DNA from: Ulota crispa
Lineage: Eukaryota; Streptophyta; Bryopsida; Orthotrichales; Orthotrichaceae
Length of the DNA stretch: 64,000 nt
Direction: 5' to 3'
NCBI GenBank assembly: GCA_963920765.1
Contig: OY987242.1
Coordinates: 39,793,264 to 39,857,263, forward strand
The notes beneath the pieces are model-generated. The model ran no database searches and had not been told where the DNA came from. It saw only the letters and a program-made list of their open reading frames with translations. Both the position numbers and the translations under genes were made by a program. The first letter of the stretch is position 1. Every line of letters starts with the position of its first letter. This document shows positions 1 to 64,000 of this stretch, in pieces.

Positions 1-3000
1 AGTGACAAAAGCATTAATATAAGTATCTAGAAGATGTTGGCCATCCTCACAACCCTAAATATAACTAAAATAGGAGGAAATGAGTCTTGCTTATGCAAGA
101 AAATGCAAGTCTAGATGTTTTATTCTCAAATTTTTGTTTTGGTTGAACTTACTAAATGAATGTGTTTCCTAGATTGCTCTCAATTAATAAAAATGACCAT
201 TATATTTCACACAACATTGTTTCTAAAACACATAATGTTATTTAGGTTTTGTTGAGAATATCAATAAGTATTGGTCCAAATTATGCACACCAACAAAAAT
301 ATCATTGCTACAATTTAGATATACAACAAAATTAGCAAATCATGTTATAGAATTCACGACCAAGAGCATCCAACAATAAATGCAACCAAAATCTCTCTAA
401 AGAAAGGACAATGACCACCTATATAATTGAAAATGTAATAACTTGATTTTGGACTTTTGGCAACCATTAGATTGGCAAGCACTATGCGTGATACTTCTAA
501 TGGCAATATTAGCTTTGCTTCAAAAAAAGAAGTCTCAAATAATTAATTTACTGATGATAACATCGTGAAAGATTTTATTATTTTGCTACTTGCACCAATA
601 AGTGCCAAGTTCTCCTTGATTTGACAACTTTTTTGAATATCTAATAGATTGGAAGTTGACAGTGACTTCTTGAGCATTGACCAATTCTCATCAGTTAACA
701 AGCTGCCATGTTTCTCTTGCATGTTACAGTTCTTGCAACTTCTTGCACTATAAAATATACTAGAATGTCCTTCATCTAAAAGCAAATTATCACATTGAAA
801 ATGTTTATCATAACAACATAGATTATTTTTTTGTGCATGAACACAAGAGCAATAAAAATGTGAATAATGATCATGTATATGTTTTACATCTATATAAGAA
901 AATGTGAACATGAAACAAAAATTCAAAGCAATACTCACAGCAAAAAACACATTCTAAGAATGGTTTACAACAATTGCAAATGTTCACAATGTTTGCAATC
1001 AAGCAATTTAACAATCATTGTGAACCAACTGATGTGAACTACCTAATAAGTTAAGTGATGATTCAAAAAATCACATAAAATTTTAATAGTAAGTTTTTTT
1101 TACATTTTATATTTTATGCAAGTCCAATGACTTTGATAGGTTGTGCAAGTTGATGATACTTGGTGTGCACAATATGCTAGTCAACATACAATGTGTAGGA
1201 CAATTCTTTAGATTTGACAAAGAAATTTTTTCAAACCTCATTGCCAAAAGTTTTTGGAAATGAGCAAATGGGTTTTGAAAATAAGCTTAAATTGGGTTTT
1301 CACATTGTAAAATTATTTGTTGAATCAACATATCAAGTTATGACCAAAAATTGACCATTATAATTTTACTTTTGTTTGATCTTTATAAAATGCATATCTC
1401 CCTTGGTAGTAAGGCTCGGTCCATTTTTATTGAGATATTGAAAATTACTTTTCACTCAAATCTCTAAATTCATGAAATGTGCAATTATGAAACATTGATT
1501 TCTAAATTTAATATGGAGATTGCAACTATGCAATATTGGTTAAACTGTTTAAGATTTTAGCTCTTCAAACATGACATGGACAAAATACACAAGATATATA
1601 GAGCCCTGGTCACAAAGTCATAGTTTTTTTTAAAACACCTTCCACACATTCAATTTTTCATCAAATTAAAAAGTGATTACATATTTGAAAAGCTTGCTAA
1701 GGGAGATAAAATGTGTTAGAATTTGAAAAGTGGATAATTCTTATTCATGCTTTTAATCCATGTCAAATGCAATTTTGCACAAATAAGTATGCCACATTTA
1801 TCAACTTTTACCAACATCATCAACATCTTTGTGATTTTTAACCACTTTTTAGAACTTAAAACTGTCTCAACTCAAGCAAGCCTGTTGTATACTGAGAATA
1901 GAATGAGAACATATTGGTGGTAAATTTTTGACAAACTTATAGTGATTCTAAAAACATTTAAATCATAATTGGGTTTTTTTTTTCAAATGTTTTTCCCTAA
2001 CACTTCTAATTAAATTTAGGTCAAACTTTAACATTTGCTCCTTTTTCTATGCTTTTCAAATACGTAATTAGTTTTAGATTTGATAAAGTAATGAGTGCAT
2101 GAGATTTTTTTTTAAAGAATACAACTTACTATCCAGGACTCTATTTGCTTCACTTCAGGAGATCAACATTTGAATGAATAATGTTTTTTCAAATCTAATA
2201 TTGTGAGTAGGTAGCAAACTAGGCATTGCCATATTAAACTTCCAAGTTTATTTATTTATGATACACACAAATCAAATGACACCACGTAGTACATTCTGTG
2301 TTCAATGCTCTAACACAGTGAAGTTATTCATCAAGTATTTGTTTAAAAAGCACAATTGACGATTTTGTTGATAATTTACTATGTGATGCACTATGTATTT
2401 ATTGGTATAATGCACCTCCAAAATGTACACATAAATCACTTTCACATAAACATTGCAAAACGTATACATAAAGCATTATCATAAAAAAATTGAGGAAAAC
2501 CTATATTAATTTCTTCTATACCCTGTAGACAATTTATCTCGGTTACCTTATCTATTTGTTTAAAAATGAAATAAAAAATATTAATACTCAAATTTAGTTC
2601 TTTCAATAGTAATTCTTTCGGTCCATCTACATGTAAATCACTGTGGCAAGCGAGTCCACAAATTCTGAATTGTTGGCCGCTAAGAAGCTTATATGAGCTT
2701 TTGAACTACTTGGTAATAGTTTTATTTTTAAGAATTGCAATCTACAATAAACTAATAAGATAAAAATTCGTAATACCGCACTGTGGTCAACGACATATGG
2801 TGATTTAGGCATAGCAGTCAGATCTTTCCAAATAATGCAGCATTGACAAATGAAGTTCAGCGCTTTCAACTTACTGTCCAAATCATATTACTCTCAGATT
2901 GCTGTGTGTTGCCTACCCCCAATTCTTACTGGAAATGTTTGTACAGTTTAGGAGAACACACGGATTGAGGTTAAATGGGACATAGAGATGCCAAAAGAAC

Positions 3001-3343
3001 AAAGATTGGCTTTATATACATTGATGTAAAGAGGGAGGCTTTACCAAAACTGACAGTTCAACGTTTCACATTTCCAAAACATACCTCCAAGAAAAGTGGT
3101 GCGTATCATAAGCGGCTCCTAAGTTAATTGCCAATGTTAGCAATGCAAACTTCCACTTGACAAATGCCTCTCGAGATAGAACAAAATCCAGAGGAACCTA
3201 AAGACAAGGATCTCATTTTAGCAATGCAAGCAAATCAGCTCTGCTGCAATCCATCGTAGTCATCCTCTCTCAAACCTTTAGAACCAATCAAATGTCATCA
3301 CTTGAGAAGCATCGAGAAACTCAGGTCCCAAGCAAATGCTCTC
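1..3343. other. AT-rich gene-poor spacer
   Basis: Very AT-rich sequence with frequent homopolymer runs and stops in all frames. Apart from one unassigned open frame (543-950, listed separately) I see no exon-like GC-rich stretch, no paired terminal repeats and no tandem array. The last few hundred bases are probably the 3' UTR and flank of the small gene ending at 3344. Confidence 0.5.
543..950 (-). CDS. Unassigned 135-residue open frame
   Basis: An open frame of 135 residues in otherwise stop-rich AT-rich DNA. It has a hydrophobic N-terminus (MFFAVSIALNFCFMF) followed by a cysteine-rich part with CSC, LCCYD and CKNC motifs. I recognise no family. Base composition is like the surrounding spacer rather than the neighbouring genes, so it may be a chance ORF or a remnant of an unrelated coding sequence. 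There is no supporting intron or promoter evidence. Confidence 0.15.
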   Translation of the reverse strand: MFFAVSIALNFCFMFTFSYIDVKHIHDHYSHFYCSCVHAQKNNLCCYDKHFQCDNLLLDEGHSSIFYSARSCKNCNMQEKHGSLLTDENWSMLKKSLSTSNLLDIQKSCQIKENLALIGASSKIIKSFTMLSSVN

Positions 3344-4896
3344 TTATTGCATCATTGCATCTAAAACTTCAACTTCAACATTCGAGGCAGCAACAGTATC
3401 ACTGACTTGTTTTCCTGCACAAACGCCATGAAATCCATTTACGAGAGTGAGGCATTATTTCTGCACTAAGTAGAAAGCATTACAGAAACCAATTCTGGCC
3501 ATACATGACAATAATAGACACATTCCATACCTTTGGATGAAGAGCTCTTCAACCTCAGCTTGGCACGCTTCTTCATGAGAAAGGCCCGTCCCAATTTAGG
3601 CAACTTCGGCTGTGATGATCCTTGATCACCTCCACCTGCTGAGACTTTCATAAAAATCGAGGAGAAACGACAATATGCTCAAGAATCGATCTAGTTAATA
3701 AGCATTAAGATTAATTCAAAAATTCAAACATTTCTATATTTAGGAGAATAGAAACAGAATTGTACCTTCTTCATCTACGGCCATCATCTCAATATCATGC
3801 ACAGTCACCAATCCAGACTGTAGAGCCTCTTTCTGTGCCTGCAACAGCCAACCAATACGAGCAAATCAACAAATGAAATTCTTTCACTAAACATCTCTAC
3901 AAAACTTCATGGCCATACACAAGCAACGTCAATGCAGTGACACAGGCCACGGTTACTCCCACCGACTAAGAACAAAAACTATTCAAAACTTGTTTTAGGA
4001 CTTGTAAAAAGCAATAATTAGCTGGTAGAATGGGAAAACCAAATTTGTTGCTTTAAAAAATCCTCGCAAGATTGACTCCTTGCTAACGTGCAGAAGCATT
4101 GCGATGGTCAGAGTATGTCAGCTAAGGGCTTGCATTCTAAGTCTAATTCCTTCAAACATTCCTCACGTAACCATAGCCAAACATCAGTCGCCGATACCTT
4201 CAAACTTAAGTGTAGTTTAACCCTTACAAAATCAAGGATCCATGGTTTGAAACGATCAACCATACTGCGAAAAATATAATTCCGTTGGAGCTAATTTCTA
4301 CATCACCAAAAAAATCAGCAACGAACATTGCCGGTAGTGCTCGAGATATAAATAAGATTGTACAAAAAAAGATTCCTCATATGACTTACTCAAACTACTA
4401 AGAAAATCATGAAGCCAAAATGAACCTCGTAGTCCTTGATAGGCTTAAAAAACTCCTCGACAGATCGAAAGCTCGCTACTATATGATCATCTCCATGTTA
4501 ATAAGGTCGCTCAGCTCGCATTCTAATTCTAAGTTCCTTAAGATAATGCTCTCGTAAGGAAAAGCGAAACATACGTTTAAATTAAGCATAATTAAAAGGA
4601 AAATAGAAACCCTAAGTCACTGTTACGATGCGTGAATTGCGGCAATGGTAGGGTTGCAAAATGCCAAAAGCGGAGGAAATAACTACAGCTATCAATTAAA
4701 CCTGTCGCCATCTCTTCTGAAGCTTGCGCGCCTTCTTTCCAGAAATTCCAGACGGCGTCGTAGCGGACGACACCTTCAACGTGGCAGCGCTGGACCTAAG
4801 CTTCCGTTTCTCGGCCCGTTTTGCTCGCCTCTCCTTCTGGATGTTCCGTCGGGGCAAATTAAACTTGTTCATCTCGCTCGAAAAGTCCAATCCCAA
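3344..4896 (-). CDS. Small basic nuclear protein, Alb1-like ribosome-biogenesis candidate
   Basis: Four exons with consistent GT-AG sites and phase: 4702-4896, 3766-3838, 3531-3638 and 3344-3414, giving 148 residues. The N-terminus is strongly basic (RRNIQKERRAKRAEKRKLR) and is followed by SGKKARKLQKRWRQ. Exon 2 adds AQKEALQSGLVTVHDIEMM, exon 3 another basic stretch (LMKKRAKLRLKSSSSKG), and exon 4 a short acidic tail ending DAMMQ. Two basic blocks around a KKARKLxxxW segment, plus small size, resemble Alb1/Arx1-associated 60S biogenesis factors and small conserved plant proteins of that type. This is family resemblance from memory, not a search. If correct it would act in the nucleolus or nucleus on pre-60S particles. 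The start at 4896 is the first ATG of the open frame. A telo-box lies in intron 1. The gene structure is more certain than the function. Confidence 0.72.
4607..4615. promoter_or_regulatory. Telo-box (AAACCCTAA) in first intron
   Basis: An exact AAACCCTAA lies in intron 1 of the Alb1-like gene, about 90 bases downstream of exon 1. Telo-boxes are common near the start of plant ribosomal and ribosome-biogenesis genes, often in 5' introns. Its position fits that pattern, but one nonamer in AT-rich DNA can occur by chance. Confidence 0.3.
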
Positions 4897-5451
4897 CCAC
4901 CCGGTGCAGAGTTCTTTGAATCACTCTTCAATTTTTTTTCCACCGAATCTCTTTCGAAATCGTCACAACCTAAAATCGCTGAAACAAAAGAAAAGAAAGG
5001 TTGAGTGAATGTTTTTGGATGACATCAAGACGGTGCCGATCGCATGATTCTGCAATTGCGAGCAAGGCTGTTGGCGTGACGAAGAGCGTGAGAGGGAATG
5101 CGGAGTCACACGACCTTTCAAAGGCCGGAACATGCCCCGTACCCGTGGGTCCTCCACCTACGACCGCGTCTATTGCGCTCTGACCAACAAGGCTCTACCA
5201 CGTGCTGCTTACCAAACAGAACTCATCCATCCAACTTCGGATCCCAACTGAAATGCCTTTTAAACGAACTTGGACTACACCTTACCTTAGGTTTAATGAT
5301 AAGGAGGACCTGGCCACCAATACAAAATTACTGTGCTAAAATGACGAAAAATAACTGGTTGGAAATTTGAGAAATACCAAAACTGACTAAATTTTCCAAT
5401 TAATATAATTAGAAGATATCACAACATAATTACAGGCAATATCTTATGCAT
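4897..5451. other. Upstream region of the Alb1-like gene
   Basis: Moderately GC-rich up to about 5260, consistent with the 5' UTR and promoter of the minus-strand gene starting at 4896. Short open frames here run in both directions without recognisable content. Beyond 5270 the sequence returns to AT-rich spacer. Confidence 0.35.
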
Positions 5452-5818
5452 CATAACATTTAGTAGCACTCAGCGCCTGCTGCCCTTCCTCCAATTGAAG
5501 AGTGTGGAAAATTTCACACTCTTTCATTCAGTCAGATGAAAGAGTGTGGAATATTCCACACCCATTAGTAGCTAAGAGTACACTTGGCTGAATTTGTCAA
5601 AGAGTTTATGAAAAAGAGACTCTGTTTAATGCACATACGTCAATGTGGGGGCCAGCCATGACAAAAAAACTATTTAAATAAAAAATAAAAATAAAAATTT
5701 ATTTTTATTTTTTGTTTGTTTGTTTTGTTTGTTTGTTTTGTTTGTGTCATGATGAAGTTTGTGGATGATACCTGAATAGAGAGAAAGGTAGCCTCTCTTC
5801 AGGCTACTAAATGTTATG
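5452..5818. mobile_element. 367-bp inverted-repeat element, deletion derivative of the 18133-20720 element
   Basis: Perfect 16-bp terminal inverted repeats (CATAACATTTAGTAGC at 5452-5467 and its complement at 5803-5818). The left 240 bases match, inverted, the right end of the element ending at 20720, including a GAGTGTGGAATATTCCACAC palindrome. The right 80 bases match, inverted, its left end near 18133-18210, including the CTTCATCATGA segment. It therefore looks like the same family with the interior removed and replaced by A/T and GTTT simple sequence (about 5665-5745). No clear target-site duplication. No coding capacity. Confidence 0.75.
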
Positions 5819-5895
5819 TTCCCGAGAAAACCTGGTTCAAAATTGAGAAATTCAAATATTGCATTTTAGCCAGTGAAGCTCAAAAACCTCCCTTA

Positions 5896-6217
5896 AGGTA
5901 GTCTGCTCATAAATTGTCTAGGCATTAAAACCGCTCATCTTCTCAAATATTTCCTTGTTGTACATGCTTTTTTTTATAGGTTTTCAAAATGTACAAGAAA
6001 AGTACATATGAAGAGGTAGACGGTTTTAGAGACCTATGGGCTTTTCACTTCAAAATGTCACACCTAATTCCACAAAGCTCCAAAAAAATATGAAATAACT
6101 CAGGTTAGATGTCAATTCTTCCTGCTTTTCAAGGAAAACTTACTAAAAAGTAGTTCAAGAAGTTTCACCTCCTCAAAATTCAATTTCAACCCTTAGATGG
6201 ACGTGAGCAAACTACCT
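5896..6217 (-). mobile_element. TA-flanked MITE, AGGTAG family 1 (copy 1)
   Basis: Inverted copy of the elements at 25267, 46799 and 60003. It starts AGGTAGTCTGCTCATAAA with TA before it and ends CTACCT; the right TA is mutated. The interior shares long matched segments with the other copies (AATTCAATTTCAACCCTTAG, and a segment around GAAGAGGTAGACGG). Ends and TA target suggest a Tc1/mariner (Stowaway-like) non-autonomous element. Confidence 0.75.
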
Positions 6218-6534
6218 CAGTAAAGGTTGCGCCACAATGTACGGGGAAAGCCGAAAAACAATAGAGAGTTAGCCGAATGAAATGTGCAAAAAACCAATTA
6301 ATTGTAATGTAAGTATATAGGAAATAACCAGTGCATTTACTGAAAAAACCGGATGAAAATGAGAAATGTAGGGTTTTTGGCGAAGAAGCTCAAAATCTCC
6401 CCGCACACTGGGCTGCGCTCATTCCATTGCTGCGTCATCATGATGCTTGGCCTAATGAATGACCTGAAATTTCGGGACTGGTTGCCTTTGTCAAGTCATC
6501 AATCCCACTTGGCATGAAAACTCCAATGCATGCA

Positions 6535-6540
6535 CACGTG
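6535..6540. promoter_or_regulatory. G-box (CACGTG) upstream of the USP gene
   Basis: Exact CACGTG in the GC-richer tract preceding the universal stress protein gene, about 590 bases before its ATG. The tract 6500-7100 likely holds the promoter and 5' UTR; TTTTCTTGTAAG near 7008-7019 and CATGCAG near 7072-7078 could bound a 5' UTR intron. G-boxes bind bZIP/bHLH factors and are frequent in stress- and light-regulated plant promoters. Function here is inferred. Confidence 0.35.
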
Positions 6541-7125
6541 CAATTCGACCACGGCTATAGGCCCCCTCCCACATTCACGGGCACCGGTGCCCAGCACTTC
6601 TCCTCCACAAAGGAGCAACAAAAGGAGCTTCACTGTCCATCACATTCGCACCGCACCCAGATTCTTCACGCTCTTGCAACTCCGCAGCTTCTTTTTCCGC
6701 AATTCTCAACCTTCCACTTCAGAATTCTGCTTCGGTCTTCCTATTCCGCAGCGCTGAATCATCTAGAGCTGCTTCATCTGAATCGACTTACAGCTTAATC
6801 CCGCCAATATTCTAGTGGTAGGCCTTGCACTGACACATTTAATCTTCTTTACCAATATCGTCTGTTGTTCCAATCTTTCTACAGTTTTCGTGTGTGTTAA
6901 TCCTGCTACAAAGTGTGAATATCGTTTTGTAAAAGTCATAATACTAAGATTTGAGCACTTCTGTGGACTCTGTTGTTTATGTAGACTCTGTTGTTTTTCT
7001 GTTTTCATTTTTTCTTGTAAGATTCGTTGGTAGAATTGCATTTGAGTGATGGTTTACGAACGTTGTTGATCATGCAGTTGTCGAGTTAGGATTCAGCAAA
7101 GCAGGTGGAGTTTGCCAGAGCGATC

Positions 7126-9342
7126 ATGAGTCCGAATCGCAGCATCGGCGTAGCATTGGACTACTCCGCTAGTAGCAAGTACGCGTTGAAGTGGGCGGTG
7201 GAGAACGTGGTGCGCGAAGGCGACCAATTGGTGGTGCTGGTGGCGAACAAGGCGATTGACGAGGACAGTGGTCATTACCAGCTCTTTGGGAAAAATGGAT
7301 CCCGTAAGCGTCCCATTTCCAAACCCTACTTTCTTAGGATTCTTTGCATGCCACGGTTTTTCATTTCCTTGCAATCTCAGGCTTTTCAATTTCCGAACCG
7401 ATTAATCAATTATTCGTCGCTCCTTTTAAATAGAAGGACAGATTCTGATGCTCCAAAATAGGGAAAATTCTTCACATGCAAGATTTTTAGAAGACAATTC
7501 ACACTATGTTCAAATCCTTACTAAATTCTGAAAAGCGAGGACGAGGTCTTATAGCTTCACAATATATCTTATGTTACAAAGCCCTGGTTTCATTTAGAAA
7601 TGCTTACATGGATAACACTGTCTAAAGAAAATTATGCAATAGATTCCAAATCAGAATATCGTATGTAACCAGACAAAGTGGGAGGTTGTAGACCATTAAT
7701 GAAGTGAGTTAATAACTTCATTGCCATTCAAAAAATCAGCAGCCATAAACATTTACTCAAATCAGGCTTACATTCAAGTATCCTTGAAGGCCGGGGTTGC
7801 GGCTCTGGACTCGTTTCCACTTCAATATCCAACTTGCTGATTGACGGCTTAATAACTATTTAAATAGATTGTTGTTGAAAACAGGGGGTTAGTTCAGGGG
7901 ATGAGATGAGTTGCGGTGATTTCCACCGTTGCAATAGTCAGGCTTCGTCTCTATTTCTATGCTGGTCTGGATCCGTGTCAGCTTGTCATTTCCAGCCAAC
8001 TTGTAGTAAAGTGATACTCCCTCTGTACCTCCAAAAATGTCCAAATCATACACATTTCTTGTACCACTAAAAAGCTCCCTTTTGCTAATTTCAAACGCTG
8101 AGAATGCATTTGTCATGTTCAATGATCTCATGGGGGTAAGTTCAGCGATTCCAGAGCATTCCTCTCCTAGCAAGCTTGGCCTTGCCCATATGAGGTACCA
8201 TTGTTGCTACTAATCTTTAAGTCATCAATAATGAGGAGCTAGCAACATGTACAAATATAGTACTTTTCGCATGGAATTTGGGTGCCCAAATGGCAACATC
8301 AAAATTAGAGATTTTACATACATTTGGTAGACGGTATATTGATTCTAGAATGCATGTGTCACTAGCACAAAGACTAAAAACATAGTTAATCCTTCGCAAG
8401 GAAGCTTTTTGGACGTTTTTAGAGGTATAGAGGGAGTACATGTGAGTACGAGTGTTGAGTGATAATAATTTTTAACACCACGAACCCTGTGCTTTCCTAT
8501 TGCAGCACTGATTCCTCTGCAGGAAGAGGAGGAAGTAGGTACTCAACGGCAGTACAACCTGAAACGCGACGAAGAAGTGCAGTCCACCTTGAAGGAAGCT
8601 GTTTCTGTGAAGAAGGTCCGTTATTTTAGGGTTTTCTAACGATTCTCTGACTTTTGCGTCAATGTTTTCCGTAGCCTAAACCCCAAACCTCATGAATTAC
8701 AACTAGCCTTCTGAATGTTCCTGTACTAATTGGATGGTGCAGGCTACCGTTGTTTTCAAAGTGTACTGGGGCGAGCCCAAGGAGAACATATGCAAGTCTG
8801 TTGCTGACATTCCTCTTGATTTCCTCATTATGGGATGTCGTGGGCTGGGCGCACTCAAGAGGTATTAAATAATTCTCTATGTTATAATTATCAGTTCTGT
8901 TCTCAAGTGCAAAGTCAAGTTATATGAACGTTTTTATTGTTTTTTTAGTATGTGGCTTAAAGTAGTGTTCATTGGAAGCAATTTGACAGCGCTCAACCGC
9001 CAAATGGCGGCCATTTGAGCCACCTGTGGAATTGTTTTGACACAGTCGATTCGGTGGAAATGAGCACTTTTGTAGAATTTCTTTTTTTAGAATATATCAA
9101 GAAATTGGCACTTTTCTAGACGTTAGCTTGTGCTGGTCCTATTTTTATGGAACTCTGTGGTTTTGACTGTCGATTCTGGTGTTTTAGAACATGTCGTTTC
9201 ACCAAATATGACCTTTGTTGCTGATATTACATGGATGTCGTTTTTACACAGGTCGTTTATGGGAAGCGTCAGCGACTACGTCTCCAACAATGCGACCTGC
9301 CCAGTCACCATTGTGAAGCTTCCACCAAATCTACCTGCTTGA
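7126..9342 (+). CDS. Universal stress protein (UspA domain, ATP-binding type)
   Basis: Four exons with consistent phase: 7126-7303, 8506-8615, 8743-8861 and 9252-9342, giving 165 residues. The fold's start is clear (RSIGVALDYSASSKYALKWA, then QLVVLVAN). Exon 3 carries the core ICKSVADIPLDFLIMGCRG. Exons 3-4 together form the ATP-binding signature G-x2-G-x9-G-S (GCRG ... MGS) followed by VSDYVSNNATCPVTIVK, the family's C-terminal beta strand. Length is usual for plant single-domain USPs. The ATG at 7126 is chosen because the frame upstream has only a GTG and this ATG directly precedes the first beta strand. Intron 1 is 1.2 kb and holds no recognisable element; introns 2 and 3 are short. Expected role: a cytosolic nucleotide-binding dimer induced by stress. 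Splice sites are inferred by eye. Confidence 0.93.
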
Positions 9343-10347
9343 GAGTGGACATACACGAGAAGTGATCCCAAATGTGATCCTCCACAATCACCTCAAGTGG
9401 CTAGATCACTTCTAAATGTGCTAAAATTGTGATATTTTGGTGGCAATGAATAAAGTTTGGTAGACGCTTTGCTAGGTTATGCCATATTTATGAGCATTGT
9501 TTATGCTTGTATAAACATGTGGGGGTTAGTTAGCATAGCTTCAAGGGGTCATTTCTGGCAAGATTGTTATTTTGTGTATTATGGAAGGGTTGAAGGTTGT
9601 GTTTTTCATCTTTGTACACAAAGGTATCATTTTTGCTTTTATTTGGTTCATGCTTTTTTAATGCTTGGTATGATTATAGGCAAAGTTGTCCAAGATTGAT
9701 CAATGCAAGTTACTTCGTGTAGGTTATTGTGTGCTCTTTGAAACCCTCATAAATCACAAATCTTATGGAATAAAGCAAATAGGATTTGTGATAAGATTGG
9801 AACAACTATTAACCTATCTAATTGTCGCAAGCAATGTAAATTTTTTTGTATAGAAAATACCTTCCTAGAGCATGATCTTAGCTGTAAATAGTATAATATT
9901 TTGCTTTGTTAGGTACATTTTTTGATTTTTTTTCAGCTTGTACTCTTTTTGGAACAAGACATGATTACACATGATCTAACCATAGACCTTGGTTCCTTTT
10001 GCAACTTGGATTATGAAGGTTGGACAAAAACCTCAATTTAGGAAGCACACACCTCAATATGAATACATCAAACATAACCATGATTGTTTTGTCATTGTAT
10101 ATAGAATGCAACGTGAAAAAAAACTGAATTCCATTCCTAGAATAAGACTTATTATAAGATAGTTCTTTACTAAATTTTGGGTTATACAAATACGCACATT
10201 GAGATGGGACTTTGCTTCTTTCTATACCCTTTAGAATTGCACACATCCAGATGCTACTTCCAAATCGCAGTTTAAGATTTAAGGGGATCTCTGAATCCCT
10301 AACTCTTGTTTGTATATAGTTTTGCATAACTTTATTATTGTTTCTTA
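9343..10347. other. Spacer downstream of the USP gene
   Basis: 3' UTR and AT-rich spacer. A possible polyadenylation context (AATGAATAAAG) lies near 9446-9455. Open frames at 9457-9699 (+) and 9965-10327 (-) are low-complexity and unlike any family I know. No paired repeats seen. Confidence 0.4.
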
Positions 10348-10678
10348 GGGGCGGTTCAGACTATATCCCACGTCCCAAGTCCCACTTCTATCTGAGAATC
10401 TGATTGGCGGAGAGGCAAAAGATGGGACTTTGTGTTTTCAGGCTATGCCTCAAGTCCCACATCCCACTTGATTACATGGTGCCTACATGGCAGCACTTTT
10501 CCAAGTTTTGGCACCAAAAAAAGTGGGACTTCACTCCAAGGTTGAGTCGAGCATTTTGGTAGACCCATCTTTTAACCCAAGTCCCATCTTTTCCCATCCT
10601 TTCTAGCGCACAAAGATGGGATTTTGCACTCCCATGGGACTTTGTCACATGGACGTGGGACATAGTCTGAACCGCCCC
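10348..10678. mobile_element. 331-bp MITE with long terminal inverted repeats (GGGGCGGTTCAGAC)
   Basis: Starts GGGGCGGTTCAGACTA and ends with the complement TAGTCTGAACCGCCCC. The inverted match continues inward through CCCACGTCC/GGACGTGGG. The interior is full of short GTCCCA/TGGGAC motifs in both orientations, so the whole can fold back. I could not identify a target-site duplication with confidence, so the superfamily is open. The ends resemble those at 32998-33411 (GGTTCAGTCTG). Confidence 0.75.
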
Positions 10679-11416
10679 AAATTAAGTCTGGAGAACAGGC
10701 AGGGGTATGTAATTCTAAAGTCACATGCACACTATCAAGCGGGCTTTCCTGTGAGACACTTAAGGAGTTTCAAGCCTCAAGGAAAACTGGGTTTCTGTAA
10801 AGCGATTTTCTTATAAAAATGGAAGAAATTTCATGCAAAACCATAATTTGTTGTGAGAAAATCGAAAAGTTTTGGGTACCTAGCAAGCTTTGCAAAAGTG
10901 CAAGCACGGTGTCTCTTGTTGGAGAAAACAAGAAATATGACCCCTGTTGAATGAGAAAAGTCAGAGAAAGACAAATTAAGCCTTGAAAACCACCTGTGAA
11001 AAATTAGATTTTTTTTGCAAAGATGGACGGAAAAAAAAAAAACAGTTGTAGGCTGCGGAATATATTGAGAAACACCCTATTATTCAAATTGACTCTAATT
11101 TCATTCCAAATAATTGAAAGTCTCTCCCGTGCAAAAAAGTTTTGTAGGTGATGCCAACGATTCCAAGTTGTCATCTCTCTGAAGAGCTTTCATCATGGGT
11201 GAGCAGATGTGACACATGAATTTCAGTAAAAGCAGACCCCGAAATTTTGATTTTGAGGAAACCTGAGTTCGTGTTAAATACTGCATTCTCTTCTTCATGG
11301 ATAGTTTTAGAGAAGCGAGAAAAACACAGCATTTTGCAAAAAAGGGACTGTGTTTTCTCTTCTTTTTCTTAACCAAAGTTTGTTGACTCTATTTTTCATG
11401 CAATTTTTGTTTTTTA
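10679..11416. other. Spacer between the MITE and the GT47 gene
   Basis: AT-rich, no recognisable gene. The part just below 11417 is the 3' flank of the minus-strand GT47 gene. Nothing else noted. Confidence 0.4.
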
Positions 11417-14400
11417 TCAAATTTCATGTTGTATTCTTTCCAGCGCTGTCTCTATGGCGATGTCAAATGCATCCGGCGTTGATGGTCTCGTCACTTCCTC
11501 ACCCACCTCGCTCAAACCAGTGTACAGAATTCGGGGGACGAGATCCGCAATGTTTGCTTGCATTTCGCTGATTTTCGACTGGGCCACTTCGCTCAAGATG
11601 TTGATCACTTTGCTCTTGCTCGCCACCGCCATCTGCGTTACCGACTAAAATTTATCATCCTAATTTCAAAGGCCACAAATTTTAATGGTTGATGCCCACC
11701 ATTCTTTGAAAACATTATACAAATATATTCCCCATACGATGATAGGGTACTTCATTTTCAATAAGCAAATACATCATATCAACTCAATTCTCTATCTAAT
11801 AAATGCTTCTTGATGCAAGTAGATTTAGGATTTCAATCCATTGTATGGGAAGAGCCAGTCGACTCATCTAAATCAAAACATTTAAACCTTTTTTATTGTA
11901 GTAAGTGAATTTTGTTTTTTAGTCACTTCCATTATGTTTGAAGCTTATATGTCACACTTTAACTAATTACAAATTATCCAAAGTATCCAAAGTCCCCAAG
12001 TAATCATCCAAAAAGCACTTTAATTACATAACATCTAAAATTACTTGCAAAACATCTAGAGGTACGTGCATAACAACAAAATATGTGTTTAAATTAGAAA
12101 AAAGGAAAACTTTTGGAAACAATACATGCAAAATATTGAAAAATCTTTAATGATTAGAGACATTTAAAGTCCATATTTACTTGAATAGTTCATAACTAGT
12201 TAAATGTGTCATTTATGTGATACAAGCTCATTGTCTTATCCCACTAACAAAATGTGTAAGGAGCTTGTTTTTTTTTTGTTGATGTTGATGGTAAATTGAA
12301 TATTAGGGTCCAACTTCCATGGGCAATCGAAATAGAAATAAAGGGAGGAAGCAACAAACGACGTCCGGAACCTTGCATGGAAGTGTGCTAGAAAAAAAAC
12401 AGCACAATCAGAAATTGAAAATGGTTCTCCTAGCAAGAAGCACAGAAATTTTGGAGTCTCAGTTTTTCGGTATCATGATAATTCTTACTGGGATGAGGAC
12501 GGAGTAGCTGGCACCGTGCTCCGGAAGATGGTGGACATATTGCGACCAGGCGGCGTCCTTGCGAAAGATGACAGGAATGCAGCCCACGAGGAGGGCGTCG
12601 AAGAAGGAGCGGCGAGTGGGGCTGTCCCCCGGGGGTTGCAGGCAAAACACCGACTGGTGCATCGCCCTCAGCAGCACCGCCGGATTGCTGCACCGTACCT
12701 CCACAGTCTCCCCTTCCATCTTCACCGACACAGACACATTCGCTATCTGCCAAAGCCCCCAATGTCCTGGACATCAATATGCTCATCCATCAATCACATC
12801 CATAGCCAGGCCACATTGCCCGTCAAAAAACCCCCGCCGGACTGATAATATATTCTTACACAATGTGCATTAGCAATAGGGGTAGTCACACCTTCTCTGA
12901 AAATGATGAGAAGTGATGGAGTGAAAACAGGAGTTAATGGGAGCAGTTTTTCATAGAAGAAGGTGTGACTCTTGACCGCGAACACGAGGATTGATTGTTA
13001 GAGACGGAAAACCGATGAGTAAACGCGAGGGTGAACGTGAGGGAGAAATAAGGGTCTCTTTCCATATGAGGGGGTAGTTGGTGAAGCTCGCTATAGCTCA
13101 CTGATAATCGGTCATATGGGAGTCCCTATATTTTGGAATCCCATCCGACAAATTAGCGGTGAGCTCCACCAACTACCGGCCTCACATGGACGAAGGCCCT
13201 AAGAGACGGTCAAGGATGAAACCTTGGAGTGTGAACTTTTCTTCATCCAATTCTTCACCTCGAGAGGTGATTCACCTAATTCTTCACCTCGAGAGGTGAT
13301 TCACCTAATTCTTCACCTCGAGAGGTGATTCACCTAATTCTTCACCTCGAGAGGTGATTCACCCAATTCTTCACCTACGGAGGTGAAGAAAAAAAATTCT
13401 CAATCTTCAAAGAATGGGGACTCTTACAATCACGGACAGTGCGTCATGACCCATTCTCTGAAGATTGAGAATGGGGTGAAAAAGTTGACTACCCCTAATA
13501 CATACAGGAAGAGCAGTTTGCGTGCAAAGCAAGCTCGTACTCTCGCTTTGAGAAGCTTCATTCTGTATCTGGAAACCGATTTTGATATCGAATCACATAC
13601 GAGCTACAGTGTTGGCTTATATTCTAAAAATATCACTTTCTGAGCGTCTTTGTTTTGTCGGACTGGTGGAGTGGTGGAGGAAGGGGTCAGTAGTACCTCG
13701 GTAGCGAGACCGGGTGATGCTTCATGGCCAACGCAGAGAAGCAAAGTGCAGCGAGGATCGTCGCCGCACTGCGCCATCAACCGGTGACGCATTTTGTTAG
13801 CGGTGGGATGGCGCTTGCCGGCAGCCATGCTGACCAGGGACACTCGCTGCGAGGTTTGTCGAATCCAGTCAAGGAGATGGCGCAGTTCGCCGTTCGAGTA
13901 GGGCGCGTGGAAATACGTCGGATACGGAACGGCGATCTCCTTCTCCACCGATGCGCTCCCAGAACTCCTCTCAATTGACAGCACCACCATCTCCTTGAAC
14001 GCCTTCTGCTGCAGCATCTGCTCACTCACAGGCTCACGCTCTTTTCAGGATGTTTTTTGGCAGCAGGTATTGTGAACATGCCCTCAAGTTTTTACATGGC
14101 TCGGCGACTCAAAAGTGCGTGTAGTCACACCTTCTCCAAGAATGAGATTTTAATGAAGAATGAGAAGTTGTGGAGTGGAAACAGAGGTCAAGGGGAGCAC
14201 TTTTCCATGAAGAAGGTGTGACTCCCCTTTTGGAAGCAGTGCATGGATAAAAACTTCACATGCTAAATTTTCTTCATGCCCAGTCTTCTCCTCTAAAGGT
14301 GAAAAAAGAAACTTCTCAATCTTCAAAAAATGGAATCTCCGCAAATCAAGGAGAGACACCCAAAACCCCATTCTTTGAAGATTTGAGAATGGGGTGAAGA

Positions 14401-15967
14401 AGGTAGGACTACCCCGCTCACGCTCTCTTTTCAGGATGTTTTTTTCACAACAGGTGCTGTGAACATGCCCTCAAGTTTTTACATGGCTAAGTGCGCTGTA
14501 AATGATTTTGTACCTTTCTGCAGCTATGGAGTATCCTTGATTGCAACTCTACTTGTCATTGTTGCACTGCTATTCATTGAGAAATTTTTGACTCGTTGCT
14601 TGTTACACCCTCAACTTGTCAAGTTACATGAATTCTTGTTGTACAATGTTAGTGAATCTGAGCACTATTAGTGAATTTGGGCACATTGCAGTATTAATTG
14701 TTGTGTTGCAAAGCCACTTTTGTTGTGTACATTAGGGCACCCACACGCTACAAATGCTCATTTCTTTGCACTTGCATAATGATGAATAACGGTGCAACTC
14801 GACGAGATTCACTAGCACAACACAACAATATTTAATGTAACTTGACAAGTTGAGGGTGTAACAAACGAAGTTAAGCCCTGGTCGCATTTCTTGCCTGACA
14901 AATAACTCAAATAACTTGGCAGCAAAAAAAAACTTAATTGTGTGTTGCATGATTAAGAACTTAATGATGCATCACACTGTTAATGAATACACAGGCAGAA
15001 TCGGAGGGAATCAAACCCGCGTTGGAGAGAAACACATTGAGCTTAACGCCAGCTTAAGCCTCGGGACTCGCGCCCTCGAGCTTTCGCCCTGAATAGCAGT
15101 GCAACAATGACGAATAGAGTTGCAATCAAGGATATTTTGGAGAGATCGAGGTACCTGGTTACCCCACGAGCGATCACCACCCGATTGACGAAAATCGGAC
15201 GCAATTCGACCGAGCACCATGAAATGGTCGCGCCCCTGGCGCCGCTGCCAGCTCGTGCACGCCTGCAACCACGCCGCCAGCTCCAAATAGAGCTCGTCCT
15301 TCGCCAACCGATGCGTAAACCGGCGGGATAAGTCCATGCCCGAGTAGAAAGGCACGAAGAACGCATTCGCAACGGCCTCACGATCAGTCAAGCAAGGATA
15401 CTGCCGCATTAATCTCTCGTGGAAGTAAAGCTCCAACGCGAATTGCCATGTGTTGTACCATGGCCCAGCAGCATCATCATCGTCGTTTTCCTCGGGTCCT
15501 CCGCGTTCTGATCCAAATCGAAAGGCTCGTCCCATGCCCCCGTTGTCCATGTACATGCACAGATCGCGCCCCTTCTTGAACGTGGCGCATTGTCGGAGGA
15601 AGTCTCTGTTGAAATCCTCCGAGAGGTTGTACACGTACACCCATTTGCCCTCGCAACCGAGGTCATTGTGGGGTTGCAATAATGTGTACACTTCGGAGTA
15701 AGAGAGGACGAGTATTGTGAGCATCCAGCTGACGAGGATTGCAAGTCCGCTACATGGCAGCAGTCGCGTCGTCCAAGCCCAGCTGTTGCTCCAGATCATC
15801 CGCGTCTTGTTACTGCTGCTTCGCATCATATCAGGGTTGTCAGACCTTGCGATTACTGCTCTGCAATTTGTTAGGCTTCTTTCCAAATCGGGCACTGTTT
15901 TACCAAGGGGAATGTCAAAGTGCACAACGTCGACTGCGAGATTCCTTTCTTTTGAGAACCCTCGCAA
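11417..15967 (-). CDS. GT47 exostosin-domain glycosyltransferase (MUR3/KATAMARI1-like)
   Basis: Four exons, all phase 0: 15155-15967, 13697-14008, 12489-12746 and 11417-11632, giving 532 residues and an intact frame. A membrane anchor (about residues 70-90, SGLAILVSWMLTILVLSY) precedes the luminal domain, as in type II Golgi enzymes. Exostosin landmarks in order: GKWVYVYNLSEDFN, NAFFVPFYSGMDL, DHFMVLGRIASDFR, the exon 1-2 junction WGNQ/QKAF, EIAVPYPTYFH, and the strongly conserved [24 protein letters not shown] block in exon 3. The C-terminus (VPRILY ... DAFDIAIETALERI) is family-typical. The MUR3 group galactosylates xyloglucan and related wall polymers; the exact acceptor cannot be read from sequence. 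Met47/48 (near 15829) is an alternative start that would give a more usual short cytosolic tail. Introns 1 and 2 each contain a copy of the same MITE; intron 1 also holds a second foldback element. Confidence 0.93.
13050..13201. mobile_element. 150-bp inverted-repeat element nested in the intron 2 MITE
   Basis: The left arm (AGGGTCTCTTTCCATATGAG, then GGTAGTTGGTGAAGCTC) pairs with the right arm (GAGCTCCACCAACTACC, then CACATGGACGAAGGCCCT) with some mismatches. It is absent from the sister MITE in intron 1, so it inserted into this copy. Boundaries are approximate to a few bases. Confidence 0.6.
13251..13388. repeat. 29-bp tandem repeat, four copies plus a partial
   Basis: Unit begins TTCTTCACCTCGAGAGGTGA and ends TTCACCTAA; four nearly identical copies from 13251 to 13366, then a partial diverged copy. 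Each unit contains the palindrome TCACCTCGAGAGGTGA. Embedded in the MITE of GT47 intron 2. Confidence 0.85.
14032..14488. repeat. Direct repeat of about 70 bp flanking the intron 1 MITE
   Basis: A sequence starting GCTCACGCTCT and running to CATGCCCTCAAGTTTTTACATGGCT occurs at 14032-14103 and again, slightly diverged, at 14416-14488, immediately after the MITE's right end. It is too long for a target-site duplication, so it records a local tandem duplication or repair event around the element. Confidence 0.7.
14117..14415. mobile_element. GGGGTAGTC MITE, short copy in GT47 intron 1
   Basis: Ends GTAGTCACACCTTCTCC (left, first bases diverged) and GGACTACCCC (14415). It shares the hairpin core around AACTTCTCAATCTTCAAAAA and its complement with the longer copy at 12879-13495. 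About 300 bp, lacking the nested insert and tandem array of the other copy, so it probably reflects the basic form of the family. Confidence 0.7.
14602..14862. mobile_element. 261-bp foldback element in GT47 intron 1
   Basis: Terminal inverted repeats GTTACACCCTCAACTTGTCA (14602 on) and the complement ending at 14862, continuing through AAGTTACAT; outer bases (CGTTGCTT / AACGAAG) also partly pair. No coding capacity. Sits in the same intron as the short GGGGTAGTC MITE. Confidence 0.7.
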
Positions 15968-16475
15968 TCTTGAACTAAGCTTACTCCCTGATTCTCGTCA
16001 GGAAAAACAAACTTGCCCTCAAGCAGAGTTTCAAAGTCGCGTTGCAAAAGTGGGCCTTATCGCGGAGTGCGCAACTCAGAGCATCTCCACCGGTACGGAC
16101 TCGCTCAAAGTTTTCCATCTGTTTTGGCGGGGCCTAAACGCTCTCAATCTCTACCCATACTCTTCAAAAAGGTGGTTTTATACTACAACATATCCCATAA
16201 ATAAGCAGTTGATCATTTATTTAAGGAAATAGAGAATAATAAAGCTCACTAAACTTAAGGTGAATAGTGCATGAATAGTAGCTTGGAGAGTGGCTTGTTA
16301 GACTTGCCAAATAAGAGCATTTGAGAGGGTTTTGAGAGGGGCCTAGCTACTTTTCATCCATTTTGAGCAAGCCAGAGCCACCAATGGAGATGCTCTCATA
16401 GCAAAAACGCCTCCACACGTGTGAGTGAGATCTACCAATCCCTCCTTTGTAAATATGTAAAATTTTGGACAAAAA
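15968..16475. other. Upstream region of the GT47 gene
   Basis: Promoter and 5' UTR candidate of the minus-strand GT47 gene; GC content falls off after about 16150. A + strand open frame here (15717-16232) overlaps the GT47 exon and is a shadow. No clear motif recognised. Confidence 0.35.
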
Positions 16476-18127
16476 CCCGTAAAGGTTGCCCCATTGGGAG
16501 ACAAATGGGATTTTGGGCATGTACTTACAGCTAAACTATTTTGTGTGATTTTCTAAAAATTTTATAGAAGATGGGGAATTCAAAAATCTGAGTGGGCATA
16601 TAGTTTTTATTTTATTTTGGCATTTATTGAAGAAGTTATGCATGCATTTTTGGAAAACGGGGAGGGCTGGTAGTCCAGGTAGCCCAAAAAACTTCTTTAA
16701 AAATTGCATCTTGTTAAAATAAAATTTTGGAAAATTGGTTCTTGAGATCTACATACATATGGGAAGCATTGAATTTATCAATTTTGATTAATGAGATGAA
16801 AGTTATGAGAAGTTTTAGTTTGTGGATAGATATGGTTTTAAGAGACTCCATACAGATGTGCAAACCAAAACTTCTTATAATTTTCATCCCATTAACCCCT
16901 AAATCCCTGAGTGTCCTCTCGGGGGACAAATGGGATTTTAGGCAAGTACCTAAGGCCTCAATTTTTGTCTTGAATTTTTGAAACTTTTTTTGAAGCTAGA
17001 AAAACACATTAGCTTTAGGGGAATATAACTTTTACTCTGATCTATGCCCAAAAGCAAAAGTTATGCCTAGATAAGCAAAAATTTATGGAGATTGGGCAGA
17101 AAGTTTTTTTTTACAATAGCTTTTTTTTTAATTTTTTCTTCTCATAGGTTATAGCATTTTCTACATTTGAAGCTTTGATTCATTCCATTTGGACTAGTTA
17201 TGAGAAAGTTATGGACAATCTTGTTATTTGGGCACCTTAAGCATCTTCTTGAAAAAATAACTTATAAACATTATTTTTGAATGCAATTTTAACATTTTCT
17301 CAAAAAAATTGTTGGAAAGGGTGAAGTTTGCTTTCTAGAACAATCTCACCATTGGGATTATTGCATTTCAATTCCATTGCACGGTTATTAACAATTTAAG
17401 TTTTTGTTCAGTCTTAGACCTTCTTCTACCTAATATTTTTTTTAAGAATGAAAATTAAGTATTTTTTGTTTTGGTTTTTTTCCAAAGATTCTCTACTCAA
17501 TTTTCTACCATGGAAAAATAAACCCCAAAACTCTGTGGTGCAAAAATTTTAAGTTAAAAAAGTTCAAAGTCAAATAATCTAATCATGCAAGGTGCAGAAA
17601 AGTTTATTTTTGACACTTTAAATGCAAACATCTTGCAATCTATGCGGACAAATTTTTTGAATATTTGTTTCCACATTCTTATATTGGTCTAGTACAAGAT
17701 CCTATGGTTGATATGCAAAAAGACTAGTATTCAAACTTTTTTACTCTTTGCAATAGAAATGGCAGTTTTGAGTGTCTTTTGACAAAATAAAGGCCCCAGG
17801 GATTTAGGGGTTAATCAATATTAAATTATTCAAAGATTTCCAAGTACAAATATAAATCTAAGAAACCAATTTTTGTGTTTTTATTTTTTTAAATGCACAT
17901 TTCTTAAAAGTTTTTTGAGCTACCAAGGCTGCCCAATAAACAATTTTTGGTTATCATACAATGATTTTTGAACCATGCGGTCAAAAGTTATGCAAATTGT
18001 TGAACCTTAAAACTCCTCCTTGAACACATCATGAGTGAAAATTTCAAAAAAAAAATGAAAATTTCATTTGTAATGAGCTGCCCAAAATCACTATATTGCC
18101 AAAAAATGTTATTTGGGCCTTTAGGGG
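16476..18127. mobile_element. TTAA-type long-arm foldback element interrupted by a second TTAA element
   Basis: The left end (ACCCGTAAAGG, diverged) and right end (CCTTTAGGGG, then TTAA at 18128-18131) match ends of the 28828-29779 family. The left part (16476-16891) and the right part (17815-18127) are inverted repeats of each other over much of their length: GGTAGCCCAAAAAACTT against AAGTTTTTTGAGCTACC, and TTTTGATTAA against TTAATCAATA at the centre. This makes it a long-arm foldback, piggyBac-like by target site. It is split near its centre by the element at 16896-17810. Confidence 0.65.
16896..17810. mobile_element. 915-bp TTAA element nested in the 16476-18127 element
   Basis: Ends CCCCTAAATCCCTG and CAGGGATTTAGGGG, exact inverted repeats of 14 bp, with a clean TTAA duplication (16892-16895 and 17811-17814). 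The left interior (GGGGGACAAATGGGATTTTA) and right interior (GGCAGTTTTGAGTGTCTTTT) match the element at 28828-29779. No transposase frame. Confidence 0.85.
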
Positions 18128-18132
18128 TTAAT

Positions 18133-20720
18133 ATAACATTCAATAGCCTGAAGAGAGGCTGCCTTTTACTCTCTTCAGGTATCATCCACAAACTTCATCA
18201 TGACAAAAAACCCTTTTCTGGTACAACGCAGAAATCTGGGCACTTATCAATTTTTTCAAATCTTCCTGCACCTAATTCTGCATCCAATCTTTGTAAAAAC
18301 TGGACATTTTTTGTTAGCTTATTAATATCCTCGTGTATCATGTCAAATACCCATGTAAGCCAGTAATACTACTATGTTAAGCCTTAAGGCTTATCAAACT
18401 CAAGTGTGTTTCATATGCACCTTAGTGTATTGAACCCTCGAGGTTCAAGTATCTATACTACGGTATCTGATCATGTGTTATAAAAACGAAAAATAGTGGA
18501 GAGAACTAGGTCTCAATTCATGTCAAGACATTCATAGTATCCATGTATCAGTATCCGGCTCATAAGAGGCTAAAGTACTGCCCATGCAGCATATCAAGCC
18601 GTCCCATGTGTTGACTTTTAGCAACGAGAATTAGTAACAGTTTTATTACAAAAACTCTAAGTTTTTGCGTACAAAATCCCCCTATCCGAGTAGTAGAGCT
18701 GCATTTCGGATGTATCTGTGCAAATCATTGAAAATATGTGCTATAGATACTGATTTCATAGTATGGACAGGTTGACATTCTTATGAGTATAAGAACCTTA
18801 AAGATCAGTAGTGCAGATATATGCATAAGATTCAAGAGTAGATTCGAGAGAAAAGCATGAGAGTTTAATTGCAGGTAAGGAGCTGTGGTACTATATAAAG
18901 TATGGAGCATACATTTATAATGTCAGTCCTCATTCCATATAACACTTTAAGGTCAGCCGGGATCAGTTTAGATATATGTGTTTTACACGTTTGAAATTAT
19001 CTGTCCCAGAGGCATATTTGGCCTTTTATCCGAGGTATCACACACTTTTATCCTAGGGATTTACATTGGTGGTGACTAGCCTACTTTTTACAAAACAGGG
19101 TATTTTAAACAAGCAAACCGGGCACCTTCCATGCCAGATAGACATTGCTTTTCATAAATTGAAATATTTGAAAAAAAAGCATATCAAACAAGAGGTTTTT
19201 GGCAAGAGTTTCGGAATACTTGGCATATTCTCCTGGAGGGCTTGAGCCTCACCTGGGCCCATCCCAATCATGCCAACAAACCAATGTTAGTAGAGAGAGG
19301 TTGCACCAGGTGTCAATAGCACAAAGACGCGTGTTACAGCTTTCGCCAGGACAGCGTGCAACCAAAACAAATACCTTGCACAAACCAATTGAAAACTTCA
19401 AATAATATGACATAGAACCTGTGTAGCTTGTGTAGTATTCATATTTGTCACCGTAAGATTTTGAAACTCCAGCAACAAATCGCGAGGACCTCTGTAAGCC
19501 TAGGTGTCCTTGCTTGACGCAATGGTGACTACAGTGATTGAATCAGAGGCTATATTCCCACGTTTGTGCATGGGCAACGTATCTGGCAAGTATTGCAAAT
19601 GGCAGAGCTCAGCCGTATGGAAACCAATACCCTAAATTTAGCTGCAGGAGTTCAGAGTATCAGGCCCAAAAGTATGAGTGCCTAGGCTATGGCGCTCCGT
19701 GCGGCATCATACAGCCTCAAAAGCAACCCTTTGTTCAGCGTTACAAAGCCAGCGGCTAACCCTAATCACGAGTTTGATCAATAAGCTCATGCAGTTAACC
19801 CCGCAGCAGGAGACGCGAGTATTTGCGTGAACCACTAGACTAGGCAAGGCCATGGGTCTTCCTGCAAAAAAACTTTTTTTTTAAAAGGAGAAGAGGCCTC
19901 TTAATTGCTGATTTAGTAAATCTAATCTCTGCTTATAACTTAAATACGTTGCAAGGTTCAATATTAGGGCCACTGGTTAGTTTATCCAAGCTTTTATCTT
20001 TGCCTTAAAAGAAGCTTAAGTAATATCCAATAGTTTTAAGGAAATTAAATCATTAGTCAGTATTGTATCATATTGCATTTTTAATGCATGAGTACTCCTC
20101 AATGATTGTCACATGTAAGTAGTCAAGTTTAGTCTAGCGCCAAACTTCTTGCAAGCTATTTGTATCCTATGTAGCCTTGTTTAAAAAAAGCATTAGGCGT
20201 TATTTTAGCATAAGGTCTAAAATATTTATAATAGCTTTGTTACTCTTTGCTTAATAATAGACTCAACTAAGAAAGTATGAGAACCACTCTTTGTTGTAGT
20301 CTATATTTTAGGGTTTCTATAGTAGACTTTATAACTAGTGTTTTTAGAAAGCACTACTAAGTCTAAAGATGGGAACAAGTAGAAATATTATCCTCTTATC
20401 TCTTTTAATAAGAGATATAGCTCATGATGTCCATTATTGTTTTGCTATTCTCATAACCTACTTTTGTAAGGTTAAAGGTATAGTGCTACTACTAGAATAG
20501 AAAATTGGAAAAAAATGAAATCAAAAATAAAAATTTAAATTTTAAATTTTTTTGACATGGCTAGCCCCCAAATCGACGTATGTGCACTAAACTGAGCCCC
20601 TCTTTCATAAATTCTCTGACAAATTCAACCAAGTGTCCTCTTAGCTACTAATGGGTGTGGAATATTCCACACTCTTTAGTTGGAGGGAGGGCAGTGAGGC
20701 TAACTACTATTGAATGTTAT
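18133..20720. mobile_element. 2.6-kb inverted-repeat element (ATAACATTCAATAG ends), parent type of 5452-5818
   Basis: Terminal repeats ATAACATTCAATAG (18133-18146) and CTATTGAATGTTAT (20707-20720). Subterminal segments on both sides match the 367-bp element at 5452-5818 in inverted order. The interior of about 2.3 kb has only short open frames (18725-18910 -, 19199-19405 +, 19538-19759 +) and no family I recognise. Either it is a non-autonomous element carrying captured or unrelated DNA, or a badly decayed autonomous one. Target-site duplication is unclear; the left end abuts the TTAA of the preceding element. Confidence 0.65.
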
Positions 20721-20936
20721 GAAAGTGACCACACCTTAAATTGACCCAACCTCAATCTCATTCTCTACCTTAAAACGGAAATTGAATAAGGATAGTGTTT
20801 CAAATTGAGAATAGTAGAAAAATAAGAGCAATGTGAAGATAGCAATCATTTTAGAGTATTGTAGAGGTGCTAACCTCATGTACATGGTTGCTGCAATATT
20901 TCTCTCAATCTGACTTCTTGCTTGAAGAACATTATA

Positions 20937-21253
20937 AGGTAGGAGCACCCATAAACGTCAAACTAAGGGATTTGAACATGATGACTATTCATAAACAACT
21001 AGAAATTTATAGGATCCTATTAGGAACAAAAAAAAAAAAAAGAGTTTGCACTTTTGAATGTATTATTTGGATATTCTGAGAATAAGTTGTGAATTTTTCA
21101 AGAGAAAATTGCCATTGCACCAATAACCACTTTCAAGATTTCATGTTCACATGTTGTACATTCTTGTAATTACATCTAATCATTTCCACAGATTTTCCAA
21201 GATTTTAGAGGTGACGGTTATGAGGACACTAACGCTTATGGGTGTTCCTACCT
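20937..21253. mobile_element. TA-flanked MITE, AGGTAG family 2 (copy 1)
   Basis: Ends AGGTAGGAGCACCCATAA and TTATGGGTGTTCCTACCT, flanked by TA on both sides (20935-20936, 21254-21255). It shares most of its length with 28201-28528 (GAACATGATGACTATT, AACAACTAGAAATTTATAGG, GACACTAACGCTTATGGG). 317 bp. Tc1/mariner-like by its target site. Confidence 0.85.
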
Positions 21254-21468
21254 TATGATTGCAAATACCATTTTTATCATGTCTTAAATGGATTTTGGTT
21301 CTACCCTCTTTGCATTTAATCTTGTTCAATAACGTCAAACCTTTATAGCTCATTCATTTCATTTCTTGTATTGACCTATCCCCTTGCTCTTTGCAACATA
21401 ATAATGAGCACTTCCAAATGTGAAAAATGTGGATTTTCATTTTTCATTACATGTCCACTATTGCATAA

Positions 21469-21548
21469 AGCTTATTGGGGTGGGAATTAGCTTATTGGGG
21501 TGGGAATTAGCTTATTGGGGTGGGAATTAGCTTATTGGGGTGGGAATT
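21469..21548. repeat. 20-bp tandem repeat, four copies
   Basis: Four identical adjacent copies of AGCTTATTGGGGTGGGAATT. Their identity suggests a recent expansion. Confidence 0.95.
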
Positions 21549-22863
21549 TTAGTTATAACTTCTTTCCATGATCAATTAGTTTTTTTGAGGAAGCCTTTGT
21601 TATCATTGGCTGCAATGGTACAAGAAATATTTTTAGAAAAACATCAAAGTCAAACAATAGCACCTATAAACAAACACCTACTAGATGCATTCATATTTAA
21701 CAAAAATGTTAGTCATTAAAAAATTTACATTTAAGATCCCAAACTCACAAACAATTACAAGGAAAGCACAATCACAATACTACCAATGCCCTATTATTTG
21801 GTTAATTGTTCAAATAAGGCTGTCTTTGAAGCCTAGAAGAATTGGTGTGTACAAACATAGCATAAAGGACACAAAACTCACATGTGTGAGCAACGTTGTT
21901 GCTAAAGGGTCCCTTGTAATACCATAGGTTGGTATTAACACCTCCCATTTAGCAATGAGCAACAATTGAGTGATGGCAAGAGGTAAGCAAAAGGCAACTA
22001 CTGTGGATGTTCCCTTATTAAAAATTTACAATATTGCGGATGTCCCCTTACTTAAAATTTCTTTCAAAATGTGCCCCAATTTGAAATGATTTGATGCCCT
22101 TAGTTGTAGATTTTCCTTGGTAACGCAGCTGTTCAAGGACAAGCAATATGTCGCACACTGTTCTCAACAATATAGATGGAATCCACACCTCTTCCTTTTT
22201 TTGTGTGTTGTCAGATGAACAGCAAGATGTGTGCACGCATAGAACAACAGAAGAACGCTGTGACATGCTCTGATCATTTGGTGCAATATTGGACTCAACG
22301 ATAGACTATATTACTTGAGATTTCATTGCCAATGTTGACAAGCTACTACCGGTTGGCATAACGGAACCAGAAGAACTTGAAATTGTCTAATTGTAGAGGA
22401 CTGAGCAGGCAAACTTTGTCATCCATCGCACAGAAAGGTCCGAATGGGCTGCGACAAATAGAATCTCCACTCAGCTCTGCCGAGCTGCGAGAAAATCGAA
22501 AGATTCACTTGGTCAGGAAGAACTACGGTGATATTCTTGAAGTTCCATGCATTCAGAAACGATGAGAGAGGAAGGAAGCAATGGTTTCTAGTACTGAAAA
22601 TGACAGCAGCAGCTTTACCTCTTGTTTATCACTATTGGCAGGTCAATAGTGCGACAATACTCACAGAATACTGCAGACTCATCGTTCGGCAACAATTAGG
22701 TTACACCGATGGGCTACGTTTCTGAAATCCACCAAATCCAGCTGCGCAAACCAATGCAAACAGCATCGTCAGCTCTGAAATACCCCCATAACACAAACCG
22801 GTAATCTATACTTCCGTAATGTTTAGGATAAAGCGATGAAGTTAAGGCGGAGGATCTTGGCCA
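21549..22863. other. Spacer and 3' flank of the EF-hand-like gene
   Basis: AT-rich to about 22280, then a more balanced composition towards 22860 that could be the 3' UTR or an unrecognised downstream exon of the minus-strand gene. Open frames at 22377-22565 and 22528-22725 (+) have no recognisable content. Confidence 0.35.
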
Positions 22864-25075
22864 TCAGAGGAAGGGAGCTCCTCCAGCTCCTTTGCAGATG
22901 ATGAACAAGCATGATTTAACTTGAAATTTTGTACAATGCCCACGATTGAGGGTTAAGAAACCAACCACGCCAGAGTTACTTCTGTTGAAAAGATGTATCA
23001 TGTCTAGCAATTCCTGCTGACTCCATGTGAAGTCGTGCACTGTCGACACTCTCTCTAGGTCATTCAGGGTTAGCTGCCCCCTTCCTCTTTCTGCACATTG
23101 ACGACAATTGCGGTGAACAAAGCAGGTTCATCATATCTGCTAGAAAATGTCATTCCACTGCTTACACCTCAAGAAGATGCTAAAAACGACTTAGCTGTCT
23201 TGGAGAACGTACCGTCAAAGAATGGAAATAATGCATCAACTTCACCTTCGGTGAAATGACGCTTATGACCCTGCCAAGCACAATTGTATATACAATGAGC
23301 ACGACAGAAGCTGGAAATAAACAAAAAGATTCAGCTATTATGTATTCTTCTTGACGAGAATGAGAGTAAATAGCATCAGAAAGCGTGATATTACAACCAA
23401 ATCTCAAACAACTACAAGTAACACACGTCAGCATTTTCAAGATACCATAACAAAATCCAGTAGCAATCTAAAGCTTGTTGTTACATAAAAGAAACTAACA
23501 TATGCAAGATATCTTTCTCAATTTGATTCTCCCCTCTTACCATCTTCTGAGTCTTTCGTTTCGCTTTAGCTTTCGAAGGCTTAGGTTTTGGTTTATCCTC
23601 GGCTTCGTCATCAGGGTCGAACTCTTCAAATTCTGCTGCCCTCTTTTTGGCTGAGCTTCTTTTCTTGTTTCTCTTCGAGGGTCCGGGAGTAGCTGTCGCT
23701 TCTACCAACGCTCCCAGAGATATAGCCAGAGCCTACAAACGCATGCACAGTGTCAATTCCCGTCAGGTGAGACTTCGAACAGAAAACTCAGCACTAAGAA
23801 GCAGTGGTCAGCCAAATAAAGAAACAGTATTATCACTGCAGTGTATCTTCACTTCAAGACTTAATGCTTGGCGGAGCACAAGTTCTGTCAACTCCACTGA
23901 ACACAAGTTGTCAAATCGTAAGGCATAATCTATTTGAGTAGAAGCAGCAAGGTGATGCTAAATGGAAAATAGGTGATCAGTACTCTAATCCGAATTGTTG
24001 TGTTGGAGAAATTTCTGTCACCTCTTGGAGCGCATATTCTTCTTCATCCACATCCGTGCCATTGGGAGAAGCATCCTCCTGCAGGACCTCCTTCTCATGC
24101 TCATCCATCTCTTCTTCAGACTCTGAGGGGCTGTCCTCCTCGTCAGTGGGCTCATATTCCTGGTCCCTCCGTTTCCTCTTGTTCGGACTGAGTGACTCGG
24201 ATTCAGAGCCGGACTTATCTGAACTGCTGGTCTCATCGTCCACCGCACTGTATTCATATCACCACTAAGAGTGTCAGCTAGTTTTTGTCAAAACAGAACA
24301 CTCTCTTTCTCCGAACATTTTTCATTCTTTGTGTTTACAGCTTAAGAACAGGTCTTTATATACTGCATCAATAAAAGCGCAATGTATGTAATTATAACGC
24401 AATTAAAAGAATGCAAGAACAAGTACATCTCATTCATACAGTACCACTAAGTGTCAGGCATACACAATCTCCTCCCCTAATACTTGACTTGCATTGCCAC
24501 ATAAAACATCAAAAAAGGAAAAGAAGGATCAGAAACTCTTCCTTCGATCCCTAAGAACCCTAGCTAAAGAGAATTACGTTTCTATCCTGAGAACGTAACA
24601 TCTTCTTTCCAACAACACGATCACATATACGAGATTCACCGATTGCAGATTTTCATACAAAATCCTAAAAAGAAAAATTAAAGATTGTAGTAACATGAAG
24701 ATTTAAAGACGAGCAGTAACTTCACCTTTTCTTCCCGCTCCCAGATTTCAGCCGTTCCGAGCGCCTACGCGAACCGCCGCCTTTCGACTTGGAATTAGTC
24801 CCTTCCTTGGATGCCTTTTTGGAGTCTTCCGCTAGAGAGGACGCCAAATTCGGTAACTGAAGCGATGCAAGCATAGCCTTGTTTCTCTCAATAGTCTTGA
24901 GGCGTTGCTTCTCATACTCTGTAATCTCCTCTTCATCTTCTCCTTCCTCCTCTTCCTCATCTTGCTCTTCTTCTGCCCTTTCCTCCTCCTCTTCCTCTTC
25001 TAGTACGTGTTCTTCATCACGAGGGAGTGATTCTGTGTCGCCATCGGCGGATTTGCGACGCAAGACGGGAGCCAT
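22864..25075 (-). CDS. Acidic nuclear protein with UIM and EF-hand-like pair
   Basis: Five exons with matching phases: 24726-25075, 24022-24247, 23541-23732, 23213-23270 and 22864-23090, about 350 residues. Order of parts: an N-terminus with a long Glu-rich run (residues ~25-50); a helical EITEYEKQRLKTIERNKAML segment; basic Ser/Gly-rich RRRSERLK; an acidic exon 2 with KRKRR; then, across the exon 2-3 junction, EEEYALQEALAISLG, a good match to the ubiquitin-interacting motif LxxALxxSL; a Lys/Pro-rich linker (KPKPKPSKAKAKRK); and a C-terminal pair FTEGEVDALFPFFDERGRG / HDFTWSQQELLDMIHLF resembling EF-hand helices. The loops lack full calcium ligands (second loop NRSNSG), so binding may be lost. 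The end is uncertain: exon 5 can be read to the stop at 22864, or splice at about 22979 to GAGCTGGAGGAG, ending DGQDPPP. Likely nuclear and chromatin-associated; I do not recognise the exact family. Confidence 0.78.
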
Positions 25076-25266
25076 GGTGGCGATGGTGTTCTTCAGGGAA
25101 AAGCTTCGTCGTGCAGGCCACTTCGAATTCGGGCATGAAGCGGCATCCAGTGGACGGCGACTCTGCGACATCGACTTCAATGGACGACCGTTGGACGCAG
25201 AATTAGAGCAGAGAATGTTGGTCCAAACCTCCCTAATTGCACGCAGTCTAGAAGCACAATTCTGTA

Positions 25267-25591
25267 AGGTAGTGTGCTCATAAACCGTCCATCTAAGGGC
25301 TGAAACTGAATTTTGGGGAGGTGATACTTCTTGAACTGTTTTTCCGTAAATTTTCCTTGAAAGACAAGAAGAATTGACATCTAATCTAAGTTGTTTCATA
25401 TTTTTGGAGCTTCGTGGAATTAATTATGAAATTTTGAAGTGAAAAGATCATAAATCTCTAAAATGGTGCATCTCCTTAAATGTACAACTCCTCTACATTA
25501 TTGAAAGGCTATGAAAAATAACATGTATCAGTAGAGTACATTTGGGGAGGTGAGTCGTTTTGAGCCTGAGCGGAATATGAGCATGCTACCT
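25267..25591 (+). mobile_element. TA-flanked MITE, AGGTAG family 1 (copy 2)
   Basis: Ends AGGTAGTGTGCTCATAAAC and GAGCATGCTACCT, with TA on both sides (25265-25266, 25592-25593). 325 bp, colinear with copies at 46799 and 60003 and inverted at 5896. It begins about 190 bases upstream of the start of the EF-hand-like gene, so it may sit in that promoter. Confidence 0.85.
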
Positions 25592-25877
25592 TAGTATCAT
25601 CAAAATCTTGGAAACAAAGGTTTTCAGTTTTTTGAGTCCCAGTGTGAAACACCCTTTATTGACCCTGCCTCGATTTCTAACATCAGAAATGTAAGTGTGA
25701 ATGGGTCAAGGAAGAGATGGTAAATTGACCAACTACTAATTCTTGATACTCAATTAGAATATACTTTGAAAGGTGACTTACGGATTATTCATGTCACTAC
25801 GGACTTTTAACATCCGGGTACATTTAGAGATCTCCCCATGTTTTGCATATATATTCCAATTTGCTTACATCGTTTAA

Positions 25878-26102
25878 CCCTAAACGTCCCATGCGTATAT
25901 TAGATATGTTGTTGTATATTTGACATTTGCTACCAATAAGAAATTTTAACTTGGGATCTCAAATAGCTCACTAGAATTGCGTTTATCTATATTTCAACTT
26001 CTTTGTTAATCTCAAATATAGTAGAGGTGTGGATCCATTTCAAATACAAGAAAAATATCTTGTATTGCACTTGTCACAAAGGGCCTTTTTGAAGTTTAAG
26101 GG
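25878..26102 (+). mobile_element. TTAA-flanked 225-bp MITE (copy 1), piggyBac-like
   Basis: Flanked by TTAA (25874-25877, 26103-26106). Starts CCCTAAACGTCCC and ends with TTTAAGG. The interior (CTACCAATAAGAAATTTTAA, GGGATCTCAAATAGCTCACT, GTAGAGGTGTGGATCCATTT) recurs at 36994, 47314 and 52676. Length nearly constant (225-226 bp) in three of the four copies. Confidence 0.85.
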
Positions 26103-26142
26103 TTAATGTTTTGCAAGTTTTTTGTTATGTTTTACAACTTAA

Positions 26143-27038
26143 CCTTAGGGCCGCCTGCTTTCCAAGCTAGTTGTTCATTTGAAGAAACTAATTGCTCGAG
26201 GTTTTTTAGCAATTAAGTCAAATGTAAAAAGCACAATTCAATCGTACCAATATAAACTGCGGTCTTGGAAGATAAGCATGTAAATTTTTTGGACTTATCT
26301 ATTTGTGACATGTGCTACATTGGTTAAGTGAAAGGTGGTGCATTGAATTAGGTTTGGATTGTATAAGTTGAATGAATGGCTTCTACAAGCAACTACGGTA
26401 GAATTAGATTTCAAAATTGTGCACTTTTCTTATATGTGATATGTTGAAGGGCTTGAACTTAGGATTTTGGGAAAAAGTTGTACCATTTGCTGTATTTGAT
26501 GAAGGAAAGGTATGGGTGGTTAGGGTGCAAAAATTGTGGAAAAGATCATGAAATTTTGATCATTTTTAGAAAAATGAGATTTTCATGGTTAGAAAATCCA
26601 ACTAGAGAAGTTATTTGAATAGTATTGATCTAAGACTGTGTGTTTTTTCAAAAGAAGTGTGACAGTATATGAGTAATTTTGACCGTGCAACGCTAAAAGG
26701 ATTGAAAAGCTCAAGTAGGGGGTACGAAGCCAAAGAATAATTGGGTTGGCTATTGTCATGGCACTATTTACTTGTAATCAAGTGAAGTCATCCTCTTTTT
26801 GATGTTCCAATGAGTGATTTGTACTAAACACTCAAATTTTCCAATACCCCTTTTGATGAATCACTCTCTTTACAACAAGATGTAATTCCAAACTTTGATC
26901 GAACAAGTAAGCATGAAAATAGACTTCATTCCTTACATGTTTGTAATTGACCAACCATTGATTCAAAATTAGTAACATAGCCTAAATTTCATTTCAAAAC
27001 CTAAGAAGGCAGTTTCTACCTCCTCCGGCCCTAAGGGG
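26143..27038. mobile_element. 896-bp TTAA-flanked element, CCTTAGGGCCG ends
   Basis: TTAA at 26139-26142 and 27039-27042. Ends CCTTAGGGCCGCC and CCGGCCCTAAGGGG are imperfect inverted repeats, with an inner GAAGGCAG against CTGCTTTC match. No open frame of note. A different family from its neighbour at 25878 but with the same target-site type. Confidence 0.65.
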
Positions 27039-28200
27039 TTAAAGCAGTTTTTGGACTGATGCTTCCATTTTTCCAAATCAAACTTTGCTTAATTACAATA
27101 AGTGACGATTGTAAGTATGCAAACCTTATATCATACTTTATATCATACTTTAGTTTAGTATAGTAGTAGGTTCAACACAATGATACTATTGTTTGTCCAA
27201 AGTGTCGTCTCATTTGGTTGACAAACATTTATGGTGCGTAGAAAATTAATTTGACAAATTGATGTCTCAAAACCATGACAAAAGTGAGTTATTTAGAACA
27301 TAAGCATGGTTTGCAGCTATTGATTATGTTTTTCCATGAAATATTATAAGTTATATGTTTATTTTCAAAAAAAGACTTGTTCACTTGAGAGTACTTTTTT
27401 TTGTATAATTGGCATGACTTGTTTAGGCTGACTTTTACTCTTCAACATTTGTATGTTTATTGTAGTGTAAGGTAGTTGTATTGTTATTGCATGTTTTTGA
27501 AAAACTCTACATTGTTGAACCATGCACATGGTGCTTATGGGTGCTTATAGAAGCCTATCTCACAAGAGTCTCTTCATTGAAATTTGTAATGTCAATATGA
27601 TGATACAAGAAATAAAATAGATGAGCAAAGATTGAGGTTTTAACTTTAGGGGGTTTTTTTTTTGACAAATGTTCATACCAATTTTCTACTCTCAAGTGTC
27701 AAACCTTCAATCTAACACACATTTGACTTATAGTGCACTATCTTTGTAAAGTAATTATGTTTTTGCTCTCAATTATCAAATTTTTATAATTATGTAACAA
27801 ACTTATCACTTTTTCTTGTTTGTACATCAACATTTTATAAGTATTTGTCAGTTAAAAGTTGACAGTAGTACAATCTTGAGTAAAATCAATGATTATTAAT
27901 TTATATTCATTTGTTAGAGTATCATAAAGTATCGTATTTTTTTAGAGTATTTTAAAACAATTTTTCTGAAAAAAATCGTATGTAATCATCACTTGTGAAG
28001 CTAATAAAACAATGGAGAGAATCATAGGAAATATTTCCAATAAAATCAAGAAAATATGAGAATGAAGATTTTTGAAAACCAAAACATATCTTTACAAGTA
28101 AAGAAAAACATCACTAGGCATGATAAGGATTCTTCCAAAGGTTGACTAGCACTTTAGTTAATAATATGATGGAGTCTTTTGTGCAAACAACATGCCTTTA
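27039..28200. other. AT-rich spacer
   Basis: No gene, exon-like stretch or paired repeat seen. A short direct duplication (TATATCATACTT twice) lies near 27130-27152. Confidence 0.45.
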
Positions 28201-28528
28201 AGGAAGGAGCACCCATAAACGTCAAACTAAGGGTTTTGAACATGATGACTATTAATAAACAACTAGAAATTTATAGGATCATATTAGGAACAGAAAAAAA
28301 ATGAGTTTGCACTTTTGAATATATTATTTGAATACTGAGAGAATAAGTTGTGAATTTTTAAAGAGAAAATTGCCATTGCACCCATAACCACTTTTAAGAT
28401 TTAATGTTCACATGTTGTACATCCTTGTCATTACATCCTTGTCATTACATCTATTCACTTCCACAGATTTTTCAAGATTTTAGAGATGACAGTTATGGGG
28501 ACACTAACGCTTATGGGTGTTCCTACCT
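28201..28528. mobile_element. TA-flanked MITE, AGGTAG family 2 (copy 2)
   Basis: Ends AGGAAGGAGCACCCATAA and TTATGGGTGTTCCTACCT with TA at 28199-28200 and 28529-28530. Colinear with 20937-21253. It contains a small internal duplication (CATCCTTGTCATTA twice near 28420-28448) that the other copy lacks. Confidence 0.85.
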
Positions 28529-28827
28529 TATACAAGTTACATATGAAAGCGACAAGGATGGTGGGGAATTGAAAAAAAAGGTTTGATGCCTAGGGATGAA
28601 TACAAGTTTGTCAATCACTTATCGGGTAGACAAGCAATACACGTAAGCTTCATCAACATTAAAAAGATCGGCATTCAATTTCAAAAGGAAGATTACTTTT
28701 GGTTCCACAATGCGATTCACAATCATGACTTCCAACCAATTGCAAGTCTCCTTGCCTGCAAAAACAAAAATCAAATCATCACTTTGTCTGACAACTTCGT
28801 CAAAGTAAAAAAATATGCAACATCTAG

Positions 28828-29779
28828 CCCCTAAAGGCCCAAGTGGTCCCTCCGGGGCCAAATGGGGTTTTGGGCATGTGTCTACAGCTAAACTATTTTG
28901 TGTGATTTTCTGAACTTTTTATAGAAGATGAGGAATTCAAAAATGTGTGTAGGCGTCTAATTTTTTCTTCATTCTGACATTTATTGAAGAAGTTATGCAT
29001 GAATAATTGAAAAATGGGGGAGAATTGGGCAGCTCAAAAAACAAGAAAAAATAGATTTTTTTTTAAACAAAAATCTGAAATTGATTCTTTAGATTTATGT
29101 ATATGTGAGAAGCTTTGAATCATTCAATTTTGATTAATGAGTTGAAAGTAATGAGAAGTCTTAGTTTGCAAGTAGGTTTGGGACTCCCAAACCTCCATTC
29201 CTTTTGCCCCTTGTAAAATTTGGTGCTTTACTTTTTTGAGCAATTTGTGTATTTGTTTTTTGATTTTATTTTCTTAATTGTAGCAGACTAAAAGTTCTTG
29301 GTTTTAACCATTTGGATCACAATAATTCAACTTATTGAATTTTACATAAACCCTCCAATTTTGCCTAGTGTATTTGCAAATTTCATGACCTTCAAGCATT
29401 GCAAGAGTTTACAAAGTGTGATTCACAACTCCAACTGATTTGAAAATTCTCCCAAACATACCTAACTCAGTCTTCTACATGGGAGAATAAAACCTGAGTT
29501 TTGCATAGAGCATTTTTTTAATTTAGGAGTTGTCAAAGGCTTCTGAAATTTTTAGACAATAGGGAAAAACTTTTTTTTTTTCACTTTAGATGTCAATATC
29601 TCATGCCTCTACATCTAGAATGAGCTGATTTTTTTCACACAAGTACCTCTCATAGTTTAGGGCAAGGTCCTATGGTTAGATTTCCCAAAAAAACAATTAT
29701 TCCTACCTTTCAACTCATTCCCCAAAATTAGCAGTTTTGAGTGACTTTCACAGAAAAAAGGGCTTGGGCCTTCAGGGGG
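28828..29779. mobile_element. 952-bp TTAA-type element, CCCCTAAAGGCCCAAG ends
   Basis: Ends CCCCTAAAGGCCCAAG and CTTGGGCCTTCAGGGGG; TTAA at 29780-29783, while the left target is degraded to CTAG. Related over long stretches to 16896-17810, to the arms of 16476-18127, and inverted to 42857-44150 (GTGACTTTCACAGAAAAAAG and the CTTAGATTTATGTATATG region). No transposase frame. Confidence 0.75.
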
Positions 29780-30652
29780 TTAAAACTGTTATGACCTTTC
29801 AAAAAACTCACTTATTTGGAGAAGGGAGAAGAATTCGGAAAGTTATTCCACGCATTTGAAGGCATCTATTTGAACATGCATGTTACTCAAATTGGTGATT
29901 GCAAGGCCTCAAGCTACTTCTACAACATATTCCAAACAAAACAGAAGAATTATGTCCTCTTTTGTTCTCAACACACTGTGAGAATTTCAAACAACATGAG
30001 TTTTACAACAACACTACTTTCACAAGGAACACCATATTCATGATAACATCACATGCCATATGAAAATGTTGTCATTAATATTTTGCAAGTTCAAGAAAAG
30101 TTGATTGAAATTACAACAAACATGAATTTATTTTGATTTATGAGAGAACAATTTAGTACTCTAGGTTGAGAGCAGATTCTGCATGTCTCTGCTGAATTGA
30201 TTATTTTTTGAGAAAAAATCAATTTGGCATTTCATTTCATAGTTAAACAAGATTAGACACTTTCAGAAAATTTTGTTACTATTTGGCATTCAACCAATAT
30301 TTTTGATAGAATTAAGCCTTTTTCTAAGCATCTTCCACCTTCTAAAATTAGTCATTGATATAAAATTTGCTGTAGATTGAGCCATCTTGGAATCAACCTT
30401 GACCTTCCATTGTTAGTTAAACTTAATGGCTTTAATAATATTTAGCATTTCAATTTTTTAAGTTGTTTGACATTGGGCACTTTTGAAGAATAATCTATAG
30501 AGTAATTAGGCAAAATTTTGGAGAATTATTTTATGCCGAACCTGCTCTCAACCTACAATATTGCAACTATCCATGAAACATAAGCATTGCATGTGAACCA
30601 CCAAATTCATTGTCTACTTGGCCAAATTTGACCACCCTAACAAAATTCACAT
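29780..30652. other. AT-rich spacer downstream of the pectate lyase
   Basis: No recognisable gene or repeat pair. The end nearest 30653 is likely the 3' UTR of the pectate lyase. Confidence 0.4.
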
Positions 30653-33600
30653 TTAAATGTGATGTTTTTGCAAGTGCAAATAATAATGACAAGAGATACC
30701 AAGCGTGCTCAACATGAAAGAAAACAATATGACCAAATAAGAGCCTTTGGGGTTCTTTTCCCCATTAGAATACCATCCTGGTGGTGATGGTGAACCTCCC
30801 GATCCACTTGAGCCACTCGACCCACCGTAAGTATTGGGTATTCCAGCATCACATGAGGAATATCCCTGGTTTCTCCACAACAACAAAAAGCCCATATTAT
30901 TGGACATAAAACCTCAAGCAACCTCGTTATGTACAATTGGCAACCCTTAAATCTTCATAATCTTATACCTCACAACGCGTAATTGACTAGATAATGGCAA
31001 TAAGGAGTAAAGGACATAGTTATCTAAGTAATGGCAAAAAAGATATATTATCAAAAAAGTGTTACCACGAAATTACCTATCAAGCAAGGTTGATTGTGGA
31101 CTTCAAAAATTCTTTTTGAGAAATGTTTTATTATTAAACACAACATTTATTCAAATGACAATTTAGTTGAATACCAAATTCTAATATTACACATTTGCCT
31201 ATTGTGCCTTATTTGCAAAGTCCAATTGTTAGATATTTGAAGAGCAAGTCATGGTTGTCACACCCCAACTTCTGAGCAAACGATTCTAAATCTATTTAAA
31301 GACCATAATAAGCACAAAGTCTTAAATTTTAAAATTTGTAAAGTCAACCTTGAGAGCAAGTTTGGGCACTTTACATCTCATTTGTTGAGCATCTAACATA
31401 TTGGATTCTTTGATACATTCGTGAGTACATTTTAGAAGGGCTAGCATTAGTGTAATATTTCTAACCCCTCCGTGACTCACTGAGACTTAACTACATTTGC
31501 TTCAAATCATTACGGTATCCTTCTTTTTACACCATTGATTGACCATGATTGAACAACATCCATACATTGAAGCTAGTACATGCAATACCACAAAAACACA
31601 AAACACAACCTTGTTATTGAGATGACATCCCTCACCACTAATGTAGTTGGTATGCTTTCTCAACATGTTCAACTTTCCCGTTATTTCTATGAAGGCTTCT
31701 TGGCATATTTTCTCTCACATCAATGTTATATTTTTATAATATTTAAGTGAAAACTTCTTGGCATGTTTTTTTATGATAATAATGTTAGTTTTTCACGTTA
31801 CTTGCAAGAAAGTGACCTCATAAAATATGAGAAAACTGTGAAGAGGCTTTGAGAAAGCAGTACCCCAGGTCCACATTGAAATGGGCCGGCGTTTGCAGTG
31901 AGAGACTCCACGTAGGACGACGGCTTGGCAGAGAAGCTGGTGGCTTTTGCATACGAGGAAGAGTCCACGTCGGATACTCCCGAGTCGGTGAAGAAGGCTC
32001 CATTCAAAAACGTGTCGCCAACTGATCTCCAGTTCCAATTTTCCCAACCTCCATAATCGTTGCCACCATCAGCCACCCGCTTCGTCACCTAAGCCCAAAA
32101 AAAAAGATTCCTTTCAAGTTCTAAAACCAGCAGGAATCCATAAAGTGATCACCCGGAAATGGAATCTTTCACTAATCTTATTCGCAAATATAAGAAGATT
32201 CCAGTGTACCAAGGAATGCTAAATTACTAAAATGAATTGGATATCATATGCAAAAGTTATAAGGTTTTTAAGGTTTTATTGGTAGTGGATGTGAAACTAA
32301 TATGAGTTCTGAATTAGAGGATAAGTACAGTTCATGCAAAACTACTGATTCTCACAATGACGTATAACTCTATTTACTCAAATGCAAATTTGGGTGACAT
32401 TAAAGAGGTGTTTACTTGCACTATGACCAGCATTAACACCCAATGTCGTAGATAATTATTTCCTTCCCACCTCTTTTGCGTCGCTTGCATCAGGAGCCAT
32501 AAAACGATTGCCTTCACTTAGAATAGTAGGGTTTTCACTACCCCCAATAGCATACATACTCCACTCCATGTAGTCATTGTTAAACACGTGGAAGTAACCA
32601 AATCGGCACCTGCGAATCGAAGTTTGTGTGAAACAATGTCAAATTTCTTCACTCTTAAGACTAGAACACAATTAAATGCTAATAAATACAGATCTCGCCC
32701 TATCTCCTGCACTTGTTACCTCCCGCACCTCGTCCAATTACTAGTATTTACCAAATGGTGAAAGTATGATTCGATTCAACGTCTTTCGCCACAAATACTA
32801 ATAAAAACGGGGTTGTAAAGATCTAGAACCTCCCACTCAGAAACTGCATACGAAATTCATGCATAGCAACACAAATCTAGTCTCAACAGGTTTGTTTTTG
32901 TGCCCAAAGGTCCATCTCCTGCACTACACTGGTCTTCCATGTACAAAACTCCTGCTATAAGACCAAACAATATCCTCTACCTTCAAATAGATGATACGAG
33001 GGCCGGTTCAGTCTGGGAAGTGGACAAGATTTAGGAACATCTCATCGGCTTGTGGGAGGGTTTTGTTTAGTGGAGCTTTCACAGTCAAGTGGACGGCCAA
33101 TAGGTGTCTAAAGCCATGTCATTACCCACTTCCGTCAAAATTGTAGAGTTTACTTGTAGCGAAGGTGACCCCAAATCTTGTCCTCTAGACAAGACACTCC
33201 CTCTCTCACTTCATATGAGGTAAAGACAAAATTATGTCAAATAAGAACAAAACTTTAATTCCACCGTACGTTCGGTTTGTAGTGTGAAACCTTCTACCGG
33301 ACGGACAAAATCAATTGTGACATGACAGTTTCCCACCAAATGAAAGTGGACAAAACACTGAACAAAGCATTTCGTCCACTAAAACGTCCACTTCAGGTCT
33401 GAACAGGCCTCAGAGTAGGAATTAGGGTAAAGGTGGGGTACCTCGGCATACGTTGCGTTAACCCCGTTCCGAAGTGATTATACGCTACTGTGACCTGCAT
33501 AATGGTGTCGAAGGTGTCCTCGGGATGTGCGCCAAAGAGCATGACCTGTACCACCGACACACACATCATTGTCGAAAACATAAAGAACAAAAGCATTTCC

Positions 33601-35596
33601 AGCTGGTTGTAATTTCATTCCAGGGGTGATAGCACTAAGGTAGCAACACCCACAAGCGAAAAACTAAGGATTTTGGAGTAGGAAAATCAATTGATGAACT
33701 TTGAAAAAACTATTGTTAAGTAAGGAAGAGGAAAGTAACCAAAATATTGGCATCAATTTAAAAGTTCCAATTGCAAGCATTTGTTCACAAAGAATTTTCA
33801 AAGTCCAAAATCACTGAAAATGTATAGTTGGGTGTAGGAGATGCTAAAAAAAACGCTTAGGGAAATCTTTAGTGTGTTCATACATTCATAATATCAACTT
33901 GCAGAGTTCTTAAATAATGAGATGGGGCACCCAAAACCATCATTTTATCACCCAAAACCATCACTTTGTTACCCATAACCAATTTTTTGTATCTATCAAT
34001 CACCAACACAGATGTGGCAAGGAGGCAACGCCAATGGGGACACTTACGGAGAGGGGTGCCACTACCTTAGTGAACATTGCAGGATAACTAAACAAAGTGC
34101 TGGAAAACAGAAAGATGAGTTGTATAAGAGAGGAGTCTGTGTTTTTGTAATGTTTTTCTAACCATGTCGTGGTCGGTGAAGTAGCAATTCGAAACAGTGA
34201 TGAACGTCGACGCTTCAATGGCGCTAATCAAGTTCGTGGTGCAATGCGCAAGGTACAAATGATCCAACCACACATTCGTCGCAGCGAAGATGCTAACAGC
34301 ACTCCCGTCCGACCTTAACCGTTGGCCATAATGCGTTGGCGAGTCTCGCACCATAGCCGGCCCTGTAGGCACCAAGTCGAATATCTTCACGCCATGAATG
34401 ATCACGTTCGAGATTCCCTGGATGGTAATCCCGGCTCCCCCTGCAATCTGCACGTCGAAGCCTCGGCCATCAATGGTCTTGTAGCTGTTCATGATCAGTT
34501 CCTGTGTCAATGTGATGCGCGTGTCTTGGGAGAAGATGATCCACAGCGGCTCGGTCTGTATGACGGCCCATCGTAATGTCCCGGACTTCGGGTTTACGAC
34601 GTCGTCGTCGCTGTTGTCCGTGACGACGTAGAGCGCGCCTTCTTTGCCTCCCACCGCGTTTTGCCCGAACCCTATGGCGCAGTCTGCTAAGGATTGGCGA
34701 TTGGCTTCCCAGTTGCTGTTGCATCGCCAGCAATCGTCTATGGAGTTCCCCGTTTGGCAATCCGCTAGTTCACGACGTACTACCTTATTTTCTCTGCACC
34801 GTCGTGATCTCAGCAATCAGTCAGGGTCATTATACACCAAACAAGCACCACTAGAAAAAAAAAGTGCCAACTGCAATCACTTCGTCTCGTTTTGACAACA
34901 TTCAACTCGCTGCAAATTCAACATGCTCGAGACCATTGCAAAAAGAGCATAGAAAACACGAGCTGTTGCAGAATCATCGCAAGTAAGTATAGAGTGGAAA
35001 AACTGCGCAACAGTATTGTAAATGCCACTTCTTGTCGTAAGAATCAGCATAGGTTTAGGGTTACAGAAATCGACAAGAACACGACACCATATGGCGAAGA
35101 CGAGGCTTTGGAATATGCCCTTGATTAGAGCAGATGTTACGAAGGAGCTACAGGTAGCAGGAGATCACACAGCTTGCGCAGAAATATTATCAGCGACAAA
35201 GATTACTATGAGAGAGCTAGTCCATCTCTCCGAAAGAGCTTGCAAATCCAGGAGTGTTCAGGTGCAAGAGAACGATGAATAACAGCATTTGATATCTCTT
35301 TTGGAACTAATTATCGGCTAATCAAAAGCTGCAGAATCCATGAACTAACAGTAATACAAATGGACGTCAATGGCAAAGCAATGGTACGATGATTAGAAAC
35401 CTTGTTCGTTTGGTCTGTCCAGCGATGGCGAAAGTGGAAAATAATACCTTCGCAAATCGGCCGGGTGATCAGGAGCTCCATTAATCTGGATCATTCCATT
35501 GGGGTGAACCTCAGCTGGACCTCTTCCCGCAAAACAATATTGCAGCTGAGAAGGAGCTAGAATAGCTAGCAATGAAAGCAAGAGCTTCACCTCCAT
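30653..35596 (-). CDS. Pectate lyase (PL1), secreted, with probable GPI-anchor exon
   Basis: Exons 35448-35596, 34163-34793, 33442-33545, 32471-32609, 31864-32088 and 30653-30865, all phase-consistent, giving 486 residues. Signal peptide [17 protein letters not shown]1 landmarks: [32 protein letters not shown], the TIDGRG strand, [12 protein letters not shown], and [17 protein letters not shown] with the catalytic-region Arg, then [22 protein letters not shown] and [16 protein letters not shown]. Exon 5 ends FQCGPG at a GT; the next exon supplies [15 protein letters not shown], a Gly/Ser/Pro spacer and a hydrophobic tail ([17 protein letters not shown]), as in GPI signals. If that intron is retained, exon 5 reads to a stop at 31798, giving 437 residues without the tail. 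The enzyme cleaves demethylated homogalacturonan by beta-elimination in the wall. Introns 2 and 3 each hold one MITE. The last exon is less certain than the rest. Confidence 0.9.
32998..33411. mobile_element. 414-bp inverted-repeat MITE in pectate lyase intron 3
   Basis: Ends GAGGGCCGGTTCAGTCTGGG and, at the right, CAGGTCTGAACAGGCCTC, imperfect inverted repeats followed by AAGTGGAC / GTCCACTT. The interior contains many GTCCAC/GTGGAC motifs. Organisation and ends (GGTTCAG) resemble 10348-10678. No clear target-site duplication. Confidence 0.7.
33638..34067. mobile_element. TA-flanked MITE related to AGGTAG family 2, in pectate lyase intron 2
   Basis: Ends AGGTAGCAACACCCACAAGC and GGGGTGCCACTACCT with TA at 33636-33637 and 34068-34069. 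Terminal segments (AAAACTAAGGATTTT; TGGGGACACTTACG) match family 2, but the interior of this 430-bp copy is different. Confidence 0.75.
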
Positions 35597-36993
35597 GGTG
35601 ATTGAGTCAAATCAAACAACCACAATTAGTACTGATTGAGCCCATTCTGTGGAGGAGCTTTGCACACAACTCTTGCTGCGCAATCGCCATCACTGAGTGC
35701 AGCAACATCGACAGAGAAGTAGAGAATGGTTTCTAAGTGGTGTGGATTTTCGATGCATTATTTGACAGAGCTAAATAATCTTCGGAAAACACTGGCTTTG
35801 ACGCAGTCTGTGGTTAGCAACTCTGTCGATAACGCTTAACAACGCCTAACAAGACAAGCTGGTCCACTGGGGCTCTTGATTCTGTGGGAATTTTCGGTCC
35901 TAGAGCTGCATTCTATCTGCGTACATTACTGTAGTGTGGGCTACTTTAATATAAGTTAGTCTGAGCAAATATTCTTTTCGCTGCAACAGTCGTTCTGCAT
36001 CTACTGTACCTACTGCAAATCTAATATCTTTATGAAAGTGATATTCGCACTCCTGTGCTTCAAGAACCTTTCAAGTTGTTTTGGAATCTGTATTAGGGTG
36101 CTAAGTTTTGCTTCATAGGCTACCTCCCTATGGTAGCACTCTGAACCCATCTAGTATGGGCCTCTTTGAGTCAGCAAACAAATTCTGCCTTCTGCTCAAT
36201 TGTCCAGCATCCAGTTGCATGCTACTTAGAAATGACTGATTTGATTACAGTAGTACTCACACTCATGTAGTGTATTGATGGGTAAGGACGCTCCTTATTT
36301 ATTGGCTTTGGACATGAGGAAGGAGGCTTTGTATCAAGAGAAGTTACCTTGAGGAAGTTTGAAGAAGTTTGAGGAAGTTTGAGTAGATAGTAAGATAATG
36401 CTGCACGGAGAGAGCCTCTCGTAGCTTAGTTACTTGTGTTAAAACTCACATTAAGTAGACAAGAAGAATGTAGTGCTAAGCTTGGCCTTCCTCACTATTT
36501 CTTCAAACCTACACATTCATGTTTGTTTAGAGATTGTTACTCTATTTAAATTCTTGTGTTTGATTTCATCAACCATCTTCCATCTATCCACTTAGAATCT
36601 CATGATTTGATGACAACAATATTCAAGCTTACGTTTTATTTTATTTTATGGCAACTAGGACGTCACACCTTATTTCAATTCCGAAACCAAGGCTTGGTGA
36701 CAGTATATACCTTGTTGTGTTCCTTATACCATACTGATAGATAGGACATTCAACTTAATCCATCTCCACTTGAATCCCTCAATTTTTTTTAATCATTCAA
36801 GATTAAAAACTGAGAATACTGTTATTGAGATTGCATCGAAAGATTAATTTCAACATTACATAACCAAAATACTTCCAAAGTCCCTCAGATACAAGCCGGA
36901 AAAATAGGGTCCACTTTTAGTTTAGTCTTTGTTGTTGACTCTATAAACTAGCATGATTTGCTGACATAACAACCAATTTTGGATAAAGTTTAA
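35597..36993. other. Upstream region of the pectate lyase and spacer
   Basis: 35597-35950 is GC-richer and is the promoter/5' UTR candidate. A short GAAGTTTGA-type direct repeat lies near 36350-36384. Otherwise AT-rich, nothing recognised. Confidence 0.35.
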
Positions 36994-37219
36994 CCCTTAA
37001 ACGTCCATAGGGAACCGTATGTACACTGACATATAATTGTCATTTGTTACCGATAAGAAATTTGAATTTGGGATCTCAAGTAGCTCACTAGAATCGTATT
37101 GATCTATTCTCCAACTTCTTTGTTGGTTTCAAATGTAGTAGAGGTGTGGATCGATTCCAAATACAAGAAAAATACCCCATATTGTACTAATCGCAAAGGG
37201 CTTCTCAAACGTTCAAGGG
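36994..37219 (+). mobile_element. TTAA-flanked 226-bp MITE (copy 2), piggyBac-like
   Basis: TTAA at 36990-36993 and 37220-37223; starts CCCTTAAACGTCC and ends CGTTCAAGGG, which pair. Colinear with 25878-26102. Confidence 0.88.
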
Positions 37220-37699
37220 TTAAATTTACTAGCGATCTCCACTATCTTGCAAAAGAATGATATGGTTTTGGTCATCCAAAGCACACGTAGAGATCTTCTT
37301 GTGCTTATTGCGAGGCTTATTGTAAGAGATTTGTCAATGGGCTTTCGAGTGAAAATACTTCAAAAGTCCAATATTAACACCCATGAAGAATCTGAGGATT
37401 TGGGATAGAGATGTTCTTGATATTTTACAACACCCAAACCAAGAAGAATGTAGCTTAGCTGCTTCTGAGAACTGATGGAAGCAGGGTGGCCTTTCGGTGG
37501 AATGGATGGACCTATCAGTCAGGTAGATTATGAACTGGAAACAGCAGCGGTGCAGTACAAGTTGATCATAAGTTGAGGGCCTTTTCACACGATGAGTGTA
37601 GGTCATTTTGGAGACCAAAAAGGTCCCAGTGTTCACTTTTTTTTATTTGATTTTATGAAAATGGTATCAAGGCAATATTTGGGGAGAATTGGTGAACTC

Positions 37700-38033
37700 C
37701 TAACCTCCGAGGCTGCCTAAAAACGTCCACTGCATACCCAAAAAAAATTGTAAAATGGAAAAAGGTTGTTTTGCATTTGATTTTTTTGGAAGTGATCATA
37801 AACACACGGTCCATCATGGAAGGCAAAAAATTAATTCATTAGATGTACTCATATTTTTAGGCAGCCTAAATTGTGAAAAGATTTAAAGACACGGTGTTAG
37901 GTCCCATGCTACCCTCCTTGCAATTTTCATGAGGGCATCGTGCATAGTTGATTTTTGCAACTTCTAGAAACACTATTACAATGAATGGGCACTAGCTAAA
38001 CCACTATAGAATTATGTCAAACACTATAAAGGG
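37700..38033 (-). mobile_element. Degraded relative of the 40445/40790 TTAA family
   Basis: Read on the minus strand it matches the elements at 40445-40785 and 40790-41153 (GATGCCCTCATGAAAATTGC, GCATGGGACCTAACACCGTG, TTCCATGATGGACC). The ends are eroded; the right end keeps AAAGGGGTTGA. Limits are approximate. Confidence 0.55.
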
Positions 38034-38084
38034 GTTGATCATGGTGATGAGCCTAGCGGAATTAACAGCAAAGTCAATTGGTTG

Positions 38085-38126
<42 letters not shown>
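38085..38126. repeat. Poly(A) tract of 42 bases
   Basis: Uninterrupted run of A. No coding remnant or target-site duplication beside it supports a retrotransposition tail, so I record only the simple repeat. Confidence 0.9.
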
Positions 38127-38128
<2 letters not shown>

Positions 38129-39461
38129 AGTTGAAATTTGAAACCAGTAGATCAAAACCTGTTTAATTATGTTAAAAAAACTAAATATAATATGGTATGA
38201 TATAAATATAGAAAAATACCATATGCGTGCCTGTGAAAAGCCTATTGAAAATGGAAAAAACTAGAAATTGTAGGACTTCCCCTCTAAACGTTGCTCCATG
38301 GCTTCTACTTTAAGAGCCAAATTTCTGAAATATAATTTAATATTTGAAAAACAATAAATGATACGGTCTTCATTCCAGAAAACCCGGATTTACTCAAAAT
38401 GAAAGACCAATTCATGGCTTGCAAAGCCACTGTCAAATATTATTAAAATATAGTTCTTTAAACTAATTTAAATGTTTTTAAATAGACAATAACGTAGAAT
38501 AGAATGACTACTAAAATCCCTTTCTTTATCAATCTTCTTCTAATTTTTTTAAGGATTACACTGACACCCTCTACTTTTTGGCAAAAAAGGCCTTCAGACT
38601 AGTGTTTGGAATGTTTTTGAGTTTTACTAGCCAAATTCTAATAATTCTCGCTTTCAACCAATTTATCTTGTGTATGTATCAGATATTGAATACAATACAA
38701 GCAGTGTACCCTAATATCATTGGGCTTTAATTCAAATATTAATTGAAAAATTCTATAGTACACCAAAAGTCATGATTATGGTATCATTTAAAAGATAATC
38801 AAGTTAAGGTTTTGTATCAAGTTCCAAATTCCTAAATGAGTGAAGTATAAGTTAGTTATCAAGGTTTCAATGAGGTGAGGTCAAGGTTTTGCTCAAACTT
38901 GAAATTGTCCTATTGTCACTTCCTTAGAGATTTTCACATGGGTTTTGATTGCCATACATGATTGTATTTTGTCATTTTTCATCTTCAGACTTCTTCTTCC
39001 ATTCCTTGGCCATTGTGGTCATTCATATGTGCTAACTTTATATGTCAAATTAATGTCTTCATAGCTAATACGCTACATCTTTTGCAAATTTTGGTCAAAT
39101 GAAAAAAAAAAACTATTTAACTAGCAAAAGACTCTAAGACCTTTCTTATGATACTTGTAAACTTGAATTTGAAACTAAATCCTAAAAGATATGAATTTTT
39201 GAAGATAGAGAAGTGATAATAGGGGCGGAATGATAATAGGGTAAACTACCTGTATACTATAATTATATAATTTTGAAAAAAAACGCCAAATTTTATTTTA
39301 TTAACACAAATTTCAACCGGTTTTGTTGATATTTGGATCTCGCCAATCATTATCTTAGATATAAGAGGTATGATCCACTATTGTATTCATATTATAAATA
39401 ATACTTGGGAGTTGGGATTGCCCTTGAAACCATTTCGACTCGTATTTGGGTTGAAGCAACT
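38127..39461. other. AT-rich spacer
   Basis: No gene or repeat pair seen. Confidence 0.4.
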
Positions 39462-39599
39462 CCAAGTTTTGACAATCTCCCAAGTTTAGATAACCTCCGA
39501 TGTTTTGATAACCTCCAAGTTTTGATAACTTCCAAGTTTTGATAACCTCCGATGTTTTGATAACCTCCAAGTTTTGATAACTTCCAAGTTTTGATAACC
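39462..39599. repeat. Minisatellite of 18-bp units with higher-order order
   Basis: Variants of CCAAGTTTTGATAACTT and CCGATGTTTTGATAACCT in tandem. The three-unit order (CCGATG, CCAAG...ACTT, CCAAG...ACC) repeats, showing a higher-order period of about 54 bp. On the minus strand it reads as a run of EVIKT-type repeats; I consider that open frame a by-product. Confidence 0.8.
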
Positions 39600-39795
39600 T
39601 TGACTCGTTTTGTAAAGCGGCCCTAACTTAATGCAGAATGTGCCAACAATCACCTCATGGTCCGCTGCAAGTACCTGACAGGCAGAGACTAAACTTACCT
39701 CTGACATGTTTTCACCTGAATGACCAAGACAACAACAGTGAGGACGGCGAAAATAAGCTTTGTGAACACCGACCAAGCTGTGGCCTTTTTCTTAA

Positions 39796-40440
39796 CCCCT
39801 AAATGCCCAAGCCCTATCTGAGCTTCTTGGACTTCTCATGAAACTGATCAATCAATCAGCCTTTTCAAAAATTTCATCTAATTTTTTTTCAATTGTAGCT
39901 GTACAAACTCAAACTAAACATGTTATAGATTACATGGAAAATGAAAACACAACAATATCACTTATAGTTTGAAAGATTGTAATGTTTGAACATGAGGGTG
40001 TTAAAACTGCAAAAGTGACTTAAAGTCTTCTAATTCTCATTTCACATGTCAAATCTAAAAAGTTGGTCACCAAAAAAATATGTGGTTTAAGGTCATTTCA
40101 TGTTTAACTCTAATCAATTTACAATTTTTAAAATCTACTCCTACATTTTTTTTAAATGGATTTCAAATGTGGATTTTTCTCCAAGCTCTAGTGTATTTGA
40201 GGCTCATTTTCAAGATCTTCCAACACTAGAAAACTCAAGATTGCATTGGACACCCTTGTACAAAATCTTGAGTAGAAAAATCATCAACTTTCATTTTTAA
40301 AATCAAATTTTTGGTGTTGAAAGCAGACTTCAGAAAAAACTAATATTGAAAAAAAATACTGAAAATAATGACTTGATAAGGTTTTATTCATCTTCAAAGT
40401 TTTATAAAGACCCAAATCTGGTTGCTTGGGCATTTAGGGG
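39796..40440 (+). mobile_element. 645-bp TTAA-flanked element, first of four end to end
   Basis: TTAA at 39792-39795 and 40441-40444. Ends CCCCTAAATGCCCAAGC and GCTTGGGCATTTAGGGG are exact 17-bp inverted repeats. The interior matches 41158-41805 in inverted orientation (GTGTTAAAACTG, ACATGTCAAAT, GAGGCTCATTTTCAAG). Confidence 0.9.
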
Positions 40441-40444
40441 TTAA

Positions 40445-40785
40445 TCCTTAAACGCCGGGCTGGTCATAGTGACTAGCCTGACTATAGTTGTTATAGTTCC
40501 CGCCATGTAAGATTGCTCCATAAAGTTGCAAAAGTCAACAGTGCATGATCCCCTCACAAAAATTGCAAGAAGGGCAGCATGGGACCTAACATTGTGTCTT
40601 TGAATCTTCTCACAATTTTGGTTACTTAAAAATATGAGTGGATTTGGTGAGGTTGTTTTTTGCCATCCATGATGGACCATATGTTTATAATCACTTTTGA
40701 AAAAGAATCGGATGAAAATAACTTGAATTCTATGTACGAGAGGGTTTTTTCTAAACCTGCAGACAAAAATCGTCTACCTCAGGGT
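40445..40785 (+). mobile_element. 341-bp TTAA-flanked element, second of four
   Basis: Uses TTAA 40441-40444, shared with the preceding element, and TTAA 40786-40789, shared with the next. Starts TCCTTAAACGCCGGGC and ends GTCTACCTCAGGGT. Colinear with the next element (AAGTCAACAGTGCATG, AATTGCAAGAAGGGCAGC). Confidence 0.8.
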
Positions 40786-40789
40786 TTAA

Positions 40790-41153
40790 CCCTTAAAGGA
40801 CGGATGGATCACCGTGGCTTGCCCTACCTATAGCAGTCTATAGTGTTTTGCACATGGGTACCAGTAGTATTGCTTCAAAAATTTGGAAAAGTCAACAGTG
40901 CATGGTGCCCTCTTGAAAATTGCAAGAAGGGCAGCTTGGAAGCTAACACCATGTTTTTGAATCTTATCACAATTTGAGTTACAAAAAAAAAAAATGCATC
41001 TCAAGAGGTAATTTTTTGTCTTCCATGATGATTCATGTGTTTATGGCCACTTTCGAAAAAATCAAATGAAAAACGACTGTTTTTTTAATCACATAATCTT
41101 TTTTTAGAGCCACAAGACGTTTTACGTGCTCTTTGACGTATAGGGGTTAAGGG
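40790..41153 (+). mobile_element. 364-bp TTAA-flanked element, third of four
   Basis: TTAA at 40786-40789 and 41154-41157. Starts CCCTTAAAGGACGG; ends GGGGTTAAGGG. An extra internal TTAA at 41147-41150 makes the exact right boundary ambiguous by 7 bases. Same family as 40445-40785 and as the eroded copy at 37700. Confidence 0.8.
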
Positions 41154-41157
41154 TTAA

Positions 41158-41805
41158 TCCCAAAAGAACCCTGAGGACAGAATGTGTCCTTGACCAATTT
41201 TCAAAGTTAAATAAAATTTTACCAAATTACTATTTATAGTAGTTTATTTTTTTTGAACAATTCTTTTTGAAGTTTAGTTTTAGCTTTAACAATCCAATTA
41301 TGCAAACAATTGATTATGATTTTTCTATTCAAGATTTTGTGTACAGCTATCCATTGCAATCTTGAATTTATGTAGTGTTGAGGGCTCTTGGGAATGAGCC
41401 TCAAGTACACTATATCTTTGAGAAAAAATCACATTAGAAATTCATTTTAAAAATTTGTAGAGTATATTTTGAGAAGTCATAAATTGATTGGGGTTATGCA
41501 TGTTAGGCCCTTTAACCTCATATTTTTTTGGTAGCCAACTTTTTAAATTTGACATGTGAAAAGAAGGTTGAAAGACTTCAAATCACTTTCACAGTTTTAA
41601 CACCCTCATGATCAAACATTATAATCTTTCAATTCATAAGAGATATTGTTGTGTTTCCTTTTCTAATGTAATCTCTAACATGTCTAATTTGATTTTATAC
41701 GGTTACAATTCAAAAAGAATTGATACAACTTATCAAAATGTTGACTTTTTGTTCAAATTAGAGCAAATTCCTAGAAGCTCAGGAATTTCTAGGGTCATTC
41801 TGGGG
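41158..41805 (-). mobile_element. 648-bp TTAA-flanked element, fourth of four, inverted copy of the first
   Basis: TTAA at 41154-41157 and 41806-41809. Ends TCCCAAAAGAACCCT and AGGGTCATTCTGGGG. On the minus strand it is colinear with 39796-40440 with moderate divergence, including the GTGTTAAAACTGTGAAAGTG segment. Confidence 0.82.
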
Positions 41806-42856
41806 TTAATGGAGGTTTTATTATAGTTCTTGGAAAGACGGGCCGGTGACTGTGCCCTTATGCCATGTAATGATCCTATGACCGTAGGGTTGCACTCGAG
41901 CGTAATCTACACATATAATGATTAGAAGTGGTATGGTGACTATGGTCCGGAAATTGCTGATAAAAGTGCTCTAAGGGCCAACTTTCACGTTGCATTAGAA
42001 ATTTAGAATTGGTCACCGTAATCATTGCGTTACAACTTTAGAAAACTTGGATCCCAAGAATTTGTGTTTTTTTTTTGCAAGAAATTTGCCTAAACACTTT
42101 TTTCAATTTCCAATACAACTGTTTTCAAGCATGTTTCTATGCACGGCTCTGTACTTCCTTTGTTTTTTGTTTGATTCTTGGATCAAGTTGGCCCAAAGAT
42201 GATATATTACATTACATGAAAGTGAAAGGGAAAATTTAACTTCAAGGATAAAATGAGTTTTGCTGGTGAGAGAAAGACACTTATAGTGTTGTCATTTGGA
42301 TGTCATTTTCAGGTGTATTCATTTATCATTATTTATTCCTAATGATTAGTATTGTTACCAATAAAATTGTGTAATAGTGATGTTTTCTAGTGGTCCACAT
42401 CTACTTTAGTATTGTAAATATTAACCATATATAGTAGGTGTGATAGAATAGTCGAAAAGAGGTGGTACATACATCAATTCCCTTTGATAAAATGACAGTG
42501 TTCCATTAAAATGGCGCACTGATTTTAGACGAGAGAACCCAAAACTATGCTAAGATTTTCCTAAACCAAATATTGCCCATGCACTAGTAATATCGGCACT
42601 CTTTTACTATTGTTTGCGGTATAAAAAGGAGAAAATAAACAACAACATATAAAAAATCCTCCAGCGAGGTGGATTGTTCACCTCTACCATTGTAGAACAT
42701 TCCTTCCAGAGATGAAATGGTGACTTGTTTGTCTTACGACAACGCTCAAAAATCAATTAGACAATTGTCTGGCCTCGTTTTACCTTTAAATTGTAAAATG
42801 AATGTGAATTTTATACTCCAACAGCCAATTTCCATGTCATTCTGTTAAATCCTTAA
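41806..42856. other. Spacer
   Basis: AT-rich; no gene or repeat pair recognised. Confidence 0.4.
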
Positions 42857-44150
42857 CCCCTAAAGGACCAAGCCCTTTTTTTTGCCAAAATCACACAAAA
42901 CTGCCATTTCTACAAGATGAGTAAGAAATTAGATTTCTTTTTTTTTTTGGAAATCCAACGTAAAATCTTACCTTAAACTAGGAGAGGTATTTGTGGGAAA
43001 AAAATTAGGTCATTCTAGATGGAGAGGAGGGAGATATTTACATTGGAAGTGAAAAAAAAAGGTTTTTTTCCTTATTGCCCAAAAATTTCAAAAGCCTTTG
43101 ACCACTCTTACATGAAAAGAATTGCTTTACCCAAAGTTGGGCCTTTGTTTTTCTAGGTAGGAGATAAAGTTAGGTATCTGCTAAAGAAATCAACTAGAAC
43201 TATACAACACATGGGAAAAAAGTAACAAGTAAAAAGATATAGAGAATGAGTCAAATCACTAAATTGTAAAGAATTGAATTATTGAAATGAAAAATGCAAA
43301 TCCCAACAGTTGTGATGTTGTATTGAACAATCTTCTTCCTTATGGTTTAATTTTTTTGTCCAAAAAATTGAAAATTGAGTAAAATAAAGAATTTCAAAGT
43401 TTATTTTAGAGTAGAGAATCTATAATTGCCCTCAATCAAAAACTTCCACTTTGTGTAGTTCATTTGATCTCACAAGTGCAGCTTTTCTCTAGTCATGTGT
43501 TTTGTAGTCCAATTGGATCTGCAAGTTTAAAATATTAGGGGTGGATTGACTGTCACGTAAAGGTTTACTCTTTTCTCTCCAAGTGCTGGCCTGGGATTGA
43601 ATTACTCTACTTAGCCTTAAACACCTAACCGAGAGCTGCCTGTACCTACCCTTGCTAGTTCATCCTTGCCGTCATCTGCAACTTGGAGCTTCTTCGTTTT
43701 GACAAGGTATTTGTGTATTGTTGGTGGTGTTTTTCTTGCTGCAAGGGCAGAGGGAGGATGTCTTTCCAAGCTAAGTTCTTTGAGAAGGTGAGAACTGTTT
43801 TTGTTTCATCATTTGAGGTTGTAAAAATATGATCCTCATTACTTTCATCTCATTGACTAAAGTTGAATGATTCAAAGCTTTCCACGTATAAAAAATCTAA
43901 AGAATAAATTTCAAATTTTTCTTTTAAAATATGTGAATTTTAAAGAATTGTTTCGGGCTGCTTGGATGGGCGTTCCTCCCCAAATTTTAATAAATCCTTG
44001 CATAACTTCTTTGTCAAATGTCAAAATGAAGAAAAAATTAGAAACCCACGTAGATCACCAAATTCCCCACCTTTAATAAAAGTTTCAAAAAATTACAAAA
44101 GTACATGCCCAAAATCCCGTTTGTCCTGTGAAGGGATAATGGTCCTTTAC
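42857..44150 (-). mobile_element. 1.3-kb TTAA-type element, inverted relative of 28828-29779
   Basis: Left end CCCCTAAAGGACCAAGCCC after TTAA 42853-42856. The right end is eroded (CCTTTAC near 44140-44147) but keeps CATGCCCAAAATCCCGTTTG, the complement of the sister's left subterminal region. A GC-richer stretch (about 43540-43790) absent from the relative looks like an insertion. No transposase frame. Confidence 0.65.
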
Positions 44151-45693
44151 AAGTCAAGATGAAAATGCTTGCACAAATGCTTATAAGAGTCATTGTAAAT
44201 ACATAGCAAATTTCCTTAAATTTGGATTAGAGTTTACAAAATTATGTCTTGTTATACATATTGAACAAGGACAATTCGATCAACTAAATAAGCTTTTGTA
44301 GCTGTTTTTTTTTTCTACTGAAGTTTTTTATCATGAATTTACAATTACATTTTAATAGCTTATCATCAATTGACACTAGATATAAGATGCCTAGAGTTCT
44401 AGGAATTTTGAAAAATGAGCTAGGTACAAGCATGTGGAAAACCTTTTTGTAATTATTTTCAAAAAGTCATATTTATCTATTTTGAAATTTTCATTGAAGA
44501 AGATTAATAGGGTTGATCAAATTGTTGGATGCTCGGTTGGATGAGAGTTAAAAACAAATTTGGAATTTAATGGCTCAAGTTGCCCATGTCTAAACGTAAG
44601 TACACTTCACCTCATAGCTTCATAACCACTTAGTTAAATTGTTCAAATTTTATAGCATTGGCAATTACAAACATCATATACTTTGATCAAGAATGATAAA
44701 AATATCAAGATAAAAACATTAGAAAGTAAAAAACGAAATGAATCCTTTGCAACAGCTGCCCCAAAATGGCTCCTTTTCTCTTTGGTTGGTTAGGTTGATC
44801 AAGTTGTAAAGATATTGCAATACAATGGTATATATGAAGGATATTTCAAAACAATATTGGTTGACTCAATTTTTTTTAAAGGTTTGATGTAGGAATTCAA
44901 TTAAAGAACTATGCGTTTCCATGAACATAACATTCATGCAGACATCCGCATGTCATATGTACAATAAATAACACAAGAATTATATTTTAAATTCAATTAG
45001 AAGGCAATCACAATTTGTAATAAATGTAAAATGAATTATGATATTAAGAAAGTCATGTTTATAATGAAATCATCCATTACCATAAGCAATAAGAAAATTT
45101 GCATACAAATGACCAAGTCTATTATTGACAAGTTGAGTTTAAATTTTGTGTTTTTTTATGGAAAGGCCGTCTCTTTGTTGTGTTGTTCAAAAGTAACACT
45201 TAAAACAAATTTAGACACAAAGTTCATGCCATCAAAACTTAGGCTACTTGAACCAAAGTTTCTACCTATATGGCGTCAAATGTGGCTCAAGCATTCATTA
45301 TGTTGAAGACTATTTCTCCTAGGACAAAAGTTCTTGAGGCTAGGAAGTTGTGGCCATAATTCTAAATTTTTTAAATTTTAAAGTAAAGGAATGAAAAACT
45401 TGGCAAGTAGAGCAAATGAGATTTCAACTTCACCATATGGAATGGAAATGTAGATTCATCCAAAAGACTACATTTTTGTTAGCATGATTGTATTTAATCA
45501 AATCTAACAATGACCCTAATGCTACAAATTTGCGTTCCAATAATCACCGACCTAATTCTTGGAGTTGAGATCAAGCTTGATCTCATTTTAAGAATAACTT
45601 TATGTTCTAAAACTATAATCTTGACTTGGAGTGTAAAGGCTCTTTAGGCTAATTTTTGAGAGATATTGATTAAGACCTTGGATTCCAAAACAA
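44151..45693. other. AT-rich spacer
   Basis: No recognisable gene. The open frame at 45031-45306 (+) has spacer-like composition and no family resemblance. Confidence 0.4.
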
Positions 45694-45869
45694 CATAACA
45701 TTGTTAAGCAAGGCCCTAAGTACCCTTGGTATCATTCCCCTAGATACCTAGAGGGGAATAAAGTTATAATACCAGGCCACCAATTGGCTTGGTATTATAA
45801 TTTTATTCCCCCAAGTATCTAGGGGGAATGATACCAAGGTTACTTAGGGCCTTGCTTAACAATGTTATG
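45694..45869. repeat. 176-bp near-perfect palindrome (foldback MITE or hairpin RNA locus)
   Basis: Arms of about 80 bases pair almost completely around a short centre (GGCCACCAATTGGCTTGG). The left arm begins CATAACATTGTTAAGCAAGG and the right arm is its complement with a few changes. A transcript would form one long hairpin. The terminal CATAACATT is shared with the inverted-repeat elements at 5452 and 18133, so a fold-back transposon is the simplest reading; a small-RNA precursor cannot be excluded. Confidence 0.85.
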
Positions 45870-46798
45870 AGCCTAAAGTCTCCAACAATGTTTAGTGCCT
45901 AAATATGGCAATAGAACTTACCAACATTTTGTTGCAACAATTATAAAAATGTGACTTCCACATTAAAAATTTGAGTTTGTAGAACATTTTAGTAACATTT
46001 TTAGTGACTTCTGCTAATTATGAAAATCACATTTGGAAACACTTACTCCTAATGCAAAGTGATACTAATATGTAGTAAAAAAGAACTATTGTATTTCACC
46101 ACAATATTAGTGACAAAATCCTTTTATACAACACTCCTCTTCATCAATGTTCCTTAACAAATTATCTCATGTTTGGAAAAGTTTACCAAAGAGTAATTTT
46201 CCAGTATTTAACCCCTAAAGGATGTTGTTGTTTTGTATACGCTCTCCTATGCTATACACAAAAAAGGCACTGCAAGATAACACTTGAATCACATTGAAGT
46301 TGTAAATTTCAAACTAAGTCATAGACATACTAATGGCCAACTAGGGTTTTTTGGGGGAATTCTTGGCGTTAGTCATAAAGCCAATTCTTGAAATACTAAA
46401 TGGTCCTTGTAAGAATACAGTCAAACACTTTTGGTATGGAACAGGGGTTAAACTCTTTTTTTTCTTTGTTTTCAATGACATTTTGCATGCCATTGCAAGT
46501 GGGGACAAATTATTGGTGGCAATTCATTCTTCAGGGTGTATTACAGTGCACCTGGTTTGTGTACGTAAACCAATCTAATTGCAATAGTAAATCTGACACA
46601 GGGTTAAATTTGTAGGCTAACTTACCGTATTCCTAAACGGCATCTTGAATTCCACTTGCTAAGCCTTCAGCATTGGATCTACCCGTAAGAACCTAACAGC
46701 TGTCCCACTTAACGACTTCGTCAACTATTGAAAAACTCATAAATGTCCTAACAATTATATAGAATTAAACACAATTGTTTTCATGTTCTATAGCTATA
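45870..46798. other. Spacer with a lone TTAA-element end
   Basis: AT-rich. TTAACCCCTAAAGG occurs at 46208, a typical left end of the TTAA families, but I could not find its right partner. Open frames at 46351-46578 and 46400-46615 (+) overlap and have no recognisable content. Confidence 0.4.
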
Positions 46799-47141
46799 AG
46801 GTAGTGTGCTCATAAACTGTCCATCTAAGGATTGAAACTGAATTTTGAGGAGGTGAAACTTCTTGAACTATTTTTCAATAAATGTTTCTTGAAAGACATG
46901 AGGAATTGGCAACTAACCCAAATTGTTTCATATTTTTTAGAGTTTTGTGGAATTTGTTATGAAATTTTGAAATGGAAAGGCCATAGGTCTCTAAAACCGC
47001 CCACCTCTTCAAATGTACATTTTTTGTACATTATAAAAAGGCTATGAAAACAACATGTACCAATCGCATACATGTACCAATTGCGTATATTTGGTGAGGT
47101 GAGCGATTTTAGAGCCTGCGCGGTTTATGAGCATACTACCT
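46799..47141 (+). mobile_element. TA-flanked MITE, AGGTAG family 1 (copy 3)
   Basis: Ends AGGTAGTGTGCTCATAAAC and ATGAGCATACTACCT; TA at 46797-46798 and 47142-47143. 343 bp, colinear with 25267-25591. An internal ACATGTACCAAT-type duplication near 47054-47083 explains its extra length. Confidence 0.88.
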
Positions 47142-47313
47142 TACTGGTAGAGGTTTGGCAAAATTTAACCACATCTGAGAGCTCAAGAACCAAACCACCG
47201 CATTGCTGTTACTGCTTCCATGTAAAGCCTCGATTTCATGTACTGTACACTATCTTTATACCACAACACCAATGCCATATTTAACTAAATCAGGATCATT
47301 CATGTAATCTCGA

Positions 47314-47538
47314 CCCATAAACAACCATAGGGCAAAGTATATAAGTTGGTGTATAATTGGCATTTTTTATCAACACAAAGTTTTAATTTGAGATCTCAAA
47401 TAGCTTAGAAAAGTGCATTGACCTATTCTTCAACTTCTTTGTTGATTTGATATGTAATGAAGGTATAAATCCATTCCAAATATAAGGAAAACACCTCATA
47501 TTGCATTAGTCACAGTGGCACGCTCAAAGGTTTAAGGA
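47314..47538 (+). mobile_element. TTAA-type 225-bp MITE (copy 3), eroded ends
   Basis: Starts CCCATAAACAACC (left TTAA changed to TCGA) and ends GGTTTAAGGA before TTAA at 47539-47542. Interior colinear with 25878-26102 and 36994-37219. Confidence 0.75.
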
Positions 47539-50084
47539 TTAAACTTTGTTTGCAAAACATAGAGATTTCTATATATTGAGTTGCAAAAAAATTTCGAATT
47601 TTTATATGAGTTTTCCATATATTTGCATATAATATTTGCAAAATATTAGAAGAGTTTTAAATGTTTTGCATAATGGATTATTAAAATTTAAATGTCATAT
47701 TTAACCCCTAGAAGACTATTGTCCATATGGGAGACAAATTGGATATTGGGCAGGATTTTCTACTGGAAGTTTTTATCAAATTGTTTGAACTTCATTTTTG
47801 AGATAGAGTTTTGCAAGGGCTATGCAAATCATAGTATTTTTGTTGAAACTAGGATGGCCTTGTGCTATTGGCCCAATTTTCATTGTGATTTAATCATGTT
47901 TTTCTTTTTCTTTTTCTTTTTTGAATACTTATCCACCGGGTATTAGAAATTATCTTGTGCATATCATACTTAAAAGTTCAAAAAAAGGGATTCAAAGACA
48001 ATTAGCATTTGTAGAGTGGTGATTTATAGTAATGGACAAACAATACCAAGGATGCCACCAAAATAAAAGTAAAAGAGGTTTTCTAAATTATTAATCCATA
48101 AAAATTTATGAAATTCAATAACATTCCCTCGTAGGCCCAAATGCCACAAAACCAAGCCCGTGCACCCCTCCTTGCCAAGAGCTTTTTGACAGCCAAGCTC
48201 AGAACGGGGGACACACGGTCCGGGAGATCTCAATGTGACAGACATCCAAACATCCAAACAAACAACCTAATTTAAGGTATTGATTGGATTCATAGTTTAA
48301 AAAATACAGGTGTTTTATGTGCTTTTTTTGATCAAGGGACAAGCCAAGCATGCTAAAATTTGTTAACTTCTCTCAAGGGCCACCAATGAATGAATGGTCC
48401 TTCACTAGAATACCAAAAACAATAATGTACTAGATAAGTTCATTATTGTATTTGATAAATCCACTAACTTTTAAATTGCAATAACTATTAGAGATTTGAT
48501 ATTTTTTTCAATATTTTTTTTGTGATTGTCAAAAATGTTAAAATCTCCTAGCAATACAACGTTATTGAAGTCTATATTTGTCCATGCACAATAATAGTTT
48601 TTCAACATTTGACAACTACCCACAATAGAAACCTGCCCTCCGCCCCTCATAGACAATTGCAAGCATATTTTCTTTTCTAAATTTTCCTTGTCCATCGTGT
48701 GATCATGAGTGGTTCCTACTGTGATGTTGTGATTTCGTACCTAGATCAAGTTGTTAAGAATACTACTTCTTAAGCTAAAAACACAATATTTGTTAATTTG
48801 GGAAAAATAACGAATTTTGGGAATTTTAACATCTGAATTTTTAAGAGTTATTTGGTGATTTAGGCTTTAGAGTGAATTTTATGATGATCTTTTCAAGACC
48901 TTACATCAATGATGAAGATTTTTGAAAGAATTATCAAAAAGCTTACTTTTTAATCATCGAAATATTCTCACAAATACAAAATTCAATATCCCAAAACCTG
49001 TTTTGGGAAAGATTTTTTTTTTCAAACTAACAAATATTATGTTTAAGACTTTCAAAAAATGAAGTAATTGTGGTTTTTAAATTGTTGTAGCTATAAATCT
49101 TTGGAGTTGATGTTCTTATAAAGTTGTTCTCACAAAATCATCACATGCACTAATAGATATCATCCCTTTTGCAACGTGCCAAGTGCCAACACCCAAACAG
49201 TAGCTAAAAAAATAAAAGAAAATTTTGATGAATAATTTTGAAATTTGTGATATTTGCACAAAAGCCCCTACATTTATTAGAAATTGCACAAAGATCCTCG
49301 GACCATAAATTTTATGCGGATGTTTTGTTGTGCATGCCACTTCCTTCTCCCTTTGTGCGCACATTGCTCCTTTCGAGTTTTACATACACACAAAAGGTGA
49401 AGAAGATGGCATGCACAAAAGAACAAAGGCCTAAAATTATGGTCCTAGGATATTTGTGCAATTAACAAAAAACTAGGGGCATTTATACAAATATTGCAAA
49501 CTTCAAGGATATCCATCAAATTTTCTCTAAAATCAATAATCATTTCACAGTTGGAGATCCAATGATTAGTCTATTCCGATCCTTCTGGAGTCATTTCAAA
49601 GTATTGAGAAGATTGTCGATTTCACACGTACTAACATGTCCAGTTTAAAAAATGTTTCTCAGTGTTCTCCGAAGACATGAAACAAACATGGCTATGGCAT
49701 ACACCAAAACTTCACTTCAGACATTGCAAAACCCCCCTTAAGTGCCTAAATCTAGTACTGATGGCATATCAAAACATCTTAAGCAATATTTTGCAAGTTC
49801 TAATAATGCAAGAAAGGCTTGTCACGATTTGTGTCAAATTTGAAGCGCATCATAATTTATACAAAAACATATCGACAACACAAACAACAACAAATTCCTC
49901 ATACATTGGACAAAATCCATCATCTCCTTGGTCAGAATTTGACCGATCTTGCAAAGTGTGTCACATTCAAAAGTGACTATTTCACAGAAATTTAGCCACA
50001 CTTGAGAACACTGGTGCTTGACTGGGAGTGTTTCGCTTATTAGCAATCGATATGGGTTTTTTATGTAGCAGGCTATGATGTCCA
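47539..50084. other. AT-rich spacer with possible element fragments
   Basis: TTAACCCCTAGAAG at 47702 resembles the left end of the 28828 family, without a right end found. On the minus strand, 48471-48695 contains VVLLGDFNIFDN, reminiscent of the GDFN motif of LINE endonucleases, but the context is too short to call. At 48777 AACACAATATTTGTTAATTT resembles one end of the 53454-53711 family. No gene supported. Confidence 0.35.
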
Positions 50085-50345
50085 TCAACACATAAATCCT
50101 ACAAGCTAGAAAAGCTTCAACAATCTGCACGTAGAAATTAAACACTACATAAACCCTGTAAGCTAGACAAGTTTCAACGACTTGCAGGGTAGAAATTATA
50201 TATCAACACATCAACACAGAAATCCTACAAGCTGGGCTAATTTCAACAATATGCAGCGTAGAAACTAAACACCACATAAACCAGCAATCTAGCCAAGTTT
50301 CAACAACTTGCACGTAAAAATTGAACAACATAGAAACCCTGCAAG
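50085..50345. repeat. Diverged tandem repeat, about 63-bp unit, four copies
   Basis: Units share the order AAATCCTACAAGCTAG, AGTTTCAACAA, TTGCACGTAGAAATT, AACACTACATAAACC with variation. Lies just downstream of the S-protein homologue. No coding sense seen. Confidence 0.7.
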
Positions 50346-50598
50346 GATAGAGGACTTTCACAAAGTGAGTGCTTCAAAGCACAACTTTTATTATTCACCT
50401 AAACCCAGATGTAAAGTTGTGAACAAGTCAATCTGCCCATATGCAACCTAGTAAGCAGATGGAGAACTAGTCAGGAACAGCATCCTCCGAAGACTTGTGC
50501 AAAAGTGAGGTGAATCTTGTAGTGTGGAACAGTATGCAGCTAGCAACAGTCGAGCCGAAGTAGACTGTAGACATCACCAGCATGGCTCCTTCGATGAA

Positions 50599-51077
50599 TC
50601 AGCCTTGTAATTCATGCATCGTTGAATTAGCCGATGAATTAGCCTCGTGTTTCACGGCCCCGGCCGCCCACGGATAAATAAAAATAGGATATCCGCATTT
50701 GCCGTCACGGTAGAACCCGTTGCTGCGCACACGCCACACACAATGCGTGCAGGGTCGAACAGGCAGGGTGCCCCACCAACCAGCATCCGCCCACACTAGA
50801 AACTCCTGCGCTTTGTAGCCCCAGCGAAAATCGCAAGTGAACTTGGTTTTGCCCCAGATGCTAGGCTGGAATCCCCACCCGAAGTGATCCCGAAAAGCAC
50901 CGGCACCTCGCCAAAGCTGCCACAGTTTACCAGAATCTTTTGTCCAGTGATTTCGTTGTAAATGTTTACGTCCGCCGGGCTAGCGGACGTCATTGGAGCT
51001 GATGATAACAGCAGCATGAGTTGCACCACCGCCACTAGAAACACCGCCACTGCCGAGCTCATAGTTGCTGTCACCAT
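50599..51077 (-). pseudogene. S-protein homologue (plant self-incompatibility S1 family), frame-disrupted
   Basis: Two overlapping frames carry the parts of one protein. The upstream frame (from the ATG at 51077) encodes a signal peptide (SSAVAVFLVAVVQLMLLLSS) and the domain start DVNIYNEITGQKILVNCGS, then runs to a stop at 50796. Another frame, from about 50900 on, encodes FGWGFQPSIWGKTKFTCDF, WGYKAQEFLVWAD and CTHCVWRVRSNGFYRDGKCG ending YPW, the S1-family core with its cysteines and C-x-W. Family members are intronless secreted proteins of about 110-140 residues, so the whole domain is present but changes frame between about 50870 and 50935. Either this copy is a young pseudogene or the assembly has one wrong base there. 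Family roles range from poppy pollen rejection to unknown secreted signals. Confidence 0.75.
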
Positions 51078-52080
51078 GTCGATCTAATTGCTTGTGCTCA
51101 GAAACTGAAACTCCCACTAGCTCCCATTCACTAAACTCTCACTAGCTAGCTCCCATTCACCAGGAACCCCACATACCACTACTCTCCACCCTCTCCAATT
51201 GATTGTAAGCTCTAATCTGTAATACGCGCGCATTCAGTTTTATATCCTCAAAATGCACCATGCTGTGCTCCCATCTGAACACCTACTACACACTTACTAC
51301 ACACTCACTGCAGTCTGTAAGTTTAACGCACATTATGGTGTACTTAGAATAGAATCCACCGTCTATGACTGCTGTGTACACACACCTGAATGCACTTGTT
51401 GGAGCTAATTAGAAACCCATGTGCCCCCCCAAGGCTGCATCATTACAGGTGATTTTAGTCCCAAATTTGAAGTGATTATACAGACACAGCATTGGCATAT
51501 ACAGTTAGTCATGGACAAATGTGAGTTGCTGAATTTAGGGGTGCGTTGTGTGAGTTTGGAGTACCTTACAAAAGAAACTGATCGGTATGCAAAGGATCAT
51601 CCTTGACTAAGAGAATCCCAACTCTACTAATCTAGACTTGCTGGCAATTTGATACGCCATTCACGGCCATTCATTGACAACAAATGAACGCACCAAAGGA
51701 CAAACCTTTGAAGATGCGCACTTTAGTCTCCATCGATAGCAAATTAAGGAGCAATGTTCCTTATGAACAACACGTACACAACAACGCATGAGAGTGATCA
51801 TAAAATTATGTTACATAGTGAGCATATGTCATACAATCAAACCAATAGTACAACGCATCAAAAGAAGCAGGTTTCTTGTTATCCCTTTCGTAAGATTTCA
51901 CATGAAAAATGTCACATACTAGAAGAACAAGTAACAGTTGGGCAAAATTTTCATGCAAGTGTCTCAAATATACCGAACTTAGCAGTGTTGTTCTGAAACT
52001 CAAATGTGGCTAGACTTAGCAGTGTGTCAGTCTGTGTCTTACCGAAATAAAATCATTGCTACAAAAAAGAATGTAAAGGG
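51078..52080. other. Upstream region of the S-protein homologue and spacer
   Basis: 51100-51350 is GC-richer and is the probable promoter/5' UTR, with short direct repeats (CTCCCATTCAC twice near 51120-51161; CACTACTACACACTCACT-like repeats near 51290). The rest is spacer; open frames at 51421-51606 and 51754-51996 (+) have no recognisable content. Confidence 0.35.
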
Positions 52081-52325
52081 GATATTCATTAAAAGGGAAA
52101 AAGCTTACAAATTGGGACTTTTGCAAGATTAGGTTGATCACCCTAATTTGAGGTCCAGCATTTTTTTGGTATTCATGGCCTCATCTGAGAGGAGGAATTT
52201 GTTTGGGAAAGAATCTTAGTGGCTCAAACTGAATCTGATACCTTCAAATCTAATTTAAGGTGGCTATTTGGGATTAAGGTGAAATACAAAATGGTACACA
52301 TGTTTTTCCCCTTTTAATGAATATT
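52081..52325. mobile_element. 245-bp inverted-repeat MITE, relative of 53454-53711
   Basis: Ends GATATTCATTAAAAGGG and CCCCTTTTAATGAATATT. The interior (GAGAGGAGGAATTTG, AGTGGCTCAAACTGAATCTG, ATACCTTCAAATCTAATTTA, TACAAAATGGTAC) is colinear with 53454-53711 and inverted relative to 61500-61760. Confidence 0.75.
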
Positions 52326-52675
52326 GCGTTTGTATCAAAAATGGTCTCCCAGTTGTTAAATGGACTTTCAAGTTAACTCAGTCATTTCTTTAGAAATTTG
52401 AGATGATTATGAAGATTAGATTTGGGACCACTGGTTGATTACTGGCTTAGTGCTCAGTGCTCACATCTAAGTGGCTGGAACGAACCTAGATTCAGAGCAT
52501 GTACAGAAGGTGAACAGTGCAAACTGGGCTCTGCAGCTTCAGCACTTGCAACTTGCATGCTGATTGATTAATATTGAAGTTCATGCAAGATTGCAGAGCG
52601 ATTGATTAGTGTTTATCAAAATGTATATGACTATTCTCACTTTTGCATGTTATCCTTTCAGAGATCTTTCTTTAA

Positions 52676-52934
52676 CCCTTAAATGTCCCATGGGTAATTG
52701 GGCATAGTGGATATGTTGTCGTGTAATTGGCATTTGCTACCAACAAGAAGTTTTAGTTTTAATTTGAGATCTCAAATAGCTCAATATATTCTTATTGATC
52801 TACATTCCAACTTCTTTGTTGATCTCATATGTACTTTGTTGATCTCATATGTAGTGAAAGTGTGGATCCATTTCAAATACAAGAAAAACACCTTGTATTG
52901 TATTGGTCGCAAATGGGCTTTCAAATGTTAAGGG
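52676..52934 (+). mobile_element. TTAA-flanked 259-bp MITE (copy 4), piggyBac-like
   Basis: TTAA at 52672-52675 and 52935-52938; starts CCCTTAAATGTCCCATGGG and ends AATGTTAAGGG. Colinear with 25878-26102; longer because TTTGTTGATCTCATATGTA is duplicated inside. Confidence 0.88.
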
Positions 52935-53453
52935 TTAAAAGGCAATTTTTTGGGAAAATTTTGCCTGGTAAATTTTCTACCAGTCTCTTTGAAGCATTCT
53001 TAAACAAAATAGGTGTTTTGTCTAAGGTATATTAACTGCTTATGGACTATTCATGTAGTCCTAGATTGTTCCTTATGGACTTTGGGTAGTCCATAAGTAT
53101 TTAAGTACGTCATGTGTACATAACTAGTTGACTAAAGTATTTGGTGTGTACAGTATTTTGAAAAGCGTTCAGTTGGATATCAATCTTGTTGGACACAAGC
53201 TTGAGGGTTATAACTTATAAGCCATAACCATTTTAAAATATATCGATGCTTGGATTGCTTGCCTCAGTAGATCATATGGCGTTGTGTAAATTCAATTTTT
53301 GGACAAACTTGAATTTTGACAATCGTGTGGGAATAATAAACTTGATACTACATGGCTATCTTGGATATTTGGGATAGTCAAAGAAGATGTTTAGTACATA
53401 AAACAATCATTTCTAAGTAACTAAAGTTTAGTAGTTCAATGAAGTTTAGCCTA

Positions 53454-53711
53454 GAACACCATATTCGTTAAATTGGAAAAAACAGTACATTTTGGGACTT
53501 TGAGGTAATCATCTCAAAGACTCAAATCAAGCTCACAGCATTTTGTTGGTACACGCGTCCTCACCTGAGAAGAGGAATTTGCAAGGGAAAAAATCTTAAT
53601 GACTCAAACTAAATTTCATACCTTCAAATTTGTTTTAAAGTAACTTTTTGGGTTTGAGGTGGAGTACAAAATGGTACCTCCGTATTTCCCAATTTAACAA
53701 ATATGGTGTTC
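53454..53711. mobile_element. 258-bp TA-flanked MITE, AACACCATATTCG ends
   Basis: Terminal repeats GAACACCATATTCGTTAAAT and CCAATTTAACAAATATGGTGTTC; the flanks read CTAG on both sides, compatible with a TA target. Related copies lie at 52081-52325 and 61500-61760. Confidence 0.75.
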
Positions 53712-56700
53712 TAGTATTAAGGTCAAAATAAAATTAAAGTACCCCAAAATCTTGCTGGTCAAGACTGGTTATTCAAGCTTCATGGAAATGCATATTAAGA
53801 TAAAATAGCTATGTGCATGATTTTGTAAGGTGGTGGACTTTAGTTGTCTAAAAATATTGTCTCACAATAATATGTTTGAAATTGGTTGTGATGTTGATTT
53901 TGGAGATACAAACAATACCAACAAAAATTTGATTGAAAACAATTAATTTCTTTGGCATAGAAAGAGGAAAAAAAGTGTCATTTTAAATGCAATAAAATCT
54001 TTCAAAGAGGAAAGTTTGATTGCATTGTTGTAAAGCTAAAATTGCTCTAAATAAATCATCTTATTAATGATTCTTAATCTTATTTGAGCCACCAAGGAAT
54101 ATGCCACTCACCCCTATCTCATGCATTTATATACATTTGTAAATTTATTATGCATTGCACTATGTTTGATTATTAATTATCAAATAATACAACAAAGGTG
54201 GATTCTACTCTATAACACTACAACATGAAGACTATAAGTTTACAATTCAATATCAATATATGGTTGAAAATTCTTAAAGTGAGTTTGACTTTATACATCT
54301 TTGTGATTGTCAACTTATTACTTTATCTTTTTAAAAGAAAATAGCCTGATGTGAATTAGGGAATTCCAATAAATAACACATGAAAAAAAGGTATACTTCA
54401 TGTATCTCACCAATTTTTTGCAGAAGTTATTGAATTTTAGGACCTCGATATTAAACGATAATCATATAAAACGCGAGCTCTTCTTCGATTAAATCAACGA
54501 ACATCAACTTATATTATTTTACCTAAATTATTACAACTATATGAACAACCATTTTTTACCGATATATTATTTTTGTCTCAATTTTTGTATATTTTAAGTG
54601 AAACTTTAAAATTGGCTAGTGCAACATAAGAGCATCAATCTCCAAAATTATTAATTAACAATCTAACCTCTTAACTTTCGTTTTATACTTTCAATAATTT
54701 TCTCTTTTATCTTCTTTGGAATTGTAGATTTTCATGTTCATTTGTTTTTACTAGTTCCAATGCAAAAATCTCTATCAAATGCATAGTTATAGCATACAAA
54801 AGTGCAAAAGACCTAGCTCATACAACCTTGAATCTTGAATGCTAGCAATGGCCGCATTTTTTTTACATATATTTGGGTTCTTTTAATATTTTTCGAGATT
54901 TCTTATAAGGTTGATATATATGTATGTAGAAAAAAAGAACCTCAAAAAATATTATTTTTACACTAAAGTATCATTATCTTGTCAAATGTGATGATTAATC
55001 TAATATTTTTTGTTAAGTATCACACGGCTTTAGTAGTTTCTCACCTCAAGTATTTGAACATAAATTTCTAAATGAAGACTCTTCCATTTCATTGTGTTCA
55101 AGATGGAGAGTTATTTCTCATGATCTCTTTTGAAGTAATATTCACCAAACTTTGAAACTCCCCTTTAAATCCTAAAAGTTGAAAACAACAAGGCTTAAAA
55201 TCTGTGTATTCATTTCAGTTGGTGTGTTTTGTTTCGTTTTGTACAAGATTTCAAATAAAACTAGTTTTATTTGTATCAATAAAAATTAGCTATTTTTAAT
55301 CATTCAAGAATCTACAAACTGATTGTTCTGTTTAAATTGAAAACATAGTATATACTTTGGAAATCAATAGATGGCCATAAAAATGTTTAAATCATAAACT
55401 ATTACTCCCATTTAAAAGCCTAAAATACATATGCTCATTTCCATCAAATTATTCTAGTACACTCCTTGGTGCATATCAAATAAATTAATTTGATTCTTAC
55501 AAACGTATCACCAACCAATCAACCATTATAGACATATGGACACTCAACAATTAAGTTAAAAACTTGTTAAGCCCTTTTAATACCAAAACACTTCAAAACT
55601 AACGGAGTTTACTAAAATGAACCGCAAATGAAAACTATCAAAATTTTGAGGTCCAAGCGTAGGACCTTTTCTTTATTTGGATTTGAAAATTCCCAAGAAA
55701 TTGCATAAGAGTACCACATGAATTGAAGGTTTATAATGTTAGAAACTATAATGAAGTATATTGCCTAAAGAAGCTTTGAATATCTCTTACAATATACTCC
55801 GTAGTTTGTAAGTAAAAAGGATTCGGAACTTGATGATTTGTGCCAAAATGAACGCATTTGAGTTGAAAATCAAAAATCAATTATTGGAAAGGAGGCTAAT
55901 TTGAATATGCGTGTAGTAACAAAAAATTTAAAGAATGAGAAACTCGATGAAAAAAGAAAATCGTATTGCTTATCATTTTATCCAAGGAGTAGAAAAAAAT
56001 GTTGAAACCAATGGCAAGTTATTAAAGTCCATAAAATTCTTTATATTCAAAATATTCAAAATTTAGTTAGTGTTACAAAGTTTTAATAAGCATAAATACA
56101 TTTTTAGATTTAAACTGTAGGATTTTGATTTAGATGAGTTTGTATCATCAAAAAAAAATACAAAACATCTCATATGGGCTAGACTCAGGACTAGAAGGTT
56201 ACAATCAATGAGTTTAGGTAACTTGAAGTTATAAAATCCACAATCAAATGTCTATGAATATGGTAGTGTGAAACCTATGACTTGAAGTTGATGAAATTAA
56301 TGTGCCAAAGTAAGAACAATCTACTCTATCTCAACCAACCTTAAGATAAGTCTATTTCTAAAAATTGAAGAACTTGTTGTAAGTAAAATTTAGAAGAACA
56401 ATCAAAGGAAAAAAATTCAACAAAAGTACTAAACTAGGATATATCAGTCATATCCATATGGAACATCAATTTTTTTAGAAGTGCACATTCCGTATAAAAA
56501 ATGCACATGTAAAAAATGTGTATGTTTATAGAAATGAGCTTGTATTTGTGATGATCGTTGAGATATATTGGACTTAAAATAACAAAATTTTAAAAACTGC
56601 CAAATATGTACTATATGAATCTATTTATGAAGCAATGGCAAATAGCTCCTTGGCATGGTTTGAGTTTTGAGAGATGGATACTGTATACCATTAGAAGCGC

Positions 56701-57663
56701 AATATTGATAGATTTTCAAATTCCAATAATATAGGACTAAAAGTACCTGATGAAAAAACAAGAAGAATATATCAAATCAATGTTTAGGAGGTTGAGGAGT
56801 AGCAGCGGTCGATGCATTGCAAATAACAGGTTTGTTTGAAAATATTAGGTGAAGGTATGACCCTCAATCCTCAATTGTGGTAACTCAGTAAGGGTATGTC
56901 GAAAGATTATTTGATGAATTTGAAATGGAATAATTCAAACCTTTGAATTTACAAATGAATAAACACATTCATCGATAAAGAATATGGAAACTAGATTCAT
57001 TGACTAACGATTATACACAAGCTTGTTATATGCAAAGTATAGTTAGACTAAACATGTACCTTGCTATCAATTGCATGAGTTGTTATGGTGTGGATGGCTG
57101 TAGAAGGCTTGAGATTTTAATTCTAAGCTAATAAATGCCAACTGCTGTGAGAGAACGGTACAAAATATGGGTTTTATTTACAGATATTGAGAGGTATCTT
57201 GGTAAGAAAACAAGAGAACCAATAAAAAGAAGTAGAAATTTTGATCCGCAATTTAGTAGATATGATTTTGTGAACACTTTTTATGACCAACATCTACTCA
57301 ATATTGGAATGTTGGAACAATCTTTGACCTTCATACGGTAAAGGATTATGTTAAGTTCAACTCCTACGAACAATAAAAATCATTCGAAATCCCAAACCAA
57401 AAAATGTATACAGTTTCTTACCAGCGAAAATTCCATTTGAAGATGATTGACAAGTGCAAGAGGAAGAATCCAAGAAAGTTTAGGAGAAAACAAGATGAAA
57501 CCCATTAGAATTGGCAAAATAACTGGGAAAACTTCAAAAGCTCTTGTAAAGCATTGCAAAAAAAACTCCACTTTCACATGCAGAAAAGATTTCAAAGCAA
57601 ATTCTTGGTTTCTAATGCGTGACAGAAACTTCCTTGCATGGGGTATCATTCATCCATTCAATA
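53712..57663. other. Long AT-rich spacer
   Basis: Almost 4 kb without a recognisable gene. Open frames at 57135-57341 and 57447-57680 (+) have a slightly more protein-like composition (YKIWVLFTDIERYLGKKTRE), but I can assign no family and see no splice continuity. Confidence 0.4.
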
Positions 57664-58320
57664 GTGGGTGTCAAACCTGACATATTTGAAGGTTTCGGGA
57701 TAACTCTGTTCGGATATTTTTGTAAAGTTACTGGGTGGTGGCTGAACCAAATTCTTCAAAGTTATCATCCTTTCAAAGCTTCACAAACTACTTGATAAAA
57801 ATTTGAGTAAGTTTTCATAACTTATGTATGGGATAATGTCACAAAAGTTGATGTGTGATACTAAAGAGAGAGGGTGTGATACTAAAAAGGGAGGGTGTGA
57901 TATTAAAGAGGGAGGGTGTGATACTAAAGAGGGAGGGTGTGATATCAAAGAGGGAGGGTGTGATATTAAAAAGGTTAGGGTGTGATATTACAAAGGTAAT
58001 TGAGATTTTAGTAGTATGATTAGTAATAACACTAACATCTTTAATGTCACACCCTCCCTCTTTAATGTCACACACTCCTTCTTTAATATCACACCCTCCC
58101 TATTTAGTATCACACTCTCCCTCTTTAGTATCACACTCTCTCTGTAGACAAGATCACTTGATAACTTTTACAAAGAGAGGCCATAACTAGTTAGAGTTGT
58201 CACTCACCTCTAGAGGTGGGTGACAAAGTTATCATACTTGATAATTAGCAAAAGTGGTTGAGTTATGGGGTGGTTTGAGCCAAACTTATGGGGTGCGCAA
58301 TGGCCAGGTTTGACACCCAC
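57664..58320. mobile_element. 657-bp TA-flanked foldback element carrying inverted minisatellites
   Basis: Terminal repeats GTGGGTGTCAAACCTG and CAGGTTTGACACCCAC, exact over 16 bp, flanked by TA (57662-57663, 58321-58322). Inside, GGGAGGGTGTGATACTAAAGA-type units of about 21 bp repeat around 57856-57985, and their complement repeats around 58040-58145, so the element folds into a long hairpin. It sits at one edge of, or within, a different minisatellite (CCATTCAATA units on both flanks). Confidence 0.8.
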
Positions 58321-58600
58321 TAATAGTTCTATTCCTCCATTCAATAGCTCTATTCCTCCATTCAATAGCTCTATGCCTCCATTCAATAGCTCTATGCATC
58401 CATTCAATAGCTCTAATCATCCATTCAATACCTCTATTCCTCCATTCAATACCTCTATTCCTCCATTCAATACCTCTATTCCTCCATTCAATACCTCTAT
58501 TCCTCCATTCAATACCTCTATTCATCCATTCAATATCTCTATTCATCCATTCAATACCTCTAATCATCCATTCAATACCTCTATTCATCCATTTCCTTCA
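58321..58600. repeat. 21-bp minisatellite, about 13 copies
   Basis: Unit CTCCATTCAATACCTCTATTC with variants (AGCTCT for ACCTCT, CATCCA for CTCCA). Blocks of identical variants indicate unequal exchange. A single unit (CATCCATTCAATA) also lies left of the neighbouring element at 57650-57663. Because 21 is a multiple of 3, the array is open on both strands (PPFNTSI repeats), but I see no gene around it. Confidence 0.92.
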
Positions 58601-60002
58601 AGGTAATGCTTCACTCATCAGGCATTATAAGGAGAAAAAAGGTTTTCCTGTGAGGCTTTGCTCAGTGCCCCTACCTCATGTTTCCTATAATAACCTTACC
58701 ATCTAGTCAAGCACTGCCCCATACTAAATGCTGACCCACACCGTAAAAGTTGCTTGAACAAAATCCTTTGCATTTTCAATTGCCTTATGCTTCTGAACGT
58801 AATCAAAAATTATCAAGTGGCATCACATTGTGTGATGTCACTCTTGCGAGCACATGGCAATACTTACTTCAAACAACATTAACCCAAATTAAGGGCCTCT
58901 CACACAAACAATCTCACGTTTACGCCACTAGTTACTTGGGCTCTGCACTTGTTCTCAATGGATGAAACGGGCCTTACCCTACACATAAAATGCTGGAACC
59001 TATATCCGATTGATTAAAGTTACGAACTTGCTTTTGGAGAACCCCACCCAATAATTATTGCTCTCAAAAAAGCGTCCTCATGAGTAATCTCAAATTTCAT
59101 TTCATTATGAGCTGAAGGGGCACGAAAATGTTGCTAAATGTGGCATATTTTAAAGCCAAACTGCGATGTGTACAATTTTGTAAGTATTTCAAAAGCTTGG
59201 TAGAAATGCTGCTAAATAATGCAACAGTTGTAGACACTCATCTTCATTCCTAAGCACCCCCCAACATACCCAAATGAATTGTCGTGCACAGATTGTGTAC
59301 CCGTTCATTCTCCGACTTCAATAGACATCGACCAAATCTGAGGGGAACTCAAAGCGTTCTTGCTGAAATGTCGATTTTTCCCCAACATGGCTGCTCCAGA
59401 AAGAATCATGTCCTACAAAAGCACCAGCATAAACCGCCATCATCTCTCAAAATTCGTCACTCACACATTAGTGTACGGAAAACCCTAAAAACATGTTCAT
59501 CCTGTTTAACAGTAAGAACAAAAAAGCAAAAGGGGAGAGATGGTGAGTGGGAGCGTGCCAGGGTCGGTGATCTGCGCAGAGCATTTAGGCCCGCTATCCC
59601 TCCACTACCCAGAGCGGGAAGTGACGCTGCTCGGTTGCCCGCCTCACGCGATACCCTCCTCTGTAACGCCATACCAACCCCGCCCTCCGGCGGAATCGAA
59701 ACGGCGACTCCGAGTTTGGAGCGGACTGGCCTTCGACATGTCAGCGCAGGCCGAGCCCTGGAGTCCCATTTCCACATCTCCCTTCCCTCGCTCGAGTCAC
59801 AGGCGGTCGCTACTCCGCCCAGATGTCATCATCAGTTCGATTTGAGATATATGTACACAGCCTGCTCTACGACACCGATCCATATGGCGTTTGCCTCCCG
59901 CAGTAATTAAGTATCGCTATTTATGTCAAAAGCTTGGAATTGATCAACCGCTGCCCTAAGCATACGGTGATGTGAGTTTCAAAGTAGAACATGTATCACA
60001 TA
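58601..60002. other. Spacer with a GC-rich island
   Basis: Spacer, except for the island at 59535-59850 listed separately. Nothing else recognised between 58601 and 59280. Confidence 0.4.
59535..59850. other. GC-rich open island, possible unrecognised exon
   Basis: About 315 bases far more GC-rich than their surroundings, with long open frames: + 59540-59845 (starts MVSGSVPGSVICAEHLGPLS), + 59284-59910, and - 59457-59777. AAACCCTAA (telo-box) lies at 59480-59488, about 50 bases upstream of the + ATG. GAGATG/GTGAGT at 59536-59545 would also be a strong splice donor. On the minus strand MALQRRVSREAGNRAASLP could be an organelle transit peptide. I cannot tell which strand, if any, is coding. 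Confidence 0.3.
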
Positions 60003-60327
60003 AGGTAGGAGGCTAGAAACCGACCATCTAAGGGCTGAAACTGAATTTTGGAGAGGTAGAACATCTTGAAATGTTTTTCAGTAAAATTTTCTTGAAAGTC
60101 AAGAAGAATTGACATCTAACCCAAGTTATTTCATATTTTTTGGAGTTTTGTAGAATTAGTTATGAAACTTTGAAGCTAGAGTGGCATAGGGCTCTATAAC
60201 TGCTCACCTCCTTAATTGTACAAAATTTGTACATTTTGAAAATCTATGAAAAAATACATGTACATAATGAGAACATTTTGGAGAGTGAGCAATTTTAGAG
60301 CCTGGATGGTTTTCGAGCTTTCTACCT
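60003..60327 (+). mobile_element. TA-flanked MITE, AGGTAG family 1 (copy 4)
   Basis: Ends AGGTAGGAGGCTAGAAACCG and TTTCGAGCTTTCTACCT; TA at 60001-60002 and 60328-60329. 325 bp, colinear with 25267-25591 (GGGCTGAAACTGAATTTTGG, TGTACATTTTGAAAATCTATG). Confidence 0.88.
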
Positions 60328-61499
60328 TACTTGTTATGGACAAAGAATTGCAGTTTCTGAGTGTTCATAACGTATGCCGAAGGGACTCCAAAGTTTCAAT
60401 TCAAGGTTTTGAAACTTCCTTGTTTGGGGCGTGTATCTCAAAGAATTGAAATAATCGGGTTTCTAATTACAATTTATCTCTACTTAGGCCTTTGAATTTT
60501 TTGGACTCTAATTTTACCATGTGAAAATTCAAACACACTACCACACATCAACGCTCATGAACTTGTCAAATATAATTTTGAATCTAATCTCAAAAATTTA
60601 CTTGAGTCAACCACTAAAGCGATACTAGAAATTTGTGGTTTTGAAGGAAGTAGTGCTATTAAAAAAGAAAATGATGTAGACATGATTGAACATGTAGCAA
60701 TGGTAGGATTTAGTAAAACTACTTCTTTGAAGATACTTTGAACACATTTCTTGAACATAGGTCTATAAACCTCATACATCTCATTAAAGACAATCATTTA
60801 CTAAATGGGAAACAAGAGGTTGGCATAAATGAAGTTTGATTGATATGCTTTTTCTATGTGTTTAAATGGCTGATAAAATCTTCATTTTCAAAAATATGAT
60901 ATTAACTTACAACACGATGATTTACAAGTTCAAACCTTTTTTTTTAAAGTGGGGTGTGACTCTTTATGGATATTGTTTTATTATAATATGTTATCATAAA
61001 TGTTAAATACTTTAGTATGAGTTCTTTTTTTTACAACATTCTAGATTTGCTTCAGTGTTAACATTCAATAGTTGTTGCACTCTTAAAGGAATAATCTACA
61101 CAGAGTGAACTGTACACTTGCTTCCCATCCACCAGGTGGCTAAAGGTTGATTTGGCAATGGATTATCTTGATATTTGCACGAATTTTCATATGCAGTGAA
61201 GTCCATACTCCATAAGTATTGGCCTACACTTGTTACGAACAAGGTCGTTATACATAATGTGTGTGCACTTCGTGAGGATGCTCATAGCCTGACGAAGACA
61301 TTACTTTGTTGTGATCTCAACTTTGCGTGACTGTTTATAAATATACAATCTACTGTAAGAAGTACATTGCACTCATAACAATAAAAAGTTAAATTTCTTT
61401 TCAAATTTAACTTAACATATACCATATAAGTTCTGCAAACCCGTGTGAAGAAAGATTGAGAATCAAAGTGAAAATAGTATCAATGTTACGCATTTAACC
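60328..61499. other. AT-rich spacer
   Basis: No recognisable gene or element; the open frame at 60555-60797 (-) is unassigned. Confidence 0.4.
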
Positions 61500-61760
61500 T
61501 CATATTTGTTAATCTGGGCCACTAGGGTGTTTCGCTTTGTACATCACCTTAAACCCAAAAATTTACTTAAACAAACTCAAAAATATCAAATTCAAACTGA
61601 GCCACTAAGATTTTCTCCCTCACAAATTCCTCCTCTAAAGTGAGGACACCTATACATAAAAAAAATGTTGAGCTTGGTTTTAGGTGACCACCTAAAACCT
61701 TCACCTCAAAATTTGAAAGTCCCAAAAGCTACCCTCTGACCCAAATTAACGAATATGGGT
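61500..61760. mobile_element. 260-bp inverted-repeat MITE, inverted relative of 53454-53711
   Basis: Ends TCATATTTGTTAATCTGGG and CCCAAATTAACGAATATGG. On the minus strand the interior (GAGGAGGAATTTGTGAGGGA, TTAGTGGCTCAGTTTGAATT) is colinear with 53454-53711. Limits approximate. Confidence 0.7.
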
Positions 61761-62887
61761 AAATTTTACCCATATTGAGGGCTGAGCCACAATGTTATAA
61801 GTACTGCGACATAAATACTTTCAACATTCTCAGTAAGTTGCTAGCGTGCGGAAAGTTTCTGCTTTACCAAGTCTGGATGCCATCACAGCTGATGCATTGA
61901 ACAGAGTGTTTTGAGAAACTAACCTAACATGAAATATGTCAAACAGCGATATCGCACGGTGGTTAATAACCGCCAGGAGCAAATCTTTATGTGCAAACTC
62001 TTTTAAAACCTTTTTTGGACAATCTCAACTTGAAAAATAAGAGCAAATTTTTTTTAAGCATCATCATTATCAACCATTGAAAGTGTGAGTAACGGACATG
62101 CATGTCGTCTATGCCGGAAAATTCTGTTTCTCATCCAAGTCCTTGCCCCTAACAAACCACATAAAATCTTCACTTCAAGAGAAATGGAACAAAACAATAT
62201 GCACCAAGCCGCTCTAATACTATCGCAATGAAACGGAGAATACCAACCAGAGCTACTCATTCTCTATTATTTCAGGCCGCTCTTGAATTAGTGCTGCTTC
62301 CTTCCTTCGACGTTGTTAGCAGACTGCCTTTGAAATCTTCATGATCAGCAGCATGGCCACAATCGTACCATCCTGCAGAAAAGAAGACACCAAAAGGCCC
62401 ACGAAGCAAAGGCACACACTACTTTCATGCGATTCTCACCGAGGGGATGAAGCTACATCGAAAACATTCCCTGCCAGATGATTGTGTACGCCAACTAGTA
62501 GCAAGGAATGCACTAAAACATCTAACACTTCATCAAATGGATCCCTGCCCTTCGAAATCAGTTGCGAAATTTTCGAAATCTTCTGCACTGATTGCGTTCT
62601 ATGGTTGAACAATCACCAAGGGTAAGAGCAATAGAAGGGAAGGATCCGCGACTAAAGCTAACGTTAAGAATCAGAAGCAGAGAAAACGTTAGAGAGAAAA
62701 CAAAGACCGCACATGAAAACAGGAAACAATTAGCAAATAAGCGCGCGAACAGAGTCAGCAAACGGGAAAGGAGGAAACGCATAAGTGCTAAAGCATGAAG
62801 CAACGGTCAGATTTGACAAAAATTCGCGAGAAAGGTGGTGTTCAATAACACCATTAGAAACGTCAATGCAAAACCAAGGAGTGCATC
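61761..62887. other. Spacer and 3' flank of histone H4
   Basis: Composition becomes more balanced after about 62270, compatible with the 3' UTR and flank of H4. Overlapping open frames at 62558-62803 (-) and 62592-62798 (+) are unassigned; the + frame is very Arg/Lys-rich but unlike a known protein. Confidence 0.35.
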
Positions 62888-63202
<315 letters not shown>

Positions 63203-63347
63203 TCACAATCACACGAAAAGCAAAGCTTCGTTGCACAACAGAGAACAGATGGACACACACTCGAGAGCAAGAGACGCAGAGAGAAGACAAAGGCTTTGGG
63301 AGTACAAGGAAGAGGACAGGTTAAGTATGAATGGGGAGGGAGAATTC

Positions 63348-63384
63348 AAACCCTAAAGGCGCCAAAATTTGAAACTCCCGCCAG
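63348..63384 (-). promoter_or_regulatory. Histone H4 promoter: telo-box and two E2F-like sites
   Basis: AAACCCTAAA at 63348-63357, directly joined to GGCGCCAAAA at 63358-63367 (read on the gene strand as TTTTGGCGCC, fitting the E2F consensus TTTSSCGC). A second E2F-like TGGCGGGA (gene strand) lies at 63376-63383. These are known S-phase and proliferating-cell elements of plant histone genes, and they are at the expected distance from the ATG. Confidence 0.7.
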
Positions 63385-64000
63385 ATCTAAACCCCGGAAT
63401 CTACGAATCAATGCTGTACTTTTTAGGTGTTTTGTAGATCCTCGTGACGAGGTAAGTATGTAGCTTCTGAAGAGATTTAACTGCCAGCCCTCAGTTTGCA
63501 ACTCCACAATCTATTTCGGTGTAACCCTTATCCTGTAAGAATCGCCAGAGCCAAAAAGTAGCTCTGTCAACGGTACACCTTCGTTTTTGTGTAAAATTCA
63601 ATTATTTGCTTCTTCATTGTATGAAGGGTCTAAAGGACCAAACAGCCCAATATGGCCAAAGGGGGTGCTTGCCTGCTTGGAGGTGTGAAAGTATACAAAA
63701 GAGGTATTTTTAGCTTAAATTTTGGTCTGCCACTTATTAAAGTCCAAATGGAGTTGTTAGTTTAATGTTTTTTAATTGGCTTGTTGTTTCTTGAAGTGCT
63801 TCCTTTGCTTTAGATTCTACATGAAATATGGAAAATACTATATTTTTTCAACAATTAGGAGAAGAATATCTTTGAGCAAACAAAGGGAGTGGCTTGAAGA
63901 GCGGATGGGATGGGTGCTCTCATGTCTTGTATTGTACAAGGGAGAAATTTGGTGATGTGTCACTTTTCATTTTCATGGTTTGGGCAAGGTTTTTATAGCT
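63385..64000. other. Spacer upstream of H4
   Basis: AT-rich after about 63600. AAGGGTCTAAAGGACCAAA near 63624-63642 resembles the subterminal part of the TTAA elements, but no full end is visible inside the window. Confidence 0.35.

Follow-up and report, generated by a model that had tools for sequence, protein, structure and literature searches.

The block at positions 39792-41809 of the window (the whole 64,000-nucleotide stretch of Ulota crispa DNA analysed here) comprises three abutting elements and a fourth nested in the terminal repeat (TIR) of the second, E1-E2[E3]-E4. With a probability of about 0.9, it represents four short non-autonomous piggyBac-type elements gathered one after another by separate insertions. 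The features of the block are as follows, in window coordinates.

39792-39795, no strand: TTAA, left target-site copy of E1 (sequence; TTAA at 32 of 35 ends of other E1 copies)
39796-40440, + strand: E1, 645-bp apparently non-autonomous element with a perfect 17-bp TIR, CCCCTAAATGCCCAAGC (copies elsewhere 87.5-92% identical)
40441-40444, no strand: TTAA common to E1 and E2 (sequence)
40445-40785, + strand: E2, main part (E2-family right ends, 15 of 17 of which continue TTTAAGGG)
40445-40789 plus 41151-41153, + strand: E2 minus E3, 348 bp (E2-family right ends)
40786-40789, no strand: inner TTAA of the E2 right TIR, serving as left target-site copy of E3 (sequence; E2 relatives)
40790-41146, + strand: E3, 357 bp, nested in the E2 right TIR and oriented as E2 (same end base in other E3 copies)
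41147-41150, no strand: TTAA, right target-site copy of E3 (sequence; other E3 copies)
41151-41153, + strand: GGG, the last three bases of E2, severed by E3 (E2-family right ends)
41154-41157, no strand: TTAA common to E2 and E4 (sequence)
41158-41805, + strand: E4, 648-bp element, distant inverted relative of E1 (75.5%; copies elsewhere)
41806-41809, no strand: TTAA, right target-site copy of E4 (sequence)

The initial annotation had described four elements joined end to end by shared TTAAs. The block is real, but it had been parsed wrongly, since E3 lies inside the terminus of E2. E1 (39796-40440) and E4 (41158-41805) had been delimited correctly, whereas E3 stops at 41146 and not at 41153, its earlier coordinates having extended over one target-site copy plus the terminal GGG of E2. 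A single TTAA does separate E1 from E2 (40441-40444), but between E3 and E4 two TTAAs surround GGG, and this third junction reads GGGG-TTAA(41147-41150)-GGG-TTAA(41154-41157)-TCCC. The TTAA at 40786-40789, previously taken as the outer flank of E2, is instead the inner TTAA of its right TIR and is intact in 15 of 17 relatives. The outer pair, E1 and E4, was confirmed as inverted relatives (75.5% over 584 bp); the inner pair, E2 and E3, are direct relatives as proposed, yet only over a 207-bp core (77.8%).

The right boundary of E3 was read in 21 other copies, eight of which had been chosen for a match to 363-364, one (L047) for an adjacent second match and one (L038) from the whole-block search, while the other 11 (L048-L058) were taken purely by rank. 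GGG-TTAA was absent after the right end in 20 of these 21 copies; the one copy that has it, L044, lies nested within another terminus. In the genome search with E3, 24 of 39 other full-length places aligned exactly to position 361 (357 bases plus TTAA); among the remainder, one stopped at 360, six reached 362, two reached 363 and six reached 364, and seven of the eight matches extending to 363 or 364 had no GGG-TTAA there. Because the other E3 copies lack GGG-TTAA and their matches mostly stop at 361, the end of E3 was placed at 41146.

The right end of E2 was examined in 17 family members drawn from 40 scored of 3,874 candidates, 16 of them matching to 345, which is the query end and the end of the inner TTAA, and one to 343; two copies matching to 344 were left out. 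This choice favours an intact inner TTAA, but not what comes after it. The results showed that 15 of the 17 right ends run ...[A/G]TTTAAGGG unbroken, 14 into TTAA and one (L071) into TTAG. The two exceptions are L070, in which GTTTGAGGG is followed directly by TTAA, and L068, in which an E4-like end begins exactly at the inner TTAA. Read from outside, the E2 right end including GGG is CCCTTAAAC, which resembles the left end of the same element, TCCTTAAAC. In the window, E3 is positioned exactly between ...GGTTTAA and GGG-TTAA, and because the E2 relatives supply GGG at the exact site of E3, the block was resolved as E1-E2[E3]-E4.

Similar nesting was detected at other loci. A terminus split by an E3 copy, with both halves visible, was found at L040, L042, L043 (one TTAA mutated), L044 and L047. 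E1 occupies an inner TTAA at L022, where that site lies four bases into the terminus; E1 and E4, directly joined, together occupy the inner TTAA of an E3-like element at L037; and at L018 an E3-like element adjoins an E2-like one, with GGG-TTAA on its outside. No such nesting was seen among the 11 E3 loci taken by rank (L048-L058). The nested cases establish that nesting occurs and say nothing on its frequency, because 9 of the 21 E3 loci had been picked for a long match or an adjacent match. At L021 an E1 copy sits at a TTAA within another E1 copy, and the interrupted copy is continuous on both sides, which provides an empty site.

A script-based reading of 66 ends from E1, E3 and E4 copies placed a TTAA among the five bases immediately outside the element at 62 of them. 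By rule, 8 of these 66 ends abut another end; L057 is a doubtful case, the L028 junction enters twice, once from each side, and a mutated abutment at L016 is excluded. Direct abutment was seen by eye at 4 of the 17 E2 right ends (L063, L065, L070 and L071, the last with a mutated TTAA), a count that leaves out L075, where the next end lies 7 nt farther out. Overall, 12 of 83 ends abut, and at that rate a run of four would begin at about 0.3% of elements. Because of this rate and the very many elements, runs of four should recur in the genome.

End-to-end joining was then compared with chance over the whole genome (274.8 Mb, 157 contigs). Exact TTAACCCCTAAANG ends numbered 25,176 (12,603 + 12,573) against 10 (7 + 3) for the reversed-pattern control, so that these termini exceed chance. 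Perfect shared-TTAA junctions numbered 188 genome-wide, about twice the 84-96 given by a uniform expectation at a TTAA density of 6.9 or 6.0 per kb; the genome contains roughly 1.7-1.9 million such sites. Since the elements are unevenly spread, the same end pair parted by other sequence served as a fairer control. Such pairs numbered 44 at 1-30 nt (29 kept), 40 at 31-60 nt and 52 at 61-90 nt, after 15 pairs at exactly 3 nt, the inner-TTAA distance, had been set aside from the first bin. The 121 kept pairs over 89 spacings correspond to 1.56-1.79% per TTAA and to 197-226 expected junctions, and the 188 observed give a ratio of 0.83-0.95 with a baseline sampling error of about 9%. The local control is not flat, with 1.0, 1.3 and 1.7 kept pairs per spacing at 1-30, 31-60 and 61-90 nt, respectively, and a few control pairs visibly hold further terminus remnants. 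The nearest bin alone (29 pairs) predicts about 145 junctions, a ratio of about 1.3 with a sampling error of about 19%. Just outside 75 exact ends in the DNA sample examined, TTAA density was 7.4 per kb over 90 nt, 3-nt sites included, and with this value the ratio is about 1.0. As a result, no clear excess of end-to-end joining was found after allowing for local density, and a special joining mechanism is not needed. The earlier premise, that spacers usually remain after random insertion, misleads in this case, as the flanking TTAA is attacked at about the local rate.

In the proposed course of events, the elements would move by cut and paste, insert at TTAA and duplicate it. E2 would have landed first, and some time later E3 would have entered the inner TTAA of the E2 right terminal repeat (TTAA-CCC-TTAA read inward). 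E1 and E4 would have inserted, in either order and probably after E2, into the TTAAs to its left and right. The idea of repeated insertion into TTAAs at existing ends is supported for E1, E2 and E4; E3 went into a TTAA within the terminus of E2. E2 looks like the oldest member, because its best other matches are 80-85% identical (40 scored of 3,874 candidates), against leave-one-out majority identities of 96.3%, 95.3% and 92.2% for the window copies of E4, E1 and E3, respectively, although the measure for E2 differs from that for the other three and each family was scored in part.

The initial annotation had also proposed that the block moved as a composite transposon, in which the outer inverted relatives E1 and E4 would be long ends carrying E2 and E3 as a unit. 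Besides the inverted relationship itself, the E1 right end faces the E4 left end at three places (L028 3822-5108, L037 499-1774 and window 39796-41805), and at two of these, L028 and L037, the pair is directly joined in the same order and orientation as in the window, with different flanks. The E4 copies of L028 and L037 also group together, on long branches with support of 0.887. This recurrence counts against serial insertion, but it is possibly due to chance; the two direct cases are few, and the places scored in the whole-block search may favour loci holding both E1 and E4. The remaining evidence runs the other way. E1 and E4 are only 75.5% alike, and so not close copies of one family, whereas E4 copies are about 91-92% identical at L010, L011, L016 and L025 (84-88% at L028 and L037); because each is 75.5% identical to the other and about 91-92% to its own copies elsewhere, E1 and E4 were assigned to separate families. 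In the E1 tree, the window, L028 and L037 copies do not make up an exclusive cluster: the window copy pairs with L015, that of L037 with L014 and L022, and that of L028 with L027. The window E4 joins the single copy L010. E2 is apparently older than E1 and E4, which argues against a late-acquired passenger. When the 2,018-bp block was searched for as a whole, 40 of 9,554 candidates were scored, and the sole complete match among them was the block at its own position; the members were mostly single in the 20 loci examined, and the same multi-part unit with its own target duplication was not seen at several places. Composite movement is thus highly improbable. An E1-E4 dimer later opened by E2 was likewise considered and is disfavoured by the lower identity of E2 to its relatives and by the E1 and E4 trees.

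Two further explanations concern the ends themselves. GGG-TTAA between E3 and E4 could be the three-base excision footprint of a lost element in the Tc1/mariner style. In the DNA sample examined, spacing 3 accounted for 50 TTAA pairs, compared with 9-29 at each spacing of 2 or 4-20, and 15 (counted by eye) of the 44 end pairs 1-30 nt apart are exactly 3 nt apart. On visual inspection, however, most of the TTAA-NNN-TTAA excess came from the termini themselves, which read TTAA-CCC-TTAA, and nesting in the inner TTAA yields identical letters; the missing GGG is supplied exactly by E2-family right ends, and both halves of a split terminus are visible at L040, L042, L044 and L047. The footprint was accordingly rejected, and there is very little chance that it is correct. 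Alternatively, the elements could favour their own ends, at the inner TTAA three bases in or at the outer TTAA, so that chains outgrow chance. For inner TTAAs, 232 exact ends were counted at 11,293 TTAACCCTTAA sites, which is 1.15-1.31 times the expectation from the full local control and about 1.8 times that from the nearest bin alone. E3 in inner TTAAs at L040, L042, L043, L044 and L047, E1 at L022, the E1-E4 pair at L037 and the directly abutting neighbour at 4 of 17 E2-family right ends point in the same direction. Against this, no clear excess is apparent at the outer junctions (a ratio of 0.83-0.95 against the full control and about 1.3 against the nearest bin alone); relative to the full control, the inner excess stays inside roughly two standard errors; and 9 of the 21 E3 loci had been picked for their match end or an adjacent match, with 0 of 11 nested among those taken by rank alone (L048-L058). 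A mild preference for inner TTAAs is therefore possible, though not established, and own-end targeting as the source of chains is unlikely. It is similarly doubtful that the TTAA-CCC-TTAA inner site acts as a built-in landing pad, by which termini would nest preferentially, chains would grow and the outer TTAA would keep host and passenger movable.

The assignment to the piggyBac type was based on target site, structure and the transposases of the genome; Kolobok and Sola3 are other users of TTAA. The TTAA target-site duplication is present at the 62 of 66 ends and at the L021 empty site, the elements are short (348-648 bp), and no ORF of at least 100 aa overlaps 39792-41809. Of 528 candidates for PF13843 (piggyBac transposase) in this genome, 116 were scored and gave at least 120 matches, and none of 14 control genomes had a match. 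Most of the matches contain in-frame stop codons, and at least 10 of those listed do not. A 436-aa frame at L059 matched PF13843 at 6e-60 and PDB 6x67, which we take to be the piggyBac transposase itself, at 3.6e-20; its second structure match was named piggyBat transposase. The TVDE and TCDN stretches of this frame, which align to TIDE and TCDN of 6x67, presumably hold catalytic aspartates.

Within the 11 transposase loci covered by TIR-pair searches, no transposase-coding element sharing the TIRs of E1-E4 was found; the searches yielded one weak pair, at L029, and no convincing element ends. Right ends near transposase genes were TTAACCCTTTARNGACC-like at L059 (TTAACCCTTTAGCGACC) and L061 (TTGACCCTTTAAGGACC), where they are similar, though not identical, to the E-family TIRs, and TTAACCCTTCAYYGCC-like at L029 and L034 (TTAACCCTTCATTGCC / TTAACCCTTCACCGCC); no left ends were found in the 11 loci. 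TTAACCCTTCACCGCC resembles TTAACCCCTCACCGCC, which is present beside E4 at L011 and beside E3 at L049. When the right ends of L059 and L061 were compared over 80 nt, the score was 26.5 against a random median of -6 and a random maximum of 43.5, perhaps so high owing to repeats in the random set, and their likeness is suggestive only. Near position 5350 of L061, the right end of the transposase-coding locus (TTGACCC..., with a mutated TTAA) is followed directly by the terminus CCCCTAAAGGACC.

The canonical piggyBac terminal motif is CC[C/T]T, as given in PMC2872659. It occurs strictly only at the E3 left end (CCCTT) and at the E2 right end across the split (CCCTT), while the other ends (CCCCT at both E1 ends and the E3 right end, TCCTT at the E2 left end and TCCCA/CCCCA in E4) fall outside it; a CCCCT start is also found in coral family III (PMC2872659). 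The piggyBac attribution made earlier is supported by target site and transposase matches and in part by the termini, with no partner transposase found among the loci searched. Like canonical piggyBac, the block has TTAA targets, CC[C/T]T at some ends and PF13843 transposases in the genome; unlike it, E1-E4 encode no transposase, and no autonomous partner with the same TIRs was found in the 11 loci. Taken together, E1-E4 look like non-autonomous piggyBac-type elements, and a piggyBac transposase of this genome would have moved them.

The closest described system is the coral CMITE, a group of non-coding piggyBac-type MITEs with TTAA target duplication that are found in tandem, with left termini such as CCCTTTCCC, CCCTTTAAGCCC and CCCCTCAGTG, in a genome that also contains piggyBac-like transposons (PMC2872659). 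E1-E4 share with it the lack of coding capacity, the TTAA duplication, similar left termini, piggyBac in the genome and tandem copies. In contrast, CMITEs are about 100 bp long and their arrays consist of highly similar repeats ascribed to replication slippage (PMC2872659), whereas the block joins different or diverged families through separate insertions, one of them within a terminus, and its host is a plant. Linear arrays of unrelated short plant elements are also formed by SaTar, a non-autonomous Mu-like group of guayule and rice; these are Mu-like, microsatellite-associated and described as uniformly non-nested (PMC5907723), unlike the TTAA-targeted and nested elements of the block. Among the matches listed from the open-licence literature, no report of land-plant MITEs of piggyBac type was found, which is not proof of absence. 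piggyBac has been reported as isolated from plants (PMC10813416) and is mentioned once in a fern paper (PMC6890710) and six times in a plant review (PMC10794571). PMC10619864 was discarded as a source, both of its matches being the word piggybacking, and TTAA and piggyBac are absent from the main text, as searched, of a survey of MITEs in 207 plant genomes (PMC12550479).

Elsewhere in the window, elements that are probably TTAA-terminal, their ends matching or approaching the CCC[C/T]TAAA type, lie at 16892-17814, 25874-26106, 36990-37223 and 52672-52938, and lone ends of the same kind lie near 18125, 27036, 29777 and 42853. A further E2/E3-like core, about 77-81% identical, is present at 37759-37979 (- strand), and a 17/52-bp tandem array at 39460-39600 ends some 190 bases left of the block. 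The window also contains a Plant_SRP RNA gene (59536-59823, - strand, 157.5 bits) and pieces of GT47 and pectate-lyase genes, the pectate-lyase match being just under the cut-off; these features mark the genome as that of a plant.

In summary, the four-part block is an ordinary pile-up, and what stands out is the genome-wide abundance of such elements in a plant. Where TTAA-flanked elements are dense, chains with shared TTAAs are to be expected, and the tempting reading as a composite transposon is corrected. This plant genome, where one TTAA-flanked type accounts for 25,176 exact ends and piggyBac transposase for at least 120 matches, is a useful case, in which nesting and abutment can place insertions in order of time and test target preference over many natural events.
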